Source: Cellulomonas sp. Leaf395 (GTDB lineage: Bacteria; Actinomycetota; Actinomycetes; Actinomycetales; Cellulomonadaceae). From it: DNA of 64,000 bases. Made by a program: the position numbers and the translations under genes. The notes under the pieces were generated by a model. It had not been told where the DNA came from and did not search any database. It saw only the letters and a program-made list of their open reading frames with translations. Every line of letters starts with the position of its first letter. The first letter of the stretch is position 1. Below are positions 1 to 64,000 of the stretch, piece by piece. The stretch covers positions 434,001 to 498,000 of the forward strand of contig NZ_LMQI01000004.1 of NCBI RefSeq assembly GCF_001424125.1. Direction: 5' to 3'.

Positions 1-2
1 TG

Positions 3-536
3 GTGCTGCTCACCGACGCCCGCCGACCCGCCCGCACCGGGCCGCACGGCGAGCTGGTCTCGCTGGCCGACCAGGACCGCGCGGTCTGGGACCGCGCCAT
101 GGTCGACGAAGGCATCGCGCTGGTCGAGGACGCGCTCGTGCGCGGCGCCGTGGGGGAGTACCAGCTCCAGGCCGCGATCGCCGCCGTGCACGACGAGGCG
201 CCGAGCACCGACGCGACGGACTGGCCCCAGCTGCTCGCGCTCTACGCGCTGCTCGAGCGGATGACCGGCAACCCGATGGTGACGCTCAACCGCGCGGTGG
301 CGCTCGCGATGGTCGACGGACCCGACGCCGGCCTGGCCCTGCTGACGACGCTCGACGACCGGCTGCCCGGTCACCACCGCCTCGCCGCCGTGCGCGGACA
401 CCTGCTCGAACGTGCCGGCCGCCCGCAGGAGGCCGCCGACCAGCTGCTCCTGGCATCGCACGGGACCACCAGCCTCGCGGAGCGCGACTACCTCCGGGTG
501 CAGGTGGCGCGGCTGCGGCGAGGGCTGACACCCTGA
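3..536 (+). CDS. ECF sigma factor, C-terminal part (5' end outside window)
   Basis: The open frame runs in from the left edge, so this is the 3' part of a gene. The 177 visible residues hold no sigma-2 or sigma-4 helix-turn-helix. They match the helical, TPR-like C-terminal extension of ECF42-type sigma factors, with the hallmark segment TGNPMVTLNRAVALAMVDGP near residue 89 followed by GHHRLAAVRGHLLERAGR. In that family the extension is needed for sigma activity, and the genes usually sit beside a DGPF/YCII-domain protein. That partner, if present, would be upstream of this window. The next gene begins 5 bp after the stop and may be cotranscribed. Confidence 0.8.
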   Translation: MLLTDARRPARTGPHGELVSLADQDRAVWDRAMVDEGIALVEDALVRGAVGEYQLQAAIAAVHDEAPSTDATDWPQLLALYALLERMTGNPMVTLNRAVALAMVDGPDAGLALLTTLDDRLPGHHRLAAVRGHLLERAGRPQEAADQLLLASHGTTSLAERDYLRVQVARLRRGLTP

Positions 537-541
537 ACCGC

Positions 542-1336
542 GTGACCGTCGACGCGCACGTCCTCCTGTCTCCCGCCGTCACCAACCTTCGGGACGTGGG
601 GGGCCGGGCCACGGCCGACGGCGGCACCGTCGCGACCGGCATCGCCTACCGGTCGGCCGAGCTGACGGACGAGTCGGTCGTCACGGATGCCACGCTCGCG
701 GACCTCGGCATCCGGACGGTCGTCGACCTGCGCACCGATGCCGAGCGCGACCCGCGCCCCGACCGGCTGCCCGCCGGCGCGCAGCACCTCGTGCTCGACG
801 TGCTAGCGGACCTGCCCGTCAGCGCGGCGGCGCAGCTGCCGGCGCTGTTCGCCGCGGGCCGGGTCGACGAGTTCGCGCGCCTCGACCTGATGGGGGAGAT
901 GCTCGCGGTCTACCGGCACCTGGTCCTCGACCGCTCCGCGCAGGCGGCGTACGCGGCGTTCGTCCGCACGGTGCTCGACCCCGAGCGGACGCCCGTGCTG
1001 TTCCACTGCACGGCCGGCAAGGACCGCACCGGGTGGGCGGCGACCATCCTGCTGCTCGCGGCGGGCGTCGACGAGGCCGGGGCGTCCGAGGAGTTCCTCG
1101 CCGTGAACCCCGCGGTCCGCGCGACGTTCGCGCCGCTCCTCGACCGGTTCACCGACGCCGGGGGCGACCCCGACGTGCTGCGTCCGATGCTCGAGGTCCG
1201 GGTCGAGTTCTTCGAGGCCGCCCTGGCCGCCGTCCGGGAGCAGTTCGGTACGTTCGAGGGCTACCTGACGGACGGTCTCGGGCTGAGCCTGATCGAGGTC
1301 GAGGCCCTCCGCAGGACGCTTCGCACGAACGGGTGA
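542..1336 (+). CDS. Tyrosine phosphatase, Y_phosphatase3 family
   Basis: 264-residue cytoplasmic phosphatase. The N-terminal NLRDVGG and YRSAEL segments and the P-loop HCTAGKDRTG (catalytic Cys156, Arg162, the CX5R signature) are typical of the bacterial dual-specificity phosphatases related to Mycobacterium PtpB and Listeria LipA. These act on phosphotyrosine, phosphoserine or phosphoinositides; which applies here cannot be read from sequence. The GTG start is 5 bp after the sigma gene stop, so the two are probably one transcript. No signal peptide or membrane segment is visible. Confidence 0.88.
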   Translation: MTVDAHVLLSPAVTNLRDVGGRATADGGTVATGIAYRSAELTDESVVTDATLADLGIRTVVDLRTDAERDPRPDRLPAGAQHLVLDVLADLPVSAAAQLPALFAAGRVDEFARLDLMGEMLAVYRHLVLDRSAQAAYAAFVRTVLDPERTPVLFHCTAGKDRTGWAATILLLAAGVDEAGASEEFLAVNPAVRATFAPLLDRFTDAGGDPDVLRPMLEVRVEFFEAALAAVREQFGTFEGYLTDGLGLSLIEVEALRRTLRTNG

Positions 1337-1461
1337 CGCGTTGGACCGTTCGGGTGGTCCGGTATGTCCGATATTGCTGACTCACCCGGTCGCGCCCACG
1401 ATGGGCAGATCGCATCTCCCGCGACGCAGCGTCGTCTGAAACCAGGCGCCGAGGGAAAGGC

Positions 1462-3366
1462 ATGCCTGTGGCCGACGAGATCACGTCCCCCATCCGACGG
1501 GGCGCGCACGACATCGCGGTCGAGCGCGACAGGGTCCGCCGCAGACGGGTGTACCGCGCCTCCGCCGTCGTGATCGCGATCGAGACGTGGGTCATCGTCA
1601 ACGCGCTGCTGGACCGCCCGATCCTGCCGGCGATGCCCACGGTCGACCCGCTGGTCCTCGTGCCGGTGCTGTTCTTCGCGGCGCTGCTGCTCCTGCTGGT
1701 CGGCACGCAGATGGGTTCCGCGCGGTCCCCGCACGTGGTCTACCGGCCGGAGCAGGTGGACGTGCGGCTCGACGACGTCATCGGGATCGACCCCGTCAAG
1801 GAGGACGTGCGGCGCTCCATCGACCTGTTCCAGACGCACAAGCAGTTCGCCGAGCAGATGGGCGGGACGCCCCGTCGCGGCCTGCTGTTCGAGGGCCTGC
1901 CCGGCACCGGCAAGACGATGACCGCCAAGGCGATGGCCGCGGAGGCGGGGGTGCCGTTCCTGTTTGTCTCCGCGACGTCGTTCCAGTCGATGTACTACGG
2001 CGCCACCGCCAAGAAGATCCGCGCGTACTTCAAGGCGCTGCGCAAGGCTGCCCGGACCGAGGGCGGTGCGATCGGCTTCATCGAGGAGATCGACGCCATC
2101 GCCATGCGCCGCGGCGGCATGTCGTCCGCCGCGGTGGCGTCCAGCCCGTTCGACGCGTTCCGGGTTCCGCACATGGTCACCAACGCGGTGGTCAGCGAGG
2201 GCACCGGGGGAGTCGTGAACGAGCTGCTGGTGCAGATGCAGTCGTTCGACCAGCCCACGGGGTCCGACAAGTTCGTCAACTGGTTCATCGCGCGCATCAA
2301 CCTGCTGCTGCCGGCGTCCCGCCAGCTCCAGCAGCGCAAGCCGGTCAAGGCGCCGATCCTGCTGATCGCCGCCACCAACCGCGCCGACCACCTCGACCCG
2401 GCCCTGCTGCGCCCCGGCCGCTTCGACCGTCGGCTGACGTTCGCCACCCCGGACGCGGTGGGCCGACGCGCACTCGTCGACCACTTCCTGGCCCGGCGCT
2501 CCACCGACTCCGAGCTGAACGACCCGGCCCTGCGGGACCGCCTCGCCGCGGCGACCAACGGATGGACGCCGGTCATGATCGAGCACCTGCTGGACGAGGC
2601 GCTGGTCAACGCGCTGCGCCGCGGCTCGATGGCGATGACGTACGCGGACGTCGAGCACGCGCGGATCACCGAGATGGTCGGCATCGGCCACCCGGTCCGC
2701 TACACCGAGGGCGAGCAGCGGCTCATCGCCACCCACGAGGCCGGCCACGCCGTCACCGCATGGCTCGCGGCGCCGAACCGGACCCTCGAGGTGCTGACGA
2801 TCATCCGCCGCGGCGACGCTCTCGGACTGCTCGCGCACGGCGACTGCGAGGAGGTCTGGACCCACTCGCACTACGACCTGCGCGCGCTCGTGCAGATCGC
2901 GATGGGCGGCTGGGTGGCCGAGGAGCTGTTCTTCGGGCAGACCAGCACCGGCCCCGCCGGCGACCTCGCATCGGCCACGCGGACCGCTGCGCAGATGGTC
3001 GGCGCGGCCGGGATGACCGGCTCGCTCATCTCGTTCGCCGCCACGCCCCACGACCTGGTCTCCGCGGTGCTCAGCGACGCGCAGGCCCGCGCCCAGCTCG
3101 AGGCCGTCCTCGACGACGCCCGGACCACCGTGCGCCGGATGCTGTCCCGGCACCGCCACCTGGTCGAGGCGCTGCGGGACGCGCTGCTGGAGCGGCACGA
3201 GCTCATCGGCGAGGAGATCACCGACGTGCTCGAGGCGGCGACCGTGGCCCAGGAACAGCTGCTGGCGCGCGAGGAGAGCGACAAGCTGGCAGCCGGTGCG
3301 GCGGCGGTTGCCGCAGGCATCGCGGCTGCCGCCGGTGCGGCGGCGGAGCGGCTGCGGGTGGCTTAG
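1462..3366 (+). CDS. FtsH-like membrane AAA+ metalloprotease, divergent
   Basis: 634 residues. Two hydrophobic segments (about 34-52 and 64-81) are followed by an AAA+ domain with Walker A GLPGTGKT (145-152), a Walker B region FIEEIDAI (206-213) and an arginine-finger/SRH region LRPGRFDRR (316-324). The peptidase domain has the zinc motif HEAGH (425-429) and a downstream GPAGDL segment giving the third ligand. This is the order of FtsH, the membrane ATP-dependent protease. Differences: the stretch between Walker B and the SRH is about 90 residues rather than about 45, and the Walker B Asp is Glu. It is probably a paralogue, not the housekeeping FtsH. The C-terminus is Ala-rich and predicted helical. 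The ATG is preceded by GAGGGAAAGG. The next gene starts 10 bp after the stop. Confidence 0.85.
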   Translation: MPVADEITSPIRRGAHDIAVERDRVRRRRVYRASAVVIAIETWVIVNALLDRPILPAMPTVDPLVLVPVLFFAALLLLLVGTQMGSARSPHVVYRPEQVDVRLDDVIGIDPVKEDVRRSIDLFQTHKQFAEQMGGTPRRGLLFEGLPGTGKTMTAKAMAAEAGVPFLFVSATSFQSMYYGATAKKIRAYFKALRKAARTEGGAIGFIEEIDAIAMRRGGMSSAAVASSPFDAFRVPHMVTNAVVSEGTGGVVNELLVQMQSFDQPTGSDKFVNWFIARINLLLPASRQLQQRKPVKAPILLIAATNRADHLDPALLRPGRFDRRLTFATPDAVGRRALVDHFLARRSTDSELNDPALRDRLAAATNGWTPVMIEHLLDEALVNALRRGSMAMTYADVEHARITEMVGIGHPVRYTEGEQRLIATHEAGHAVTAWLAAPNRTLEVLTIIRRGDALGLLAHGDCEEVWTHSHYDLRALVQIAMGGWVAEELFFGQTSTGPAGDLASATRTAAQMVGAAGMTGSLISFAATPHDLVSAVLSDAQARAQLEAVLDDARTTVRRMLSRHRHLVEALRDALLERHELIGEEITDVLEAATVAQEQLLAREESDKLAAGAAAVAAGIAAAAGAAAERLRVA

Positions 3367-3376
3367 CCTTCGGGAC

Positions 3377-4309
3377 GTGCCCGAGGGTCATACCGTCCAC
3401 CGCATCGCCCGCCAGCTCACCCAGGACCTCGTCGGTCGGCGTCTGGCTGTGAGCTCCCCGCAGGGCCGGTTCGCGGCGGGTGCGGCGCGGATCGACGGCC
3501 AGGTCCTGGTGGCCGCGGACGCCGTCGGCAAGCAGCTGTTCTGCACGTTCGAGTCGGGTGACGTCCTGCGCGTGCACCTGGGCCTGTACGGCGCGTGGGA
3601 CTTCTACGGGTCGCTCACGCCGCTGGTCCCCGGAGGGTTCGCCGCCGGCAGCATGGGCGCTCCCCGGCTGCGCAGGATCGTGCGGATGGGTGAGGACGAG
3701 CGGGAGAGCCCTGCGGAGGAAGGCGGGCTCGTCGCCACGTTCCCACCCGAGCCCGTCGGCCAGGTGCGGGTGCGGCTCGCCTCCGACTCGACCGTCGCCG
3801 ACCTGCGGGGGCCGTCGGCGTGCGAGGTGCTCGACCCCGCCGGTACGGCAGCGGCGATCGAGCGGCTCGGACCCGACCCGGCGTCGACCGACGACCTCGC
3901 CGCGGCCGGCGACGTGATGGTGGACCGGCTGACCTCCCGGAACGTGGCCGTCGGGCAGCTGCTCATGGACCAGTCGGTGGTCGCGGGCATCGGCAACATC
4001 TACCGCGCCGAGCTGCTGTTCCGTGCCCGCCTGGACCCGCACACCCCCGGGCGTCGGGTGCCCACCGACGTCGCCCGGGCGCTGTGGGACGACTGGACCG
4101 TCCAGCTGGCCGACGGCATCGAGCGGGGCTTCATCCTCACGCGCGACGACCTGTCGGACGCGCAGCGCGACGACGCGGTCACCGACTCGTCGCTGCGCCA
4201 CTGGGTGTACCACCGCACCGGCTTCCCGTGCCTGGTCAGCGGCACTCCGGTGGTCGTGGAGGAGATGGCCGGGCGCAAGCTCTACTGGTGCCCCGCCTGC
4301 CAGGTCTGA
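3377..4309 (+). CDS. nei: Fpg/Nei family DNA glycosylase with incomplete zinc finger
   Basis: 310-residue base-excision repair glycosylase/AP lyase. The GTG start was chosen because it gives the mature N-terminus PEGHTVHR, with catalytic Pro2 and Glu3, as in actinobacterial Nei1; the frame is open further upstream but homology begins here. The H2TH region contains GIGNIYRAELLFRARLDP, with the Asn/Arg DNA contacts. The C-terminal zinc finger normally has four Cys; here Cys285, Cys305 and Cys308 are present but the second position is Ser288 (CLVS instead of CxxC), one base from a Cys codon. It follows the AAA protease gene by 10 bp. Activity is likely but zinc binding is doubtful. Confidence 0.9.
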   Translation: MPEGHTVHRIARQLTQDLVGRRLAVSSPQGRFAAGAARIDGQVLVAADAVGKQLFCTFESGDVLRVHLGLYGAWDFYGSLTPLVPGGFAAGSMGAPRLRRIVRMGEDERESPAEEGGLVATFPPEPVGQVRVRLASDSTVADLRGPSACEVLDPAGTAAAIERLGPDPASTDDLAAAGDVMVDRLTSRNVAVGQLLMDQSVVAGIGNIYRAELLFRARLDPHTPGRRVPTDVARALWDDWTVQLADGIERGFILTRDDLSDAQRDDAVTDSSLRHWVYHRTGFPCLVSGTPVVVEEMAGRKLYWCPACQV

Positions 4310-4322
4310 CCACGAACCGGGC

Positions 4323-4976
4323 TCACGACCTCATCCGTTCGCCCACCGGGACGTCCGCGGCGAGCGTGTTGGCGCGGGTGGCCAACGGGCAGGTCCACGC
4401 CGGGTCGTAGGCGCACGACGGGTTGTACGCGAAGTTCAGGTCGATGACGAGCCTGTCCCGGGCCATGCCGAGATCCGCGCCCTTGACGGTGTCCAGCAGG
4501 TAGCGCCCACCGCCGTACGTGCCGCCCGGCGCGCCGGCCAGCGCGTCCTTCACCGGCACGAACAGGCCACCTCCGTAGCCGCGGAGCACCCACACGGCGA
4601 GCCTGCCCAGGTCGCCCAGCTCGACGGTCCCGATGCGCTCGAAGGGCACGAGCCCGTCGGTGCCTGTGCTGACGTCGAGCCGCTGCGCCGTGGCGGGGCG
4701 GACCTCGCACTCGAACCGGTAGGCCGGGTCGTAGTGCGGGATGTCGAGGCCCTCGAACGCCGCCTTGGTCGCCGCGTCGAGCGGCGACGCGGGGTGCTCG
4801 GCGAGCAGCTCGTCGCGTCGCTGGACCCAGACCGCGTGCGCGGACGCCGGGTCGTCGGCGGCGATCCGGCGCACGTCGGCGTAGATCCCGGCGACGCGAC
4901 GACGCCAGTCGGCGACCGCGAACGGCTCGTCGGCGGGATGGCGGCCAGGGGTCAGCACGGGGAAGCCAGGGATCAC
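4323..4976 (-). CDS. DUF1684 family protein
   Basis: 217 residues with the hallmark C-terminal segment DLNFAYNPSCAYDPAWTCPLA of DUF1684, an uncharacterised family common in actinobacteria and Bacteroidetes. An N-terminal helical half (ADWRRRVAGIYADVRRIAA) precedes a beta-rich half with GGGRYLLDTVKGADLG. There is no signal peptide. The function is unknown; the fixed Asn, Tyr and Cys residues suggest ligand or metal binding. It converges on the glycosylase gene with a 13-bp gap and is divergent from the LLM oxidoreductase across a 56-bp shared promoter region. The GTG start is the best in frame. Confidence 0.8.
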   Translation of the reverse strand: MIPGFPVLTPGRHPADEPFAVADWRRRVAGIYADVRRIAADDPASAHAVWVQRRDELLAEHPASPLDAATKAAFEGLDIPHYDPAYRFECEVRPATAQRLDVSTGTDGLVPFERIGTVELGDLGRLAVWVLRGYGGGLFVPVKDALAGAPGGTYGGGRYLLDTVKGADLGMARDRLVIDLNFAYNPSCAYDPAWTCPLATRANTLAADVPVGERMRS

Positions 4977-5032
4977 CCGCCCACCGTCGCACGGCGCGCT
5001 GTCCGGGGTCGACCTGTGTGAGGGTGGTCCGC

Positions 5033-5956
5033 ATGGATCTGCGCATCTTCACCGAGCCCCAGCAGGGGGCCACGTACGACGACCTGCTCGCCGTCGCCAG
5101 GGCCACGGAGGACCTCGGCTTCGACGCCTTCTTCCGCTCCGACCACTACCTCAGCATGGGCGACGGCGACGGTCTGCCGGGACCCACCGACGCGTGGACG
5201 ACGCTGGCGGGCCTGGCGCGGGAGACCAGCCGGATCCGGCTGGGCACACTGGTCTCGTCGGCCACGTTCCGGCACCCGGGCGTCCTGGCGATCCAGGTGG
5301 CGCAGGTGGACCAGATGTCGGGCGGCCGCGTCGAGCTGGGCCTCGGTGCCGGGTGGTTCGCGCAGGAGCACGCGGCGTACGGGATCCCGTTCCCCGAGAA
5401 GCGGTTCGGTCTGCTCACCGAGCAGCTCGAGCTGATCACCGGGATGTGGGGGACGCCGGTGGGTGAGCACTACGACTTCGCGGGCGAGCACTACCAGCTG
5501 AAGCGCTCACCCGCGCTGCCCAAGCCGGTGCAGGCGCAGGTGCCGATCATCGTCGGCGGCAGCGGTCCCAAGCGCACGCCTGCGCTGGCTGCGAGGTTCG
5601 CCGCCGAGTTCAACCAGTCGTTCCCCGCGCCGGCCGACGTCGCGGAGCGCGTGGCCACCGTCCGGGCGGCGTGCGAGGAGGTCGGCCGAGACCCGTCGAC
5701 CCTCACGTTCTCCGTGGCGCAGGTGCTGTGCGCGGGTCGCGACGACGCCGAGGTGGCCCGTCGGGCGGCCGCCATCGGGCGTGACGCGGTCGAGGTGCGT
5801 GCCGTCGGGTTCGCCGGGACGCCGACCGCCGTGGTCGACCGGATCGGCTCCTACCGGGAGCTCGGCATCACGCGGGTGTACCTGCAGGTGCTGGACCTGC
5901 ACGACCTGGACCACCTGGAACTCGTGGCGTCGGAGGTGGCGTCACAGCTGGGGTGA
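5033..5956 (+). CDS. LLM class F420-dependent oxidoreductase
   Basis: 307-residue luciferase-like TIM-barrel protein. Family features in order: DLRIFTEPQQG at the N-terminus, FDAFFRSDHY, RIRLGTLVSSATFRHP, the GRVELGLGAGW cofactor loop, and PIIVGGSGPKRT. These fit the F420-dependent branch of the family common in actinobacteria; FMN use cannot be excluded by eye. The substrate is unknown. The ATG at the listed start was preferred over an in-frame GTG 15 bp upstream because the conserved beta-strand begins immediately after it. Confidence 0.88.
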   Translation: MDLRIFTEPQQGATYDDLLAVARATEDLGFDAFFRSDHYLSMGDGDGLPGPTDAWTTLAGLARETSRIRLGTLVSSATFRHPGVLAIQVAQVDQMSGGRVELGLGAGWFAQEHAAYGIPFPEKRFGLLTEQLELITGMWGTPVGEHYDFAGEHYQLKRSPALPKPVQAQVPIIVGGSGPKRTPALAARFAAEFNQSFPAPADVAERVATVRAACEEVGRDPSTLTFSVAQVLCAGRDDAEVARRAAAIGRDAVEVRAVGFAGTPTAVVDRIGSYRELGITRVYLQVLDLHDLDHLELVASEVASQLG

Positions 5957-6005
5957 CCTGTGGCTGACGTGCACGGGAGCCCCGCGACCTCGCTAGGGTC
6001 CCGGC

Positions 6006-6590
6006 ATGCGCGGCCTGTACGCACTCAAACCCTGGTACACCCGGCAGCTCGACGGCATCGTCCGCTGGGCGGTCCGCGGGGGCGTGTCCCCTGACGTCTT
6101 CACGTGGCTGGGCGTGGTCAGCGCGGCTACCGCGGGCGTGGCGGTCGCCGTCGGCTGGTGGTTCCTCGTGCTCGTCCTGCTGGCGGGGCGGCTCGCGGGC
6201 GCCAACCTCGACGGCGCGGTCGCCCGTGCGCGGGGGGTGTCGCGCCCCTGGGGGTTCGTGCTCAACGAGATCGGGGACCGGCTCAGCGACCTGCTCATGT
6301 TCGCCGGCCTGGCCGTGCTGCTGGGGCGCGAGCAGGGCACGTCGGGGCTCGTGCTCGTGATGGTCGCCGCGGTCGTCGCGACGCTGCCGACGGTCGCGTC
6401 GCTGGCCGGCGCAGGGGCGGGTGCGCCGCGGCTGAACGGGGGACCGTTCGGCAAGACGGAACGCTGCCTCGCCGTGGTCCTCCTGGTGGCTGCGCCCGCG
6501 CTGTCGCCCCTCGTGCTGCCCGTGATGATCGGGATGTCGCTGGTGACGGCCGTTACACGACTGCGCGAGCTGCGCCGGTTGCTCGCGTGA
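6006..6590 (+). CDS. CDP-alcohol phosphatidyltransferase, YnbA/YnjF-like
   Basis: 194-residue integral membrane protein. The CDP-alcohol phosphotransferase signature DxxDGxxARx8Gx3Dx3D is present in altered form: ANLDGAVAR, then GFVLNEIGD. The first Asp is Ala and the third is Asn. The same LNExGD variant is known in E. coli YnjF/YnbA-type proteins, so this is a subfamily trait more than decay. These enzymes join a CDP-activated lipid to an alcohol acceptor at the membrane; the acceptor here is unknown. It starts a tight run with a CdsA-like enzyme 8 bp downstream and an acyltransferase, suggesting a dedicated lipid pathway. Confidence 0.85.
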   Translation: MRGLYALKPWYTRQLDGIVRWAVRGGVSPDVFTWLGVVSAATAGVAVAVGWWFLVLVLLAGRLAGANLDGAVARARGVSRPWGFVLNEIGDRLSDLLMFAGLAVLLGREQGTSGLVLVMVAAVVATLPTVASLAGAGAGAPRLNGGPFGKTERCLAVVLLVAAPALSPLVLPVMIGMSLVTAVTRLRELRRLLA

Positions 6591-6597
6591 AGCGCGC

Positions 6598-7476
6598 GTG
6601 AACCTCGTGCCGGACCTCGACATCCACCTCGTGCTGGCCGGGTGGCACCTCGACCTCGAGGGTCGGGCCGTCTGGCTGCTGGCGGTCAGCGTCACGATCC
6701 TGGCGCTCGCGGCCGTCCCGGTGTTCCTGTCGGGCAAGCCCGAGCTCCGCCGCCGCTGGACCACGTGGGCGCTGATCCTGCCCGTCATCGGGATCCCCAT
6801 GTGGCTCGGTCCCGGGCCGACGGCGGCGCTCGCGGCGCTGCTCGCGCTCCAGGCGGTGCGCGAGTTCGCCGCGATGATGCGGCTGCCTCGCGCCGAGACG
6901 ACGCTCCTGCTGGTGCTCGCGGTCGTCTACCCGGTGGCCGCCTGGCTCGCGCCGGACCTGCTCGGCCTGGTGCCGCTCGTGGCACTGCTCTGCGCGGTCC
7001 CCGCCCTGCTCTCAGGTGACTCGGAGCGGGGCCTGGAGCGCGCGACCCTGACGGCCTTCGGGTCGATCTGGCTGTGCTGGTCGCTGGCCAACCTCGTCCT
7101 GGTCGGCAGCGACGCGTACCTGCTGTGCTTCGCGGCCGCCGCCACCGACATCGCGGCCTGGTGCGGCGGGACAGGGCTGCGCCGGTTCACGTGGGCGCGA
7201 CGACCACTCTCCCGGCTCAGTCCGAACAAGACCGTCGGCGGTATGGTCGGAGCCGCCGTCGGGGCTGCGATCGTGCTGGTCGTGCTGGACTCCGCCTCGC
7301 CGGGGCTGTATGTCGCCCTGCTGCTCGGAAGCGTCGGAGGAGACCTCTTGGAGTCGATGGTGAAGCGCCGCGCCGGGGTCAAGGATGCCGGGTCGTGGCT
7401 GCCCGGCTTCGGTGGCCTGCTCGACCGCGTGGACTCCCTGCTGCTGGTGCTCCCGCTCGCCGCGGTGCTCGCATGA
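6598..7476 (+). CDS. CdsA-like phosphatidate cytidylyltransferase (YnbB-like)
   Basis: 292 residues with several membrane helices and the C-terminal CdsA signature: SPNKTVGG, then ESMVKRRAGVKDAGSWLPG, then GGLLDRVDSLL. The PGHGG element of housekeeping CdsA reads PGFGG here, replacing the His. CdsA makes CDP-diacylglycerol from phosphatidate and CTP. Adjacency to a YnbA-like transferase parallels the E. coli ynbA-ynbB pair, so this copy probably supplies that transferase. GTG start 8 bp after the previous stop; its stop overlaps the ATG of the next gene in ATGA. Confidence 0.85.
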   Translation: MNLVPDLDIHLVLAGWHLDLEGRAVWLLAVSVTILALAAVPVFLSGKPELRRRWTTWALILPVIGIPMWLGPGPTAALAALLALQAVREFAAMMRLPRAETTLLLVLAVVYPVAAWLAPDLLGLVPLVALLCAVPALLSGDSERGLERATLTAFGSIWLCWSLANLVLVGSDAYLLCFAAAATDIAAWCGGTGLRRFTWARRPLSRLSPNKTVGGMVGAAVGAAIVLVVLDSASPGLYVALLLGSVGGDLLESMVKRRAGVKDAGSWLPGFGGLLDRVDSLLLVLPLAAVLA

Positions 7477-8693
7477 CGTCGCGCCGCCGGGTGGGCCTCC
7501 CGCCCGGGTTCAACCTGGCCGGCGCGGCGCGGCACACGTTCTGGCGCAACGTCTTCCACCTGGTCGGCGGGTACAAGGTGCGCGGCTCGGCGCCGTACGA
7601 GGCGATGGTCATCGTCGCCAACCACAGCTCGCACGCCGACACCCCGGCGCTGATCGCCGCCTTCCCCGCGCCGTACAAACCCGTGGTCGTGGCGGCGGAG
7701 GACTACTGGTTCGAGAAGGCGTGGATGCGGCTGGGCCTCAAGCTGGCGATCGGCGCGGTCCCGGTGCACCGCAACGGCGGCGGCTACGGCGGCCTGGTGG
7801 ACGGCGCCCAGACGGTGCTGGGCGCCGGGTCAAGCCTGCTCGTGTTCCCCGAGGGCACCCGCAGCACCGACGGCCGGCTCGGGGAGCTGCGCAGCGGTGC
7901 CGTCCGGATCGCCCGCGAGTTCGACGTCCCGCTGCTGCCTGTCGCCATCGTCGGCACCCACGACCTGCTGCCCAAGGGCGGCGGGCTGCGCCCCGGCCCG
8001 GTCGAGGTCCGCCTCGGCCACCCCATCCAGCCGGAGGACCTCGTCGACGACGACATGTCTCCGGTCACCCACCAGCTCGAGGCGCTGCTCGCCGAGGGGC
8101 CCGCGACCGCGTCGCAGTCCCGCACGTGGAGCACCCTGCACCGGGCGATGGACGGCAACGCCGGGATGGCGGGCGCCGCCGTGTGGGGGTTCGCCGAGGC
8201 CGTGAGCTGGCCGGTGACCATGGAGATGTACCTGGCGGTCGTGGGCGTCGCCAACCCGCGCCGGATCCTGCCCGCGGCCGCGTGGCTCACCGCCGGGTCG
8301 GTCGCGGGCGTCCTGGTCACCTCCGAGCTGACCCGGCGCGGTCTGCGACCGCCCGCTCCGTTGACCACGGCCTCGATGCGCGACGAGGCCGCGCGGCACA
8401 TGGCGGCCGGTGCGCGGGGCGTCTGGAAGCAGGCGGCCAACGGGGTCCCGGTCAAGCTCTACGCCGCCGCGGCAGGGGAGGCGGGCACCCCGCGGATCCC
8501 GCTCGCGTTCCATACGGCGGGTGCGCGCGGTGCGCGTGCGGCGGCGATGGGTGCGGCGATCGGTGGCGCGGCCGTGGTCGCGCACCCCGTGCTGAGGCGC
8601 TTCTACGTGCCGTACCTGGGCGTGCTCGGGGTGACCTACGCGGCTGGGCTCGCGCTCGTGATCCGCTCCTGGCGGCGCAGGGCGTCCGGCTGA
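7473..8693 (+). CDS. PlsC-type lysophospholipid acyltransferase with membrane C-terminal extension
   Basis: 406 residues. The acyltransferase domain holds NHSSHAD (residues 50-56, the HX4D catalytic motif) and FPEGTRS (125-131, acceptor binding), as in 1-acyl-glycerol-3-phosphate acyltransferases. About 180 residues follow the domain, including hydrophobic segments and a WGFAEAVSWPVTMEMYLAV stretch that resembles small DedA/YqaA-like membrane proteins; I do not recognise it firmly. The start overlaps the CdsA-like stop by 4 bp, making a three-gene operon that would build phosphatidate, activate it with CTP and transfer it to an alcohol. The last 58 bp overlap the 3' end of the gene on the other strand. 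Confidence 0.85.
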   Translation: MTSRRRVGLPPGFNLAGAARHTFWRNVFHLVGGYKVRGSAPYEAMVIVANHSSHADTPALIAAFPAPYKPVVVAAEDYWFEKAWMRLGLKLAIGAVPVHRNGGGYGGLVDGAQTVLGAGSSLLVFPEGTRSTDGRLGELRSGAVRIAREFDVPLLPVAIVGTHDLLPKGGGLRPGPVEVRLGHPIQPEDLVDDDMSPVTHQLEALLAEGPATASQSRTWSTLHRAMDGNAGMAGAAVWGFAEAVSWPVTMEMYLAVVGVANPRRILPAAAWLTAGSVAGVLVTSELTRRGLRPPAPLTTASMRDEAARHMAAGARGVWKQAANGVPVKLYAAAAGEAGTPRIPLAFHTAGARGARAAAMGAAIGGAAVVAHPVLRRFYVPYLGVLGVTYAAGLALVIRSWRRRASG

Positions 8694-9904
8694 TCGTCCT
8701 CCCACGGTCTGACCAGCGCGACCACGGTGTGCACGAGCAGCACCACAAGGGCCACGTTCCGCGCGGCGAGCGTCAGCGTGACCGCGGGCTGGCCCGCGGT
8801 CACCTCGCTGTAGAACCAGGGGAACACCACCTGCGTCGCCGCCGCGGTGCCCAGCACGAGCCAGGCGGTCGTCCGCCAGCCGGGCAGCTGCAGCGCCAGG
8901 GCGACAGCCACGGGCGCCGCCAGCCAGCCGATGTACTGCGGCGATCCCACCTTGTTGAACACCAGCATCGCCAGCGTCAGGAGCATCGCGCCACGGACCA
9001 GGAGCTCCGTGCGCGCGATCCCGCCGGACCACATCCGGGCACCCAGCTGCTCGCGTCGCCACCACAGCAGCAACGCCGACGCGCCGAGCGCGAGGAAGAA
9101 GAGCGCCCCCAGCACGTCCGCGGCGCCCTGCGTGCCCGGTCCCGTGATCTCCCAGGTGACGAGCGGCTCGTTCAGGTAGCGCGTGATGGACGTGGAGAAC
9201 AGCCCGGCGACCAGCCACGGCGTGGCCCCCGGCGCCTCGATCTGCAGCCCACGGTCCTCCTGCTCGGTGAGGAACGACGACACGTGGGGCAGGCCGCCGA
9301 GCGCCGCGACGGTGCCGACGACGACAGCGCAGACGATCGCGGCCGGCACGACCACGCTGCGCCACGGCCGGCGGACGGCCACGAACAACGCGATCAGCAA
9401 CGCACCGGGCGCGACCTTGACCCACGCGGCGGTCGTCAGGAGCGCGGACGTGATGCGCGGGTGGTTCAGCGCGATGGACAGCGCCACGACGACAACGGGA
9501 GCGATGACGGCGTCGAGGCGGCCCATGGCGACCGGTCCGAGGAGCACGAGGAACGCGAGCCACCACCAGGCGCCCGCGGCGGTCGGGGGCTCGTGCGGGC
9601 GGTCGGGCCGACGCGTGTGCAGCAGGAACGCGAGCGCGACCGCGTCGAGCACGGTGACCATCAGCGCCCAGACCGCCGGATACGCGGAACCGCCGCCCGT
9701 CCCACCGATCGCGGCCGTGAGCATCGGGACGATAGCGCCCGCCGGGTACACCCACGAGCCGGAGAGCACGGGCCACTCGCCGCGGTTGATCCCGAGCCAC
9801 ATCCAGTAGCGGTAGAGGTCGAGGTCCCAGAACGCCTCCTGGGGGATCAGCACCAGGCCGACGAACGCGAGCCAGCCGTGCACCAGGACGAACGCGACCC
9901 ACAC
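8636..9904 (-). CDS. GT87 (DUF2029)-like polyprenyl-phosphate-dependent mannosyltransferase
   Basis: 422-residue polytopic membrane protein with about ten hydrophobic helices. The N-terminal loop after the first helix carries an acidic motif, FWDLDLYRYW, like the Asp-containing loop of GT-C enzymes that use polyprenyl-phosphate sugars. The segment GSPQYIGWLAAPVAVAL near residue 350 is typical of the DUF2029/GT87 family (PimE-like). The likely role is sugar transfer to a glycolipid or cell-wall glycan on the outer membrane face. The GTG start is tentative: the only other in-frame starts upstream are CTG. Its 3' end overlaps the acyltransferase gene antisense. Confidence 0.75.
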   Translation of the reverse strand: MWVAFVLVHGWLAFVGLVLIPQEAFWDLDLYRYWMWLGINRGEWPVLSGSWVYPAGAIVPMLTAAIGGTGGGSAYPAVWALMVTVLDAVALAFLLHTRRPDRPHEPPTAAGAWWWLAFLVLLGPVAMGRLDAVIAPVVVVALSIALNHPRITSALLTTAAWVKVAPGALLIALFVAVRRPWRSVVVPAAIVCAVVVGTVAALGGLPHVSSFLTEQEDRGLQIEAPGATPWLVAGLFSTSITRYLNEPLVTWEITGPGTQGAADVLGALFFLALGASALLLWWRREQLGARMWSGGIARTELLVRGAMLLTLAMLVFNKVGSPQYIGWLAAPVAVALALQLPGWRTTAWLVLGTAAATQVVFPWFYSEVTAGQPAVTLTLAARNVALVVLLVHTVVALVRPWEDDQPDALRRQERITSASPAA

Positions 9905-10035
9905 GGCCGTGGTGGAGTGCAGCAGGCGGCGGAGCAGGACGACCTCCGAGGTTGGGCCGGACGTGGCCGACGGGCGGGCAGGGGTTCAGGCTAGCCCGCG
10001 CGCCGGGCCCGTCGCGGTCCCTCTCGCTGTGAGTG

Positions 10036-10179
10036 TCAGCCGGTGCGGGGCGGGGCCACCGGCGGAAGCACGCGCTCGCCGTCGACGTACTCGTCGTCAC
10101 GCGGCGGGTCGTCGGGTGCGGGCGGTGCGTCCGGAGCCGTGGCCCGCACAGGGTCGGGTGTGACGTCTGGCTCGGTCAT
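10036..10179 (-). CDS. Small acidic Pro-rich hypothetical protein (47 aa)
   Basis: A short frame beginning MTEPDVTPDPVRAT and ending PPVAPPRTG, rich in Pro, Asp and Glu and probably disordered. Its ATG has a clear GAGGGAGGT ribosome site, about 6 bases upstream, which is the main support for calling it. An in-frame extension upstream exists but lacks such a site. It lies downstream of the LytR_C gene on the same strand with an 84-bp gap. No function is recognisable. Confidence 0.5.
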   Translation of the reverse strand: MTEPDVTPDPVRATAPDAPPAPDDPPRDDEYVDGERVLPPVAPPRTG

Positions 10180-10263
10180 CGTCGACCTCCCTCGTCGTCC
10201 GTGGTCGGTGACCACGGCAGACACCCACGGTCGCACGGTCCTCACGGCCGCGCACGACGGGCG

Positions 10264-10896
10264 TCAGCCGGCGGCGGGGGTCTCCGTCGCGGCGGGGACG
10301 GCCGGTGCGACCACCTCGTCGAACGGGGTGCAGCCGGGCGGAGCCACGAGCGGGACTGCGGGGTCGAGGCCGACCGTGTCGATGGGCTTGAGCTCGGCGA
10401 ACTCCGCGCCCAGCGCCAGGTCCAGGCTGGCGTCCGGTCGGGGGTCGAGCACGAGGACCGCGCCGTCGATGTGCGCGGCGAGGGTGTACGCCTGGGCCAC
10501 GCCGCCGACCCCGAAGATGATGCGAGCTGTGCCGTCGTAGGAAGCGGCCGCGTTCTCCGTGGCCGCGACGACGAAGCGGCGCTCCGACAGGGCAGCCCCC
10601 GTCGCACCGGCCAGGCCGACCCGGTTGGTCGCGTTGAAGACCTTCACCGTGATCTGGTCGTAGGCCACCGGCAGCGCCCCGGCCGGGGGGCACGGGTACG
10701 GGTCCTGCGCAGCCGTGGGTGTGGCCACGGCTTGGAAGTCGCGGGCGAACACGGGCAGGTTCAGGCTTCCGGTGAACATCGCCGCGGCGCCGAGCCCGGC
10801 GAGCGCGAGGGCAGCGAGCAGCACGCCGAAGATGACGGCCTGCCGCTCGTGCATGTGCCGTCGACGCAGCTGCCGGGCCCGGTCCTGCTCGCTCAC
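10264..10896 (-). CDS. LytR_C domain membrane-anchored protein
   Basis: 210 residues: a charged cytoplasmic N-terminus, one transmembrane helix (about 19-43) and an extracytoplasmic LytR_C domain containing ITVKVFNATNRVGLAGATGAAL, the usual start of that fold (also found in VirR/Rv0431-type proteins). LytR_C domains occur in LCP-associated cell-wall proteins; a standalone membrane-anchored form is a probable cell-envelope accessory factor. The GTG start overlaps the upstream gene's stop in GTGA, showing translational coupling. The C-terminus ends in an Ala/Pro-rich tail. Confidence 0.82.
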   Translation of the reverse strand: MSEQDRARQLRRRHMHERQAVIFGVLLAALALAGLGAAAMFTGSLNLPVFARDFQAVATPTAAQDPYPCPPAGALPVAYDQITVKVFNATNRVGLAGATGAALSERRFVVAATENAAASYDGTARIIFGVGGVAQAYTLAAHIDGAVLVLDPRPDASLDLALGAEFAELKPIDTVGLDPAVPLVAPPGCTPFDEVVAPAVPAATETPAAG

Positions 10897-11189
10897 GTGA
10901 TCACCAGCACCCGTGCGTGCAGCAGCGCGCGCTGGTGCAGCGCGGCCCGGACGGCCCTGTGCAGACCGTCCTCCAGGTACATCACGCCGCGGTACTGGAC
11001 CACGTGCGCGAACAGGTCGCCGTAGAACGTCGAGTCCTCCGCGAGCAGCGCATCGAGGTCGAGGGTGCGCTTCGTGGTGACCAGCTCGTCGAGGCGCACC
11101 TGGCGCGGCGGGACCTCGGCCCACTGCTTGGCCGTCTCGAGCCCATGCTCGGGGTAGGGCCTGCCCTCGCCCACCGCCTTGAAGATCAC
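10893..11189 (-). CDS. Conserved hypothetical protein with ParB-like YLEDGLHR motif
   Basis: 98 residues starting MIFKAVGEGRPYPEHGL. The C-terminal half (RGVMYLEDGLHRAVRAAL) looks like the DGxHR segment of ParB/sulfiredoxin-type folds. Such proteins are common next to LytR_C genes in actinobacteria, and some annotations call them antitoxins; I see no toxin partner, so I leave the role open. The GTG start has no purine-rich site upstream, which suggests a leaderless transcript. It is the first gene of the minus-strand operon with the LytR_C gene. Confidence 0.65.
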   Translation of the reverse strand: MIFKAVGEGRPYPEHGLETAKQWAEVPPRQVRLDELVTTKRTLDLDALLAEDSTFYGDLFAHVVQYRGVMYLEDGLHRAVRAALHQRALLHARVLVIT

Positions 11190-11291
11190 GGAGGGAGTCT
11201 AGGTGACGCGCTCGTCGCCCGTACCTTCTCCGCGGGTGACGTCATCACGAGCCTCACGGGGCGGTGCGCACGGCGGCTTGGATAGCGATTT

Positions 11292-11319
11292 CCGTTGACG
11301 GGAGCGCTCTCGTCAACGG
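11292..11319. promoter_or_regulatory. LacI-family (CelR-like) operator upstream of the PL11 lyase
   Basis: A 28-bp inverted repeat, 13 of 14 positions paired, with left arm CCGTTGACGGGAGC and right arm GCTCTCGTCAACGG. The core GGGAGCGCTC matches the centre of the CelR site TGGGAGCGCTCCCA described for cellulase genes of Thermobifida fusca. It lies 150 bp before the lyase ATG, in the promoter region, and on the far side of the divergent hypothetical gene. Repression by a CelR-like LacI regulator is inferred. Confidence 0.7.
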
Positions 11320-11469
11320 TATCCGGCGAATGTCGTAGCAGGGGTTGACTCGGGTGAATCAGGCGATACGGTCGTGGGCGGTCGGGGTCAACGGCGCCCC
11401 CGGCTTTCCTCGTCGGGAGCCAGCCCTCCACCCGTCGGGGGACGCCTAGCCGATTGAAAGGATTCAACG

Positions 11470-14109
11470 ATGAGTCTGACGCAACGACGAGGTTCTACGC
11501 CGCCACGAGGCCGCACGTCGGCACAGCGCGCCCGCACGATCACTGCCATCGCCGGCTCCGTCGTGCTCGTCGGCACGCTGGCGGCCGTGCCCGCGACGGC
11601 CGCCCCCGCGACGAGCCAGGTCGCCACGACCGGTGGCCACGGACCCACCCGCGGTCCCGACGGTCTGACTCTGGAGCACCTCGACCGCGGACTCGTCGCG
11701 GCCAGCACCCCCGAAGGGGTCTTCCTCTCGTGGCGGCTGCTCGCCAGCGAGGTCACCGGCACCACCGCGACCGGCCTGACCGGACCGGACTTCGCCGTCT
11801 ACCGAGACGGCGCGCTGCTCGGCACGGTCACCGACTCCACCAACTTCGTCGACCCCGCCGGTACTGCGACGTCCCGCTACCGGGTCGCCGCGGTCGTTGA
11901 CGGTGCCGAGGTCGACGGGGCCGAGGCGACCCCGTGGGCTCAGCCCAGCCTCGACATCCCCCTGCACAAGCCGGCCGACGGCGTCACCCCGGTGGGCGAG
12001 GCGTACACGTACTCGGCCAACGACATGTCGGTCGGCGACGTCGACGGCGACGGCCAGTACGAGTACATCGTCAAGTGGGACCCGTCGAACTCCAAGGACG
12101 TGAGCCAGGTCGGCTACACGGGCAACGTCTTCGTGGACGCCTATGAGCAGGACGGCACGCAGCTGTGGCGCATCGACCTCGGCGTGAACATCCGCGCCGG
12201 CGCGCACTACACGCAGTTCCCCGTCTACGACTACGACGGTGACGGCAAGGCCGAGCTGATGATGAAGACGGCCCCCGGCAGCAAGATCACGACGTACGGG
12301 GCCGACGGGTCGGTGCTCAGCGAGGAGTTCGTGACGCTGCCCGGGCGCGACCGCGCCGCGGGAGTCACCGACACCGTCGACTACCGACTGAGCAAGCAGG
12401 GGTACTTCGACCACCTGGTGACCATGCTCGAGGGCTGGAGCAGCCACCCCGAGGTCGTCGCGGGCCACTGGCCCTCGACGGTCGAGGCGGCGCTCGGCAT
12501 CGCGCCGCAGTACGCGTACCCGCTGTCGCACGAGGACGCGACGGCGCTCGCCAACTACTTCATCGACGTCTACGCGCCCAGCCGCAGCGCCCGCAACGTG
12601 CTGCGCAACTTCGAGGGCTTCATCGTCGACGGTCCCGAGTACCTCACGGTGTTCGAGGGGGCGACCGGCAAGGAGCTCCAGACCATCGACTACAAGCCGG
12701 GTCGTGACGACGACGGTCTGCTGTGGGGCGACTACGCGATGGCCCGCATCGAGCCCGGCAACCGCGTCGACCGCTTCCTGGCCGGCGTCGCATACCTCGA
12801 CGGGCAGACGCCGTCGGCGGTCTTCGCCCGTGGCTACTACACGCGCACGACGCTCGTCGCGTACGACTGGGACGGCAAGAACCTCGAGGAGCGCTGGTAC
12901 GTCGACTCGGGTCATGTCCCGATGACCAACCCGTTCAACGACGGCCCGCACGGCCGCGACGGCACCGACCCGGTGTACGGGAAGATCACCACGCAGGGCT
13001 TCCACTCGCTGTCCGCGTCCGACGTGGACGGCGACGGCAAGCAGGAGATCGTCTACGGCGCCGCGACGATCGACGACGACGGCTCTGTCCTGTACTCCTC
13101 GTTCGACACCCTGCCCGCCGGCAGCGCTGCGCCCGGTGAGGTGGTTCGTCTCGGTCACGGCGACGCCATGCACGTGACCGACATCGACCCGGACCGTCCG
13201 GGCCTGGAGATCTTCACGGCCCACGAGGGCGCCACGTACGCGCCCTACGGCATGGCGATGCGCGACGCCAAGACCGGCGAGGTCCTGTTCGGCGTGTACT
13301 CCGGGCGGGACACCGGCCGCGCGATGATCGGCGACGTGCTCCCGTCGGTGCGCGGCAGCGAGGTGTGGGCCAGCCTGCCCGGGGGCTCCGACGCGCTGGG
13401 GCTGTACTCGGCGGCCGGCGCCGTCACCCCGGGCCCCATCCCCGGCACCAACATGAGCATCAAGTGGCTGCCGGACGGGACCACGCAGATCGTCAACGGC
13501 TCCGCGGCGCAGGACGTCACGATCGACGACTGGACCCGGGGTCGTCAGCTGACCGCCACGGGCACGCGGTCGAACAACGGCACCAAGGGCAACCCGTCGC
13601 TGGTGGCGGACGTCCTGGGTGACTCCCGCGAGGAGCTGCTGGTCCGCACCGCGGACTCGTCGGCGATCCGCCTGTTCATCAACACCGGGCTGAGCCACAC
13701 GAAGATGTACACGCTCATGCACGACCCGCAGTACCGGGTCGAGGTGGCCCGTCAGCAGACTACCTACAACCAGCCGTCCTACGTGGGCTTCTACCTGGCC
13801 TCCGACACCGACTACACGCAGGTGCCGGTGCCGTCGTACTTCGCGCCGGGCAGCATCGACGCCCTGCGCGACGCGACCGAGGCGCAGATCGCGGCCGGTG
13901 CGATCACGGGCCCCGTGGTCGGGCCGCTGCTCGCCGCGATCCAGGTGGCCGACAAGACCGCCGACGCGGGCAACGAGGAGGCCGCTGTGAAGTCGCTGAC
14001 GGCGTACGTAGAGCTCCTCACACCGCGGACGGGGCCGTCGACGGTGACACCTGGCGCCCGGGCGCTCCTCGGGTACCAGGCTCAGCAGGTGATCTCGATG
14101 CTCGACTGA
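11470..14109 (+). CDS. Secreted PL11 rhamnogalacturonan lyase with C-terminal FIMAH-like domain
   Basis: 879 residues. The signal peptide has an Arg-rich N-terminus, a hydrophobic core (about 24-40) and an ATA|AP cleavage site near residue 44. The mature start LEHLDRGLVAASTPEGVFLSWR is the PL11 N-terminal beta domain, followed by the beta-propeller with calcium loops such as DVDGDGQYEYIVKWDPSNSK and DYDGDGKAELMMKTAPGSK. PL11 enzymes cleave rhamnogalacturonan I backbones of pectin by beta-elimination (YesW/YesX family). The last 85 residues (from DALRDATEAQIAAG) form a helical FIMAH-like domain instead of a CBM. The ATG has a GAAAGGA ribosome site. A LacI-type operator lies upstream and a strong hairpin downstream, so it is monocistronic. 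Confidence 0.93.
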   Translation: MSLTQRRGSTPPRGRTSAQRARTITAIAGSVVLVGTLAAVPATAAPATSQVATTGGHGPTRGPDGLTLEHLDRGLVAASTPEGVFLSWRLLASEVTGTTATGLTGPDFAVYRDGALLGTVTDSTNFVDPAGTATSRYRVAAVVDGAEVDGAEATPWAQPSLDIPLHKPADGVTPVGEAYTYSANDMSVGDVDGDGQYEYIVKWDPSNSKDVSQVGYTGNVFVDAYEQDGTQLWRIDLGVNIRAGAHYTQFPVYDYDGDGKAELMMKTAPGSKITTYGADGSVLSEEFVTLPGRDRAAGVTDTVDYRLSKQGYFDHLVTMLEGWSSHPEVVAGHWPSTVEAALGIAPQYAYPLSHEDATALANYFIDVYAPSRSARNVLRNFEGFIVDGPEYLTVFEGATGKELQTIDYKPGRDDDGLLWGDYAMARIEPGNRVDRFLAGVAYLDGQTPSAVFARGYYTRTTLVAYDWDGKNLEERWYVDSGHVPMTNPFNDGPHGRDGTDPVYGKITTQGFHSLSASDVDGDGKQEIVYGAATIDDDGSVLYSSFDTLPAGSAAPGEVVRLGHGDAMHVTDIDPDRPGLEIFTAHEGATYAPYGMAMRDAKTGEVLFGVYSGRDTGRAMIGDVLPSVRGSEVWASLPGGSDALGLYSAAGAVTPGPIPGTNMSIKWLPDGTTQIVNGSAAQDVTIDDWTRGRQLTATGTRSNNGTKGNPSLVADVLGDSREELLVRTADSSAIRLFINTGLSHTKMYTLMHDPQYRVEVARQQTTYNQPSYVGFYLASDTDYTQVPVPSYFAPGSIDALRDATEAQIAAGAITGPVVGPLLAAIQVADKTADAGNEEAAVKSLTAYVELLTPRTGPSTVTPGARALLGYQAQQVISMLD

Positions 14110-14150
14110 CGGTCGAGGATCGAGGGGTCGCGAGGGCAAGCGCGACCCAC

Positions 14151-14184
14151 GGGCGCCGGTCGGGATCACTCCCGACCGGCGCCC
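14151..14184 (+). terminator. Rho-independent terminator of the lyase gene
   Basis: Perfect 15-bp stem, GGGCGCCGGTCGGGA pairing with its complement across a TCAC loop, followed by TTCT. It sits 41 bp after the lyase stop codon. Confidence 0.8.
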
Positions 14185-14331
14185 TTCTGCGTGTCGCCGG
14201 TCTGTGCGTTCCTGCCGCGAACAAGCAATGGCTGACGCGACAGCGCGCCGTGGCGGCACTCATGGCTCATGCGTCGGCTGAGGGTGGGGAACGGGGATCC
14301 GGCTCCACCCGGTGGGGCGGCCGCTCACGAC

Positions 14332-14367
14332 GAAGCCCCCGCCGCCTCACAGGGCGACGGGGGCTTC
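14332..14367 (-). terminator. Terminator of the desaturase gene
   Basis: 15-bp arms with one mismatch (GAAGCCCCCGCCGCC against GGCGACGGGGGCTTC), beginning 13 bp beyond the desaturase stop on the minus strand. The U-tract is weak, so it may act on both strands. Confidence 0.65.
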
Positions 14368-14380
14368 ATCGAGCCGAGCG

Positions 14381-15460
14381 TCAGACGCGGTAGAGCGCCG
14401 TCATCGGGCAGTTGAACGGGTCGCGGTCGGGCTTCCCGACGGTGTTCAGGTACTTCACGATGATCGCGTACGACCGCGGCAGCGAGACCTGCACGTACGG
14501 GATGTTGTGCTCCCGGCAGTACGCCTCGACGATCGGCTTCGCGCGGCGCAGGGACGGGCGGGGCATCGACGGGAACAGGTGGTGCTCGACCTGGTGGTTG
14601 AGCCCGCCCATGAGCACGTCGACCCACTTGCCGCCGCCGATGTTCCGGCTGGTCAGCACCTGGCGGCGCAGGAAGTCGAGGCGCGAGTCCTTGGGGATCA
14701 GCGGCATGCCCTTGTGGTTCGGGGCGAACGAGGCGCCCATGTAGAACCCGAAGACACCCATCTGCACGGCCAGGAAGACCAGCGCGATCGGCCAGGACAT
14801 GGCCAGGAAGACGAGGGCGGTGCCGCCGACGAGCCGGATGCTCATCATCACGATCTCAGCGGCACGGTGCTCGAGCTTCTCCCGCGACGAGAGCCGCTTG
14901 ATCGCGGCGATGTGCAGCGCGAGGCCTTCGAGCAGCAGGAGCGGGAAGAAGAACCAGCCCTGGTGGTTGATGAACCAGACCGACAGCGGCTTGGTGCGCT
15001 TCGCGGCCTGCTCGGGCGTGAAGGCGAGGACCTCGAGGTCGATGTCGGGGTCGGTGTCGATCTTGTTCGGGTTGGCGTGGTGGCGCGTGTGCTTGCGCTG
15101 CCACCAGCCGTGGCTCAGGCCGACGAACAGGTCGGCCAGCACGAGGGACGTCCAGTTGTTGGCGCGTCCGTCGGCGAAGATCTGGCGGTGCGCGGCGTCG
15201 TGGCCGAGGAACGCGACCTGCGTGAGGATCACGGCGGCGGCGAAGGCGACGGCTATCTGCCACCAGGAGTCACCCACCAGGATGATCGTGGCGATCAGGC
15301 CGAAGACGGCGACGACGGCGGCGGAGAGCCGCACGGCGTAGTGCGCGGGGCGACGCTTCATCAGGCCGGCGGCCTGGATGGTGCGCGTCAGCTCGGTGAA
15401 GTCGCTGACGGCGCGGTCGCGCGGGCGTTGGGGTGTGTCGGTAAGCGTCTGGGAGCTCAC
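14381..15460 (-). CDS. Membrane acyl-lipid fatty acid desaturase
   Basis: About 359 residues with the three histidine boxes of the diiron membrane desaturases: HDAAH, HTRHH and QVEHH followed by LFPSMPR. The QxxHH third box places it with front-end/acyl-lipid desaturases, but no cytochrome b5 domain is fused. It introduces double bonds into membrane acyl chains using O2 and reduced ferredoxin-type donors, which keeps membranes fluid in the cold. The GTG start (VSSQTLTDTPQRPRDR) was preferred to a longer frame whose first 30 residues look non-coding. It lies downstream of a cold-shock gene on the same strand, with that gene's terminator between. Confidence 0.9.
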   Translation of the reverse strand: MSSQTLTDTPQRPRDRAVSDFTELTRTIQAAGLMKRRPAHYAVRLSAAVVAVFGLIATIILVGDSWWQIAVAFAAAVILTQVAFLGHDAAHRQIFADGRANNWTSLVLADLFVGLSHGWWQRKHTRHHANPNKIDTDPDIDLEVLAFTPEQAAKRTKPLSVWFINHQGWFFFPLLLLEGLALHIAAIKRLSSREKLEHRAAEIVMMSIRLVGGTALVFLAMSWPIALVFLAVQMGVFGFYMGASFAPNHKGMPLIPKDSRLDFLRRQVLTSRNIGGGKWVDVLMGGLNHQVEHHLFPSMPRPSLRRAKPIVEAYCREHNIPYVQVSLPRSYAIIVKYLNTVGKPDRDPFNCPMTALYRV

Positions 15461-15546
15461 GGGGGTCCGTCCTGTCGGTCGTGCAGAGCGCGGCGCGAGT
15501 TCGGTCGGGGGATGAGCTGGATCGGAGGCGCCTCGGTGATGATGCG

Positions 15547-15578
15547 ACGGGACCCCGGCCACAAGGCCGGGGTCCCGT
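15547..15578 (-). terminator. Terminator of the cold-shock gene
   Basis: Perfect 14-bp inverted repeat (ACGGGACCCCGGCC with its complement around an ACAA loop), 28 bp past the cold-shock stop on the minus strand and ahead of the desaturase start. Confidence 0.75.
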
Positions 15579-15605
15579 GCGATGGAGCTATGAGCTCAGA
15601 TCAGC

Positions 15606-15809
15606 TCAGAGAGGCGTGATGTTCGACGCCTGCGGGCCCTTCGGGCCCTGCGTGACCTCGAACTGAACCTTCTGGTTCTCCTCGAGCGTGCGGTAGCCGC
15701 TCGTGGTGATGGCGGAGTAGTGCGCGAAGACGTCGGGTCCGCCGTCCTCGGGGGCGATGAAGCCGAAGCCCTTCTCGGCGTTGAACCACTTCACGGTGCC
15801 AACAGGCAT
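15606..15809 (-). CDS. cspA: CspA-family cold-shock protein
   Basis: 67-residue single cold-shock domain with the RNA-binding motifs [12 protein letters not shown] (RNP1) and VFAHYSAI (RNP2). It acts as an RNA chaperone or antiterminator in the cytoplasm. The ATG giving [10 protein letters not shown] is the conserved family start; an upstream in-frame ATG is not supported by homology. The upstream 298 bp to the next gene on the plus strand holds no other frame I can support; a long structured 5' leader is usual for such genes, though none can be shown here. Confidence 0.93.
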
Positions 15810-16107
15810 GATGCTCTCTTCTCTCACGTGCGGTATGGACAACTCCCGGGTGACCGGGACCGGTATTCACGGTGTTCGTCGTCCGTCTCCGAGGTGGTCC
15901 TCGAGAACGTCCTGCCGGGTTTCCCCTGGCCGTCATGACAAGCGATTCACTGCGACTACAGGTCTAACCGTACGGCACTATGGCTCTGACCGGAACGTAG
16001 GACGTGAAACGGTCTGCTCACACTCCCCGGCGCGGAGGGGTTGGGTCCCCTCTGCGAGCCCCACGGACTGTTGCTAGGTTCGCCGGGACGACGCGCCGGG
16101 AGGATCG

Positions 16108-16515
16108 ATGAGCGAGCACGACGACCGCTGTCCGTGCGGCTCGGGGGAGACGTACGGCGAGTGCTGCGGCCGCTACCTGGCCGCCGGCCGCCGGGCACCG
16201 ACCGCCGAGGCGCTGATGCGCTCGCGCTACACGGGCTTCGCGACGCGGGCCACCCACTACCTGCTCGCCACCTGGCACCCGAGCACGCGGCCCGAGGTCC
16301 TCGAGCTGGACGACGCCATGGTCTGGCACCGGCTGGACGTGGTCCGCACGGACGCCGGCGGCCCGTGGGACGACGCCGGCACCGTCGAGTTCGTCGCCCA
16401 CTACCGGCTCGACGACGGGACCGTGATCGGTCAGCGCGGCCGGCTGCACGAGACCAGCCGCTTCGTGCGCGAGGACGGTCGCTGGCTCTACGTGGACGGC
16501 GGCATCGGCCTGTAG
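16108..16515 (+). CDS. YchJ/UPF0225 family SEC-C motif protein
   Basis: 135 residues opening with the SEC-C zinc motif CPCGSGETYGECCGRYL, then the conserved ALMRSRYTGF and HYLLATWHPSTRP segments, and ending in an NTF2-like fold (FVAHYRLDDG, HETSRFVREDGRWLYVDG). This is the complete YchJ architecture. The molecular role is not established; the SEC-C module binds zinc and, in SecA, mediates SecB or ribosome contact. It precedes the DNA ligase gene by 43 bp. Confidence 0.9.
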   Translation: MSEHDDRCPCGSGETYGECCGRYLAAGRRAPTAEALMRSRYTGFATRATHYLLATWHPSTRPEVLELDDAMVWHRLDVVRTDAGGPWDDAGTVEFVAHYRLDDGTVIGQRGRLHETSRFVREDGRWLYVDGGIGL

Positions 16516-16558
16516 TCCCGACGCGCGGGATGTCGGCGCCGCGCGGCAGGATGCAGGG

Positions 16559-18082
16559 ATGCTGCTGGTCGACCTGGCGACGACGTCGTCCGCCCTCGCG
16601 ACGACGCGGTCGCGGCTGGCCAAGCGTGCGCTCCTGGTCGACCTGCTCCGTCGGACACCGCCCGAGGACGTCGGGATCGTCTCGCGGTACCTCGGGGGTC
16701 AGCTTCGCCAGCGGCGGACCGGGCTGGGCTGGCGCTCGCTGACGTCCCTGCCGTCGCCGGCAGCCGACCCCTCGCTGACCGTGGCGGGGGTCGACGCCGT
16801 GTTCGAGCAGATGTCGCGGCTGGAGGGCCCCGGCTCCGTGATCAGCAGGAACGCGCTTGCGGCCGAGCTGTTCGGAGCAGCCACCGCGGACGAGCAGCGG
16901 CTCCTGGGCGGTCTGGTGACCGGTGAGCTGCGGCAGGGGTCGCTCGACGCACTGCTCCTGGACGCCGTCGCGGAGGCCGCGGGGGTCCCGCCGGAGGTCG
17001 TGCGCAGAGCCGCGATGCTCGCGGGCGACACCGAGCCGGTCGCGGTCGCCGCCCTGACGTCCCCCGATCCGGTCGCGGCGCTCGCGGGCTTCACGCTCAC
17101 GGCCGGCCGGCCGGTCCGGCCCATGCTGGCGCAGTCGGCGCCCGACGTGGACGGAGCCTGGGCGAGCCTCGGTCCCGGTCCGGTGGTCGTCGACTCCAAG
17201 CTCGACGGCATCCGCATCCAGGTCCATCGCCAGGGTCCCGACGTGAGCGTGTTCACGCGCAGCCTCGACGACATCACCAGTCGGGTTCCGGAGATCGTGG
17301 CGGTCGTCCAGGCGATGCCGGCGTCGACCCTCGTGCTCGACGGCGAGGCGCTGGCCGTCGGCCCGGACGGTCGCCCGCGACCGTTCCAGGAGACGGCGGC
17401 GCGCTCGGCCACCAAGGACGCCGAGGTCGCCGCCGTGACCACGTTGACGCCGTTCTTCTTCGACGCGCTGCACGTCGACGGCGTCGACCTGCTCGACGCA
17501 CCGCTGCTGCGGCGCCTCGACGCGCTCGACACGGTGGCCGGTGCGTCGGTGGTGCACCGGCTCGTCACGTCCGACGTCACGGAGGCCCGCGACTACTTCG
17601 CCGCCGTGGTGGCCGCCGGGCAGGAAGGCGTCGTCATCAAGGCGGCCGACGCTCCGTACGAGGCCGGGCGGCGTGGCGCCGCGTGGATCAAGGTCAAGCC
17701 GAGGCACACCCTCGACCTCGTGGTGCTGGCCGTCGAGCGGGGGTCCGGGCGGCGGCAGGGGCTGCTGTCGAACATCCACCTCGGCGCCCGCGACGGGGAC
17801 GGGTTCGTGATGCTCGGCAAGACGTTCAAGGGCATGACCGACGAGATGCTGGCGTGGCAGACGGAGCGGTTCCGGGAGCTGCAGGTCTCCGACGACGACT
17901 GGGTGGTGACCGTGCGGCCGGAGCAGGTGGTCGAGATCGCGTTCGACGGGTTGCAGACCTCGACGCGGTACCCCGGCGGGCTCGCGCTGCGGTTCGCGCG
18001 TGTGGTCCGCTACCGCGACGACAAGACGGCGGCGGAGGCGGACACGATCGTCACGGTGCGCGCGCTGGCGGGTCTGCGGTGA
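16559..18082 (+). CDS. ligB: ATP-dependent DNA ligase, LigB type
   Basis: 507 residues. An N-terminal helical DNA-binding domain (about 1-200) starts MLLVDLATTSSALATTRSRL, as in actinobacterial LigB. The nucleotidyltransferase domain has motif I KLDGIR with the AMP-accepting Lys214, a motif III-like LDGEAL, VIKAADAPYEAG (motif IV region) and WIKVKP (motif V). An OB domain follows. It seals nicks using ATP and is accessory to the NAD-dependent LigA. The stop overlaps the next gene's GTG. Confidence 0.92.
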   Translation: MLLVDLATTSSALATTRSRLAKRALLVDLLRRTPPEDVGIVSRYLGGQLRQRRTGLGWRSLTSLPSPAADPSLTVAGVDAVFEQMSRLEGPGSVISRNALAAELFGAATADEQRLLGGLVTGELRQGSLDALLLDAVAEAAGVPPEVVRRAAMLAGDTEPVAVAALTSPDPVAALAGFTLTAGRPVRPMLAQSAPDVDGAWASLGPGPVVVDSKLDGIRIQVHRQGPDVSVFTRSLDDITSRVPEIVAVVQAMPASTLVLDGEALAVGPDGRPRPFQETAARSATKDAEVAAVTTLTPFFFDALHVDGVDLLDAPLLRRLDALDTVAGASVVHRLVTSDVTEARDYFAAVVAAGQEGVVIKAADAPYEAGRRGAAWIKVKPRHTLDLVVLAVERGSGRRQGLLSNIHLGARDGDGFVMLGKTFKGMTDEMLAWQTERFRELQVSDDDWVVTVRPEQVVEIAFDGLQTSTRYPGGLALRFARVVRYRDDKTAAEADTIVTVRALAGLR

Positions 18083-18408
18083 GCCTGTTCCGTCGGCGGA
18101 CCGGGTGGACGCTTGCCGACGCCGTCGAGAAGCACGCGGCCGCGCCGAACTCGTTCCGCATCCCCAGCGACGACGCGAAGGCCTCCGCGCAGGTGGGGGA
18201 CCGCGTCAAGCTCGTCGTCGAGCCGGACTCGGGCCTGGTCGAGCGCGTGTGGGTCCGGGTGACTGCGGTCGGTGAGGTCGAGCTCGAGGGGAGCCTGAAC
18301 AGCGACCCCGCGGAGCTGCGCGGTCTGCACGCCGGTGACACGGTGCAGTTCGAGCGACGGCACATCGTCGCGATCACCCCGCATCGGTCCGACCCCGGAC
18401 CGACCTGA
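18079..18408 (+). CDS. DUF2314-like small protein
   Basis: 109 residues. The order ERVWVRVTAV, then a GSLNSDPAELRGLHAGDTVQ stretch, then FERRHIVAI resembles DUF2314, whose members carry a W-x-V strand, a NxP-type turn and a GDxV strand. The function is unknown. The GTG start overlaps the ligase stop (GTGA), so its translation is coupled to the ligase gene. Confidence 0.65.
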   Translation: MSLFRRRTGWTLADAVEKHAAAPNSFRIPSDDAKASAQVGDRVKLVVEPDSGLVERVWVRVTAVGEVELEGSLNSDPAELRGLHAGDTVQFERRHIVAITPHRSDPGPT

Positions 18409-18509
18409 TCTGTCGGACTCTGGACCGTGCCCGCAAGGTCGACTTCCGCGCGACCGGCCACAGTCGGTTACGTTCGGCCGGTGCCGACTCCCATCCCCGA
18501 GCTCGTCCG

Positions 18510-19715
18510 ATGAGCACGGCGAGCGTCGTCGGTGGCGGACCGGCTGGGCTGATCGCCGCCGAGGTGCTGGCCCGGGCTGGTGTCGCGGTCACGGTGTACG
18601 ACCGCATGCCGTCGCCGGCCCGTAAGTTCCTCCTGGCCGGTCACGGCGGGCTGAACCTCACGCACAGCGAGGATCGCGACCCCTTCCTGGCCCGGTACGG
18701 CAGCTCCGCCGACCGGCTCGCGCCGATGCTCGAGGTGTTCGGCCCGGAGGACCTGCGCGACTGGTGCGCGGGGCTGGGGGAGCCGACGTTCGTCGGGTCG
18801 AGCGGGCGGGTGTTCCCACGGTCGTTCCGCGCGACACCGCTGGTCCGTGCGTGGTTGTCGCGGCTGGCCGACCTCGGGGTGCGGATCGAGCGACGGAGCC
18901 TCTGGATGGGCTGGGCCGACGAGGGCCTGCGCCTGACGGCCGTCGACGGACAGGAGACCTCGGTGGCGGCCGATGTCACGGTGTTCGCGCTCGGTGGTGC
19001 GTCGTGGCCGAGGCTCGGTTCCGACGGCGGATGGGTCGGCCCGTTCTCCGATCGGGGCGTGGCGGTGGCACCCCTGCGACCGGCGAACGTCGGGATGCGT
19101 GTCGGCTGGACCGACGTGTTCGCCGACCGGTTCGAGGGCACGCCGCTCAAGCACGTCTCGCTGACGGTCCAGGGTCGGCCGGGTCCCGCGGTGCAGGGCG
19201 ACGCGATGGTTACCCGGGCAGGGATCGAGGGTGGACCGGTCTATGCGATCGGCGCCGCGGTCCGCGACGCCCTCGACGCCGACGGTCGGTGCATCGTCGA
19301 TGTCGACCTGCGTCCCGCGCTGACGGTCGACCAGGTCGCTGACCGGTTGGCGCGCCGTCGACCCAAGGACTCCGCCTCGAACTGGCTGCGTCGGACCCTC
19401 GGCCTGGACCCGGTCGCCATCGCGCTGCTCCGGGAGGCGGGCGCCGCCCTGCCGACCGACCCGGGGGCGATGACTGCTCGGGTGAAGTCGGTGCCGGTGC
19501 TGGTGGCCGCGACGATGCCGATCGAGAAGGCGATCTCCACCGCCGGCGGCATCGCGTGGTCCGAGGTCGACGAAGCGCTCATGCTCCGCCGGCTGCCCGG
19601 AACGTTCGTGGCGGGCGAGATGCTCGACTGGGAGGCGCCCACGGGTGGCTACCTGCTGCAGGCGTCGTTCAGCACCGGGGTGGTCGCGGCGCAAGGTGCG
19701 CTGGCGCGCCTCTGA
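18510..19715 (+). CDS. BaiN/HI0933-family NAD(P)/FAD-dependent flavoprotein (TIGR03862-like)
   Basis: 401 residues. The N-terminal dinucleotide motif GGGPAGLIAAEVLARAG is followed by the family block ARKFLLAGHGGLNLTHSED; the C-terminus carries ISTAGGIAWSEVDEALM and GTFVAGEMLDWEAPTGGYLL, which close the FAD site. This matches the uncharacterised HI0933/BaiN group in its short TIGR03862 form. The substrate is unknown; BaiN itself was proposed to reduce bile-acid enones. Cytosolic. It converges on the next gene with a 7-bp gap. Confidence 0.88.
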   Translation: MSTASVVGGGPAGLIAAEVLARAGVAVTVYDRMPSPARKFLLAGHGGLNLTHSEDRDPFLARYGSSADRLAPMLEVFGPEDLRDWCAGLGEPTFVGSSGRVFPRSFRATPLVRAWLSRLADLGVRIERRSLWMGWADEGLRLTAVDGQETSVAADVTVFALGGASWPRLGSDGGWVGPFSDRGVAVAPLRPANVGMRVGWTDVFADRFEGTPLKHVSLTVQGRPGPAVQGDAMVTRAGIEGGPVYAIGAAVRDALDADGRCIVDVDLRPALTVDQVADRLARRRPKDSASNWLRRTLGLDPVAIALLREAGAALPTDPGAMTARVKSVPVLVAATMPIEKAISTAGGIAWSEVDEALMLRRLPGTFVAGEMLDWEAPTGGYLLQASFSTGVVAAQGALARL

Positions 19716-19722
19716 CGACGGC

Positions 19723-20160
19723 TCAGCCGCACTCGTCGCAGATGCCGGTCGCGGGCAGGGTCATCGAGCACGTCGGGCAGATCGCCGACGGCGCCTCCCG
19801 CACGGCGGTCGCTCTCACGACGGGCGTCCGCGGAGCCCGCGGCGCGCGCGCGGAACGCACCGGCGCCGGCCGGAGCGCGACCACGGGTTCAGTCACGTCG
19901 AAACCCCGCTTGCGCAGGATCGCGACGGCGCCGTCCGTGCTGCTGCCGAACTCCTCGGAGGTGGCGAGCCGGCCAGTCGCGAGACGGTGCGCGACACCGA
20001 CGACGGCCCTCAGGTCGTAGCTGCGTCCGTCGTGCAGGAGCGCGTAGCCGGGGAGCGGCTCGAAACCGTAGACGTCGAGGAAGCCCGTGTCCCCACGGGA
20101 GTCGTACTCGGCGATCGCCTGGAGGACGTGCTGTCTCGACACGGAGGAGAAGGTGGCCAC
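19723..20160 (-). CDS. ScoMcrA-head-like protein with C-terminal zinc ribbon
   Basis: 145 residues. Residues 1-95 (AIAEYDSRGDTGFLDVYGF, HDGRSYDLRAVVGVAHRLATG, GAVAILRKRGFDV) look like the N-terminal head domain found on ScoMcrA-type and other modification-dependent restriction enzymes. The tail is an Arg/Ala/Pro linker and a CPTCSMTLPATGICDECG zinc ribbon, with no nuclease domain. It may be a standalone DNA-reading or regulatory protein. It is transcribed away from the pentapeptide/STAND cluster, leaving a 281-bp gap in which I see no further gene. Confidence 0.6.
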   Translation of the reverse strand: MATFSSVSRQHVLQAIAEYDSRGDTGFLDVYGFEPLPGYALLHDGRSYDLRAVVGVAHRLATGRLATSEEFGSSTDGAVAILRKRGFDVTEPVVALRPAPVRSARAPRAPRTPVVRATAVREAPSAICPTCSMTLPATGICDECG

Positions 20161-20441
20161 GACGACGAGCCTACGGCGAGCGGCGGTCCGGCTCGCCGGC
20201 CGGCCGCCGCCCTCAGGACGTCACGGCCTCACGTCCCGGGGCCTGGAGCAGCGTGCTCGGGCCGTGCAGACCGTTGCAGGTGTCACGCATCCTCCGGTGT
20301 GGGTAGTCAGGTCGGCCGCCCGAAGACGACTCACTGCTTCGCCCTGGACGGCATGCCCGGCGAGGAGCACGATGAGATACGCATCGACCGATCCGGCAGG
20401 GGGTCGTCCGCGAGCGACCGAGTCGCCAGGGGGGCGCGAGG

Positions 20442-21407
20442 GTGCCGTCTGAACGTCGCGCGGCGGCTCCCAGCCGCACAGCCGGGCGGCCCATCTCCCG
20501 GGCAGTCGTCCTGTCCGTTGCCGCTTTCGGCCTTGCGGTCGCGGTCGTGTGGGTACTGGCGGCGGTGATGCCGGCGAGGATCTATCCCTCGATCTCCCTC
20601 GCGGCCGTCGGCTCGTTGGACAAGGACCAGCGTCTCGAGGTGTACCTCGCGACAGCGGAGCTGCAGGCGTCCACCCGCACGGCGCTATTGCAGATCGGTG
20701 GCGTGCTCACCGTGATCTCTGCGGCGATACTGGCATGGAATCAATTCGCGGCCGCTCAGCGCAAACAGCGTGAGGACAACCATCTGGCCGTCTTCGGGCA
20801 GGCCGTGGACGCGCTTTCCGGCAGCACGGTGGGAGTCCGAGTTGCAGGCCTGCACCAGCTGGCGATCCTCGCGGAGCAGTCGCCCGAGCATCGCGCTGCG
20901 TGTGCCCGCGCCTTCGCCGAGACTGTGCGGGCCGGTGCCCCGTGGCCGCCGACCGAGAGCCGACCGAAGGCTGAGAGGTTCACCAGCGTCGAGGCGCTCC
21001 GCCGCCAGCCGCTGCCTCCCGAGGTGACCGCTGCCTTCGAGTTCCTGTCGACCCTGAGCAGTGCGTACCCGGGCTCGGTCGGCCGAGCAGCCATCGGTGC
21101 GGCGGATCTCCGCGGATCGGTCCTCCCCCGCGTCGTCGTCCAGGAGCTCGACCTCGCCGGCTGCCAGTTAAGGCACAGCGACCTCACCAAGGCGTCGTTC
21201 ATCAGGTGCAACCTGGCGGGCGCCGACTTTCGAGATGCCGTGATTCGTGGGGCACGTTTCGTGGAATGTGGGCTGGCGCATGCCGACTTCGGGGGCGCGC
21301 AGTACGACACGGAGACGGCCGTCGTCGGCGGCAGCTACGACCGGAACACGAGGTGGCACGTGGAGGGCTTCACGCCTGCGGGAGCGGAGCTCCTGCCGGA
21401 CGCATGA
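20442..21407 (+). CDS. Membrane-anchored pentapeptide-repeat protein
   Basis: 321 residues. Two hydrophobic helices (about 19-45 and 80-101) are followed by a short charged helical region (AAQRKQREDNHLAVFGQAVDAL), a GVRVAGLHQLAILAEQSPEHR segment and pentapeptide repeats (about 225-290: ADLRGSV, SDLTKASF, CNLAGADFRDAVIRGARF). This is the common actinobacterial layout for pentapeptide membrane proteins; repeat domains form a right-handed beta helix used as a scaffold. GTG start after a GGGGGCGCGAGG purine tract. The STAND NTPase gene begins 72 bp downstream, so the two are likely cotranscribed. Confidence 0.8.
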   Translation: MPSERRAAAPSRTAGRPISRAVVLSVAAFGLAVAVVWVLAAVMPARIYPSISLAAVGSLDKDQRLEVYLATAELQASTRTALLQIGGVLTVISAAILAWNQFAAAQRKQREDNHLAVFGQAVDALSGSTVGVRVAGLHQLAILAEQSPEHRAACARAFAETVRAGAPWPPTESRPKAERFTSVEALRRQPLPPEVTAAFEFLSTLSSAYPGSVGRAAIGAADLRGSVLPRVVVQELDLAGCQLRHSDLTKASFIRCNLAGADFRDAVIRGARFVECGLAHADFGGAQYDTETAVVGGSYDRNTRWHVEGFTPAGAELLPDA

Positions 21408-21479
21408 GCTACCGGCTCGTCTCGTGGTCTTCCGCATCGCTCAACAGGGTTGGCCTCCTGGAAAGGACTGGTGACAGAG

Positions 21480-24119
21480 ATGCCGGATCGACAATTCGTC
21501 GGACGTGACCACCTGCTCGAGAGCATCGCGATCGAAGCCGACGGCCGCGACAGTGCGCCTGTCGCGGACGTGGTCGGCAAGCTGGGTACCGGCAAGACGT
21601 CCCTGCTCTCGGCACTCAAGGAACGGCGACGGGGTCGGCCGGGCGGCGACTCTGCTACGACCATCATGGTGGACCTCGCGGACTACGACCCGGGTCACCC
21701 CGGACAGACCGGTGCCAAGGCGTCGATAGGCGCTGTGCAGGCGAGCTTCAACCAGTTCGCGGCGTTGCTTCGACAGCTGGTTGCCGAAGGATGCGATCAG
21801 GGCTCGCGTGCCCGGATGGCCGACGTCGTCAACGAGGCGCGCAGCCAGGACGTCTATGCAGGCAGGGTCAGCAGCATCGAGACGAGTCTTCTGGAGATCA
21901 AGGCGCCCTTCAGCACCCGCCAGCTCGCCGATGCATGGAGGTCGGCGGCGAACCGTGTCGCCCTCGGCTTCCTCGACATCTGGCACGCGGCCGACACCGA
22001 CCGCCTGCTCCTGCTGGACAACTACGACCGCGTGGCCGACCAGGAGATCGGGCGGTGGCTACGGAGCCTGCTCAGCTCGACCGCGGGGACCGACGCGCCG
22101 TCCGGACCGTTGCGTCGCACCGCGGTCGTCCTGGCGCGCGGTCCGGGCCTGCGCGACATCGACGTGCCGTCGCCAGTGACGTCATGGCAGGTCGGCAACC
22201 TCGACCTGCGCGAGGTGAGCAAGTACCTCGTCTGGGTCGGGGGAAGCACGCCCGACGACGAGACGGCGAAGCTCGTCTTCGAGATCACCGGTGGACATCC
22301 GGCGACCCTTCGCCTGGTCCAGGAGCTGATCTGGGGTCGTGGCGTCGGTCCTGCCGGCCGCCAGGTGAAGACGGACGATTCGGAGCCGGACCTCAACCGG
22401 CTGACGACGCACCACGAGGAGCGTGCGGCCGAGCTCGTGGAGTCCCTGGTGAAGCGGCTTGACGAGCCGGTGCTTCTCGATGCGGTGCGCGCGGCAGCGG
22501 TGCCCAGGCGCTTCGATGAGCCCTTGCTCAGGGCTCTCCTGAAGAAGGGCAGACAACGGGACACGGTCGAGCAGCCATGGTCGTCAGGTGAGCTGTTCGT
22601 GTGGCTGCGCGACCTGCCGTTCATGGAGCCCGCGTCGGGCAAGATGCGTCGTGTCCATGAGTACGTTCGGGAGAGCATCCTGATTCGCCTGCAGGTCACG
22701 GATCCCGACGGACTGGAAGAGCTCCACGGGCGTGCCGCGTCCTTCTATGCGTCCGCGCTCACCAAGCACAAGGTGCGAACCGCCACCGACACCCTCGAAT
22801 ACGGTGACTTCTTCTTGATGGAGAAGCGGGAGTGGCAGGACAAGAAGCGCGAGTGGCTCTACCACGCCGCGCGTCTCACAGGTGACGAGCACCGGCACGG
22901 TGTCGTGCTGGAAGCGGCGAGGCTCTTCCTGGATGCCTTCTGGTGGTGGGGCAACTATGTCCACTTCGACTTCTGCGATCAGCTGCTCGCCGACCTGGAA
23001 CTGCTAGTCAGCCGACGGGAAGCGACCGAGCCTGACGCGAGCGGCCATCGTGACGGGGAGGACGTCCCAGACTGGCCCCAGATGGAGAGTCTGTACCGCG
23101 GGCTCTCCGAGCTGGTCGCCGAGTACCCGCTCCGCTCGCAGAAGACCCCGCACGCCGACTGGCCCGCCGTTCGAGCCGCCCTGGTGAGGATCCAGATGGC
23201 CTGCAAGCTGGACACGCTGCCCGCGCGACCCACCGAGCGTCAGCGTCATATCTCCGCGTTGCTGTGCATCTTCATGGCGCACACATGGCGTTATCAGGCT
23301 CATGCAGGCGAAGGAGGTACCGACGATCGCCGCCTTGCGGAGCAGATGTACAGGCTGGCTGACGAGCGGCTGGGACCGTTCCGCGGTCTGAAGGAGGACA
23401 GGTGGGACAGAGCCTGGGTGGTGTTCGAGCTGGCCGACATGCTGTGGACCTGGGCCTTCCGCGACGAGCCACCCGCGCGGGAGGTGCTGGCCCGCATCGA
23501 CGAGCTCTGGGGGCGAGCGGCGCGGATCGCCCAGCCTGTGACCGTCCCCGGCGGGACGGTCGAGCAGAGCCCGGGCGTCGACCCGACCGCGCCCCCGAGC
23601 GGGGAGACTGACTGGAGCGAGGTCGAGCACGAGCTGTCCAGCAACCTCCACCGGCTGCGTGGGGACATCCATCGCGCCCTGGGACGGCTGACGGAGGCTG
23701 CACAGTCCTACGGCCGAGCCGTGCTGCACGCGTACCTGTTCCACATCATCGGCGGACCGCCTGATGAGTACACCCTGCAGTTCCATGTCGATGCCAAGGC
23801 GTGGGCGATCAGCTTTGTCCGTGACCTCTGGGTCGATGAGAAGGAAGCCCTCGCCGTCGAGTGCAGCCTGGAGATGAAGAAGGCGTCCGGGCCTGCCGGG
23901 CTTGTCGAGCAGGTCCCCACGGAGGCCCACCTCCGCCAGCTGCTGACCGATGCCAGCGCCGAGCCGCCAATCCCCGTTCCGCTCGCCAACGCGCTCTTCG
24001 TCCCCGGCCCGGTGGTCAGGGACCTTGGGGTCGAAGGGTCCGCGTACGCGACGACCGTCGGGATGGCGTTCTCGGTCTTGGACCCCAGGGTCTCGATGGA
24101 TCTGCACTCACCGGCCTAG
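21480..24119 (+). CDS. STAND-type P-loop NTPase with helical C-terminus
   Basis: 879 residues from this ATG (a GTG 9 bp earlier is possible; the GAAAGGA site fits either imperfectly). The N-terminal segment QFVGRDHLLESI precedes Walker A GKLGTGKT (33-40); Walker B is LLLLDNYD (Asp180); ITGGHPATLRLV near 270 is the GxP signature of the STAND clade. The C-terminal 500 residues are helical with at least one TPR-like unit (LRGDIHRALGRLTEAAQSYGRAV). STAND proteins are signal-responsive switches, many acting in phage defence or regulation. No effector domain is recognisable here, so the neighbours may supply it. Confidence 0.75.
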   Translation: MPDRQFVGRDHLLESIAIEADGRDSAPVADVVGKLGTGKTSLLSALKERRRGRPGGDSATTIMVDLADYDPGHPGQTGAKASIGAVQASFNQFAALLRQLVAEGCDQGSRARMADVVNEARSQDVYAGRVSSIETSLLEIKAPFSTRQLADAWRSAANRVALGFLDIWHAADTDRLLLLDNYDRVADQEIGRWLRSLLSSTAGTDAPSGPLRRTAVVLARGPGLRDIDVPSPVTSWQVGNLDLREVSKYLVWVGGSTPDDETAKLVFEITGGHPATLRLVQELIWGRGVGPAGRQVKTDDSEPDLNRLTTHHEERAAELVESLVKRLDEPVLLDAVRAAAVPRRFDEPLLRALLKKGRQRDTVEQPWSSGELFVWLRDLPFMEPASGKMRRVHEYVRESILIRLQVTDPDGLEELHGRAASFYASALTKHKVRTATDTLEYGDFFLMEKREWQDKKREWLYHAARLTGDEHRHGVVLEAARLFLDAFWWWGNYVHFDFCDQLLADLELLVSRREATEPDASGHRDGEDVPDWPQMESLYRGLSELVAEYPLRSQKTPHADWPAVRAALVRIQMACKLDTLPARPTERQRHISALLCIFMAHTWRYQAHAGEGGTDDRRLAEQMYRLADERLGPFRGLKEDRWDRAWVVFELADMLWTWAFRDEPPAREVLARIDELWGRAARIAQPVTVPGGTVEQSPGVDPTAPPSGETDWSEVEHELSSNLHRLRGDIHRALGRLTEAAQSYGRAVLHAYLFHIIGGPPDEYTLQFHVDAKAWAISFVRDLWVDEKEALAVECSLEMKKASGPAGLVEQVPTEAHLRQLLTDASAEPPIPVPLANALFVPGPVVRDLGVEGSAYATTVGMAFSVLDPRVSMDLHSPA

Positions 24120-24164
24120 GGTTCGTCCCTGGACAGCGCACGACAGTGCGAGCACCATCGGTGG

Positions 24165-24908
24165 ATGGATGAGCTGTCCATGTCACCTGAGGCGCCCGGG
24201 AGCGGAGCCCGGCCCGGTTACGTGGAGGTTCCGCTCTCCGACCTCGGTCCAGCGCTTGTCGAGGAGGTCTACCACCGGCTGCTGGTGCCTGCGTTCAGGC
24301 CCGACGAGCTGATCACCCTGGACGAGCTGCGGGAGGCGTACGTCCGCCCGGGCACCGAGCCGTCGCTGGTGGTGCTGTCCGGCGGCGCCCCGCTGGCGGT
24401 CATGCTGGGCGAGTGGTACGTCCAGCAGCAGGTTCTTCTGCTCGCCTATCTGTCCGTCGACAAGGCGACGCGCGGTTCCGGTCTGGGAGCCCGCCTGGTT
24501 AGTGAGGTCCTCCCTGGCTGGTGCGACGGCAGGGGACCGGTCCTGGTGCTGGCAGAGGTGGACGATCCGCGGTTCTGGCCGGCGAGCGACGATGCAGGGG
24601 ACCCGGACGCGCGGTTGCGCTTCTACGACCGCCACGGGGCGCGCCTGCTTCCGCTGCAGTACTTCCAGCCGTCGTTGCGACCGGGCTCGCCACGGGTGGA
24701 GGGCATGCTGCTGCTGCGCTTGGACCAGTCGCCGCAGGTGCGCAGCCAGGTGTTGCACGCCTTCCTCGAGGAGTACTTCACGGTGTGCGAGGGCTCCGCG
24801 TCCCTGGACGACCCGCCCGTCGAGCGTCTCCTGGCGGCAGCGCGTGGGCTCGAGCTCGACCGGGACGCCTGGCCCGTCAGCCGATGGACGGAGCTGGCGG
24901 CCACCTAG
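24165..24908 (+). CDS. GNAT-family N-acetyltransferase
   Basis: 247 residues. The acetyl-CoA loop is TRGSGLGARLVSEVL, matching the GNAT R/Q-x-x-G-x-G/A motif, preceded by the beta-4 strand LLLAYLSVDK. A C-terminal extension of about 70 residues (HAFLEEYFTVCEG) is unassigned. The substrate is unknown; protein, small-molecule and toxin-like GNATs share this fold. It lies 45 bp after the STAND gene on the same strand, so a three-gene unit with the pentapeptide protein is plausible. Confidence 0.78.
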   Translation: MDELSMSPEAPGSGARPGYVEVPLSDLGPALVEEVYHRLLVPAFRPDELITLDELREAYVRPGTEPSLVVLSGGAPLAVMLGEWYVQQQVLLLAYLSVDKATRGSGLGARLVSEVLPGWCDGRGPVLVLAEVDDPRFWPASDDAGDPDARLRFYDRHGARLLPLQYFQPSLRPGSPRVEGMLLLRLDQSPQVRSQVLHAFLEEYFTVCEGSASLDDPPVERLLAAARGLELDRDAWPVSRWTELAAT

Positions 24909-24946
24909 GTCGCGCGCCCACTGGCACGGAGCAGAGGCCGCGCTGG

Positions 24947-25300
24947 TCAGGCGCTGCTGTTGGCCGAGGGTTCGGGCATCGGCGTGTCGGCGTCCGACCC
25001 CCGCCGCCAGCTGTACTGGCGGCCCACCGTCGCGACGGTGATGTCGTACGCCTCGAAGAACTCCTCGCGGCCGCGCCTGCGAGTGAGCACGTGGTCCGGC
25101 TGCTCGCGCCACCGCGCGAGCGCGACGTCGTCCTCGAACCGCGCCACGGCGAGCTCGGCCCCGTCCGACGACGTGTAGCTGGAGAAGCTGAGGAACCCAG
25201 GAATGTCCTGGACCAGCTCCAGCATGTGCACGAACGCCTGCTCGTACGCGGCCTCGTCGACGTCGGCGCGGGCCCGGATCTCGAAGAGGACGACCAGCAC
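24947..25300 (-). CDS. Antibiotic biosynthesis monooxygenase (ABM) domain protein
   Basis: 117 residues of a single ABM/dimeric alpha-beta barrel: VLVVLFEIRARADVDEAAYE, LVQDIPGFLSFSSYTSSDG and the ARFEDDVALARWREQPDHV helix. Members include quinol monooxygenases and heme-degrading enzymes; which applies cannot be decided. The GTG was chosen because an ideal GGAGG site lies 7-8 bases upstream and the domain begins right there. It is the last chromosomal gene before the island's left end. Confidence 0.85.
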   Translation of the reverse strand: MLVVLFEIRARADVDEAAYEQAFVHMLELVQDIPGFLSFSSYTSSDGAELAVARFEDDVALARWREQPDHVLTRRRGREEFFEAYDITVATVGRQYSWRRGSDADTPMPEPSANSSA

Positions 25301-25489
25301 GGTGAGCCTCCGTCTTCCGTTCGCAGCGCGTGCGCGGGCTCCGACGGAGCGTGCACCGCCAGCCCTCGATCTGATCGTCCTCCCCGTCATTGTCGACGTC
25401 CAGTTCCGCCGTGGCACTGGTCGGTTGCGACCTGACCTTCACGGCGCCGCTGCAGCCCCGAGCAGGGTCGGGCCCGTGCGGTGAAACCA

Positions 25490-25593
25490 CGAAGGGCCCG
25501 CGGTCTGCATGTCTGCAGGTCACGGGCCCTTCGACCGGCGGAGGATGGGGGATTTCGAACCCCAGAGGGCTTTCACCCAACACGCTTTCCAAG
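25490..25593. repeat. Left attachment repeat: decayed tRNA-Ser 3' end with hairpin
   Basis: Hairpin with arms GAAGGGCCCG and CGGGCCCTTC (25491-25532), then GGAGGATGGGGG through CACGCTTTCCAAG, which is the T arm, variable arm and anticodon half of tRNA-Ser on the minus strand. Compared with the intact gene it has an inserted T and substitutions in the T-stem, and it stops inside the anticodon stem. It cannot make a tRNA. Confidence 0.8.
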
Positions 25594-25694
25594 TGCCTTC
25601 GAGGGGTTGTCGGGGAACGCGCGCATGTTCGTATGTGCAGGTCAGGCCGCATTTCCGAAGTTGACGTCGCTCGTGGAATGGCACCGAACAGAGC

Positions 25695-25718
25695 AAAACT
25701 GCTACCAAAACTGCTACC
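25695..25718. repeat. Tandem 12-mer near left island end
   Basis: AAAACTGCTACC repeated twice head to tail. The same pair, with one change, is found at 34360-34383, also just inside the island end. Possible arm-type integrase binding sites. Confidence 0.6.
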
Positions 25719-25809
25719 GCGATCCCACACCCGGCGTACGGGTGCTCTGTTCTGGAGGCAGGTTGAAGGCGGACGGCTCCGGCGATGGCGTGGGTGTGGT
25801 CGGCTTTTC

Positions 25810-27222
25810 TCAACCGCGCGGCGGGATGTTGTTGTTCATCCGGAACAGGTTGCCGGGATCGTACGTCGTCTTGGCCGCCACCAGCCGGTCGTAGTTCGCA
25901 CCGTATGAGGCGCGCACGAGCGCCTCCTTCTCTTCGCCGAAGCCGACGAAGTTCAGGTACGGGCGGTCCGTGGCGAATCGCTTCTGCATCGCCGCCCAGG
26001 TCCTTCGGGTCCAGTCGATGCACCGCTCGGTTGCGTCGCGATCGAACCACGAGGTGTCGAGGCTGAGCAGGTACTTGGCGTCGCGCTGGGCGAACGCCGT
26101 GGCATCCGGAGCGACCCGTTCGATCTCGCCGCCCAGCTGCCAGAAGTTCACGATCGCGTCAGGCGAGGGCCGGTCGGCGGCAGCTTCGACGACCGCGTCG
26201 AGCAGGTCGTCGCTCGGTTCGCCCACGAGCAGTGACTTCCAGTAGTAGTAGCCGCCGGAGGGGAAGAACGCATCGAATGAACTCTGGGCGAGCGCCCAGG
26301 GCGCGCGCCCGCTGAGGTCGAGGATCGGCGTCGCCCAGTCGAGAACCGGTGCCAGCAGCCGCTCCCCCTCGTCGGGGTCGCCCGAGTAGACGACCAAGGC
26401 GACGACGATCGGCATCCCGTGCAGCTCTGCTGGGAAATCGTCGACCGCCGGCACGCTCCAGAACATCGCCTGCGGCCCGAACTCGTCGGGCGCGGTCGCG
26501 CAGAAGTCCCGGTACCTGCGCAGGACGGCCGGCGCATCGTCGAGCGAGAAGATCGGGGCCGCCTGGTAGATCTCGGGTCCAACCGGATGCAGCGCGAACT
26601 CGAACGACGTGACGACGCCGAAGTTGCTCCCGGCACCCCGCACCGCCCAGAAGAGCTCGGGGTTCACCGATTCGCTCGCCGTGCGCACCTGACCGTCGGC
26701 CGTGACGATCTCGACCGAGCGCAAGTTGTCGAGCGCCAGCCCGTACTTCCGATGCAGCGAGCCCAGACCGCCGTGCAGGGTCAGGCCGGCGACGCCGGTG
26801 GTGCTCACCTGGCCGCCCGGCGCGGCGAGACCCCACAGCTGCGTCTCACGGTCGACGTCGCCCCACGTCGCACCGCCCTGCACGCGCGCGACGCGGTGCT
26901 CGGGATCGACGTGCACGCTGCGCATCGCGGAGAGGTCGATGACGATCCCTCCGTCGTTGACGGCGTTTCCGGCGACGTTGTGCGCGCCGCCGCGGATCGA
27001 CAAGAGCAAGCCGTGGTCACGGGCGAATCCGACAGCGTCGACCACGTCGGCCGTTCCATGGCACTGCACGATCAGCGCAGGGCGCCGGTCGATCAGCCCG
27101 TTCCGTACGGCGCGAGCATCGTCGTAGGCGGCATCGCCCGGCTGGAGGACGCCGCCGCGCACGCCCGCTGCGAACTGCTGGATCCGTTGCGCGTCGATCG
27201 ACGCCGGCGCTTCGGTGCTCAT
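25810..27222 (-). CDS. FAD-binding oxidoreductase with BBE domain
   Basis: 470 residues. The FAD-binding PCMH domain carries LLLSIRGGAHNVAG, whose His is the covalent FAD attachment site, and APGGQVSTTGVAGLTLHGGLG, where the Cys of bicovalent members is absent, so linkage is probably monocovalent. The C-terminus YGANYDRLVAAKTTYDPGNLFRMN is the berberine-bridge (BBE) motif. Such enzymes oxidise sugars, alkaloids or other small molecules with O2; the substrate is unknown. The ATG has a GGAG site 7 bases upstream. It is the leftmost intact gene of the island. Confidence 0.9.
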   Translation of the reverse strand: MSTEAPASIDAQRIQQFAAGVRGGVLQPGDAAYDDARAVRNGLIDRRPALIVQCHGTADVVDAVGFARDHGLLLSIRGGAHNVAGNAVNDGGIVIDLSAMRSVHVDPEHRVARVQGGATWGDVDRETQLWGLAAPGGQVSTTGVAGLTLHGGLGSLHRKYGLALDNLRSVEIVTADGQVRTASESVNPELFWAVRGAGSNFGVVTSFEFALHPVGPEIYQAAPIFSLDDAPAVLRRYRDFCATAPDEFGPQAMFWSVPAVDDFPAELHGMPIVVALVVYSGDPDEGERLLAPVLDWATPILDLSGRAPWALAQSSFDAFFPSGGYYYWKSLLVGEPSDDLLDAVVEAAADRPSPDAIVNFWQLGGEIERVAPDATAFAQRDAKYLLSLDTSWFDRDATERCIDWTRRTWAAMQKRFATDRPYLNFVGFGEEKEALVRASYGANYDRLVAAKTTYDPGNLFRMNNNIPPRG

Positions 27223-27655
27223 CTCAGGCTCCTTCGGACTCGTCGGGACCCGTCCAATCGACGGTTGAACCGGGCCGAGCGTCGTAAGCCAGTGCGTTTC
27301 CCGAGCGTGACCGTGAGGGCGACGACCGCGGGATCCGACCTCGTCACTCACCATCCTCTTCCCCGGCCTGCGGAGTCCAGCAACCGGGAGCACAGAGCCT
27401 TGACGTCATCGGTGTCAGCCCGATACCGATCCGCGACGTTATTGCCAGTCGGCAGGTCGGATCCGCTCTTCGACCAAGATCGCGTCCGCCGGTGGCGACG
27501 GTAGCGATGTCATCCGCCGAGTCGTTCGTGACCCTATTGGCCATGGAACGACCCCCAGGGGTGCATGCCGAGGTAGTGACCGCGGTCGAGACGGTTCCGA
27601 GTCGGAGGTGACCGCAAGATAGGGCCCAAGGTCCCTGTGCCGACCGGCCTCGGAG
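27223..27655. other. Intergenic region without a supportable gene
   Basis: About 430 bp between the divergent flavoprotein and arsD starts. Short frames exist on both strands but none has recognisable protein features, and no ArsR-type helix-turn-helix gene is present. It should hold the promoters of both neighbours. Confidence 0.5.
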
Positions 27656-27687
27656 ATCGACACTGGTCGATATCGACGCGTGTCGAT
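27656..27687. promoter_or_regulatory. Tandem operators upstream of arsD
   Basis: Two directly abutting 16-bp inverted repeats of the form ATCGAC-N4-GTCGAT (27656-27671 and 27672-27687), ending 26 bp before the arsD ATG. Symmetry and spacing fit a dimeric winged-helix repressor such as an ArsR/SmtB member. No arsR gene lies in the window, so the regulator would be encoded elsewhere; this is inference. Confidence 0.7.
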
Positions 27688-27713
27688 GTTTGCCTTTGGA
27701 AGGGTCACTGCAG

Positions 27714-28097
27714 ATGAGCAAGATCGAGGTCTTCGAACCAGCGCAGTGCTGCAGCACCGGGGTCTGCGGCCCGGACGTTGCGCAGGACCTGGTGACGTTC
27801 TCAGCGGACCTGGACTGGGTGCGGGAGCAGGGTGCCGCGGTCTCGCGGTTCAACCTGGCCGGGGAGCCGGCGGTGTTTGTCGATAACCCCGCCGTGCTCG
27901 ACTTTCTGCGGGTGTCGGGATCCGACGGGCTTCCGCTGGTGCTCGTCGACGGTGCGGTCGCGATGGCCGGTCGCTACCCGAGCCGTGCGGAGCTGGAGCG
28001 GTGGGCGCACACGGACGTGGCAGCGATGGCGGCTCGAACGGTCCTACCGATCTCCTCGGGCGGGTGCTGCGGCGGTGGCTGCGACGGGCCATGTTGA
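27714..28097 (+). CDS. arsD: ArsD arsenic metallochaperone
   Basis: 127 residues. The N-terminal metal site QCCSTGVC (Cys12, Cys13, Cys18) matches exactly the As(III)-binding triad of E. coli ArsD, and the tail has a further Cys pair and two single Cys (118, 119, 123, 127). The thioredoxin-like fold delivers As(III) or Sb(III) to ArsA. GGAAGG ribosome site 10 bases before the ATG; twin operators just upstream. The stop overlaps arsA by 7 bp, so expression is coupled. Confidence 0.93.
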   Translation: MSKIEVFEPAQCCSTGVCGPDVAQDLVTFSADLDWVREQGAAVSRFNLAGEPAVFVDNPAVLDFLRVSGSDGLPLVLVDGAVAMAGRYPSRAELERWAHTDVAAMAARTVLPISSGGCCGGGCDGPC

Positions 28098-29890
28098 CCC
28101 CCGGCGGCGCAACCCTGCCCACCTTCCTCGTCGACGCCCCGCGCTTCCTGTTCCTGACCGGCAAGGGCGGCGTGGGCAAGACGTCAATCGCCTGTGCCGC
28201 GGCGATCGCGCTGACCCGCGCGGGCGCGTCGGTCTTGCTGGTCAGCACCGACCCTGCCTCCAACATCGGGCAGGTCTTCGGGCTGCGCATCGGGAACGCG
28301 ATCACGCCCGTCCCTGAAGTCCCGGGGCTCTCGGCGATGGAGATCAATCCGGAGCAGGCAACGGCGCTCTACCGCGAACGGATCGTCGGTCCCGTCCGCG
28401 GCGTCCTGCCCGAGGCGGAGGTCGCGCTCATCGAGGAGCAGCTCGCGGGCGCGTGCACGACGGAGATCGCGTCCTTCAACGAGTTCACCGCCCTGCTCAC
28501 CGCAGAAGTGTCCCTCGGCTTCGACCACGTCATCTTCGACACCGCGCCGACTGGGCACACCATCCGGCTCCTCCAGCTGCCCGCGTCATGGACCGACTAC
28601 CTCGATGAGGGCAAGGGCGACGCGTCCTGCCTGGGGCCGCTGGCCGGCCTGGACCGGCAGCGCACCGTGTATGCCGACGCTGTCGCCGCCCTGGCCGACT
28701 CCCGCCGCACGCGCCTCGTCCTGGTCGCCCGCGCCCAGCACGCCGCGGTCGCGGAGATCCAGCGCACCCACACCGAGCTCGCCGCCCTCGGACTTCGCCA
28801 CCAGCACCTGGTCATCAACGCCGTCATGCCCCGCCCGACCTCCGGCGACGCACTCGCCACCGCCGTCCACGAGCGTGAGCGGGCAGTCCTGGCGACGCTT
28901 CCCCCGGACCTCGCCGTCCTGCCACGCGACGTACTGGCTCTCAAGGCCGAGAACATGGTGGGCCTCCTGCCGCTGGTCGAGCTGTTCGAGCCGGATCCTC
29001 AGGTCGACTTCCGGGTGCCGGCTGCGGCCACTCTTACGGTCGGTGCGTCGCTGGCTGACCTCGTCGACGAGCTCACCGCCACCGGGCATGGCTTGATCAT
29101 GACGATGGGCAAGGGCGGAGTCGGCAAGACCACGATCGCCGCCGCGATCGCCGTCGCACTGGCCGAACGTGGGCTGCCCGTCCACCTGACCACCACCGAT
29201 CCCGCGGCACACCTCGGGCAGACTCTCGCCGGATCCGTGTCGAACCTCGTGGTCACGCGGATCGACCCAGCAATGGAGACCGAGCGGTACCGCCAGTCGG
29301 TTCTCGCGCGCCGGGGTGCCACTCTGGACGCAGCAGGACGCGCCGGCCTCGAAGAAGACCTGCGCTCCCCGTGCACCGAGGAGATCGCCGTCTTCCAGGC
29401 CTTCTCCAAGGTAGTCAACGAGGGCAGGCGACGGTTCGTCGTCATCGACACCGCCCCGACCGGGCACACCATGCTCCTGCTCGACGCCACCGGCTCCTAC
29501 CACCGGGACATCGTTCGGCAGATGGGTCAGAGCGCGGCGGCGTTCACCACGCCGATGATGCGGCTGCAGGACCCGGACTACACCAAGGTCCTCATCGTCA
29601 CTCTTCCCGAGGCGACCCCGGTTCTGGAGGCCGAGGAGCTCGTCGCCGACCTGGTCCGCGCGGGGATCAAGCCGTGGGCCTGGGTGATCAACAACTCCGT
29701 CGCGGCGGCCGCGACCACCGACCCGCTCCTGTTGCAACGCGGCGCGGCCGAGGTGGACCAGATCGCGCGTGTGTACGAGGAACGCGCGGACCGGTGCGCC
29801 ATTGTGCCGCTCTTGGCTGACGAACCCGTCGGCGTGGAAGCGCTGCGTGAGCTGGTCCGTGTGCGGAAGCCGGCGATTGTCACGGCGTGA
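28091..29890 (+). CDS. arsA: ArsA arsenite-activated ATPase (two-domain)
   Basis: 599 residues made of two homologous halves. Each has a deviant Walker A GKGGVGKT (24-31 and 340-347) and the switch motif DTAPTGHT. Metalloid-binding Cys122, Cys180 and Cys428 correspond in context to E. coli ArsA Cys113, 172 and 422. ArsA normally energises the ArsB efflux pump and is loaded by ArsD. No arsB or acr3 pump gene is present in the island, so the pump must be elsewhere or the pair acts otherwise. The ATG inside the end of arsD is the first start preceding the domain. Confidence 0.93.
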   Translation: MLTPGGATLPTFLVDAPRFLFLTGKGGVGKTSIACAAAIALTRAGASVLLVSTDPASNIGQVFGLRIGNAITPVPEVPGLSAMEINPEQATALYRERIVGPVRGVLPEAEVALIEEQLAGACTTEIASFNEFTALLTAEVSLGFDHVIFDTAPTGHTIRLLQLPASWTDYLDEGKGDASCLGPLAGLDRQRTVYADAVAALADSRRTRLVLVARAQHAAVAEIQRTHTELAALGLRHQHLVINAVMPRPTSGDALATAVHERERAVLATLPPDLAVLPRDVLALKAENMVGLLPLVELFEPDPQVDFRVPAAATLTVGASLADLVDELTATGHGLIMTMGKGGVGKTTIAAAIAVALAERGLPVHLTTTDPAAHLGQTLAGSVSNLVVTRIDPAMETERYRQSVLARRGATLDAAGRAGLEEDLRSPCTEEIAVFQAFSKVVNEGRRRFVVIDTAPTGHTMLLLDATGSYHRDIVRQMGQSAAAFTTPMMRLQDPDYTKVLIVTLPEATPVLEAEELVADLVRAGIKPWAWVINNSVAAAATTDPLLLQRGAAEVDQIARVYEERADRCAIVPLLADEPVGVEALRELVRVRKPAIVTA

Positions 29891-29916
29891 GGAGGGTCGG
29901 CCACCCCTCCCTAAGG

Positions 29917-30189
29917 TCAGGCGAGCGAGAGGAACAGCTTCTCGAGCTTCTGCACGTCGAGTGCCGCGGTTGCGCCGTCCTGCTCGGGCTGGACCAGGCA
30001 CTGCCGCATCCCTGAGGCGATGATCGCGAAGCCGGCGCGATCAAGGGCGCGGGAGACCGCCGACAGCTGCATGACGACGTCCTCGCAGTCGCGACCCTCG
30101 TCGAGCATGCGCACGACGCCCGCCAGCTGGCCCTGGGCGCGCTTGAGCCGGTTGGTCACCTTGGACATCTCGTCCTTGTCCAGCTCCAT
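29917..30189 (-). CDS. CsoR-family regulator, CstR-like (persulfide-sensing type)
   Basis: 90-residue all-helical DUF156 repressor. The start VTNRLKRAQGQLAGVVRML is the family DNA-binding helix region. The ligand residues are Cys35 (EGRDCEDV) and Cys64 (GMRQC); the His that copper sensors carry four residues before the second Cys is Gly60. Two Cys 29 residues apart and no His is the pattern of S. aureus CstR, which senses persulfides, not of copper-binding CsoR. GGAGG lies 7 bases before the ATG and an operator-like palindrome lies 32 bp upstream, indicating autoregulation. Its neighbours are sulfur-transfer genes, in agreement. Confidence 0.85.
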   Translation of the reverse strand: MELDKDEMSKVTNRLKRAQGQLAGVVRMLDEGRDCEDVVMQLSAVSRALDRAGFAIIASGMRQCLVQPEQDGATAALDVQKLEKLFLSLA

Positions 30190-30220
30190 GGCGGGACCTC
30201 CTTCGTCGCGGCGAGTCACG

Positions 30221-30236
30221 ATACCCCGGGAGGTAC
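30221..30236. promoter_or_regulatory. CsoR/CstR-type operator before the regulator gene
   Basis: ATACCCCGGGAGGTAC, matching 13 of 16 positions of the perfect palindrome before the reductase gene and the known G/C-core operators of CsoR-family repressors. Located 32 bp upstream of the regulator start. Confidence 0.7.
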
Positions 30237-30256
30237 CACGTCGAGGTGTGTCGACC

Positions 30257-30652
30257 TCACAGCGTGGACACGGCGTCGAGAGCAGCACGCAGGCGTGTGC
30301 CGGCGTCTTGTGCGACGCGCTGGAGGGCGCCGTTGCCGCTCAGGCTCACGAGTACGTCCGGGTTAACGGCCTCGATGAGGGTGCTCCCGTCGGCGGCGGT
30401 GCGGACGACGACGTTGCAAGGCAGAAGCAAGCCGATGTCCGGTTCGGTCTGCAGCGCGTCGTTCGCGAGCGCGGGGTTGCACGCGCCAAGGATGACCTGG
30501 GCAGGGATCTCGACCCCGATCTTGGCCTTGAGGGTGGCGGCCAGGTCAATCTCGGTGAGCACGCCAAAACCCTGTGTCGCCAGAGCCGCGCGGGCAGCGT
30601 CGAGCGCCGCAGCGAACGGAAGTCGGGTCGTTGTGCGAAGCGCGTAGCTCAT
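30257..30652 (-). CDS. DUF302 domain protein
   Basis: 131 residues with the DUF302 core: FAAALDAARAALATQGFGVL, EIDLAATLKAKIG, VILGACNPALANDAL and LLLPCNVVVR. The conserved Cys in GACNP and LPCN may bind thiols or metal. DUF302 proteins are often encoded with sulfur-oxidation or rhodanese genes; their reaction is unknown. The ATG overlaps the thioredoxin stop (ATGA), so it is the last gene of the sulfur operon, ending just before the regulator's own promoter. Confidence 0.85.
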   Translation of the reverse strand: MSYALRTTTRLPFAAALDAARAALATQGFGVLTEIDLAATLKAKIGVEIPAQVILGACNPALANDALQTEPDIGLLLPCNVVVRTAADGSTLIEAVNPDVLVSLSGNGALQRVAQDAGTRLRAALDAVSTL

Positions 30653-31029
30653 GACCGGGTCGCCGTCGGCTCGTGCTCCTGGGAGATCTCGCGACGCACC
30701 TCGTCCATGTCCAGGGTCTTGATCGCGCCGATGATCTCCTCGAGCGCGGCGGCGGGCACGGCGCCTGCCTCGGAGTAGAGCAGCACGCCTTCGCGGAATG
30801 CCATCAGGGTCGGGATGGAGGTGATGCCGGCCTGGGCGGCGAGCTGGTGCTCCGCCTCGGTGTCGACCTTGGCGAAGACGACGTCGGGGTGCTGCTCGGA
30901 TGCGTTCTCGAAAACAGGAGCGAACCTCCGGCACGGGCCACACCAGGCGGCCCAGAAGTCGACCAGCACGATGTCGTTCTGGTGAATCAGGTCCGCGAAC
31001 GCGGCGCCGGTCAGGGTGAGCGTAGACAA
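30649..31029 (-). CDS. Thioredoxin with C-terminal extension
   Basis: 126 residues; active site WCGPC (Cys30, Cys33), the cis-Pro loop SIPTLM, and typical strand VDFWAAWCGPC. The last 20 residues (DEVRREISQEHEP) extend past the normal fold. It reduces disulfides or persulfides, fitting the surrounding rhodanese and disulfide-reductase genes. Start is a TTG with AAGGAG 7 bases upstream; no better start exists in frame. Confidence 0.9.
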   Translation of the reverse strand: MSTLTLTGAAFADLIHQNDIVLVDFWAAWCGPCRRFAPVFENASEQHPDVVFAKVDTEAEHQLAAQAGITSIPTLMAFREGVLLYSEAGAVPAAALEEIIGAIKTLDMDEVRREISQEHEPTATRS

Positions 31030-31055
31030 CGGAGCTCCTTAGGGGGTTGAGGTGG

Positions 31056-31172
31056 TCAGCGGCAGGTGCACTGCTGGGTGCGCGGGACGTCGGCCATGAC
31101 GGCGTCGACGTGCATCCCGCAGCCGGACCAGGTGACCTTGCCGCAGGTGGAGCAGCGGGCGGGTGAGCACAT
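31056..31172 (-). CDS. 38-residue Cys-rich protein
   Basis: The frame encodes MCSPARCSTCGKVTWSGCG followed by MHVDAVMADVP and a QQCTCR end. Six Cys (2, 7, 10, 18, 35, 37) and His21 suggest a zinc ribbon or metal/persulfide-binding miniprotein. GGAGG sits 6 bases before the ATG, and the gene fills the gap between rhodanese and thioredoxin genes on the same strand, so it is real and part of the operon. Similar small proteins accompany rhodanese genes in actinobacteria, to my knowledge without an assigned function. Confidence 0.75.
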   Translation of the reverse strand: MCSPARCSTCGKVTWSGCGMHVDAVMADVPRTQQCTCR

Positions 31173-31201
31173 GGGGTCCTCCTTCTCGGGTCGGGTGGAG
31201 G

Positions 31202-31564
31202 TCAGCGGCGGACGGCGCCGCCGGCGGACTGCCAGGCGCCGATGCCGCCGGACAGGCTGGTGGCCTCGAAGCCGAGCTTGCGAAGCCGCTTGGCGGCGGT
31301 GCGTGACCGCATGCCGGAGGCGCACATCACGACGACGGGCGTGTCCTGCTTGAGGCGTCGGGGTGCCTTCTCGATCTCACCGAGGGGCACGTGCACGGCC
31401 TGGGGTGCGTGGCCCACGTTCCACTCCGACCGTTCGCGCACGTCGAGCAGGGCAGCGCCGTCGCGGACGAGCTCGACCGCCCGTGCGGCGCCGATCGTGG
31501 GCCGTAGAGTGCCGTCGTCGTCGGAGCTGCCGAACAGTCGGCGGAGGCTGCTGCTGATGGACAT
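31202..31564 (-). CDS. Rhodanese-like sulfurtransferase
   Basis: 120-residue single rhodanese domain. LLDVRERSEWNVGHAPQAVH is the N-terminal CH2A-like element, and the active loop is CASGMRS with catalytic Cys81. It carries sulfane sulfur between persulfide donors and acceptors. It sits 14 bp downstream of the reductase-rhodanese fusion in the same operon. Confidence 0.92.
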   Translation of the reverse strand: MSISSSLRRLFGSSDDDGTLRPTIGAARAVELVRDGAALLDVRERSEWNVGHAPQAVHVPLGEIEKAPRRLKQDTPVVVMCASGMRSRTAAKRLRKLGFEATSLSGGIGAWQSAGGAVRR

Positions 31565-31578
31565 GGGAGTGCTTGGGA

Positions 31579-33294
31579 TCAGGCGACGAGGTCGGGTCGG
31601 ACGGCGGTCAAGGTGAGCCAGCCGCCGGACAGGTTGCGGGCGTCCAGACCCTCGGCGAGCAGGACGCGGGTGGCGATGTAAGAGCGGACGCCGGAGGCGC
31701 AGTGCACGCTGACCGGGCGGCCCGCAGCAGCGTCGCGGACCTCGTCGAGCCGTTCCCTGAGCTCGGTGTGGGGGATGTGCAGCGCGCCCTTGAGGTGGCC
31801 GCGGTCGAACTCGCCCTGCGTCCGGACGTCGAGGACGAGGGTGTCGGCGAGGGCGTCGTCCAGGTCAGACGGATGCCACTGGGGCATCGTGCCGTTGAGC
31901 ACGTTCTGGGCGACGAACCCGAGCATGTTCACCGGGTCCTTGGCGGACCCGTAGGGCGGGGCGTAGGCCAGTTCGAGCTCGGCGAGGTCGTCCGCGTACA
32001 TCCCTGAGCGCAGCGCCGTGGCCAGCACGTCGATGCGTTTGTCCACACCGGCGCGTCCGACGCCCTGGGCGCCGAGCAGGCGCCCGTCGGGAGCGAACGT
32101 CGCAACGAGGTGCACCTGCTCGGCACCGGGGAAGTAGCCCGCATGGTGACCCGGGTGGATCCGGACCACCTCGTGCGCGATCCCGGCGCGGGCGAGCGTC
32201 AGCTGGCTCGGGCCGGTCACGGCGGCCGTGAGCCCGAAGACCCGCACGATCGCCGTACCCAGGACCGCGGCCTGGGGCGTGGTGCGCCGCCCGAGCATTG
32301 CGTCGGCGGCGCGGCGACCCTGCCTGTTGGCCGGACCGGCCAGCGGGACAGGACCGACGGCCCCGGTCACCGCCTGGACGACCTCGACGGCGTCGCCTAC
32401 GGCCCAGATGTGCGGGTCGGAGGTGCGCTGGTCGGCGTCGACGCAGATGGCGCCGGTCGGGCTCAGGTCCAGGCCCGCGTCGCGTGCCAGTGCGCTGGCC
32501 GGACGCACGCCCACGTTGACCAGGACCAGGTCGGCACTCAACGCTGCGCCGTCCGACAGCACGACGCTGAGATCGGTGTCGGTGCCCGCCGTGATGGCGC
32601 GCGCCGAGGCACCGAGGTAGAGGCCGACGTCGTGCACCCGAAGCTCCTCTGCCAGCAACGGTGCCAGCTCGGCGTCCAGCGGCGGCAGCACGTGGTCGGC
32701 GAGCTCGACCACGTCGACCTCCATGCCGCGGGCGACCAGCGCCTCGACGGCCTCCACGCCGATGAACCCGGCCCCGATGACGACGGCGCGGGGCCGCTGG
32801 TCACCGAGCTGAGCGGCCAGGAGCTGCGTCACGTGGTTCTCGACGTCGTCGAGGTCGGGGACGGTTCGCAGGGAGTGCACGGCTGGGTGGCCGATGCCCT
32901 CGATCGGCGGGCGCACGCCGACGGCGCCCGGGGAGAGGAGCAGCGCGTCATAGGCCAGCTCGTAGGAGCCCTCGGAGGTGGTGACCGAGATGGTTTGGCC
33001 CGTGCGGTCGATCGCGGTGGCCCGGCTGCCGGTGCGGACATTGAGCGCGAGCGCCGCGCCCAGCGAGGCCGGTGTGTTCAGCAGGAGGTCGTCGCGGCGC
33101 TCGATCTCCCCGGACAACCCGTATGGCAGACCGCAGTTGGCGAACGAGACGTACTCAGACTGCTCGAGCACGACGATCTCGGCCCGCTCGTCGAGCCGTC
33201 GCGCGCGGGCCGCCGCGCTCATCCCTCCGGCGACGCCTCCGACGATGACGATCCGGCGGCCTTCTGTTGGCGAGCCTGTGTCCGAGTTCTGCAT
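31579..33294 (-). CDS. CoA-disulfide reductase-rhodanese fusion (persulfide reductase type)
   Basis: 571 residues. The N-terminal flavoprotein has the FAD motif IVIVGGVAGGMSAAARARRL, redox Cys54 in SFANCGLPY, a second dinucleotide motif VVIGAGFIGVEAVEALVARG and the GDAVE motif. The C-terminal rhodanese domain has VLDVRTQGEFDRGHLKGALH and Cys532 in HCASGVRS. This is the CoADR-RHD architecture, which reduces CoA or other persulfides and polysulfides with NAD(P)H. ATG start right after a perfect CstR-type operator. It heads the five-gene minus-strand operon. Confidence 0.92.
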   Translation of the reverse strand: MQNSDTGSPTEGRRIVIVGGVAGGMSAAARARRLDERAEIVVLEQSEYVSFANCGLPYGLSGEIERRDDLLLNTPASLGAALALNVRTGSRATAIDRTGQTISVTTSEGSYELAYDALLLSPGAVGVRPPIEGIGHPAVHSLRTVPDLDDVENHVTQLLAAQLGDQRPRAVVIGAGFIGVEAVEALVARGMEVDVVELADHVLPPLDAELAPLLAEELRVHDVGLYLGASARAITAGTDTDLSVVLSDGAALSADLVLVNVGVRPASALARDAGLDLSPTGAICVDADQRTSDPHIWAVGDAVEVVQAVTGAVGPVPLAGPANRQGRRAADAMLGRRTTPQAAVLGTAIVRVFGLTAAVTGPSQLTLARAGIAHEVVRIHPGHHAGYFPGAEQVHLVATFAPDGRLLGAQGVGRAGVDKRIDVLATALRSGMYADDLAELELAYAPPYGSAKDPVNMLGFVAQNVLNGTMPQWHPSDLDDALADTLVLDVRTQGEFDRGHLKGALHIPHTELRERLDEVRDAAAGRPVSVHCASGVRSYIATRVLLAEGLDARNLSGGWLTLTAVRPDLVA

Positions 33295-33303
33295 GGCGTG
33301 AGA

Positions 33304-33319
33304 ATACCCCCGGGGGTAT
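33304..33319. promoter_or_regulatory. Perfect CsoR/CstR-type operator before the sulfur operon
   Basis: ATACCCCCGGGGGTAT, a perfect 16-bp palindrome 9 bp upstream of the reductase ATG. It agrees with the TACCCC/GGGGTA core recognised by CsoR-family repressors and with the copy at 30221-30236. Confidence 0.8.
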
Positions 33320-33395
33320 CGAAACTCCAAGTCGGGCGCGCGCCGGAGATAGGTAGATCAGCGGGCACGACAGGCCCGCGGCCGGCGATCTGTTG

Positions 33396-33817
33396 TCAGA
33401 TGAAGAGAAGTTGTGCTCCTGCGGTCTTCTCGATGAAGTCGCTCGCGCTGATGATGCCCTCGACGTCCTCGTCGAGGTCGTCGACGGTCAGGTGGTTCAT
33501 GTCGGCGGACAACCGGCACGCCCACAGTTGCCCGCCGGACGCCACGATCTGCTCCTCCAGGAACTCGGGCACGTCCGGGACATCGAGGTCCGCGATCGCC
33601 TTCTTCAGCTCGAGGTGGCCATGTGGGTCATCCCCGGCAGCCCGCCGAGCCCCAGGGGCATGTGCGTCGCGGTGTTGCCGAGCATCTTGAACTTCAGATC
33701 GGCCATCGTCGCCTTCGTGATGATGTCGAGGCCCCAGAACGTGAAGAACAGATGGGTCTCGACGCCCTCGCCCAAGGCCGCGTTGGCAAGGATCAGGCCG
33801 GGGTAGGCCATGTCGAG
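33396..33817 (-). pseudogene. DsrE-family sulfur carrier gene, truncated and frameshifted
   Basis: The 5' part reads LDMAYPGLILANAALGEGVE and continues to GLPGMTHMAT; the frame then shifts near 33614 and resumes as LELKKAIADLDVPDVPEFLE through WACRLSADMNHL to the end. A one-base deletion explains the shift. Roughly the first 40 residues of a DsrE/DsrE-like protein are missing because the 5' end runs into integrase sequence at about 33818. The conserved Cys in WACRLS remains. Originally it was probably part of the same sulfur set; now it is unlikely to be functional. Confidence 0.75.
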
Positions 33818-33822
33818 GTCGC

Positions 33823-34329
33823 AACTGGCGCCACGGCTGCGACGACCCGCTCGCCTGCGACGAAGCTGCGGCGAAGTGCCCGCAGCGCAAGGACGGGGGA
33901 CTGATCCTGACCGAGCTCAAGACGAAACAGTCGCGACGTACGCTCCCGATCCCCGGACCGCTCGTGGCTCAACTACGACAGCACCGCCAGCGGCAGCGCG
34001 AAGCCCGCATCCACACTGGGTCGCTCTGGAGCGACTCCAAGCTCGTCTTCACGAACCTCGTCGGCCGCCCTGTGGCGCCACGAGACCACTCGCTGCACTG
34101 GACAGCTTTCCTCGAACGCCTCGGCATCCGTCCCGCCCGCCTCCACGATGCGCGTCACACGACCGCGACATTGCTCCTCGTCCAAGGCGTCGACCAGCGG
34201 GTTGTGATGAGCATGTTCGGCTGGACGTCCTCAGCGATGACGACGCGCTACCAGCACGTCGTACCCGAGCTGGTCGACGAGGCGAATCGTCGAATGAGTG
34301 AGCTCCTGTGGGGGCAACAGTCCAGCTGA
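33823..34329 (+). pseudogene. Tyrosine recombinase (integrase), C-terminal fragment
   Basis: Contains the catalytic domain of an actinobacterial tRNA-site integrase: a Cys-rich insert (HGCDDPLACDEAAAKCPQR), ELKTKQSRRTLPIP with the first catalytic Arg, HDARHTTATLLLVQGV with the HxxR box, and TTRYQHV with the nucleophile Tyr. About 170 residues remain; the arm-binding and core-binding N-terminal part is lost at the junction with the DsrE remnant. Its position beside tRNA-Ser fits the integrase that inserted this island. Confidence 0.85.
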
Positions 34330-34359
34330 TCCAGCCATCGCAGGCCGAGCTGGTCGGGC

Positions 34360-34383
34360 AAAACTGCTACCGAAACTGCTACC
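34360..34383. repeat. Tandem 12-mer near right island end
   Basis: AAAACTGCTACC followed by GAAACTGCTACC, the counterpart of 25695-25718 in the same orientation, placed between the integrase fragment and the tRNA terminator. Confidence 0.6.
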
Positions 34384-34417
34384 GGCGCTGCACTGGGCAA
34401 CGATCGTGGCGGCATAG

Positions 34418-34520
34418 CGAAGGGCCCGTGACCTACATCGCTGCAGGTCACGGGCCCTTCGACGGCGGAGGATGGGGGATTCGAACCCCCGAGGGCTTTC
34501 ACCCAACACGCTTTCCAAGC
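34418..34520. repeat. Right attachment repeat (tRNA-Ser 3' half plus hairpin)
   Basis: Direct-repeat partner of 25490-25593. The hairpin arms GAAGGGCCCGTGACC and GGTCACGGGCCCTTC form the tRNA terminator; the repeat continues through the 3' half of the tRNA up to the anticodon. Confidence 0.8.
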
Positions 34521-34550
34521 GTGCGCCATAGGCCACTAGGCGAATCCTCC
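34466..34550 (-). tRNA. tRNA-Ser (anticodon GGA)
   Basis: Read on the minus strand: acceptor GGAGGAT pairs with ATCCTCC, D-stem GCC/GGC, anticodon stem CACGC/GCGTG with loop TTGGAAA giving anticodon GGA, a long class II variable arm, and a T arm GGGGGTTCGAATCCCCC. Discriminator G; no encoded CCA. Intact and serving as attachment site for the island on its 3' side. Confidence 0.95.
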
Positions 34551-34908
34551 TGGCCTCAATAGGTCACGAAACCATTGGATGGCTCCGTGGCGCCTGAGGA
34601 CGCCGGACCAGAGTACCGGACCCTGACGCCCGCCCCGAACGTTCGCGACGACCTGCGAGACGCCCCTACCCACGTGCGCGTCTCGATGGACCGGCCTGTG
34701 AGGCGGCCGCCATCACGAGCAGCAGAGACGGAGATCCGGGAGAGAGCCGCACGCAATGGATGACGACCGACCGCATCTGGCCGGAACGACATCCGGCGTC
34801 AGGGGCGGTCGCGCGGCCGGTGTTCAACAGCTTGAGGTCTGATGCACCAGACAAATGGCTTGGAATCGGCCCATAGCGGGCCTGACGAACCTCCCGCACA
34901 ATGGCTCG
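34551..34908. other. Intergenic region, nothing identified
   Basis: 358 bp between tRNA-Ser and the LCP-type gene. Short frames on both strands lack recognisable features. It should contain the promoters of both flanking genes. Confidence 0.5.
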
Positions 34909-36531
34909 ATGACTCCGTCCGGAACGGATGCGTCGTCGGCTCCACCGAGCCGCTTCGACGTGCTCGTCGTCGGCAGCGCGAACGTGTCCCGGTCCCGCGC
35001 CGCCGAGCGGCTGATGCGCGCGCGGGTCGGGCAGGACGAGGGCATCGAGGTGAGCAGCGCGGGCACCCGCGCCGCGCTCGGCGAGCCGGTCGTGGAACCG
35101 TTCGACGAGCTCCTCACGGCCGTCGGCGCGTACACCGACGGCCGCTCCGCCCGTCAGCTCAGCACCGAGACCGTGCACTCGGCTGACCTCGTCCTGACGG
35201 CGACCCGGGAGGAGCGGGCGGCCGTGGTCCGCCTGGTGCCCGCGGCGGTTGGGCGGACCTTCACCCTCCGCGAGTTCGCGCGCGTGGCCGCGTCGCTCGG
35301 TCCGTCGTCGCTTCCCGAGGGCGACTTGGCCGCTCGGCTGTCCGCCCTCGTGCGCGCCGCGCCGCCCCTCCGCGGTCCGACGGCGCCCACCGTGGCCGCC
35401 GACGACGACGTGCTCGACCCGTCCGGCATGGGACCGGCTGCGTTCGAACGGTCGTTCGTCCAGGTGCAGGCCGCCGTCGACAGCATCGTGCGGACCGTCC
35501 GGCCCACCCTGGCGGACGGCGACCCGCCGCTCCCCGAGCCGTACGCGCCGCCGGCACGGCGGAGCCGCGGCCTGCGCAATGTCGCGCTGCTCGCCCTCGC
35601 CTCGCTGGTCGGGCTCGTCGTCGTTGGCACCGTCGGCGCCTTCGTCGCCATAGGCCTGCTCGACGACCGCGTCGAGCGGTTCCCCGACCCGTTCGCAAAC
35701 CTGTCGTCGCGCCCGGCGCCCTTCGTGCCCACGACTCCCGGAGGCGCGCTCCCGGTCACCATCCTCGTCCTCGGCTCCACGGACGACGTGCGGACCGACG
35801 ACCCCGACGCGTGGGCGACGGCGGCGGCCCAGACCGACGTCGTCATGCTGGCGCACGTCTCGGCGGACCGCTCGCACGCGCATGTGATCGCGATGCCCCC
35901 GGACCTGTGGGTGGAGGTGCCCGGCGAGGTGCCCGGGACGCTTCGTGCCGCGTTCGCCGAGGGCGGGCCACCTGGCGCCGTGCAGGCGGTCGAGCGGCTC
36001 ACGAACGTGCGGCTCGACCACGTCGCGCTCGCGGACTCCGAGACGTTCGCCCGGGTCACGCAGTCGCTCGGCGGGGTGACGCTGCCCCTGGAGAGCAACC
36101 TCGTGATCGGCGGTCGCGTGGTGGCCACGGCGGGCGAGCGACGGCTGACGGGGGAGCAGGCGCTGGTGTGGGTCCGGGGAGCCGTGGACGACGACCTCGG
36201 GCGCGCGCAGCGCTCGGCGGTCTGGCTCCTGGCGATCCTCGACCGCATGGGGGACGGCGACGTCCGCCACAACCCGCTCACCTGGCTCCGGCTGCTCGGC
36301 GTGATCACGGCGTCCGTGGCGGTCGACGAGGGGTTCGACCGCTCCGAGATGGTCGGCCTGCTGGCGAGCGTGCGGACCCTAGGACCTGGCGAGGTCGACG
36401 TCCTCCCCGTGCCGACGGTGCTCGCCGCCGGCGAGACCGGGGCGCTGCTCGTGCCGGACGCGGCGCCGTTCTCCACCCTCATGGACAGCCTGCGCACGGA
36501 CACGCTGGGCGCGCACCTCGACGGCGGCTGA
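34909..36531 (+). CDS. Fusion of degenerate LMW tyrosine phosphatase and LCP-like domain
   Basis: 540 residues. Residues 15-170 follow the low-molecular-weight phosphatase fold, but the P-loop reads VVGSANVSRS, so the catalytic Cys is Gly22 and the second loop Cys is Ser. A linker and one transmembrane helix (about 224-247) lead to a LytR-CpsA-Psr domain with LDHVALADSETFARVTQSLGGV and LTGEQALVWVRGAVDDDLGRAQR. The LCP PRD(S) motif is PPDL, losing the key Arg. Thus a cytoplasmic dead phosphatase is joined across the membrane to an LCP domain with an altered active site. Normal LCP enzymes attach glycopolymers to peptidoglycan; here a regulatory or scaffolding role is more likely. Start codon uncertain, no clear ribosome site. 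Confidence 0.75.
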   Translation: MTPSGTDASSAPPSRFDVLVVGSANVSRSRAAERLMRARVGQDEGIEVSSAGTRAALGEPVVEPFDELLTAVGAYTDGRSARQLSTETVHSADLVLTATREERAAVVRLVPAAVGRTFTLREFARVAASLGPSSLPEGDLAARLSALVRAAPPLRGPTAPTVAADDDVLDPSGMGPAAFERSFVQVQAAVDSIVRTVRPTLADGDPPLPEPYAPPARRSRGLRNVALLALASLVGLVVVGTVGAFVAIGLLDDRVERFPDPFANLSSRPAPFVPTTPGGALPVTILVLGSTDDVRTDDPDAWATAAAQTDVVMLAHVSADRSHAHVIAMPPDLWVEVPGEVPGTLRAAFAEGGPPGAVQAVERLTNVRLDHVALADSETFARVTQSLGGVTLPLESNLVIGGRVVATAGERRLTGEQALVWVRGAVDDDLGRAQRSAVWLLAILDRMGDGDVRHNPLTWLRLLGVITASVAVDEGFDRSEMVGLLASVRTLGPGEVDVLPVPTVLAAGETGALLVPDAAPFSTLMDSLRTDTLGAHLDGG

Positions 36532-36610
36532 CGCCGTCAACCCGTGGCTCGCCGGGAGTTGCCTCGTGCAGCGCCAGGAGGATCCTCGAACTGCGCCGTC
36601 GCGGTGCGGC

Positions 36611-36780
36611 ATGAAGATCCGCGCACCCCTGCTCGCGCTGGTCGATTCCGGGCTCACCGTCACGGGTGCTGCACCGCCGTCGGCCGCGGTCGTCGCCGGG
36701 TTCAGCGACACACTCTCGTCGCCAAAGCCATCTCCCCCACGGCAATCGCGTTCACCCCGGACGGTTCAGCGTTCGTCGAC
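36611..36780 (+). pseudogene. Remnant of a secreted PQQ-dependent sugar dehydrogenase-like gene
   Basis: An N-terminus MKIRAPLLALVDSGLTVTGA followed by VVAGFSDTL is interrupted by a frameshift near 36715 and continues in another frame as VAKAISPTAIAFTPDG. The combined sequence resembles the signal peptide and first blade of secreted glucose/sorbosone dehydrogenases. It ends where the 3' end of trmO begins, so only about 55 codons survive. Confidence 0.5.
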
Positions 36781-37176
36781 GGCTCCCAGCACCGGCTTGA
36801 TGTCGACGACGGGCGTCCCGTCGACAGCCTCGCAGCCGGACACGTGCAGGTGCAGGCCGTCGAGGCGCAGGAGCTCAACCCGGTGCAGGCCGATGGGGTT
36901 CGGACGGTCGGGGGAGCGCGTGGCGAACACTCCGGTCGTCGGGCGCGTGACGTCGCCGCGGGGGTGGACGGCGAGCGTCGTGCGGTCGGCGAGGTGGAAC
37001 CAGGTGAGCAGCAGGAGATCGTCGCCGGGGTGCAGGTCCGCGGCAGCGGCGGCCGCCGACGGGACCAGCTCGACGACGACGTCGGGCGCACCCTCATCGC
37101 CCTGCCGGACGGCGTCGGCTGGATCGGTGACCGGGCTGCGAACCCAGCCGATCGGACGGAGCTCGGCGACGGTCAC
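36766..37176 (-). CDS. trmO: TrmO/TsaA tRNA N6-methyltransferase
   Basis: 136-residue beta-barrel of the TsaA (YaeB/VirR) family. The signature [21 protein letters not shown] is the SAM-binding segment. TrmO methylates the N6-threonylcarbamoyl group of t6A37 in certain tRNAs. Compared with E. coli TrmO (about 235 residues) only the core domain is present, as in many actinobacterial forms. The GTG start overlaps the sthA stop in GTGA, so it is coupled to the transhydrogenase gene. Confidence 0.88.
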
Positions 37177-38639
37177 AGGCTGAACCTCGCCACCTGGCGG
37201 ATCTTGTTCGTCGCGTCCAGGGCGGCGACCTTGTAGGCCTCCGACAGCGTCGGGTAGTTCAGGACGGTGTCGACGAGGTAGTCGACGGTGCCGCCGCACG
37301 CCATGATCGCCTGGCCGATGTGCACGAGGTCGGTGGCGGACGTCCCGAAGATGTGGACGCCGAGCAGCTCACGGGTCTCGGTGTGGACGAGGAGCTTGAG
37401 CATCCCGTAGGAGTCGCCCACGATCTGGCCACGAGCCAGCTCGCGGTAGCGCGCGACGCCCACCTCGTAGGGGACGGCCTGCGCGGTCAGCTCCTCCTCC
37501 GTGCGGCCGCAGTAGGAGATCTCCGGGATCGTGTAGATGCCGATGGGCTGGACGGACTGCAGCTCGCGGGCCGGCTCGTCGAACGCGTGGTACGCGGCGA
37601 GGCGCCCCTGGTCCATGCTCGTCGCCGCGAGCGCGGGGAACCCGATGACGTCGCCGACGGCGAAGATGTTCGGCACCTCCGTCCGGTACTGGTCGTCGAC
37701 GGCGATGCGTCCCCGCGAGTCGGCCGACAGTCCCGCCGCGGACAGGTTGAGCGCGTCCGTCTGGCCCTGCCGGCCCGCGGAGTACATGACGGCGTCGGCG
37801 GCGATCCGCTTGCCGGACGCCAGCCGGGTCACGGTGCCGTGCGTGTTGCTGTCGACCCCCGACACCTCCTCGCCGAACCGGAAGGACACCGACAGGTCCC
37901 GCAGGTGGAACTTCAGGGACTCGGCGACCTCCGGGTCGCACATCTCGAGCATCGCGGGACGCTTGTCGATGACGGTGACGCGGGTGCCCAGGGCGGCGAA
38001 CATCGACGCGTACTCGATGCCGATGATCCCGGCGCCGACGACCACCATCGAGTTCGGCACCTTCTCCAGCGCCAGGACGCCGTCGGAGTCGAGGACCGTG
38101 CGCTCGTCGAACTGGACCGTCGTCGGCCGGTGGGGCTTGGAGCCGGTGGCGACGATGACGAACCGGGCCGTGAGCTGGGTGCGTCGGATGCCGTCGTCGT
38201 CGAGGACGCCGAGCGTGTGCGCGTCCAGGAACGAGCCGGTGCCGCTGAGGATGTCGACGTGGTTGCGCAGCAGCTGGGCCCGGATGACCTCGTGCTCGCG
38301 GCCGATGACGTGCTGGGTCCGCGCGAACAGGTCCTCCATCGTGATGTCGGACTTCACGCGGTAGCTCGCGCCGTACACCTCCCGCTGCGCCATGCCGGTC
38401 AGGTACATGACGGCTTCACGCAGAGTCTTGCTCGGGATGGTCCCGGTGTTCGTCGAGACGCCGCCCATCATGTGCCGGCGCTCGATGATGGCCACCTTGT
38501 GGCCCAGCTTCGCGGCGGCGATCGCGGCCTTCTGCCCACCCGGGCCGGTGCCGACGACCACGAGGTCGTAGTCGTACCGCACGTCGGTCGCCGCGTCGGG
38601 GGCGGTCGGGGTCTCGTCTGGCACACCGTCAGTCGCCAT
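37173..38639 (-). CDS. sthA: Soluble pyridine nucleotide transhydrogenase
   Basis: 488 residues. FAD motif [20 protein letters not shown], then [19 protein letters not shown], which replaces the CxxxxC redox disulfide of lipoamide dehydrogenases and is diagnostic of SthA; NAD-binding motif [24 protein letters not shown] motif [14 protein letters not shown]-terminal dimer domain [17 protein letters not shown]. It exchanges reducing equivalents between NADPH and NAD+, balancing the pools. The ATG (MATDGVPDE) was preferred over a longer frame. Confidence 0.92.
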
Positions 38640-38729
38640 GAGAAGCAGTCTGCCCACAAACCCGGCCCCGCGAGAGCTGAGCGGGTGACCGGCGTGTGAA
38701 CGTGGGCGCGCGCTGGGTTAGGCTTTTCC

Positions 38730-38820
38730 CCGACCCCTCGTGCGGCGTCATCTCGCTGAACTCCCCCAGGGCCGGAAGGCAGCAAGGGCAGGTGAGCTCT
38801 GGCGGGTGTGCGGGGGGTCC
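38730..38820 (+). ncRNA. ffs: Signal recognition particle RNA (small bacterial type)
   Basis: The apical domain reads CAGGGCCGGAAGGCAGCAAG, with the GGAA tetraloop and the asymmetric loop bound by Ffh. Distal strands GACCCC (38732) and GGGGTC (38814) close the rod, followed by a CTTTCT run. Length about 90 nt, as in other actinobacteria. It lies between sthA and lrp and points toward the dnaX region, where this gene is often found. Confidence 0.9.
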
Positions 38821-38823
38821 TTT

Positions 38824-39252
38824 CTATGCGCGCAGCGCCAGGCGGGTGAACGTCTGGCCCGCGCCCGCCTCCCGCTTGAGCCGCCGGACGAAGAGGTCCA
38901 GCGCAGCCGGATCCGCGACGACGGCGTGCAGCAGGTAGTCGTACGACCCGGTGACGTGCACGGCGTCGAGCACCTGGCCGAAACCGTGCGTGAGCGCTGC
39001 CGTGAATGCCTCGTTCGTGATGCCGTCGGCCAGGCGCACCTCGATGAACACCTCCAGCCCGGAGCCCGGGCGCGTGGGGGGCGACGACGCCGTCACGATG
39101 GTGAACCCGCGGATGGTGCCGTCCGCGACGAGGCGGCGGACGCGGTTCGCGGCGGCGTTCGGGCTGAGGCCGACCCGCTCGCCGAGGTCGCTGTAGGAGA
39201 GCCGCGCATCCGCGGTCAGCTCGCGGAGGATTGCGTCGTCGATGCCGTCCAT
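38824..39252 (-). CDS. Lrp/AsnC family transcriptional regulator
   Basis: 142 residues. N-terminal winged helix-turn-helix (DDAILRELTADARLSYSDLG, GLSPNAAANRVRRLVADG) and C-terminal RAM domain (EVFIEVRLADG, VTGSYDYLLHAVVADPAALD). It is divergent from a LysE-type exporter gene 79 bp away, the standard arrangement in which an Lrp-type activator controls amino acid export. ATG start MDGIDDAIL fits the family start. Confidence 0.92.
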   Translation of the reverse strand: MDGIDDAILRELTADARLSYSDLGERVGLSPNAAANRVRRLVADGTIRGFTIVTASSPPTRPGSGLEVFIEVRLADGITNEAFTAALTHGFGQVLDAVHVTGSYDYLLHAVVADPAALDLFVRRLKREAGAGQTFTRLALRA

Positions 39253-39331
39253 CCGTCGACTATCGCAGTCGGACGACCGATATCGCGGAAACGGCACGAC
39301 GATGGCCAGGCCGCCGCGCGACCCTGGTCCC

Positions 39332-39937
39332 ATGTCCCCAGCGCTTCTCCTCGGGGTGCTCGCCGGGCTGGCGGTGGCGATGCCCGTCGGCCCTGTCGGC
39401 GTCCTGCTCCTGCGCAGCGGGCTGGTCGACGGCGTGCGGGTGGCGGTCGCGGCCGCGTGCGGGATCGCGACGGTCGACCTCCTGTACGCCGTGGTCGCGG
39501 TGACCGTCGGGACCCCGGTGAGCCGGGCCGTGGGCGAGCACGCGGCCCTGGTACGCGGAGTCAGCGCCGCGGTGCTGGTCGTGATCGGCGTCGTCGGTTC
39601 CGTCGCGGCCGCCCGCCCGGCTGCGCCCGACGTCGGGCCGGACCGGACGACGTCGGCGGCAACGACCTACGGGCGGTTCGTCGCACTGACGGCGGTCAAC
39701 CCGCTCACCGCCGTCACGTTCACCACGATCGCGGTCGGTCTGGCGGCGCAGGTCGGTGGCGCGGGATCCGTCGTTGCGTTCTTCGTCGGTGTCGGCCTCG
39801 CCTCGCTCGCCTGGCAGCTCCTGCTCGCGGTCGGCAGCGGGTTGCTCGGTCTGCGGCTCCCTCCGGCGGCGCGGACGTGGGTGTCGGTCGGGGGCTCGGT
39901 CGTCGTCGTGCTCGCCGGCATCGCGCTCGTCGTCTGA
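39332..39937 (+). CDS. LysE/RhtB-type amino acid exporter
   Basis: 201 residues, about six transmembrane helices. N-terminal AMPVGPVGVLLLRSGL is the conserved helix-1/loop motif of LysE translocators, and LTAVNPLTAVTFTTIAVG the second-half motif. It exports amino acids in exchange for protons. Divergent from the Lrp gene, which probably senses the exported amino acid. Confidence 0.88.
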   Translation: MSPALLLGVLAGLAVAMPVGPVGVLLLRSGLVDGVRVAVAAACGIATVDLLYAVVAVTVGTPVSRAVGEHAALVRGVSAAVLVVIGVVGSVAAARPAAPDVGPDRTTSAATTYGRFVALTAVNPLTAVTFTTIAVGLAAQVGGAGSVVAFFVGVGLASLAWQLLLAVGSGLLGLRLPPAARTWVSVGGSVVVVLAGIALVV

Positions 39938-40048
39938 GGCGTCATCCGACGGGCCGACGCCGGTCCCCCTGCGGGTGCACGCCCGGCCCGGGGGAAGGAT
40001 CCCGGGGTCCGACGCGGATCTCGCGCTCGACCGGGAAGCCTGGGCGGC

Positions 40049-40750
40049 ATGAACACCGCCACCCCACGACTGTCCGCCCGCGGCCTGGTCAAGCACTTCG
40101 GCTCGACGACCGCGCTCGCCGGGGTCGACGTCGACCTCGCCGGCGGGGAGTCGCTCGCCGTCATGGGCCCGTCCGGCTCGGGCAAGTCGACGCTGCTGCA
40201 CTGTATCGCCGGCATCCTGCTGCCTGACTCGGGCGCGGTCGCCCTCGACGGTCGTGAGGTGGGCGGGCTGTCGGACCGCGAGCGCTCGCTCTTGCGCCGC
40301 CGGCGGTACGGCTTCGTGTTCCAGTTCGGCCAGCTGCTCTCGGAGCTGCCCGCGATCGAGAACGTGGCCCTGCCCGCCATGCTGCTGGGGACGTCGCGAC
40401 GTGACGCGACCGAGCTGGCCGGCCGGTGGCTGGTGTCGCTCGGGCTGGCGGGGATGGAGGGCCGACGGCCCGGTGAGCTGTCCGGCGGGCAGGCGCAGCG
40501 TGTCGCCGTGGCGCGGGCGCTCATCACCGGACCCGCGGTCGTCTTTGCCGACGAGCCGACGGGCGCCCTCGACCAGACCACCGGCCACGACGTGATGCGC
40601 ATCCTCACGGAGACGACGAAGGCCGCGGGAGCGTCGCTCGTCGTCGTGACCCACGACGCGCAGGTGGCCGACTGGTGCGACCGGCGCATCGAGGTGCGCG
40701 ACGGTCTGGTGCGTGCCGGCCTCGTCGACGAGACCACGGCCGCCCGATGA
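40049..40750 (+). CDS. ABC transporter ATPase (FtsE/LolD-type)
   Basis: 233 residues: Walker A GPSGSGKST, Q-loop VFQFGQLL, signature LSGGQAQRVAVARAL, Walker B VVFADEPTGALD and H-loop VVVTHD. The MacB/LolD branch pairs with FtsX-like permeases, and such a permease gene follows with a 4-bp overlap. These pairs handle antimicrobial peptides, lipoproteins or cell-wall signals; the substrate is unknown. No two-component genes are adjacent. Confidence 0.92.
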   Translation: MNTATPRLSARGLVKHFGSTTALAGVDVDLAGGESLAVMGPSGSGKSTLLHCIAGILLPDSGAVALDGREVGGLSDRERSLLRRRRYGFVFQFGQLLSELPAIENVALPAMLLGTSRRDATELAGRWLVSLGLAGMEGRRPGELSGGQAQRVAVARALITGPAVVFADEPTGALDQTTGHDVMRILTETTKAAGASLVVVTHDAQVADWCDRRIEVRDGLVRAGLVDETTAAR

Positions 40751-42105
40751 ACGCGGTCCTCGCGCTCGCGCCCCGGTTGCAGCGGGCGGGCGGTCGGGAC
40801 GCTCGCGTCACCACCGGGCTCGCCATCACCGCGTTCGCCGTGAGCACCGGCCTGACACTGAGCGTCGTCGGCGGGCTCCTGGGCTTCGCCGCGCGCGCCG
40901 ACCTCCCGCTGGCGCCCGGTGAGAACGACATACGCAGCCTCTACGAGAGCCTCGCCTGGGTGGCCGTCATCCTGCTCGTCGTGCCGCTGGTGACCCTCGG
41001 CGGCGGCGCAGCCCGGCTGGGCGTCGCGCGACGGGACGCCCGGCTGGCGACGCTCCGGCTGCTCGGCGCGACGCCTCGCGAGGTGGTCGGGCTGACCGTC
41101 GCCGAGACCGCGTGGCAAGGGCTCGTCGGCGCGGTTCTCGGCATCGTGCTCTACGCCGCACTGCTGCCGCTGTGCGCGCTGCTGCCGTTCCAGGGCACCA
41201 CGTTCACCCTCGCCGAGCTGTGGGTCGGCTGGCAGGGGCTCGTGATCGCGCTCGCGGCGGTGCCGCTCCTCGCCGCCCTGTCCGGTGCGTTCTCGCTGCG
41301 GCGCGTGAACGTGTCGCCGCTCGGGGTCGCCCGGCGGGAGACGCCGAAGAAGATGACCTGGCTGCGTGCGGTGGTCGCGGTCGTCGGCATCGGCACGTTC
41401 ATGCTCGTCAGTGCCGTCGTCGGAGCGCTCGGTGCCGCGGCCGTGGCTGCGCTCCTCGGGGCGATGGCCGTCGGCTTCGCGACCCTCAACGCCGTCGGGC
41501 CGTGGGTGCTCGGGCTAGTCGGCAGGGCGCAGCTTCGCCGCGCGGCGACGCCCGCCCGGCTGCTCGCCGCGCGGCGGCTCCTCGACGACCCGAAGGCCGC
41601 GTGGCGGGTGGTCGGCGGGCTGGGGCTCGCCGGGTTCGCGGCCGGGGCGCTCGCGGTCGTGCCGTCGATCACCGCGGTCGACACCTCGCAGGACCCGCAG
41701 GGTGCGATCCTCATGGACGACCTCGTGACCGGGGCGATGGTCACCCTGGTGGTCGCGTTCCTGCTCGCGGCCGTGTCTGCGGGCATCGCGCAGGCTGCCT
41801 CGGTGCTGGACCGGCGTCGGGAGATCGCGCTGCTGAACCTGGCCGGCACCCCTGTCGAGCTGCACGACGCCGTGCGCCGACGCACCGTGCTGGTGCCGCT
41901 GCTGTTCGTCGCGGTCGGATCGGCGGTGACCGCGCTGGTCATGTTCTTCCCGCTGCTCGGCCTGTCGGCCGTGATGTCCCCCGAGGGTCCGTTGATGCTC
42001 GTCGCCTTCCTGGCCGGGGGCTGCGCGCTGGTGTTCGCCGCGACGGAGACCTCCCGATCGCTGCTGCGGTCGGTGCTGGCGGACACGGTGGTCCGCGCGG
42101 ACTGA
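40747..42105 (+). CDS. FtsX-like ABC permease
   Basis: 452 residues with about eight hydrophobic helices in two FtsX-like sets. RLGVARRDARLATLRLLGATPREVVGLTVAET and RREIALLNLAGTPVELHDAV are the repeated coupling-helix regions, which marks an internally duplicated permease. No large extracellular domain is present between helices 1 and 2. The ATG overlaps the ATPase stop in ATGA. Confidence 0.88.
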   Translation: MNAVLALAPRLQRAGGRDARVTTGLAITAFAVSTGLTLSVVGGLLGFAARADLPLAPGENDIRSLYESLAWVAVILLVVPLVTLGGGAARLGVARRDARLATLRLLGATPREVVGLTVAETAWQGLVGAVLGIVLYAALLPLCALLPFQGTTFTLAELWVGWQGLVIALAAVPLLAALSGAFSLRRVNVSPLGVARRETPKKMTWLRAVVAVVGIGTFMLVSAVVGALGAAAVAALLGAMAVGFATLNAVGPWVLGLVGRAQLRRAATPARLLAARRLLDDPKAAWRVVGGLGLAGFAAGALAVVPSITAVDTSQDPQGAILMDDLVTGAMVTLVVAFLLAAVSAGIAQAASVLDRRREIALLNLAGTPVELHDAVRRRTVLVPLLFVAVGSAVTALVMFFPLLGLSAVMSPEGPLMLVAFLAGGCALVFAATETSRSLLRSVLADTVVRAD

Positions 42106-42160
42106 GGGTGCCTGAGGGGGCCGCTGCCTCTTGTCAGCGAGGGCGTCTAGGGTTCGTGGC

Positions 42161-44380
42161 GTGACGACAGCCCTGTACCGCCGCTACCGGCCCGAGAACT
42201 TTGCCGAGGTGATCGGTCAGGACCACGTCACCGCGCCCCTGCGGCAGGCGTTGCGCAGCGGTCAGGTGAACCACGCGTACCTCTTCTCGGGTCCGCGCGG
42301 GTGCGGCAAGACCACGTCCGCCCGGATCCTTGCGCGCATCCTCAACTGCGCGCAGAACACGGAGGAGAACCCGACCGACACCCCGTGCGACGTGTGCCCG
42401 TCGTGCGTCGAGCTGGCGCGCGGGGGACCGGGCAGCCTGGACGTCGTGGAGATCGACGCGGCCAGCCACGGCGGCGTCGACGACGCCCGTGAGCTGCGGG
42501 AGCGCGCCACGTTCGCGCCCGCTCGGGACCGCTACAAGGTGTTCATCCTCGACGAGGCGCACATGGTCTCGAACCAGGGCTTCAACGCGCTGCTGAAGAT
42601 CGTCGAGGAGCCCCCGCCGCACATCAAGTTCATCTTCGCGACGACGGAGCCGGACAAGGTCATCGGCACCATCCGCTCGCGCACCCACCACTACCCCTTC
42701 CGGCTGGTTCCGCCGGACGTGCTGGTGCCGTACCTGCAGCAGCTGTGCGACAGCGAGGGCGTGCCCGTGGCGTCCGGCGTGCTGCCGCTCGTCGTGCGCG
42801 CGGGCGGCGGCTCCGTCCGGGACACGCTGTCCGTGCTCGACCAGCTGATCGCAGGCTCCGGCGGAGGCGAGCTCGCGTACGAGGGCGCCGCCGCGCTCCT
42901 CGGGTACACGCAGGCTTCGCTGCTGGACGACCTGACCGAGGCGATCGCCGCCCGCGACGGTGCGTCGGCGTTCCGGGTGGTCGAACGCGTGATCTCCACC
43001 GGCCACGAGCCGCGCCGCTTCGTCGAGGACCTGCTGGAGCGCCTGCGCGACCTCATCGTCATCGCGGCCTCCGGCGACGCCGCCGACGCCGCCCTGCGCG
43101 ACGTGCCCACCGACCAGCTGGACCGCATGCGCCTGCAGGCCCGCCACCTTGGCGCCTCCGAGCTCTCGCGGTCGGCCGACCTCTGCAACGCCGCGCTCAC
43201 CGAGATGACCGGCGCGACGTCCCCCCGTCTGCACCTCGAGCTCCTGATGGCGCGGCTCCTGCTGCCCGCGGTCGAAGACACGCGCTCCGGCTTCGGTGCA
43301 CGTCTCGACCGGCTGGAGCGCGGGCTGCCCGCCGACGGCGCTGCGGCGGTCCGGGTACCGGTCGCCGGACCGTCCGTCTCGACCGCCGCGCCGCAGGTCC
43401 CCGCCCCGGCCCCGCGACCGGAGCCCGCGCAGCCCCCGGCACCGGTCGTTGCTCCGACGAGCGTGCCGGAAGGACGAGACGCCCCGGCGCTCGCACCCGC
43501 CACACCGCCGCCGGCACCGAGCGCAGATGCCGACGACAGCCCGCCGTGGGACGTCCCGGAGCCGGCGAGCAGTGCCGAGCGCGTCGTCCCCGAGACACCG
43601 GCCGCGTCGACAACCCCCGCAGCTGTGGTGAGGCCAGTCGCCGCCGCATCGTCTGCCCGTGAGGTGCAGCCGTCCGCCGTGACCCCGCGGCCCGCAGCCC
43701 AACCGTCCGCCGCGACCCAGCCTGCGACCGGAGGACCCGAGACCGAGGTGCTGCGCCGCCGCTGGCCCGAGGTCCTCGAGACCGTCAAGGGCCTGCGCCG
43801 TGTCACGTGGGCGCTCATCGACCCGCGCAACGCCCAGGTGGCGGAGCTCGACGCCACGACGCTGAAGGTGGCCTTCGACAACCCGGCGCTCGCGACCACG
43901 TTCCGCAACGGCGCCCACGCGGACGTCGTCGCACGGGCCGTGCGTGAGACGCTCGGGTTCGACGTGCGGGTCGAAGGCGTCCTCGCCGAGCAGGGCGCGC
44001 CGCCGCCCCCGGCCGCCACGACTGCTCCCCGTTCCGCACCGGACGACCGGTCGAACCCGCGCGCCGTGACGCCCGCGGAGGCGGCCGCGTCGTGGGACGA
44101 CGAGCCTCCGATCGTCGAGCCGCCGGACGACGAGCCGGGCGAGCCGGTCACCGCGGCGGCGCCGCCTCAGGACCTCGCGCCACCGGCGCCGGGAACGGCC
44201 CGCGAGCGCGGTGTCGCGGCTGCCCGGGAGTCGGCGTCGCGCACGGCCACGAACGTCCCAGACGACCCGTCCCCGGACGACCCGGACATCACCACCTCGA
44301 GCCTCATCGGCGCGCCCCTGGTCGCGCAGATGCTCGGCGGGACCGTCATCGACGAGCAGCTGGACGACGGCACGTCCTGA
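42161..44380 (+). CDS. dnaX: DNA polymerase III subunit gamma/tau
   Basis: 739 residues. LYRRYRPENFAEVIGQDHV start, Walker A GPRGCGKTTSARILA, zinc module with CDVCPSC, Walker B VFILDEAHM and the SRC-like ATTEPDKVIGTIRSR. A Pro/Ala-rich linker (about 390-530) leads to the tau-type C-terminal domain. It loads the sliding clamp in the replisome. I saw no slippery A-tract for a frameshifted gamma form. The GTG start (VTTALYRRYRP) is the conserved one. RecR follows after 63 bp, with no ybaB gene between them. Confidence 0.95.
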   Translation: MTTALYRRYRPENFAEVIGQDHVTAPLRQALRSGQVNHAYLFSGPRGCGKTTSARILARILNCAQNTEENPTDTPCDVCPSCVELARGGPGSLDVVEIDAASHGGVDDARELRERATFAPARDRYKVFILDEAHMVSNQGFNALLKIVEEPPPHIKFIFATTEPDKVIGTIRSRTHHYPFRLVPPDVLVPYLQQLCDSEGVPVASGVLPLVVRAGGGSVRDTLSVLDQLIAGSGGGELAYEGAAALLGYTQASLLDDLTEAIAARDGASAFRVVERVISTGHEPRRFVEDLLERLRDLIVIAASGDAADAALRDVPTDQLDRMRLQARHLGASELSRSADLCNAALTEMTGATSPRLHLELLMARLLLPAVEDTRSGFGARLDRLERGLPADGAAAVRVPVAGPSVSTAAPQVPAPAPRPEPAQPPAPVVAPTSVPEGRDAPALAPATPPPAPSADADDSPPWDVPEPASSAERVVPETPAASTTPAAVVRPVAAASSAREVQPSAVTPRPAAQPSAATQPATGGPETEVLRRRWPEVLETVKGLRRVTWALIDPRNAQVAELDATTLKVAFDNPALATTFRNGAHADVVARAVRETLGFDVRVEGVLAEQGAPPPPAATTAPRSAPDDRSNPRAVTPAEAAASWDDEPPIVEPPDDEPGEPVTAAAPPQDLAPPAPGTARERGVAAARESASRTATNVPDDPSPDDPDITTSSLIGAPLVAQMLGGTVIDEQLDDGTS

Positions 44381-44443
44381 TCGGGTCGTCTGTGGGGGGT
44401 GGCGACAGGCGGTGCCGAGCCGTGCACCCCGTAGGCTGACGGG

Positions 44444-45043
44444 GTGTACGAAGGCGCGGTCCAGGACCTGATCGACGAGCTCGGGCGACTGCCCGGGGTC
44501 GGTCCGAAGAGCGCCCAGCGCATCGCGTTCCACATCCTCTCGGCGGACCCGGCGGAGGTCCGCCGGCTGTCGGACGCGCTCACCGAGGTGAAGCTGCGGG
44601 TCCGCTTCTGCGAGATCTGCGGCAACGTCGCGCAGGAGCCGCAGTGCCGCATCTGCCGCGACCCCCGCCGCTCCCCGACGTCGATCTGCGTGGTCGAGGA
44701 GTCCAAGGACGTCGTCGCCATCGAACGCACCCGCGAGTTCCGCGGCAAGTACCACGTGCTCGGCGGGGCCATCAACCCGATCGCGGGCGTCGGCCCGGAC
44801 GACCTGCGCATCGCTGGCCTGATGACGCGCCTCGCGGACGGCACGGTCACCGAGGTCATCCTGGCCACGGACCCGAACGTCGAGGGCGAGGCGACGGCCA
44901 CGTACCTGGCGCGGCTGCTGGTCCCGATGGGGCTGACGGTCAGTCGGTTGGCGTCGGGCCTGCCGGTGGGTGGCGACCTGGAGTACGCCGACGAGGTGAC
45001 CCTCGGCCGGGCGTTCGAGGGCCGTCGACGGATCAGCGCGTAG
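44444..45043 (+). CDS. recR: Recombination mediator protein RecR
   Basis: 199 residues. Helix-hairpin-helix [22 protein letters not shown], zinc finger [16 protein letters not shown] (four Cys), then a TOPRIM domain beginning [17 protein letters not shown] and including [19 protein letters not shown]. RecR with RecF and RecO loads RecA onto SSB-coated DNA. GTG start. The next gene begins 10 bp downstream. Confidence 0.95.
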
Positions 45044-45053
45044 GGGGAGCCCG

Positions 45054-45617
45054 ATGAGCACAGACGACGCCGATCTCCGCGACATCGCCGAGTCGGTCGC
45101 GTCGGAGGCCCGCAGCTACCTGACGACCATCACGGAGGTCGCGTCGGGGGCGAACCCGGACGCGTCCCTGCCGCTGCTGCTGCTCGCGGTCAGCGACATG
45201 CTCGCGGCCGGTGCGCGCCTGGGTGCGACCACGGACGTGGTGCCGTCCGAGCGGTTCGAGCCGGACGTCGGTCCCGACCCGGACGTGGAGGCACTGCGGG
45301 CGAACCTCGCGAACGTGTTCGAGGGCATCGACGAGTACGCCGAGGTGGTCGACCCGCTCCTGGGCGTCGAGGTCCAGCCGGCGAGCGTGTCCGGGGACCT
45401 CGTCGCGATCGCCGGGGCGCTGGCCCAGGGCCTGCGGCACTACGAGTCCGGCGGCGTGCTCGAGGCGCTGTGGTGGTGGCAGTTCTCGTACCTGTCGGAC
45501 TGGGGCGAGCGCGCCTCGAGCGTGCTGCGCACCCTGCAGACGATGCTGGCGCACCTGCGTCTCGACGTGGAGGACGACGTCGCTGCCGAGGCGGAGTACG
45601 ACGCCCTCCAGCCCTGA
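45054..45617 (+). CDS. DUF5063 domain protein
   Basis: 187-residue acidic protein. Core features SEARSYLTTITEVASG, ALAQGLRHYESGGVLEALWWW and SDWGERASSVLRTLQTML match DUF5063, found directly after recR in many actinobacteria. The function is unknown; conserved linkage hints at DNA repair or replication. All-helical, cytosolic. Confidence 0.8.
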   Translation: MSTDDADLRDIAESVASEARSYLTTITEVASGANPDASLPLLLLAVSDMLAAGARLGATTDVVPSERFEPDVGPDPDVEALRANLANVFEGIDEYAEVVDPLLGVEVQPASVSGDLVAIAGALAQGLRHYESGGVLEALWWWQFSYLSDWGERASSVLRTLQTMLAHLRLDVEDDVAAEAEYDALQP

Positions 45618-45710
45618 GGCGTCGCACCCGCCCGTGCAGCGTCAGCAGCCCGGTCGATCGGTTGCCACCGCTTCACCGTGAGCCCGGACGATCCGCCATC
45701 TGAAACTCGC

Positions 45711-45739
45711 TGCCCACCTGGTGGGCACGCACGTACACT
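45711..45739 (+). promoter_or_regulatory. Inverted repeat and -10-like element before the aspartokinase gene
   Basis: TGCCCACCTGGTGGGCA is a 17-bp perfect palindrome around a central T, directly followed by TACACT (45734-45739), a plausible actinobacterial -10 box 40 bp before the ask start. The position suits a repressor site; the regulator is unknown. Confidence 0.45.
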
Positions 45740-45778
45740 CGCCCGGACCTGTCCCGAGCCCGCGAAAGACCTCCTCCC

Positions 45779-48107
<2,329 letters not shown>

Positions 48108-48115
48108 CACACGCC

Positions 48116-48161
48116 AACGTCCGCACTCGAGAGGGCGACAACCCTCCCGAGTGCGGACGTT
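48116..48161. terminator. Bidirectional terminator between asd and the peroxidase gene
   Basis: 20-bp arms with one mismatch (left AACGTCCGCACTCGAGAGGG), 6-base loop, between two convergent genes. No long U-run on either side. Confidence 0.75.
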
Positions 48162-48185
48162 GCTGCGTTCTGCCTCGTGACGGGG

Positions 48186-49679
48186 TCAGGCCAGGGCGCC
48201 GACCACGCCGGCGGCCGTGAGCAGGTCCGTGATGCCGAACTCGTCGTCCGTCCCGTAGGTCGGGGTCCAGTCCGGGTCCTGCGACAGGTACGACGACGGG
48301 TCGCCGTCGATGAGCCCGTGGAACACCTCCGCGACGATCCGCCCGCCGACGGGTCCCAGGTGCTCGCCGTCTGCCGCGACCTCGGCCTCGCGCAGGATGT
48401 AGAACCACAGCGGCGTCCGCTTGTGCAGGCCGAACGGCTCGAGGTCGGCCAGGTCGGCCGCGGGCAGCGGGGTCTCCTGCATGGCGGCGGCGACGCGCTG
48501 CCCGGAGGGCACCTCCATCGTCAGGCCACGGATCAGGTTGCGGATGGCGAGGGAGTCAGGCTCGTCCGACGGCTGGCCCAGCAGGTGGAACAGGGCCGAG
48601 GAGAGCTTGGTGTCGATCCGCTTGTTCTTGCGCACCTGGCCGCCGCCGAAGTCGAAGAACGTCTGCCAGTCGATGAACCGCCGCGGTGCCCGGCAGCCGC
48701 CGCGCAGGTCGGCCGGGTCGGTGCCGGTGGCCGTGTGGTCGAAGATGACCGCGAAGAACTGCAGCGTGCGGTCCGTGGCGGACGTGCCGAAGTTCGCGCG
48801 GTAGCTGGGCCGCACCTGCGAGTGCCCGAACCGGTACGCGGCCACGGAGAACTCCACCGGGATGTAGGGCGAGTTCCGCCAGTGGTAGAACTTGCGACCG
48901 TTCGCCAGGATGTCCGCGACGAGGGCATCACCGCAGGTCAGGGGCAGGAACTCGTGCAGGATCATCCACTGGTAGTGCCACCGGACGATCCGCTGGGCCT
49001 CGGCGAACAGCTCGCCCGGCGTGGCGAGTGGGCCGAGGTCGTCCCGCACGTCGGCGACGACGCGGTTGTGGAAGCGCAGGAACGCGAGGTGCAGCTGGTC
49101 GACGATGAGGTTCTCGTCGTTGCGCGGGTCGCCGATGAGTGCGGTGCCCTGGGTGTTGCGCGGGACGTCGAAGCGCGTCACGTGGTCGATGCAGACGGTC
49201 TCGGAGCCGGCGTTGGGCTCGACCAGCATCGTGGTGCGACCGTGGTCGACGCTCTGGTCGTAGAGGTGCGGTGAGACGCCCGGGCCGCCGCCGTAGACGC
49301 TGTCCAGGTCGAGGGCCGGGATGCGGAAGTTCCGGAGCGACTCGGGGTCCTGGGTGCGCGCGAGGCTCGAGGTCGGGTCGAACGTCATGTCGTGGTCGAG
49401 GAACTGCCCGAGGAACGTCATCCCGGCGGTGAGGCGCGGGTTGTCGGGGTTGGCCGCGCTGAGGGTCGGGTCGACGATCAGCGCGAACGGGTCGGCCGTC
49501 GGGCTCTCGTTGGTGTCCATGATGCCGCCGGGCTTGCCTAGCTCGACGAGGGCCGCGCGGACAGTGGGTGTGTCCGCGGCGAACCCCGGCAGCGTCGGGA
49601 AGAGCCGGCCGAACCGACCCTGGTCGTAGAACGTGGACTTCGGCGTGCGAATGCCCTGATCGGCATCTCCGTGCGGCAT
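48186..49679 (-). CDS. Animal-type heme peroxidase
   Basis: 497 residues of the animal heme peroxidase (myeloperoxidase-like) superfamily. Distal site GQFLDHDMT places Gln92, Asp95 and His96 like Gln91, Asp94 and His95 of myeloperoxidase, so a covalent heme ester at Asp95 is possible. The proximal His is His286 in AYRFGHSQVRPSYR. There is no signal peptide, so it is cytosolic or exported by an unknown route. Bacterial members are uncommon and mostly uncharacterised; some bind halides. It stands alone, with its start facing the YtrA-type regulator. Confidence 0.88.
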   Translation of the reverse strand: MPHGDADQGIRTPKSTFYDQGRFGRLFPTLPGFAADTPTVRAALVELGKPGGIMDTNESPTADPFALIVDPTLSAANPDNPRLTAGMTFLGQFLDHDMTFDPTSSLARTQDPESLRNFRIPALDLDSVYGGGPGVSPHLYDQSVDHGRTTMLVEPNAGSETVCIDHVTRFDVPRNTQGTALIGDPRNDENLIVDQLHLAFLRFHNRVVADVRDDLGPLATPGELFAEAQRIVRWHYQWMILHEFLPLTCGDALVADILANGRKFYHWRNSPYIPVEFSVAAYRFGHSQVRPSYRANFGTSATDRTLQFFAVIFDHTATGTDPADLRGGCRAPRRFIDWQTFFDFGGGQVRKNKRIDTKLSSALFHLLGQPSDEPDSLAIRNLIRGLTMEVPSGQRVAAAMQETPLPAADLADLEPFGLHKRTPLWFYILREAEVAADGEHLGPVGGRIVAEVFHGLIDGDPSSYLSQDPDWTPTYGTDDEFGITDLLTAAGVVGALA

Positions 49680-49763
49680 GGCTCCCCCTCCAGCGGAACT
49701 GACGGTCGTTCGGGATGAGCGGCCAGGGGCGGCGCAGATACCTCTTGTGGGTGAACCGGGTCG

Positions 49764-49793
49764 TATGGTTAGTTGGTCATGTAATGAACCATA
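49764..49793 (+). promoter_or_regulatory. Inverted repeat before the YtrA-type regulator gene
   Basis: Arms TATGGTT (49764-49770) and AACCATA (49787-49793) flank an A/T-rich centre that stands out from the GC-rich surroundings, 15 bp before the ATG. It probably combines the promoter and the autoregulatory operator of the GntR-family regulator. Confidence 0.55.
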
Positions 49794-49808
49794 GAACGGA
49801 GGGCCGCG

Positions 49809-50171
49809 ATGTTCGACGGACGTGACCCCCTGTACGTGCAGATCGCCGACCAGATCCGGTCGGACGTGCTGACCGGAGCCCTGCGAGCGGAGGAACAGGT
49901 GATGTCGACCACGCAGTACGCGACGACCTTCCGGATCAACCCTGCGACCGCCGCCAAGGCGTTCACCGAGCTGGTCGACGAGGGCGTCCTCTACAAGCGC
50001 CGCGGCATCGGGATGTTCGTCGCCGAGGGCGCCCGCGAGCAGCTGCTTGCCCAGCGCCGTGCGTCGTTCTTCGCCGACGTCGTCGAGCCGATGCTCGAGC
50101 AGGCGCGCGTGCTGGGAATCGGCGTCGAGGAGATCGTCGAACGGCTCCGCGAGAAGGAGGGACCGCGATGA
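49809..50171 (+). CDS. GntR-family regulator, YtrA subfamily
   Basis: 120 residues. N-terminal winged helix (DPLYVQIADQIRSDVLTGAL, FRINPATAAKAFTELVDEGV, YKRRGIGMFV) with only a short helical C-terminus, the YtrA layout. YtrA regulators repress neighbouring ABC transporter genes and respond to cell-wall antibiotics in Bacillus. Its stop overlaps the first ABC ATPase gene (ATGA). A GGAGGG site precedes the ATG. Confidence 0.93.
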   Translation: MFDGRDPLYVQIADQIRSDVLTGALRAEEQVMSTTQYATTFRINPATAAKAFTELVDEGVLYKRRGIGMFVAEGAREQLLAQRRASFFADVVEPMLEQARVLGIGVEEIVERLREKEGPR

Positions 50172-51067
50172 GCGGCTTCGGCGTCGAGGTCCGGGACCTC
50201 ACCGCCCGCTACGACACGACGGTCGCGCTCGACGCGGTGTCCTTCACCATCCGCCCCGGCGTGATCACGGGCCTGCTCGGCCGCAACGGCTCGGGCAAGA
50301 CCACGGCGCTGTCCGTGCTGGCCGCGTTCCGCCGCAGGACGTCCGGCACGGTGCTCGTCGACGGGGAGGACCCGTGGGAGAACGAGCGGGTGCTGGCCGG
50401 GACGTGCCTGGTGCGGGAGAGCGGCGACGTCGCGATCGACCAGTCGCTCACGCGGACCCTGGACTTCCTCGGCGACCGACGGCCGACGTTCTCCCGCGAG
50501 CTGGCGGACTCGCTGATGGACCGCTTCGAGCTCGACCCGCACACGAAGCCGAACAAGCTGTCCCGCGGCAAGCGGTCGGCGTTCGGGGTCGTCGTCGGGC
50601 TCGCCAGCCGCACCCCGCTGACCCTGCTGGACGAGGTGCACCTCGGCATGGACGCCCCGTCCCGGTACGCGTTCTACGACGTCCTGCTGGCCGACTGGCT
50701 GGAGCACCCGCGCACGATCGTCCTGTCGAGCCACCTGATCGGTGAGGTCGAGCGGCTGCTCGAGGACGTCGTGGTGCTCGACCGGGGCACCGTGCTGACG
50801 GCGTCGGACGCGGAGACGCTCCGCGGCGGCGGCGTGACGGTCACCGGGCCGGCCGACGTGGTGGCCGAGTTCGTGGCCGACCGGAACGTCGTCGCCCGGC
50901 AGCAGCTGGGCCGCACCGCCCAGGCGACCTTGGTCGGGGCGCGCGCCGACGACGTCGACCGCGCACGACAGGTCGGGCTCGAGCTCGGCCCCGTCGCCCT
51001 GCAGGACCTGTTCGTCCACCTGACCGACCGTCCGGCCGGCGCCCAGAGCACGGAGGAGTCTCGATGA
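50168..51067 (+). CDS. ABC transporter ATPase (YtrB-like)
   Basis: 299 residues. Walker A GRNGSGKTT; the signature region is degenerate (LSRGKRSAFGVVVGLASR instead of LSGGQ), followed by Walker B LTLLDEVHLGMD and H-loop LSSHL. This variant signature is usual in YtrB-type ATPases of YtrA-linked operons. It powers the permease encoded next. Confidence 0.88.
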   Translation: MSGFGVEVRDLTARYDTTVALDAVSFTIRPGVITGLLGRNGSGKTTALSVLAAFRRRTSGTVLVDGEDPWENERVLAGTCLVRESGDVAIDQSLTRTLDFLGDRRPTFSRELADSLMDRFELDPHTKPNKLSRGKRSAFGVVVGLASRTPLTLLDEVHLGMDAPSRYAFYDVLLADWLEHPRTIVLSSHLIGEVERLLEDVVVLDRGTVLTASDAETLRGGGVTVTGPADVVAEFVADRNVVARQQLGRTAQATLVGARADDVDRARQVGLELGPVALQDLFVHLTDRPAGAQSTEESR

Positions 51068-51804
51068 GCATCGACACGGCACGACTCCCTGCGCGCAGCT
51101 CCGTCCGCGCCACCGCGAGCTGGCTGCTCGGGATGAACGTGTACCTGGCCGCGTGGTTCTGGGGGATGGCGATCGTCGTGGTGACCGCCGCGATCGTGGT
51201 CATCACCGTGGTGGGCGAGGTCAACATGAGCATCATGGCGTTCGCGCGTCAGGGTGCCGTCTGGTTCCCGTTCTCCGTGCTGATCGCGATCACGGCCGCG
51301 TACCTGCCCGTGCACGTCGCGGCCGGGCTGACCCGGCGCAGCCTCGCGCTCGGATCGCTGGTCGCCGCGCTCGGGACCGCTCTCGCGTACTCGGCGGCGT
51401 ACTGCGGCCTGCTGCTCGTCGAGCGTGCCGTCTTCGGGGCGCTCGATTGGCAGTGGCGGATCTTCGATGACGTCCCGCTGGCCTCGACAGACATGGCGAC
51501 GATGCTCGTCAGCACCGTGCTGCTCCTCGTCGTCGCCGATGTGTCCGGCCTGCTGGTCGGGATCTCGTACCAGCGTCTCGGTGGCTGGTGGGGGACGCTC
51601 GCGCTGCCGCTGACGGCTGGACCGGTGGTGCTGGCCTTCGCCATCTTCGAGGTGGACGCCGGGCCGTTCTCGACGTCCGAGTGGTTCGGCGGCGCCCGGC
51701 CGCTCCTCGTCGCCTCCTTGGCGACCCTGCTGATCGCGGGCGCCATGGCGTTCGCGTTCGACCGCCTGACGCGCGGTGCGTCAGTGCCCAACCGCACCGC
51801 CTGA
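51064..51804 (+). CDS. ABC transporter permease (YtrA-linked)
   Basis: 246 residues with six hydrophobic segments. The start overlaps the ATPase stop in ATGA. There is no sequence feature to assign a substrate; in related systems these pairs protect against cell-envelope antibiotics. Confidence 0.82.
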   Translation: MSIDTARLPARSSVRATASWLLGMNVYLAAWFWGMAIVVVTAAIVVITVVGEVNMSIMAFARQGAVWFPFSVLIAITAAYLPVHVAAGLTRRSLALGSLVAALGTALAYSAAYCGLLLVERAVFGALDWQWRIFDDVPLASTDMATMLVSTVLLLVVADVSGLLVGISYQRLGGWWGTLALPLTAGPVVLAFAIFEVDAGPFSTSEWFGGARPLLVASLATLLIAGAMAFAFDRLTRGASVPNRTA

Positions 51805-51877
51805 CAACCCGTCCACCGCCCCGGGACCGGCCCAGCGCCGCTCCCGCGGCACCCCACACCTGAAACGAGGAGCCATC

Positions 51878-52768
51878 GTGTCCGTCATCCAGGTCGAGCA
51901 CCTGCACAAGCGCTACGGCAGCAAGGTCGCCGTGGACGACATCAGCCTCGAGGTCCACCGCGGCGAGATCTTCGGCGTGCTGGGCCGCAACGGGGCCGGC
52001 AAGACCACCGCCGTGGAGATCATCGGCGGTCTCCGCGAGGCCGACTCCGGCACCGTCCGCGTCCTCGGCCTGGACCCCGTCCGGGACCGCAGCCGTCTGC
52101 GGGAGGTCGTCGGCCTCCAGCTCCAGGAGAGCCAGCTCCAGCCGAAGCTCGGAGTGCGCGAGGCCCTCGATCTCTACGCGTCGTTCTACCCGGACCCCGC
52201 CGACCCGGCGCAGCTGCTCGAGGAGCTGGGCCTGACCGACCGGGCCGACGCGCGGTTCGAGCAGCTGTCCGGCGGCCAGAAGCAGCGGCTGTCTGTCGCG
52301 CTCGCGCTCGTCGGCAACCCGCAGGTCGCCATCCTCGACGAGCTCACCACCGGCCTCGACCCGCACGCCCGCCGGGACACCTGGGACGTGGTGGAACGCA
52401 TCCGCGACCGGGGCGTGACGATCGTCCTGGTCACGCACCTCATGGAGGAGGCGGAGCGGCTCTGTGACCGGATCGCCCTGATCGACGCCGGCCGTGTGGT
52501 GGCGACGGGGACGCCGGGGGAGCTGGTCGCGCGGGCGACCGTCGAGCAGGTGCTGCGGTTCCGCCCGTCGGCCCCCGTCCCCGTCGGCCTGCTGGAGCAG
52601 CTCGCGAGCATCACGCACGCCGACGACGGCACCGTCGTGGCCCGCGGCCGGGACAACGTCGTGCAGGACGTGCTCGTCGCATTGGCGCAGCACGGCATCC
52701 GCCCCGAGAACCTCCGCCTCGAGCAGAGCTCGCTCGAGGACGCGTTCGTCGCACTCACCACAGCCTGA
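51878..52768 (+). CDS. ABC transporter ATPase (DrrA-type)
   Basis: 296 residues. Walker A GRNGAGKTT, signature LSGGQKQRLSVALAL, Walker B VAILDELTTGLD, H-loop LVTHLMEEAE, and a C-terminal DrrA-like domain. DrrA/NatA-type ATPases drive export of drugs, lipids or sodium. GTG start after GAGGAG. It follows the YtrA-linked permease by 73 bp and could be in the same regulon. Confidence 0.92.
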   Translation: MSVIQVEHLHKRYGSKVAVDDISLEVHRGEIFGVLGRNGAGKTTAVEIIGGLREADSGTVRVLGLDPVRDRSRLREVVGLQLQESQLQPKLGVREALDLYASFYPDPADPAQLLEELGLTDRADARFEQLSGGQKQRLSVALALVGNPQVAILDELTTGLDPHARRDTWDVVERIRDRGVTIVLVTHLMEEAERLCDRIALIDAGRVVATGTPGELVARATVEQVLRFRPSAPVPVGLLEQLASITHADDGTVVARGRDNVVQDVLVALAQHGIRPENLRLEQSSLEDAFVALTTA

Positions 52769-52787
52769 ACCCGAAGGAGGTCCGACC

Positions 52788-53597
52788 ATGTCCAGCACGA
52801 CCCCGAGCACCACCCGCACCAGATCAGGAAGCGCCACCCGGTACGGCGCCCTGTCCCGGCTCACCGTCGTCGAGTCCCGCCTGTTCCTGCGAGAGCCCTC
52901 CGGAGCCTTCTTCGCGGTCCTGTTCCCGGCAGTCCTGCTCACCGTGCTGGGGCTCGTGATGCCCTGGGCGGATCAGCCTTTCGACGACAAGGACCCGATC
53001 CTGTCCCAGGTCAACGGCATCACCGGGTACGCGCCGACCGTCCTGGCGCTCGCCGTCGCGACGGTGGCGCTGTCCTCCTTCCCGACGACGATCGCCAACT
53101 ACCGCGGCCGCGGTGTGCTCAAGCGGCTGTCCACAACCCCGGTGCCGCCGTCGCGCATCCTGGTCGCCCAGGTGCTGGTGAACCTGGTCGCCCTCCTGGT
53201 CGCTGCCGTGCTCATGTACGTGCTCGGCGCGACCGTGGTGGGGGTTGCCGCGCCCGCGGAGCCGCTCGTCCTGCTCCTGGCGTTCTTCCTCACCGTGCTC
53301 TCGGCGTTCGCGGTCGGCTCCGTGATCGCGGCCCTGGCCCCGACCGCCTCAGCAGCGACCGCGTGGGGGATGGGCGTGTACTTCGGGTCGCTGTTCTTCG
53401 CCGGCGTGTGGCTCCCGCTGCCCCTGATGCCGGACGTCATCCAGACGATCGCCGGTCTCACGCCGCTCGGCGCCGGCAGCGAGGCGCTGGCGGCCGCCTG
53501 GTATGGACAGCCGTTCCCGACCTCGTCTCTGCTGGTCATGGCCGGGTGGACGCTCGTGGGTCTCCCGGCGGCCGCGCGACTGTTCCGATGGTCGTGA
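52788..53597 (+). CDS. ABC-2 type permease (DrrB-type)
   Basis: 269 residues with six helices. The conserved ABC-2 elements are the amphipathic start RLFLREPSGAFFAVLFPAVLL, YRGRGVLKRLSTTPVPPSRIL and the SALAVGSV-like region with a following conserved helix (MPDVIQTIAGLTPLGAGSEAL). GGAGG lies 7 bases before the ATG. Partner of the DrrA-type ATPase. Confidence 0.9.
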   Translation: MSSTTPSTTRTRSGSATRYGALSRLTVVESRLFLREPSGAFFAVLFPAVLLTVLGLVMPWADQPFDDKDPILSQVNGITGYAPTVLALAVATVALSSFPTTIANYRGRGVLKRLSTTPVPPSRILVAQVLVNLVALLVAAVLMYVLGATVVGVAAPAEPLVLLLAFFLTVLSAFAVGSVIAALAPTASAATAWGMGVYFGSLFFAGVWLPLPLMPDVIQTIAGLTPLGAGSEALAAAWYGQPFPTSSLLVMAGWTLVGLPAAARLFRWS

Positions 53598-53605
53598 CGA
53601 CCATG

Positions 53606-53619
53606 TGGTCGCGCTCCCA
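53606..53619. promoter_or_regulatory. CelR-like operator upstream of the GH48 gene
   Basis: TGGTCGCGCTCCCA matches 12 of 14 positions of the CelR site TGGGAGCGCTCCCA. It lies 220 bp before the GH48 ATG and right after the ABC permease stop, where the cellulase promoter should begin. Confidence 0.6.
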
Positions 53620-53838
53620 CCAGAATCGTTTAAGACCCTGGACGCTGGCTGTGGACCCCCGGAAAGTGGGCGCCGACCCGGCCGCTGTCCGCCCGGAGGC
53701 CCGCACCGCTGCGGGCCGAACAGGCATCGACGGTCAGTTCCTTCGTGCACCTCCGTCACCGCTCCCGCACGCGCGGGGCGCCGGGACGTGCCCGCGGCGT
53801 CGCGGGTTCGTGCCCGACAGCCAGAAAGGTACGAGTAG

Positions 53839-56800
53839 ATGTCCTCATCGACCCGACGGCGAACTGCCTGGGTGGCCACGGCCACCTTGAGCGCAGCTTC
53901 GCTGCTGGCCATCTGCGGGGTCTCACCCGCGATGGCCGCCTCCGCCCCCGCGACGGTGGTCGTCCCGGCCGCCGCGCCCGTCAAGGCCGCCGTGGCCGAC
54001 GGCGAGTACGCCCAGCGCTTCCTTGCGCAGTACAAGAAGATCAAGGACCCCGCCAACGGCTACTTCAGCGCGCAGGGCATCCCGTACCACTCCGTCGAGA
54101 CCCTCATCGTCGAGGCCCCCGACTACGGCCACGAGACGACGTCGGAGGCGTACTCCTACTGGCTCTGGCTCGAGGCGCTCTACGGCCAGTTCACCGAGGA
54201 CTGGGGCCCGCTGAACGACGCGTGGGCGACCATGGAGAAGTACATGATCCCCACGTCGGCGGACCAGCCGACGAACTCGTTCTACAACCCGAACAGCCCG
54301 GCGACGTACGCCTCGGAGTTCAACCACCCGAGCAGCTACCCGTCGCAGCTCAACAACGGCGTGACGTCGGGCAAGGACCCCATCGGCGCGGAGCTGAAGG
54401 CCACCTACGGCAACGCGGACGTCTACGGCATGCACTGGCTCGCCGACGTCGACAACAAGTACGGGTTCGGCGCGACCCCGGGTGCGGGCTGCGAGCTCGG
54501 CCCGACAGCCACTGGGACGTCCTACATCAACACCTTCCAGCGCGGCCCGCAGGAGTCGGTCTGGGAGACCATCCCGCAGCCGTCGTGCGAGGAGTTCAAG
54601 TACGGCGGCCCCAACGGCTACCTCGACCTGTTCACCAAGGACGCGTCGTACGCCAAGCAGTGGAAGTACACCAACGCCCCCGACGCCGACGCGCGTGCGG
54701 TCGAGGCCGTCTACTGGGCCAACCAGTGGGCGACCGAGCAGGGCAAGGCGGCCGACGTCGCCGCGACAGTGGCCAAGGCCGCCAAGATGGGCGACTACCT
54801 GCGCTACGCCCTGTTCGACAAGTACTTCAAGGCGGTCGGCTGCACCTCGCCGTCCTGCCCCGCCGGCTCCGGCAAGGAGAGCGCGCACGGTCTGCTCTCC
54901 TGGTACTACGCCTGGGGTGGCGCGCTCGACTCGTCGGCCGGCTGGGCGTGGCGCATCGGGTCCTCGCACGCGCACTTCGGCTACCAGAACCCGCTCGCGG
55001 CCTGGGTGCTGTCGACCGACCCGGCCCTCACGCCGAAGTCCCCGACGGCCAAGTCGGACTGGGCCAGCTCGATGGACCGCCAGCTCGAGTTCTACAAGTG
55101 GCTCCAGGCACCCCAGGGCGGGATCGCCGGTGGCGCCACCAACAGCTGGGACGGCGCGTACGCGACGCCGCCGGCCGGCACACCCACGTTCTACGGCATG
55201 GGCTACACCGAGGCGCCCGTCTACAACGACCCGCCGTCGAACCAGTGGTTCGGCATGCAGGCGTGGGGCGTCCAGCGCGTCGCGGAGCTCTACTACGCCT
55301 CGGGCAACCCGCAGGCCAAGGCGATCCTCGACAAGTGGGTCCCCTGGGTCGTCGCGAACATCTCGACCGACGGCGCCAGCTGGAAGGTTCCGTCGGAGCT
55401 GACCTGGACCGGCAAGCCGGACACCTGGAACAAGACGAGCCCCGGTGCCAACTCCGGGCTCTCCGTCTCGGTCAAGAGCTATGGCCAGGACGTCGGCGTC
55501 GCCGGCGACACCGCCCGTGCGCTGCTCTTCTACGCCGCCAAGTCGGGCGACACCGCGTCGCGTGACAAGGCCAAGGCACTGCTCGACGCCATCTGGGCCT
55601 CCAACCAGGACAGCCTGGGCGTCGGCACCGTCGAGACCCGCGGGGACTTCCTGCGCTTCGACGACACCTACGTCCCCGGCGGCAACGGCGTGTACGTCCC
55701 GGCCGGCTGGACCGGCACCATGCCCAACGGCGACGTGGTCAAGCCGGGTGTCTCGTTCCTGGACATCCGCAGCTGGTACAAGAACGACCCCAGCTGGCCG
55801 AAGATCGAGACTGCTCTGGCCACCGGTGTGGCGCCGCAGTTCACGTTCCACCGGTTCTGGGCGCAGACGGCCATCGCGGGTGCGCTCGGTGACTACGCGC
55901 GGCTGTTCGAGGGCGGCACCACGCCGGACCCCGACACCACCGCGCCGTCCGTGCCGGCGGGCCTGCTCGCCGGTACCACCACCGCGACGTCGGCCACGAT
56001 CTCGTGGACGGCCTCGACCGACAACACGGGTGGCTCCGGCGTGGCCGGGTACGACATCTACCGCGGCACGACCAAGGTCGGCAGCTCGACCACCCCGTCG
56101 TTCACGGAGACCGGGCTGACCCCGTCCACGGCGTACTCGTACACCGTCCGGGCGAAGGACGTCGCGGGCAACGTGTCCGCCGCGTCGTCGGCACTGTCCG
56201 TCACCACCAAGGCCGCGCCGTCCGACACGACCGCGCCGAGCGTCCCCACGGGCCTCTCCGCGAGCGCTGTCACCCAGAACAGCCTCACGCTGTCCTGGTC
56301 GGCGTCGACCGACAACGCGGGCGGCTCCGGCCTGGCCGGGTACGACGTGTACCGGGGGACGACGAAGGTCGGCTCCACCACGTCGACGTCGTACTCCGAC
56401 ACCGGTCTGACGGCTGCGACGGCGTACTCGTACACCGTCCGGGCGAAGGACGTGGCGGGGAACATCTCCGCGGCGTCGAGCGCCCTGTCGGTCACGACGC
56501 TGCCGGCCACCACCCTGGACACCATCGCTCCGTCGGTGCCCGCTGGCCTCGTCGCGACGACCGTCACGGAGACCAGCGTCGCCCTCACGTGGACCGCATC
56601 CACGGACACGGGTGGCTCGGGCCTCGCCGGCTACGACGTCTACCGGGGGACCACCAAGGTCGGCACACCGACCTCGGCGTCCTACACGGACAGCGGCCTC
56701 ACGGCGGCGACGGCGTACCAGTACACCGTCCGAGCACGGGACAACGCGGGCAACGTGTCCGCCGCGTCGTCGGCCCTCTCGGTGACCACGAAGTCCACCA

Positions 56801-57126
56801 CGCCGACCGGCTCCTGCAAGGTGTCCTACACCGCCAGCAGCTGGAACACGGGCTTCACGGCCTCCGTCAAGGTGACCAACACCGGCACGACGGCACTGAG
56901 CGCCTGGACCCTCGGGTTCTCGTTCGCCAACGGCCAGACGGTCACGCAGGGCTGGAGCGCCGACTGGTCGCAGTCGGGCACGGCGGTCACGGCGAAGAAC
57001 GCTGCGTGGAACGGCACCCTCGGTGCCGGTCAGAGCACGGACATCGGGTTCAACGGCTCCCACTCGGGGACCAACACCAACCCGACGGCGTTCACGCTGA
57101 ACGGTGCTGCCTGCACTATCGGCTAG
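53839..57126 (+). CDS. Secreted GH48 reducing-end cellobiohydrolase with 3 FN3 and CBM2
   Basis: 1095 residues. Signal peptide with Arg-rich start, hydrophobic core and cleavage near AMA|AS (residue 33). The GH48 catalytic domain spans about 55-690, with VEAPDYGHETTSEAYSYWLW carrying the proposed proton-donor Glu. Three fibronectin type III modules start at about 699, 796 and 894; CBM2 occupies 991-1095 with a terminal Cys pair (GSCKVSY, AACTIG). GH48 enzymes are processive exo-glucanases acting from cellulose reducing ends and are central to actinobacterial cellulose breakdown. The layout equals that of C. fimi Cel48. A CelR-like site lies upstream and a hairpin downstream, so it is monocistronic. 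Confidence 0.96.
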   Translation: MSSSTRRRTAWVATATLSAASLLAICGVSPAMAASAPATVVVPAAAPVKAAVADGEYAQRFLAQYKKIKDPANGYFSAQGIPYHSVETLIVEAPDYGHETTSEAYSYWLWLEALYGQFTEDWGPLNDAWATMEKYMIPTSADQPTNSFYNPNSPATYASEFNHPSSYPSQLNNGVTSGKDPIGAELKATYGNADVYGMHWLADVDNKYGFGATPGAGCELGPTATGTSYINTFQRGPQESVWETIPQPSCEEFKYGGPNGYLDLFTKDASYAKQWKYTNAPDADARAVEAVYWANQWATEQGKAADVAATVAKAAKMGDYLRYALFDKYFKAVGCTSPSCPAGSGKESAHGLLSWYYAWGGALDSSAGWAWRIGSSHAHFGYQNPLAAWVLSTDPALTPKSPTAKSDWASSMDRQLEFYKWLQAPQGGIAGGATNSWDGAYATPPAGTPTFYGMGYTEAPVYNDPPSNQWFGMQAWGVQRVAELYYASGNPQAKAILDKWVPWVVANISTDGASWKVPSELTWTGKPDTWNKTSPGANSGLSVSVKSYGQDVGVAGDTARALLFYAAKSGDTASRDKAKALLDAIWASNQDSLGVGTVETRGDFLRFDDTYVPGGNGVYVPAGWTGTMPNGDVVKPGVSFLDIRSWYKNDPSWPKIETALATGVAPQFTFHRFWAQTAIAGALGDYARLFEGGTTPDPDTTAPSVPAGLLAGTTTATSATISWTASTDNTGGSGVAGYDIYRGTTKVGSSTTPSFTETGLTPSTAYSYTVRAKDVAGNVSAASSALSVTTKAAPSDTTAPSVPTGLSASAVTQNSLTLSWSASTDNAGGSGLAGYDVYRGTTKVGSTTSTSYSDTGLTAATAYSYTVRAKDVAGNISAASSALSVTTLPATTLDTIAPSVPAGLVATTVTETSVALTWTASTDTGGSGLAGYDVYRGTTKVGTPTSASYTDSGLTAATAYQYTVRARDNAGNVSAASSALSVTTKSTTPTGSCKVSYTASSWNTGFTASVKVTNTGTTALSAWTLGFSFANGQTVTQGWSADWSQSGTAVTAKNAAWNGTLGAGQSTDIGFNGSHSGTNTNPTAFTLNGAACTIG
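55933..56808 (+). repeat. Three tandem FN3-coding repeats
   Basis: Units of about 290 bp begin at 55933, 56224 and 56518. Each encodes the sequence order APSVP, GYD, YRGTTKVG, YTVRA, AGN and SAASSALSVTT. Nucleotide identity between units is high enough to allow recombination. Confidence 0.85.
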
Positions 57127-57133
57127 TCGAGTG

Positions 57134-57175
57134 ACGAACGGGCCGGTCCTCTGAAGGGAGGATCGGTCCGTTCGT
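57134..57175 (+). terminator. Terminator of the GH48 gene
   Basis: Long imperfect stem starting ACGAACGGGCCGGTCCTC and closing AGGATCGGTCCGTTCGT around a short loop, 8 bp past the stop; followed by CTGTGTTGG without a clear U-run. Confidence 0.65.
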
Positions 57176-57267
57176 CTGTGTTGGCCAGGGGGTAGGGCAG
57201 ACCCCACCGTGCCCTCGTGGGTGGTCAGGCTGTCTGCCGGTCGGCCCCGAGCCCTAGCGTCATCGTC

Positions 57268-58602
57268 ATGACCTCACCGACGCCCCCGGGCAGCGTGTCC
57301 GACGACCTGCGCGTCGTCGCCCCCGCATTCGTCGACCTGCGGGCGCTCACCGCGGCCCCCGTGTCGGTCGCTACGTGGCGGGGCGTCTCGCAGTGCGTCG
57401 TCGGCTCCTTCGTCCTGCTGTTCGCGATCTTGTCGTTCACCGTCGTGATCTCGCTCGCACTGAGCCTCCTGATCCTGTTCGTCGGCATCCCGCTGCTCGT
57501 CGCCGGCCTGTGGCTCTGCCGGCCGTTCGCCCAGCTCGAGCGGGCCAGGCTGCACGCGCAGCTGGGCGTGGAGATTGCCGCACCCACGTACCCGCACCGG
57601 GAGGGCACGTGGGCCTCCTGGCGTGGCGTGCTGGCAGACAGCCGCACCTGGGCGCACGTGGCGTACCTCGTGGTCGCCGGGCTGATCCTCACGGTCCAGG
57701 GCGTCCTGGTCAGCGTCACCGGCGGGTTCGCGATCGGCGGCCTCGTCTACCCCGTCGTCGCGCTCGCCACCGGCCTGAGCCACCCGCCCATCCCGCTGGT
57801 CCTCCTGGTCCCGGGGGCCCTCGTCCTCGCGTGGCTGTCGGCACTGATCATCCAGGCAGGGTCGCTCGCGATCGTCCGCACGGCACGCTCGCTCGTCGGG
57901 GCGTCGGCGCGGGCGGAGGCCGTCGAGGCCGCGCGGCAGGCCCAGGCACGGGCCGCGCAGGCCGAGGGCCGGGCCGTCCAGCTCACCGAGACGCGGACCG
58001 CCGCCGTGGGTGCCGCCGACGAGGAGCGCCGCCGCATCGAGCGCGACCTGCACGACGGCGCCCAGCAGCGCCTGGTCGCCCTCGGGGTGGAGCTGGGCAC
58101 CGCCCGCCGGAAGGCGTCGAGCGACCCCGACGCAGCCGCGGCCCTGGAGCACGCGCACCGCGAGGTCAAGGAGACGCTCGCCGAGCTGCGGGACCTCGTC
58201 CGCGGCATCCACCCGGCCGTCCTGACCGACCGTGGTCTCGATGCAGCCCTGTCCGCGCTGGCCGCCCGCAGCCCTGTCCCGGTCCGCGTCGACGTCCCGG
58301 ACCCGCCGACGCTGGGCCGCGCGAGCACGTCCGCGCAGGCGGCTGCCTACTTCGTCGTCGCCGAGGCGCTCACCAACGCTGCCAAGCACGCCGACGCGCA
58401 CCAGGTCGTGGTCACCGTCACGGCCAACGACACGCTTCGTCTCGTCATCGCCGACGACGGCCGCGGGGGAGCGGTCGCGACACCTGGCAGCGGGCTCGAC
58501 GGACTGCGCAGCCGAGTCGCGGCCCTCGACGGCACCTTCGACCTGGACAGCCCGGCCGGAGCCGGCACACGACTGACCGTGGAGGTGCCGTGCGTATCGT
58601 GA
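57268..58602 (+). CDS. Sensor histidine kinase (HisKA_3, NarL-type)
   Basis: 444 residues. A sensor domain with four hydrophobic segments (about 40-215) is followed by a helical linker rich in Ala/Arg and the HisKA_3 box ERRRIERDLHDGAQQRLVAL with phospho-acceptor His262. The ATPase domain has NAAKHADAHQVVV (N-box), ADDGRGG (G1) and GLDGLRSRV (G2). The signal is unknown. The ATG was preferred over a longer frame lacking features. It overlaps the response regulator by 13 bp. Confidence 0.92.
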   Translation: MTSPTPPGSVSDDLRVVAPAFVDLRALTAAPVSVATWRGVSQCVVGSFVLLFAILSFTVVISLALSLLILFVGIPLLVAGLWLCRPFAQLERARLHAQLGVEIAAPTYPHREGTWASWRGVLADSRTWAHVAYLVVAGLILTVQGVLVSVTGGFAIGGLVYPVVALATGLSHPPIPLVLLVPGALVLAWLSALIIQAGSLAIVRTARSLVGASARAEAVEAARQAQARAAQAEGRAVQLTETRTAAVGAADEERRRIERDLHDGAQQRLVALGVELGTARRKASSDPDAAAALEHAHREVKETLAELRDLVRGIHPAVLTDRGLDAALSALAARSPVPVRVDVPDPPTLGRASTSAQAAAYFVVAEALTNAAKHADAHQVVVTVTANDTLRLVIADDGRGGAVATPGSGLDGLRSRVAALDGTFDLDSPAGAGTRLTVEVPCVS

Positions 58603-59258
58603 TCGCCGAGGACTCGGTCCTCCTGCTCGACGGCCTCACCCGGCTGCTCGTCGCGGAAGGGCACGACGTCACCGGCTACACCACCGCCGACGAGGTCGTC
58701 GCAGCTCTCGGGCCTGCCTCCGCTGTCCCCGACATCCTGGTGACAGACGTCCGGATGCCCCCGTCGCACACCGACGAAGGCCTGCGAGCCGCCGTGCACC
58801 TGCGCAGCCTGCACCCGCGGCTGCCCGTGCTTGTCCTCTCGCAGTACGTCGAGCAGCGGTACGCCCGCGAGCTCTTCGCCGGTGACGTGCGCGGCCTCGG
58901 GTACGTGCTCAAGGACCGCGTCGCGGACGTGGACGAGTTCCTCGACGCCCTCGGCCGCGTGGCCGGCGGCGGCACGGTGATCGACCCCGAGGTCGTCGCC
59001 CAGATCCTCGCCCGGACCCGCCGGTCGGGCCTCGAGACCCTCACTCCGCGCGAGCGGGACGTGCTCGGTCTCATGGCGGAGGGCCGCTCCAACGCGGCCA
59101 TCGCCGACCGTCTCGTCGTCGGGCTCCCCGCCGTCGAGAAGCACGTGACCTCCATCCTCACCAAGCTGGACCTCCCGCAGGCCGCCGACGACCACCGCCG
59201 TGTGCTCGCCGTGCTGCGCTGGCTGGAGCACGAACCCACGAACGGAGAACGACCATGA
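58590..59258 (+). CDS. NarL/LuxR-type response regulator
   Basis: 222 residues. Receiver domain with acidic cluster IAEDSV, phospho-acceptor Asp53 (VTDVRMP) and the switch Lys in YVLKDRV; C-terminal LuxR helix-turn-helix LTPRERDVLGLMAEGRSNAAIADRL, then EKHVTSILTKLDL. Translation starts at GTG inside the kinase gene. It probably controls its own operon, including the DUF4097 gene that follows with a 4-bp overlap. Confidence 0.94.
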   Translation: MRIVIAEDSVLLLDGLTRLLVAEGHDVTGYTTADEVVAALGPASAVPDILVTDVRMPPSHTDEGLRAAVHLRSLHPRLPVLVLSQYVEQRYARELFAGDVRGLGYVLKDRVADVDEFLDALGRVAGGGTVIDPEVVAQILARTRRSGLETLTPRERDVLGLMAEGRSNAAIADRLVVGLPAVEKHVTSILTKLDLPQAADDHRRVLAVLRWLEHEPTNGERP

Positions 59259-60118
59259 CCAGCACCCTGGAGCGACCGGTCGACTCCACGAGCCCCACCC
59301 CGCGCGGGCGCGGCGCCCGTGCCCTGACGTGGACCGGCGCCATCGTCGGAGGCGTCCTGCTGCTCTTCGGCGGCTACAGCGCGGTCGACCTGCTCGCGAG
59401 AAGCTCCGACGACGCGACGACGATCTCCGAGAGCGCGTCGTACGACGCCGCGCCCGTGGTCGAGATCGTCGCCGACGGGCACGTCACCGTCACCACCGGC
59501 GGTGACCGCGTCGAGGTCGACCGCACCGCGAGCACGGTGCTGGGCGCCGTGCACTACGGCGTCGACGAGTCCGCCCGGCGGCTGCACGTGAGCCACCGCT
59601 GCGACTGGTGGCGGCCTGGCTTCTGCTCGGCGTCCCTGGACGTGACCGTGCCCGACGGGACCTCCGTGGTCGTCCGCGCCCAGGATGGCTTCGTCACGGC
59701 GACCGCCCTGCGCGGACCGCTGGACGTGCACCTCCGCGACGGGGGTGCGGACGTGTCCGACATCGACGGCGACGTGACCGCCCGCGCGTCGGACGGCCGG
59801 ATCGACGTCGACGGCGTCCGCGGCTCTGTGGACGCGAGCTCGGCGGACGGTGCCATCACGGTCTCCGACGTCTCCGGTGACGTCGTCACCCGGTCCAGCG
59901 ACGGACTCACCGAGATCTCGCGAGCCCGAGGAGACATCGACGCCCGCGCGAGCGACGGAGACGTCACCGTGTACGGCACGGGGAAGCCGGTGGCGCTCGA
60001 GATCACCACGGCGGACGGAGGGCAGACCATCGAGGGGCCTGTTGACCCGAGCTCGTCGATCCAGGTCCGCATCGACACCGTCGACGGTCACGCGGAGTAC
60101 CTGCGTCCGCGCGGCTGA
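59255..60118 (+). CDS. DUF4097 family membrane-anchored beta-repeat protein
   Basis: 287 residues. A short cytoplasmic start, one membrane helix (about 26-49) and an extracytoplasmic right-handed beta-repeat domain with many short DG/D-x-S turns (DVSDIDGDVTARASDGRIDVDG type, repeated). DUF4097 proteins are often encoded with envelope-stress two-component systems. The ATGA overlap with the response regulator gene shows it is the third gene of the operon and a likely target or input of the kinase. Confidence 0.85.
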   Translation: MTSTLERPVDSTSPTPRGRGARALTWTGAIVGGVLLLFGGYSAVDLLARSSDDATTISESASYDAAPVVEIVADGHVTVTTGGDRVEVDRTASTVLGAVHYGVDESARRLHVSHRCDWWRPGFCSASLDVTVPDGTSVVVRAQDGFVTATALRGPLDVHLRDGGADVSDIDGDVTARASDGRIDVDGVRGSVDASSADGAITVSDVSGDVVTRSSDGLTEISRARGDIDARASDGDVTVYGTGKPVALEITTADGGQTIEGPVDPSSSIQVRIDTVDGHAEYLRPRG

Positions 60119-60127
60119 TCCCACGAC

Positions 60128-60167
60128 AAAGGCCCCTGATCAGCAGATCTGCTGATCAGGGGCCTTT
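60128..60167. terminator. Perfect 40-bp palindromic terminator
   Basis: Inverted repeat without mismatch, arms AAAGGCCCCTGATCAGCAGA and its complement, with an A-run at one end and a T-run at the other, so it can end transcription from both strands: the kinase operon on plus and tRNA-Pro on minus. Confidence 0.9.
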
Positions 60168-60175
60168 CTCGTCTG

Positions 60176-60249
<74 letters not shown>

Positions 60250-60297
60250 TGGAGCCTGGCAAGGATAGCCGACGACCGGGCGTGGAACGAAACCGGA

Positions 60298-61251
60298 TCA
60301 GGGAGCGACGAGCGTGAGGAGCGTCGCTTCCGGCCGGCACGCGAACCGCACGGGCGCGTACGGCGAGGTCCCGAGCCCGGCGGACACGTGCATCCACGTC
60401 GAGCCCGCACCGCCCGGCTGGTCCGGACGCGGCCCGGGCCAGCCGTGCAGGCCCTTGGCGCGGCGCGTGTCGAGGTCGCAGTTGGTCACCAGGGCGCCCC
60501 AGAACGGGAGGGCCAGCTGGCCGCCGTGCGTGTGCCCGGCGATCGCCAGGTCGACGTCGTCGGCGTGCATCGCGTCCAGGACCCGGCGGTAGGGCGCGTG
60601 CGTGATGCCCAGGTGCAGGTCGACGGGTGTCGGAGCGGTCCGGGCGTCGTCGGCGTCACCGGCGTCGGGGAACCGGTCGCGGTCCAGGTGCGCGTCGTCC
60701 GTGCCCACGAGGGACAGCACCCGGCCGTCGACCTTGAGGACGTCCCGACGGTTGGTGAGGTCGATCCAGCCGGCGGACCGGAACCGGGACGCGAGCTCAC
60801 GCCACGGCAGCTCGGGCGGGCTCTGCGCTTGACGCCGCCGGGCGTCGGGCAGCAGGTACCGGGCCGGGTTCTTCGGCGCAGGCGAGATGTAGTCGTTGGA
60901 GCCCAGCACGAACGCCCCGGGGACCGCGAGGTGCGGCTCCAGGGCCTCGAGCAGGGCGGGCATCGCGTCGAGGTGCGCCCAGTTGTCGCCCGTGTCGACG
61001 ACCAGGTGCGGGTCGAGCGAGGCGAGGTCCTTCACCCAGTCGACCTTCTTGCGCTGACCGGGCGTCAGGTGCAGGTCGGAGAGGTGCAGGATCCGCAGCG
61101 GGTCCTGACCGGCGGGGAGCACCGGCACGGTGACCTGTCGCAGGGTGTACCAGCGCACCTCGATCAGCGAGGCGTACGCGAGCGCACCCGCACCGGCCAG
61201 CGCGAGCGCACCGGCGGTGCGGGCGACGCCAGACGTGGTCAGGCCGGTCAA
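60298..61251 (-). CDS. Membrane-anchored metallophosphoesterase
   Basis: 317 residues. An N-terminal hydrophobic segment (about 12-30) is followed by the calcineurin-like motifs LHLSDLHLTPGQ, VVDTGDNWAHLDAM, GSNDY (the GNHE/D position), then GITHAP and GHTHGGQ. This is the YkuE/YaeI type, acting on phosphodiester-containing lipids or nucleotides at the membrane. The TTG start overlaps the PBP stop in TTGA; a later GTG (VARTAGAL) is the alternative. Coupled to the upstream penicillin-binding protein gene. Confidence 0.88.
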   Translation of the reverse strand: MTGLTTSGVARTAGALALAGAGALAYASLIEVRWYTLRQVTVPVLPAGQDPLRILHLSDLHLTPGQRKKVDWVKDLASLDPHLVVDTGDNWAHLDAMPALLEALEPHLAVPGAFVLGSNDYISPAPKNPARYLLPDARRRQAQSPPELPWRELASRFRSAGWIDLTNRRDVLKVDGRVLSLVGTDDAHLDRDRFPDAGDADDARTAPTPVDLHLGITHAPYRRVLDAMHADDVDLAIAGHTHGGQLALPFWGALVTNCDLDTRRAKGLHGWPGPRPDQPGGAGSTWMHVSAGLGTSPYAPVRFACRPEATLLTLVAP

Positions 61252-63698
61252 CCGTTGCCACCGCCACGGCCACCGCCGCCACCGCCCTGACCGGGCTGAG
61301 GCTGAGGAGGCTGAGGCTGAGGCTGAGGCTGAGGTTCAGCGGGGGGCGGCGCCGCCGGCGGCTGCCCGTTGGACAGCGTGAGCGTGACGTACGAGCCGCG
61401 CACCGCGGTGCCCGACGGGCTCTGCGACACGACGGTACCTGCAGGCAGCGCGGAGCTGACCTGCTCGGGAGCGATCGACGCCCTGAACCCGGCGCCAGCG
61501 AGCCGGTTGCGGGCGTCCGCCTCGTTGAGGCCGACCACGGAGGGGACGGGGATCTTCTCGCCGAACACTTCCTTGTCGCCAGGTGCGGCGAAGCCGGGGT
61601 TGGGCGCCCCGTCGCTCAGGGCGGTGACCATGAACCGCTTCCAGGTGGGTGCCGCAACCGATGAGCCGTACGCCCTGCGGACGAACTTGCCGCCGATCGT
61701 GACGTCCTTGACCGGGATCACCCCGTCGCTGTGCCCCACCCAGACGGCTGCCGCCAGCCGCGGCGTGTAGCCGACGAACCACGTGTACTCGTTCTCGGAG
61801 GTGGTTCCGGTCTTGCCCGCCGACGGGAACGGAGGAGCGCCCACGGAATCGGCGGTGCCCTGCCAGACGTGGGAGAGAGCGAAGTTCAGCGCGTTCGCGA
61901 TCCGCGGCTCGAGCGCCTGCGTGCAACCGGCCTGCGGGACCGGGAGGGAGACGCCGTCGGTGTCGACGACGCTCAGGATCGCGATGGGCTTGCAGTACAC
62001 GCCGCCGGAGGCGAACGCGGCGAACGCGGCGGCCATCGTAAGCGGCGCGACCCCGTCCGAGCCGAGCACGTTGGCGGGGAGGACCTTGAAGGGCTCTCCG
62101 GTGTTCGCCTGGTGGACGCCCAGCGAGGTGGCCGTGTCGATCATCCCGCAGAGGTCGATCTTGGTCGCCATGGCGATGTACCCGGAGTTGACCGAGTTCT
62201 TCGTCGCGTCGAGGACCGACATCACTGCGCCCTTGCCCTCGGCGTTGCCGAACTTGTACGGCGCGCCGGCGAGCCTGGTGCACGAGGCGTTGAACGCGGA
62301 CATCGGGTACTGCATGGGCTTGCCGTCGATGATCTCGTTGAGGCTGTGGCCTTCCTTCAGCCACTGCGCGAGCGTGAACGGCTTGAACGTCGAGCCGGGG
62401 GCGAACCCCTTCGAGGCGCCGTACGCGGCGTCGGTGTTGTAGTTGACCGCGTCCTCGCCAGGGCCGGGGGTGGAGGTCGGGTTGAACACGGTGGTCTGCG
62501 CCATCGCGGTGATCTTGCCGGTGCCGGGCTCGACGACAGAGATCGCGGACTTCACGCCGGACGCGTCGCCGACCGGGACGCCTGCCTTGACCTCGCCGTC
62601 GGCGGCGGCCTGCAGGCGGGGGTCCAGTGTCGTGGTGATGGTGAGTCCGCCGGTGTAGAGCAGGGCCTTGCGCGCTTCCCTGTCCGGACCGAACGCGGGG
62701 TCGTTGAGGATCACCTTGGTGGCGTAGTCGCAGAAGTAGCCGGACCCGGCCACCACGTCACCTGCCGTCATGCAGCCCTGCTTCAGGGGCTGGATGTGCA
62801 TGGTGTCCGGCAGCGGCGTCGCGACGCCGGCGGCGTACTCCTCGTCGGTGATGAAGCCCTGCTCGTTCATCAGCGTGAGGACGCGGTCCCGGCGGGTCTG
62901 GGAGGCCGCGGGGTTGAGCACCGGGTCCCACTTCGTCGGGCTCTGCGTCACACCGGCGATCGTCGCGGCCTCGATGTAGTTGAGGTCCTTGGCGGACTTG
63001 CTGAAGTAGTAGTTCGCGGCGGACTCCGCCCCGTACACCGACGCCCCGAACGGCGCGATGTTCAGGTACTTCTCGAGGATCTCGTCCTTCGTCATCGTCT
63101 TCTCGAGCGCGATGGCGAGCTTCGCCTCCCGCAGCTTGCGGGCGTACCCCTCGGTGCCCTCGGCGCCACGGGCGGCCTGCATGGCCTCGAGCCGCTCGGC
63201 CTCGGTCTCCTTCGCCAGCGCGGCGTCGATGAGGACGTTCTTGATGTACTGCTGGGTGAGCGTCGACGCGCCCTCCTGGCCGCCGTCGGAGTCCGCCTGG
63301 TTCTTCACGAACGCGCGGAACATGCCCCGGGGGTCGACGCCCACGTGCTGGTAGAACCGCTTGTCCTCCGTCGCGATCACCGCGTGCTGCAGCAGGGGCG
63401 AGATCTCGGTGAGGGGGACGATGACCCGGTTCTGGTCGTAGAACGTCGCCAGCAGCGTGCCGTCCGCGGCCTTGATGACCGACTTCTCGGGCAGCCGCTT
63501 CTGCGCGAGCTCGGTGGGCAGGTCGTCGAAGGCCGTGCGCGTGATGTCGGTCACACCGTTGGCGACGGCCACTCCGGGCAGAACGAGTCCGGCGGCGAGC
63601 ACTCCGGACACACCCGCGACGAGCGCGAACGTGAGCAGGAGGGCCACCGCCTGGAAGAAGTTGACCTGTCGGCCGCGCTGGCGCGCAGGGTTCGGCAT
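61248..63698 (-). CDS. Bifunctional class A penicillin-binding protein with PASTA domain
   Basis: 816 residues. Membrane anchor (about 15-45); GT51 glycosyltransferase with catalytic Glu111 in ATEDKRFYQHVGVDP; transpeptidase with Ser436-x-x-Lys (GSTFKP), an SVN motif and KTGT (Lys629). One PASTA domain (about 720-785, VPSVVGLNEADARNRLAGAG) and a Pro/Gln then Gly-rich tail follow. It polymerises and cross-links peptidoglycan outside the membrane; beta-lactams acylate Ser436. The ATG at MPNPARQRGRQ was chosen over a longer frame. It resembles mycobacterial PonA2, which also has PASTA and a whiB neighbour. Confidence 0.95.
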   Translation of the reverse strand: MPNPARQRGRQVNFFQAVALLLTFALVAGVSGVLAAGLVLPGVAVANGVTDITRTAFDDLPTELAQKRLPEKSVIKAADGTLLATFYDQNRVIVPLTEISPLLQHAVIATEDKRFYQHVGVDPRGMFRAFVKNQADSDGGQEGASTLTQQYIKNVLIDAALAKETEAERLEAMQAARGAEGTEGYARKLREAKLAIALEKTMTKDEILEKYLNIAPFGASVYGAESAANYYFSKSAKDLNYIEAATIAGVTQSPTKWDPVLNPAASQTRRDRVLTLMNEQGFITDEEYAAGVATPLPDTMHIQPLKQGCMTAGDVVAGSGYFCDYATKVILNDPAFGPDREARKALLYTGGLTITTTLDPRLQAAADGEVKAGVPVGDASGVKSAISVVEPGTGKITAMAQTTVFNPTSTPGPGEDAVNYNTDAAYGASKGFAPGSTFKPFTLAQWLKEGHSLNEIIDGKPMQYPMSAFNASCTRLAGAPYKFGNAEGKGAVMSVLDATKNSVNSGYIAMATKIDLCGMIDTATSLGVHQANTGEPFKVLPANVLGSDGVAPLTMAAAFAAFASGGVYCKPIAILSVVDTDGVSLPVPQAGCTQALEPRIANALNFALSHVWQGTADSVGAPPFPSAGKTGTTSENEYTWFVGYTPRLAAAVWVGHSDGVIPVKDVTIGGKFVRRAYGSSVAAPTWKRFMVTALSDGAPNPGFAAPGDKEVFGEKIPVPSVVGLNEADARNRLAGAGFRASIAPEQVSSALPAGTVVSQSPSGTAVRGSYVTLTLSNGQPPAAPPPAEPQPQPQPQPPQPQPGQGGGGGGRGGGNG
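61294..61334 (-). repeat. GGCTGA hexamer repeat encoding Gln-Pro tail
   Basis: Near-perfect hexanucleotide tandem (GGCTGA, with one interruption) coding for the QPQPQPQPP run of the penicillin-binding protein. Length changes by slippage would keep the frame. Confidence 0.75.
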
Positions 63699-63933
63699 GC
63701 CGTCAGGGTAGTCGGACGCTCTGTCACACCCTGGAGAGAACGGCCTCAGCAGCCCCGACCTGCACGGGACCTGCACATCGGCGCTGGACCTCTCCTGACC
63801 CGGTCGCACGTCCACCTGACGATATGACCCGAACGGAGTCTCGCCAGGAAGGTGCTCGGACCAGTAGTTTCCCGGCAGGACTCGGGTGCGGATGCCACGG
63901 CACGCTCCCGTCGGCGTGCTCGGGAGGACATGA

Positions 63934-64000
63934 GTGACCACGGTTGCGCAGGACGCGCACTGGACAGCGCTCGCAGCGTGCGGGACTGGCAAGCTCGCGC
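63934..64000 (+). CDS. WhiB-like regulator, start only (3' end outside window)
   Basis: Translation from GTG gives VTTVAQDAHWTALAACGTGK before the window ends. The W-x5-C spacing with Ala-rich context resembles the first iron-sulfur Cys of WhiB proteins. GGGAGG lies 7 bases upstream. A divergent whiB-type gene next to a PonA2-like PBP matches the mycobacterial whiB4-ponA2 order. The rest is needed to confirm. Confidence 0.5.
   Translation, partial: MTTVAQDAHWTALAACGTGKLA

Follow-up and report, generated by a model that had tools for sequence, protein, structure and literature searches.

Does a gene that joins a LMW phosphatase across the membrane to a LytR-CpsA-Psr (LCP) domain, with catalytic residues replaced in both halves, encode a decaying copy or a working pseudoenzyme? 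The question is raised by one reading frame in the window, by which we mean the whole stretch of 64,000 nucleotides from Cellulomonas sp. Leaf395 analysed here. A sequence-only reading had taken the P-loop cysteine of the phosphatase to be glycine and the LCP PRD motif to be PPD, and had proposed a sensor or scaffold that links cytoplasmic phosphotyrosine signalling to cell-wall glycopolymer assembly. On re-reading the frame we found both replacements, and both are fixed in all 15 fusions described below; one of these (L078) has PPE for PPD. The first ATG listed for the frame lies at 34855, ahead of the ATG at 34909. The latter is the same start as in 10 homologues (nine ATG and one GTG, in an alignment of 11 rows that includes the window protein). 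Upstream of the fusions, a promoter-like element was recognisable by eye in 9 of the 11 aligned rows, and it reads exactly GGACAA-N16-TATAGC in five of the nine rows that have it. The features of the locus are collected in Table 1.

Table 1. Coordinates of the fusion gene, its domains and key codons, and nearby or related features; positions are those of the window unless another locus is named.
Feature	Position	Strand	Remark
Phage-integrase C-terminal fragment	33964-34329	+	PF00589, E 5.5e-14; directly upstream of fusion
tRNA-Ser(GGA) gene	34464-34550	-	Beside integrase fragment
Promoter-like hexamer pair AGACAA, 17-base spacer, CATAGC	34849..34877	+	By eye, from upstream alignment
Whole fusion gene	34909..36531	+	540 aa plus stop; ATG start, TGA end
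LMWPc domain, residues 18-124	34960..35280	+	Pfam E 8.9e-15; by fold to about residue 200
Gly22 codon GGC	34972..34974	+	At nucleophilic Cys position
Arg28 codon, P-loop Arg	34990..34992	+	Kept in window protein; R in 10/15 fusions
Asp170 codon, general-acid position	35416..35418	+	Kept; D in 14/15 fusions
Predicted transmembrane helix, residues 222-255	35572..35673	+	DSSP on model; basic residues just N-terminal
LytR_cpsA_psr domain, residues 309-447	35833..36249	+	Pfam E 3.6e-20; by fold 268-538
Pro331 codon CCG, PRD Arg replaced	35899..35901	+	TagT R118 by offset used
Ala425 codon, second Arg of RxR replaced	36181..36183	+	TagT R219 by same offset
tRNA-Arg(CCT), locus L045	16801-16874
tRNA-Arg(CCT), locus L046	12632-12705
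tRNA-Arg(CCT), locus L048	20354-20427
tRNA-Arg(CCT), locus L054	12208-12281

Both Pfam matches of the window protein lie above the curated cut-offs, as does the NCBIfam match of its LCP half (TIGR00350), and the two Pfam families were both matched in 12 of 12 fusions scanned. Structure prediction, which the sequence-only reading had put forward as a check, yielded a model that matches solved structures of both folds. The AlphaFold2 model, calculated from a 32-row alignment, has a mean pLDDT of 80.2 and a pTM of 0.50. Ten-residue blocks score 80-98 at residues 11-200 and 63-93 at 271-540, while the linker and helix are poorly predicted (37-53 over residues 211-260). We take the model to fix the predicted fold of each domain, not their relative placement. 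The LMW half (model residues 14-198) superimposes on Escherichia coli Wzb (2wmy_A) with a VIA-align Z of 20.8 over 143 residues at 1.9 Å. The LCP half matches the LCP chain 3pe5_A (Z 22.2, 248 residues, 3.1 Å), TagT (6mps; Z 19.5, 242 residues, 4.3 Å) and A. oris LcpA (5v8c; Z 18.3). The sole hydrophobic stretch between the two domains contains the hydropathy maximum (window 233-251), and no 19-residue hydropathy window above 1.6 begins outside residues 211-249 of the protein. Directly before this stretch lies RRSRGLR; since the basic flank of a transmembrane helix marks the cytoplasmic side under the positive-inside rule, the phosphatase half is predicted to be cytoplasmic. By profile and predicted fold, the N-terminal half is classed with the LMW-PTPs and the C-terminal half with the LCP proteins, including their single membrane anchor as judged from hydropathy and the model.

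The P-loop of the window protein reads VVGSANVSRS, with Gly22 at the site of the nucleophilic Cys of Wzb-type enzymes. This column holds Gly in 15/15 fusions versus Cys in all 42 unfused rows that are ungapped at this column, the 43rd having a gap. The unfused rows were collected through their resemblance to the fusion and do not form a random sample of LMW-PTPs or, in the other half, of LCP proteins. According to the available text of PMC2777267, the Cys13Ser replacement in Wzb eliminated phosphatase activity. The P-loop Arg column reads Arg in 10, Pro in four and Asp in one of the 15 fusions; the C. septica protein is one of the five without the Arg. We considered the second P-loop Cys as a stand-in nucleophile and ruled it out, as it is kept in only 6 of 15 fusions. 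On the alignment, the fusions lack the nucleophile of the C-x5-R signature that an active LMW-PTP carries. Beyond the P-loop, 28 of the 36 columns conserved in at least 90% of unfused relatives are kept in at least 12 of the 15 fusions, and two, Cys22 and His102, are lost in all of them. At the latter position, His is found in 39 of 43 intact LMW-PTP rows and Glu in 14 of 15 fusions. The P-loops of two members, L077 and L078, read GTRNVCRSP against CTGNICRSP in intact enzymes; Thr23, Asn, Cys27, Arg, Ser and Pro are kept, the Cys and the small residue 24 are changed, and DPYG is retained.

Inspection of the LCP half gave a parallel picture of replacement. The motif reads AMPPDLWV, in which Pro331 replaces the PRD Arg, and this column holds Pro in 15/15 fusions versus Arg in 33/33 unfused LCP rows (about 31 independent ones, as they include the overlapping-locus pairs L003/L004b and L085b/L086b). 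The second Arg of the RxR motif, at position 425, is present in 0/15 fusions versus 33/33 unfused rows. The Asp and Arg of LGSDSR (positions D291 and R293) are absent from all 15 fusions and present in all 31 unfused rows that cover these positions, the other two of the 33 being gapped. An Arg at 308, held by 29/33 unfused rows, is likewise gone from 15/15 fusions. Of the 35 conserved LCP columns, 21 persist in 12 or more of the 15 fusions, and 10, including D291, R293, R331 and R425, are kept in at most one. The losses at D291, R293 and R425 go beyond the two that the sequence-only reading had reported, and in the phosphatase half the window protein retains both Arg28 and Asp170. A conserved LCP Asn (32/33 unfused rows) is Arg346 in all 15 fusions. 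The fixed replacements at His102 and Asn346 could mark new binding surfaces.

TagT numbering was transferred as an offset from a phmmer alignment to TagT, anchored at R118 as the PRD Arg. By this offset, the lost R425 would correspond to R219 and the kept R432 to R227. The text available from PMC7831098 ascribes roles in the reaction to TagT R118 and R219, and that from PMC6381275 equates R149 of A. oris LcpA with TagT R118 and states that R149A abolished both glycosylation and pyrophosphatase activity. The fusions lack this catalytic PRD Arg of an active LCP transferase, but with R432 and D310 kept some residual LCP function may remain. Separately, second LCP copies in two genomes (L081, L085 and L086, in G103 and G104) have TRD for PRD and NAD for RSD and form another divergent LCP subgroup; the copy in G104 adjoins that genome's LMW-PTP and LCP genes. 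Judged by their residues, the fusions are Cellulomonadaceae membrane proteins in which a Wzb-type LMW domain, one predicted transmembrane helix and an LCP domain follow one another and both domains have lost residues required for catalysis in characterised relatives. The earlier claim that catalytic residues are lost from both halves while the folds persist was borne out by the Pfam and NCBIfam matches, the structural matches and the unfused controls.

We then asked how widely the fusion occurs. A whole-genome search found full-length fusions in 11 of 81 genus genomes, and stop-free full-length fusions in 15 of 221 family genomes (search E up to 1e-85), the window's own genome being counted in both. 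Identity of the homologues to the window protein is 54-66%; full-length examples come from Cellulomonas humilata, xylanilytica, fimi HM71, septica, algicola, sp. Root485, biazotea, endophytica and edaphi and from Actinotalea solisilvae. No stop-free fusion was seen outside the family among 396 genomes sampled from the order (E up to 1e-50) or 296 sampled from the class (E up to 1e-60); neither sample is exhaustive, and the first look scored only 3-6 candidates per genome. The sequence-only reading had asked whether Gly22 is conserved in the same fusion among other actinobacteria, and it is, in 15/15. Homologues with an intact Cys and Arg, which it had named as the sign of a decaying copy, were also sought; the P-loop Cys is found in 0/15 fusions and the PRD Arg in 0/15. 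The fusion occurs twice in Actinotalea solisilvae (loci L050 and L053, which lie on separate contigs of a single assembly and encode the same protein) and twice in G110, whose assembly is listed at 9% contamination; these cases reflect either duplication or assembly redundancy.

The 16 full-length fusion places in the 15 genomes contain zero internal stops. Over 8 fusion pairs, the LMW half had a dN/dS (Nei-Gojobori, own script) of 0.17-0.42 and the LCP half one of 0.19-0.39. Intact stand-alone controls gave 0.16-0.36 for LMW domains (9 pairs) and 0.13-0.31 for LCP domains (6 pairs), while the linker and transmembrane part of the fusions spread over 0.09-0.99. Both halves are under purifying selection, similar to that on their intact relatives. 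The replacement residues are themselves fixed (G22, P331 and R346 each in 15/15 fusions), and the fixation of G22 and P331 argues against chance and against sequencing error. The loss is targeted, as most conserved LMW and LCP columns are retained, and the catalytic residues of both halves were probably lost in a common ancestor. Conserved loss of the nucleophile, a retained fold and continuing selection are marks of a pseudophosphatase, and the fusions display all three. A decaying single copy was rejected, since the gene belongs to a stop-free family of 15 genomes under purifying selection with fixed substitutions.

To trace the origin of the fusion, we calculated maximum-likelihood trees for each domain. 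The fused sequences form one clade in both, comprising 15 of 57 rows among the LMW domains (support 100/95, with the bootstrap unsettled at 0.986) and 15 of 46 rows among the LCP domains (support 100/100). A stem 1.0 changes per column long leads to the fused LCP clade, which joins Cellulomonadaceae LCPs with support 86/76. In this tree, rows outside the fusion clade drew a long-branch warning, and fusion row L076 has an unusual residue composition. Both trees were midpoint-rooted for drawing only. Minimum domain coverage was 140 (LMW) and 195 (LCP) profile columns in the trees and 130 and 160 in the residue table, and 24 repeat loci (21 fusions, 3 unfused) were left out of both, as were exact duplicate domains. 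The trees are consistent with one origin of the fusion family. Because the 'pair' label was compared with the fusion label alone, its single-change result says nothing on a shared origin of the unfused pairs.

Such pairs exist elsewhere in the order. In G249 and G447, from another family, an intact LMW-PTP gene ends in a stop, and two codons further on an intact LCP gene begins in the same frame; G040 has the same LMW-LCP order (6.8e-68). In G249, a BY-kinase gene (TIGR01007 above cut-off) lies 28 bases upstream of the pair; no BY-kinase was seen upstream of the pair in G447. The unfused locus L116 has the order kinase, LMW-PTP, LCP. Within the family, LMW and LCP genes are convergent neighbours in G104, G106 and G111, with a BY-kinase just before the LMW gene in G106. 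No unfused same-strand LMW-LCP pair was found in Cellulomonadaceae (E up to 1e-85, a limit at which a pair of G040 strength would be missed). The unfused in-frame neighbours plausibly represent the ancestral arrangement. We infer that the fusion arose within a polysaccharide operon of BY-kinase, LMW-PTP and LCP genes, by loss of the stop between two neighbours, and that catalysis would then have been lost in both halves.

The present neighbourhood of the gene differs between genomes. It is flanked in the window by two pyridine nucleotide-disulfide oxidoreductases, of which one carries a rhodanese domain, and by TrmO, and it lies outside polysaccharide clusters. No conserved neighbourhood emerged among the 11 loci compared, any one neighbour being common to at most 4; a CsoR-like gene lies upstream in four, including the window, and an integrase-like ORF downstream in four (both named by eye). 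The integrase fragment and tRNA-Ser(GGA) gene of the window (Table 1) are probably an old integration site. In 4 of the 10 named fusion loci scanned, tRNA-Arg(CCT) lies about 0.6-8.7 kb downstream of the fusion, and together with the integrase-like ORFs this indicates that the gene may sit near integration hot spots.

The window's own genome also encodes a BY-kinase with a Wzz-type domain, amid glycosyltransferase- and flippase-like genes that by eye resemble an exopolysaccharide cluster, and an intact LMW-PTP that adjoins a UDP-glucose/GDP-mannose-dehydrogenase-family gene. Thus partners for the fusion exist. A BY-kinase was found in 11/11 fusion-bearing genus genomes versus 45/70 others (Fisher 0.015, kinship ignored, with seven of the eleven genus fusions in one close clade). 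As the available text of PMC12220298 has it, kinase, phosphatase and LCP act in one pathway in other Gram-positives. The partners in the same genome, the co-occurrence with the kinase and this known pathway favour an adaptor. The doubly altered fusion suggests a non-enzymatic link between cytoplasmic tyrosine-phosphate signalling and extracellular sugar-polymer attachment, and the explanation we judge best, with a probability of roughly 0.55, combines origin by stop loss with a two-sided, non-enzymatic pseudoenzyme adaptor of polysaccharide assembly. The cytoplasmic pseudophosphatase would dock on a Wzc-like BY-kinase, or contend for that kinase with the intact stand-alone Wzb-like phosphatase. 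Outside the cell, the pseudo-LCP domain would bind the lipid-linked polymer or active LCP ligases, and the protein would thereby hold chain assembly and wall attachment together or restrain them. Where both the Arg and the Asp are kept, binding of phosphotyrosine by the P-loop could persist, as has been suggested for STYX-like proteins, and the five members without the P-loop Arg would act by protein-protein contact alone. The sequence-only link between phosphotyrosine and glycopolymer therefore holds in part: the order kinase, phosphatase, LCP in one unfused relative and phosphatase-LCP neighbours in five others speak for it, but the loss of the P-loop Arg from 5/15 fusions makes phosphotyrosine reading unlikely as the common function. 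The search missed the fusion in 70 of the 81 genomes of the genus, so whatever it does is not generally required.

Two other functional readings have to be weighed. The LCP-like domain alone might bind lipid or glycan at the surface, with the phosphatase-like part a folded anchor or stability domain that has no role in signalling. The five missing P-loop arginines and the position of the gene outside polysaccharide clusters fit this, as do the LCP residues that are kept (D310 in 15/15, D332 in 14/15, R432 in 14/15). However, the LMW half is constrained about as strongly as intact LMW-PTPs, and 28/36 conserved columns together with Asp170 in 14/15 are more than a mere anchor needs, so we think this unlikely. 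Alternatively, the Gly P-loop might bind the phosphotyrosine tail of the BY-kinase and shield it from the active phosphatase. STYX shares the Cys-to-Gly change and regains activity by a single back-mutation (PMC8622459, available text), and Arg28 in 10/15 and Asp170 in 14/15 fusions, with the mostly intact P-loops of L077 and L078, suit such a trap; but the usual phosphate binding is not expected with Pro or Asp for Arg in five of 15, and the residue following DP is aromatic in 3/15 fusions versus 32/42 unfused rows, which leaves the trap improbable. Decay, with the fusion a leftover of a former operon that is now being lost, would explain the patchy occurrence (15/221 family genomes), the long LCP stem and the further P-loop loss in five members, but is very hard to reconcile with zero stops in 16 places, dN/dS below 0.45 in both halves of all 8 pairs and replacement residues fixed across genera.

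To our knowledge, how the tyrosine phosphorylation cycle is coordinated with polymer attachment to the wall is not settled. A natural fusion of just these two components, kept after both losses, hints at physical contact between the phosphatase and LCP steps, and it offers a deletable gene and two mappable docking surfaces. In the literature searched, outside which most subscription papers lie, we found nothing that joins LMWPc with LytR_cpsA_psr, no LytR-CpsA-Psr pseudoenzyme and nothing on Cellulomonas with LytR and phosphotyrosine; a bacterial LMW pseudophosphatase was absent among the matches listed. PMC12113857 was rejected as a fusion precedent: the fusion in its available text is to a reporter, and the other matches are a reference and the entry ptpA2 in a table. 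Within that literature, these proteins might be the first bacterial LMW pseudophosphatase family and the first transmembrane protein with pseudoenzymes on both sides, a chemistry-free switch that passes the phosphorylation state of a BY-kinase to extracellular glycopolymer attachment; we advance this tentatively and with more doubt than belief. Overall, the analysis confirms the observation and partly supports its interpretation: two known folds, both apparently inactive, are joined across the membrane in a conserved protein whose pathway context is well founded and whose mechanism is a proposal.

Compared with known systems, the fusion resembles Wzb-type LMW-PTPs (PF01451; E. coli and V. vulnificus Wzb) in fold, Pfam match and 28/36 conserved columns, and its unfused LMW relatives in G249 and G106 have a BY-kinase neighbour; it differs from these enzymes in Gly for Cys in 15/15 members and in the added transmembrane helix and LCP domain. 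It shares with LCP transferases (PF03816, TIGR00350; TagT, Cps2A and A. oris LcpA) the fold and one transmembrane helix before the domain, but has Pro for the PRD Arg, has lost the second Arg of RxR, D291 and R293, and carries a phosphatase-like N-terminal domain. The eukaryotic pseudophosphatase STYX is a dual-specificity-type phosphatase of a different superfamily, without an LCP domain. Pseudophosphatases have been studied in eukaryotes, and STYX likewise has Gly for the active-site Cys (both from the available text of PMC8622459); by analogy, this precedent shows that a Cys-to-Gly protein can be a regulator. In the Wzc/Wzb and CpsBCD systems with LCP capsule attachment, the phosphatase and the LCP protein are described as separate, active proteins, whereas here they are joined in one chain.
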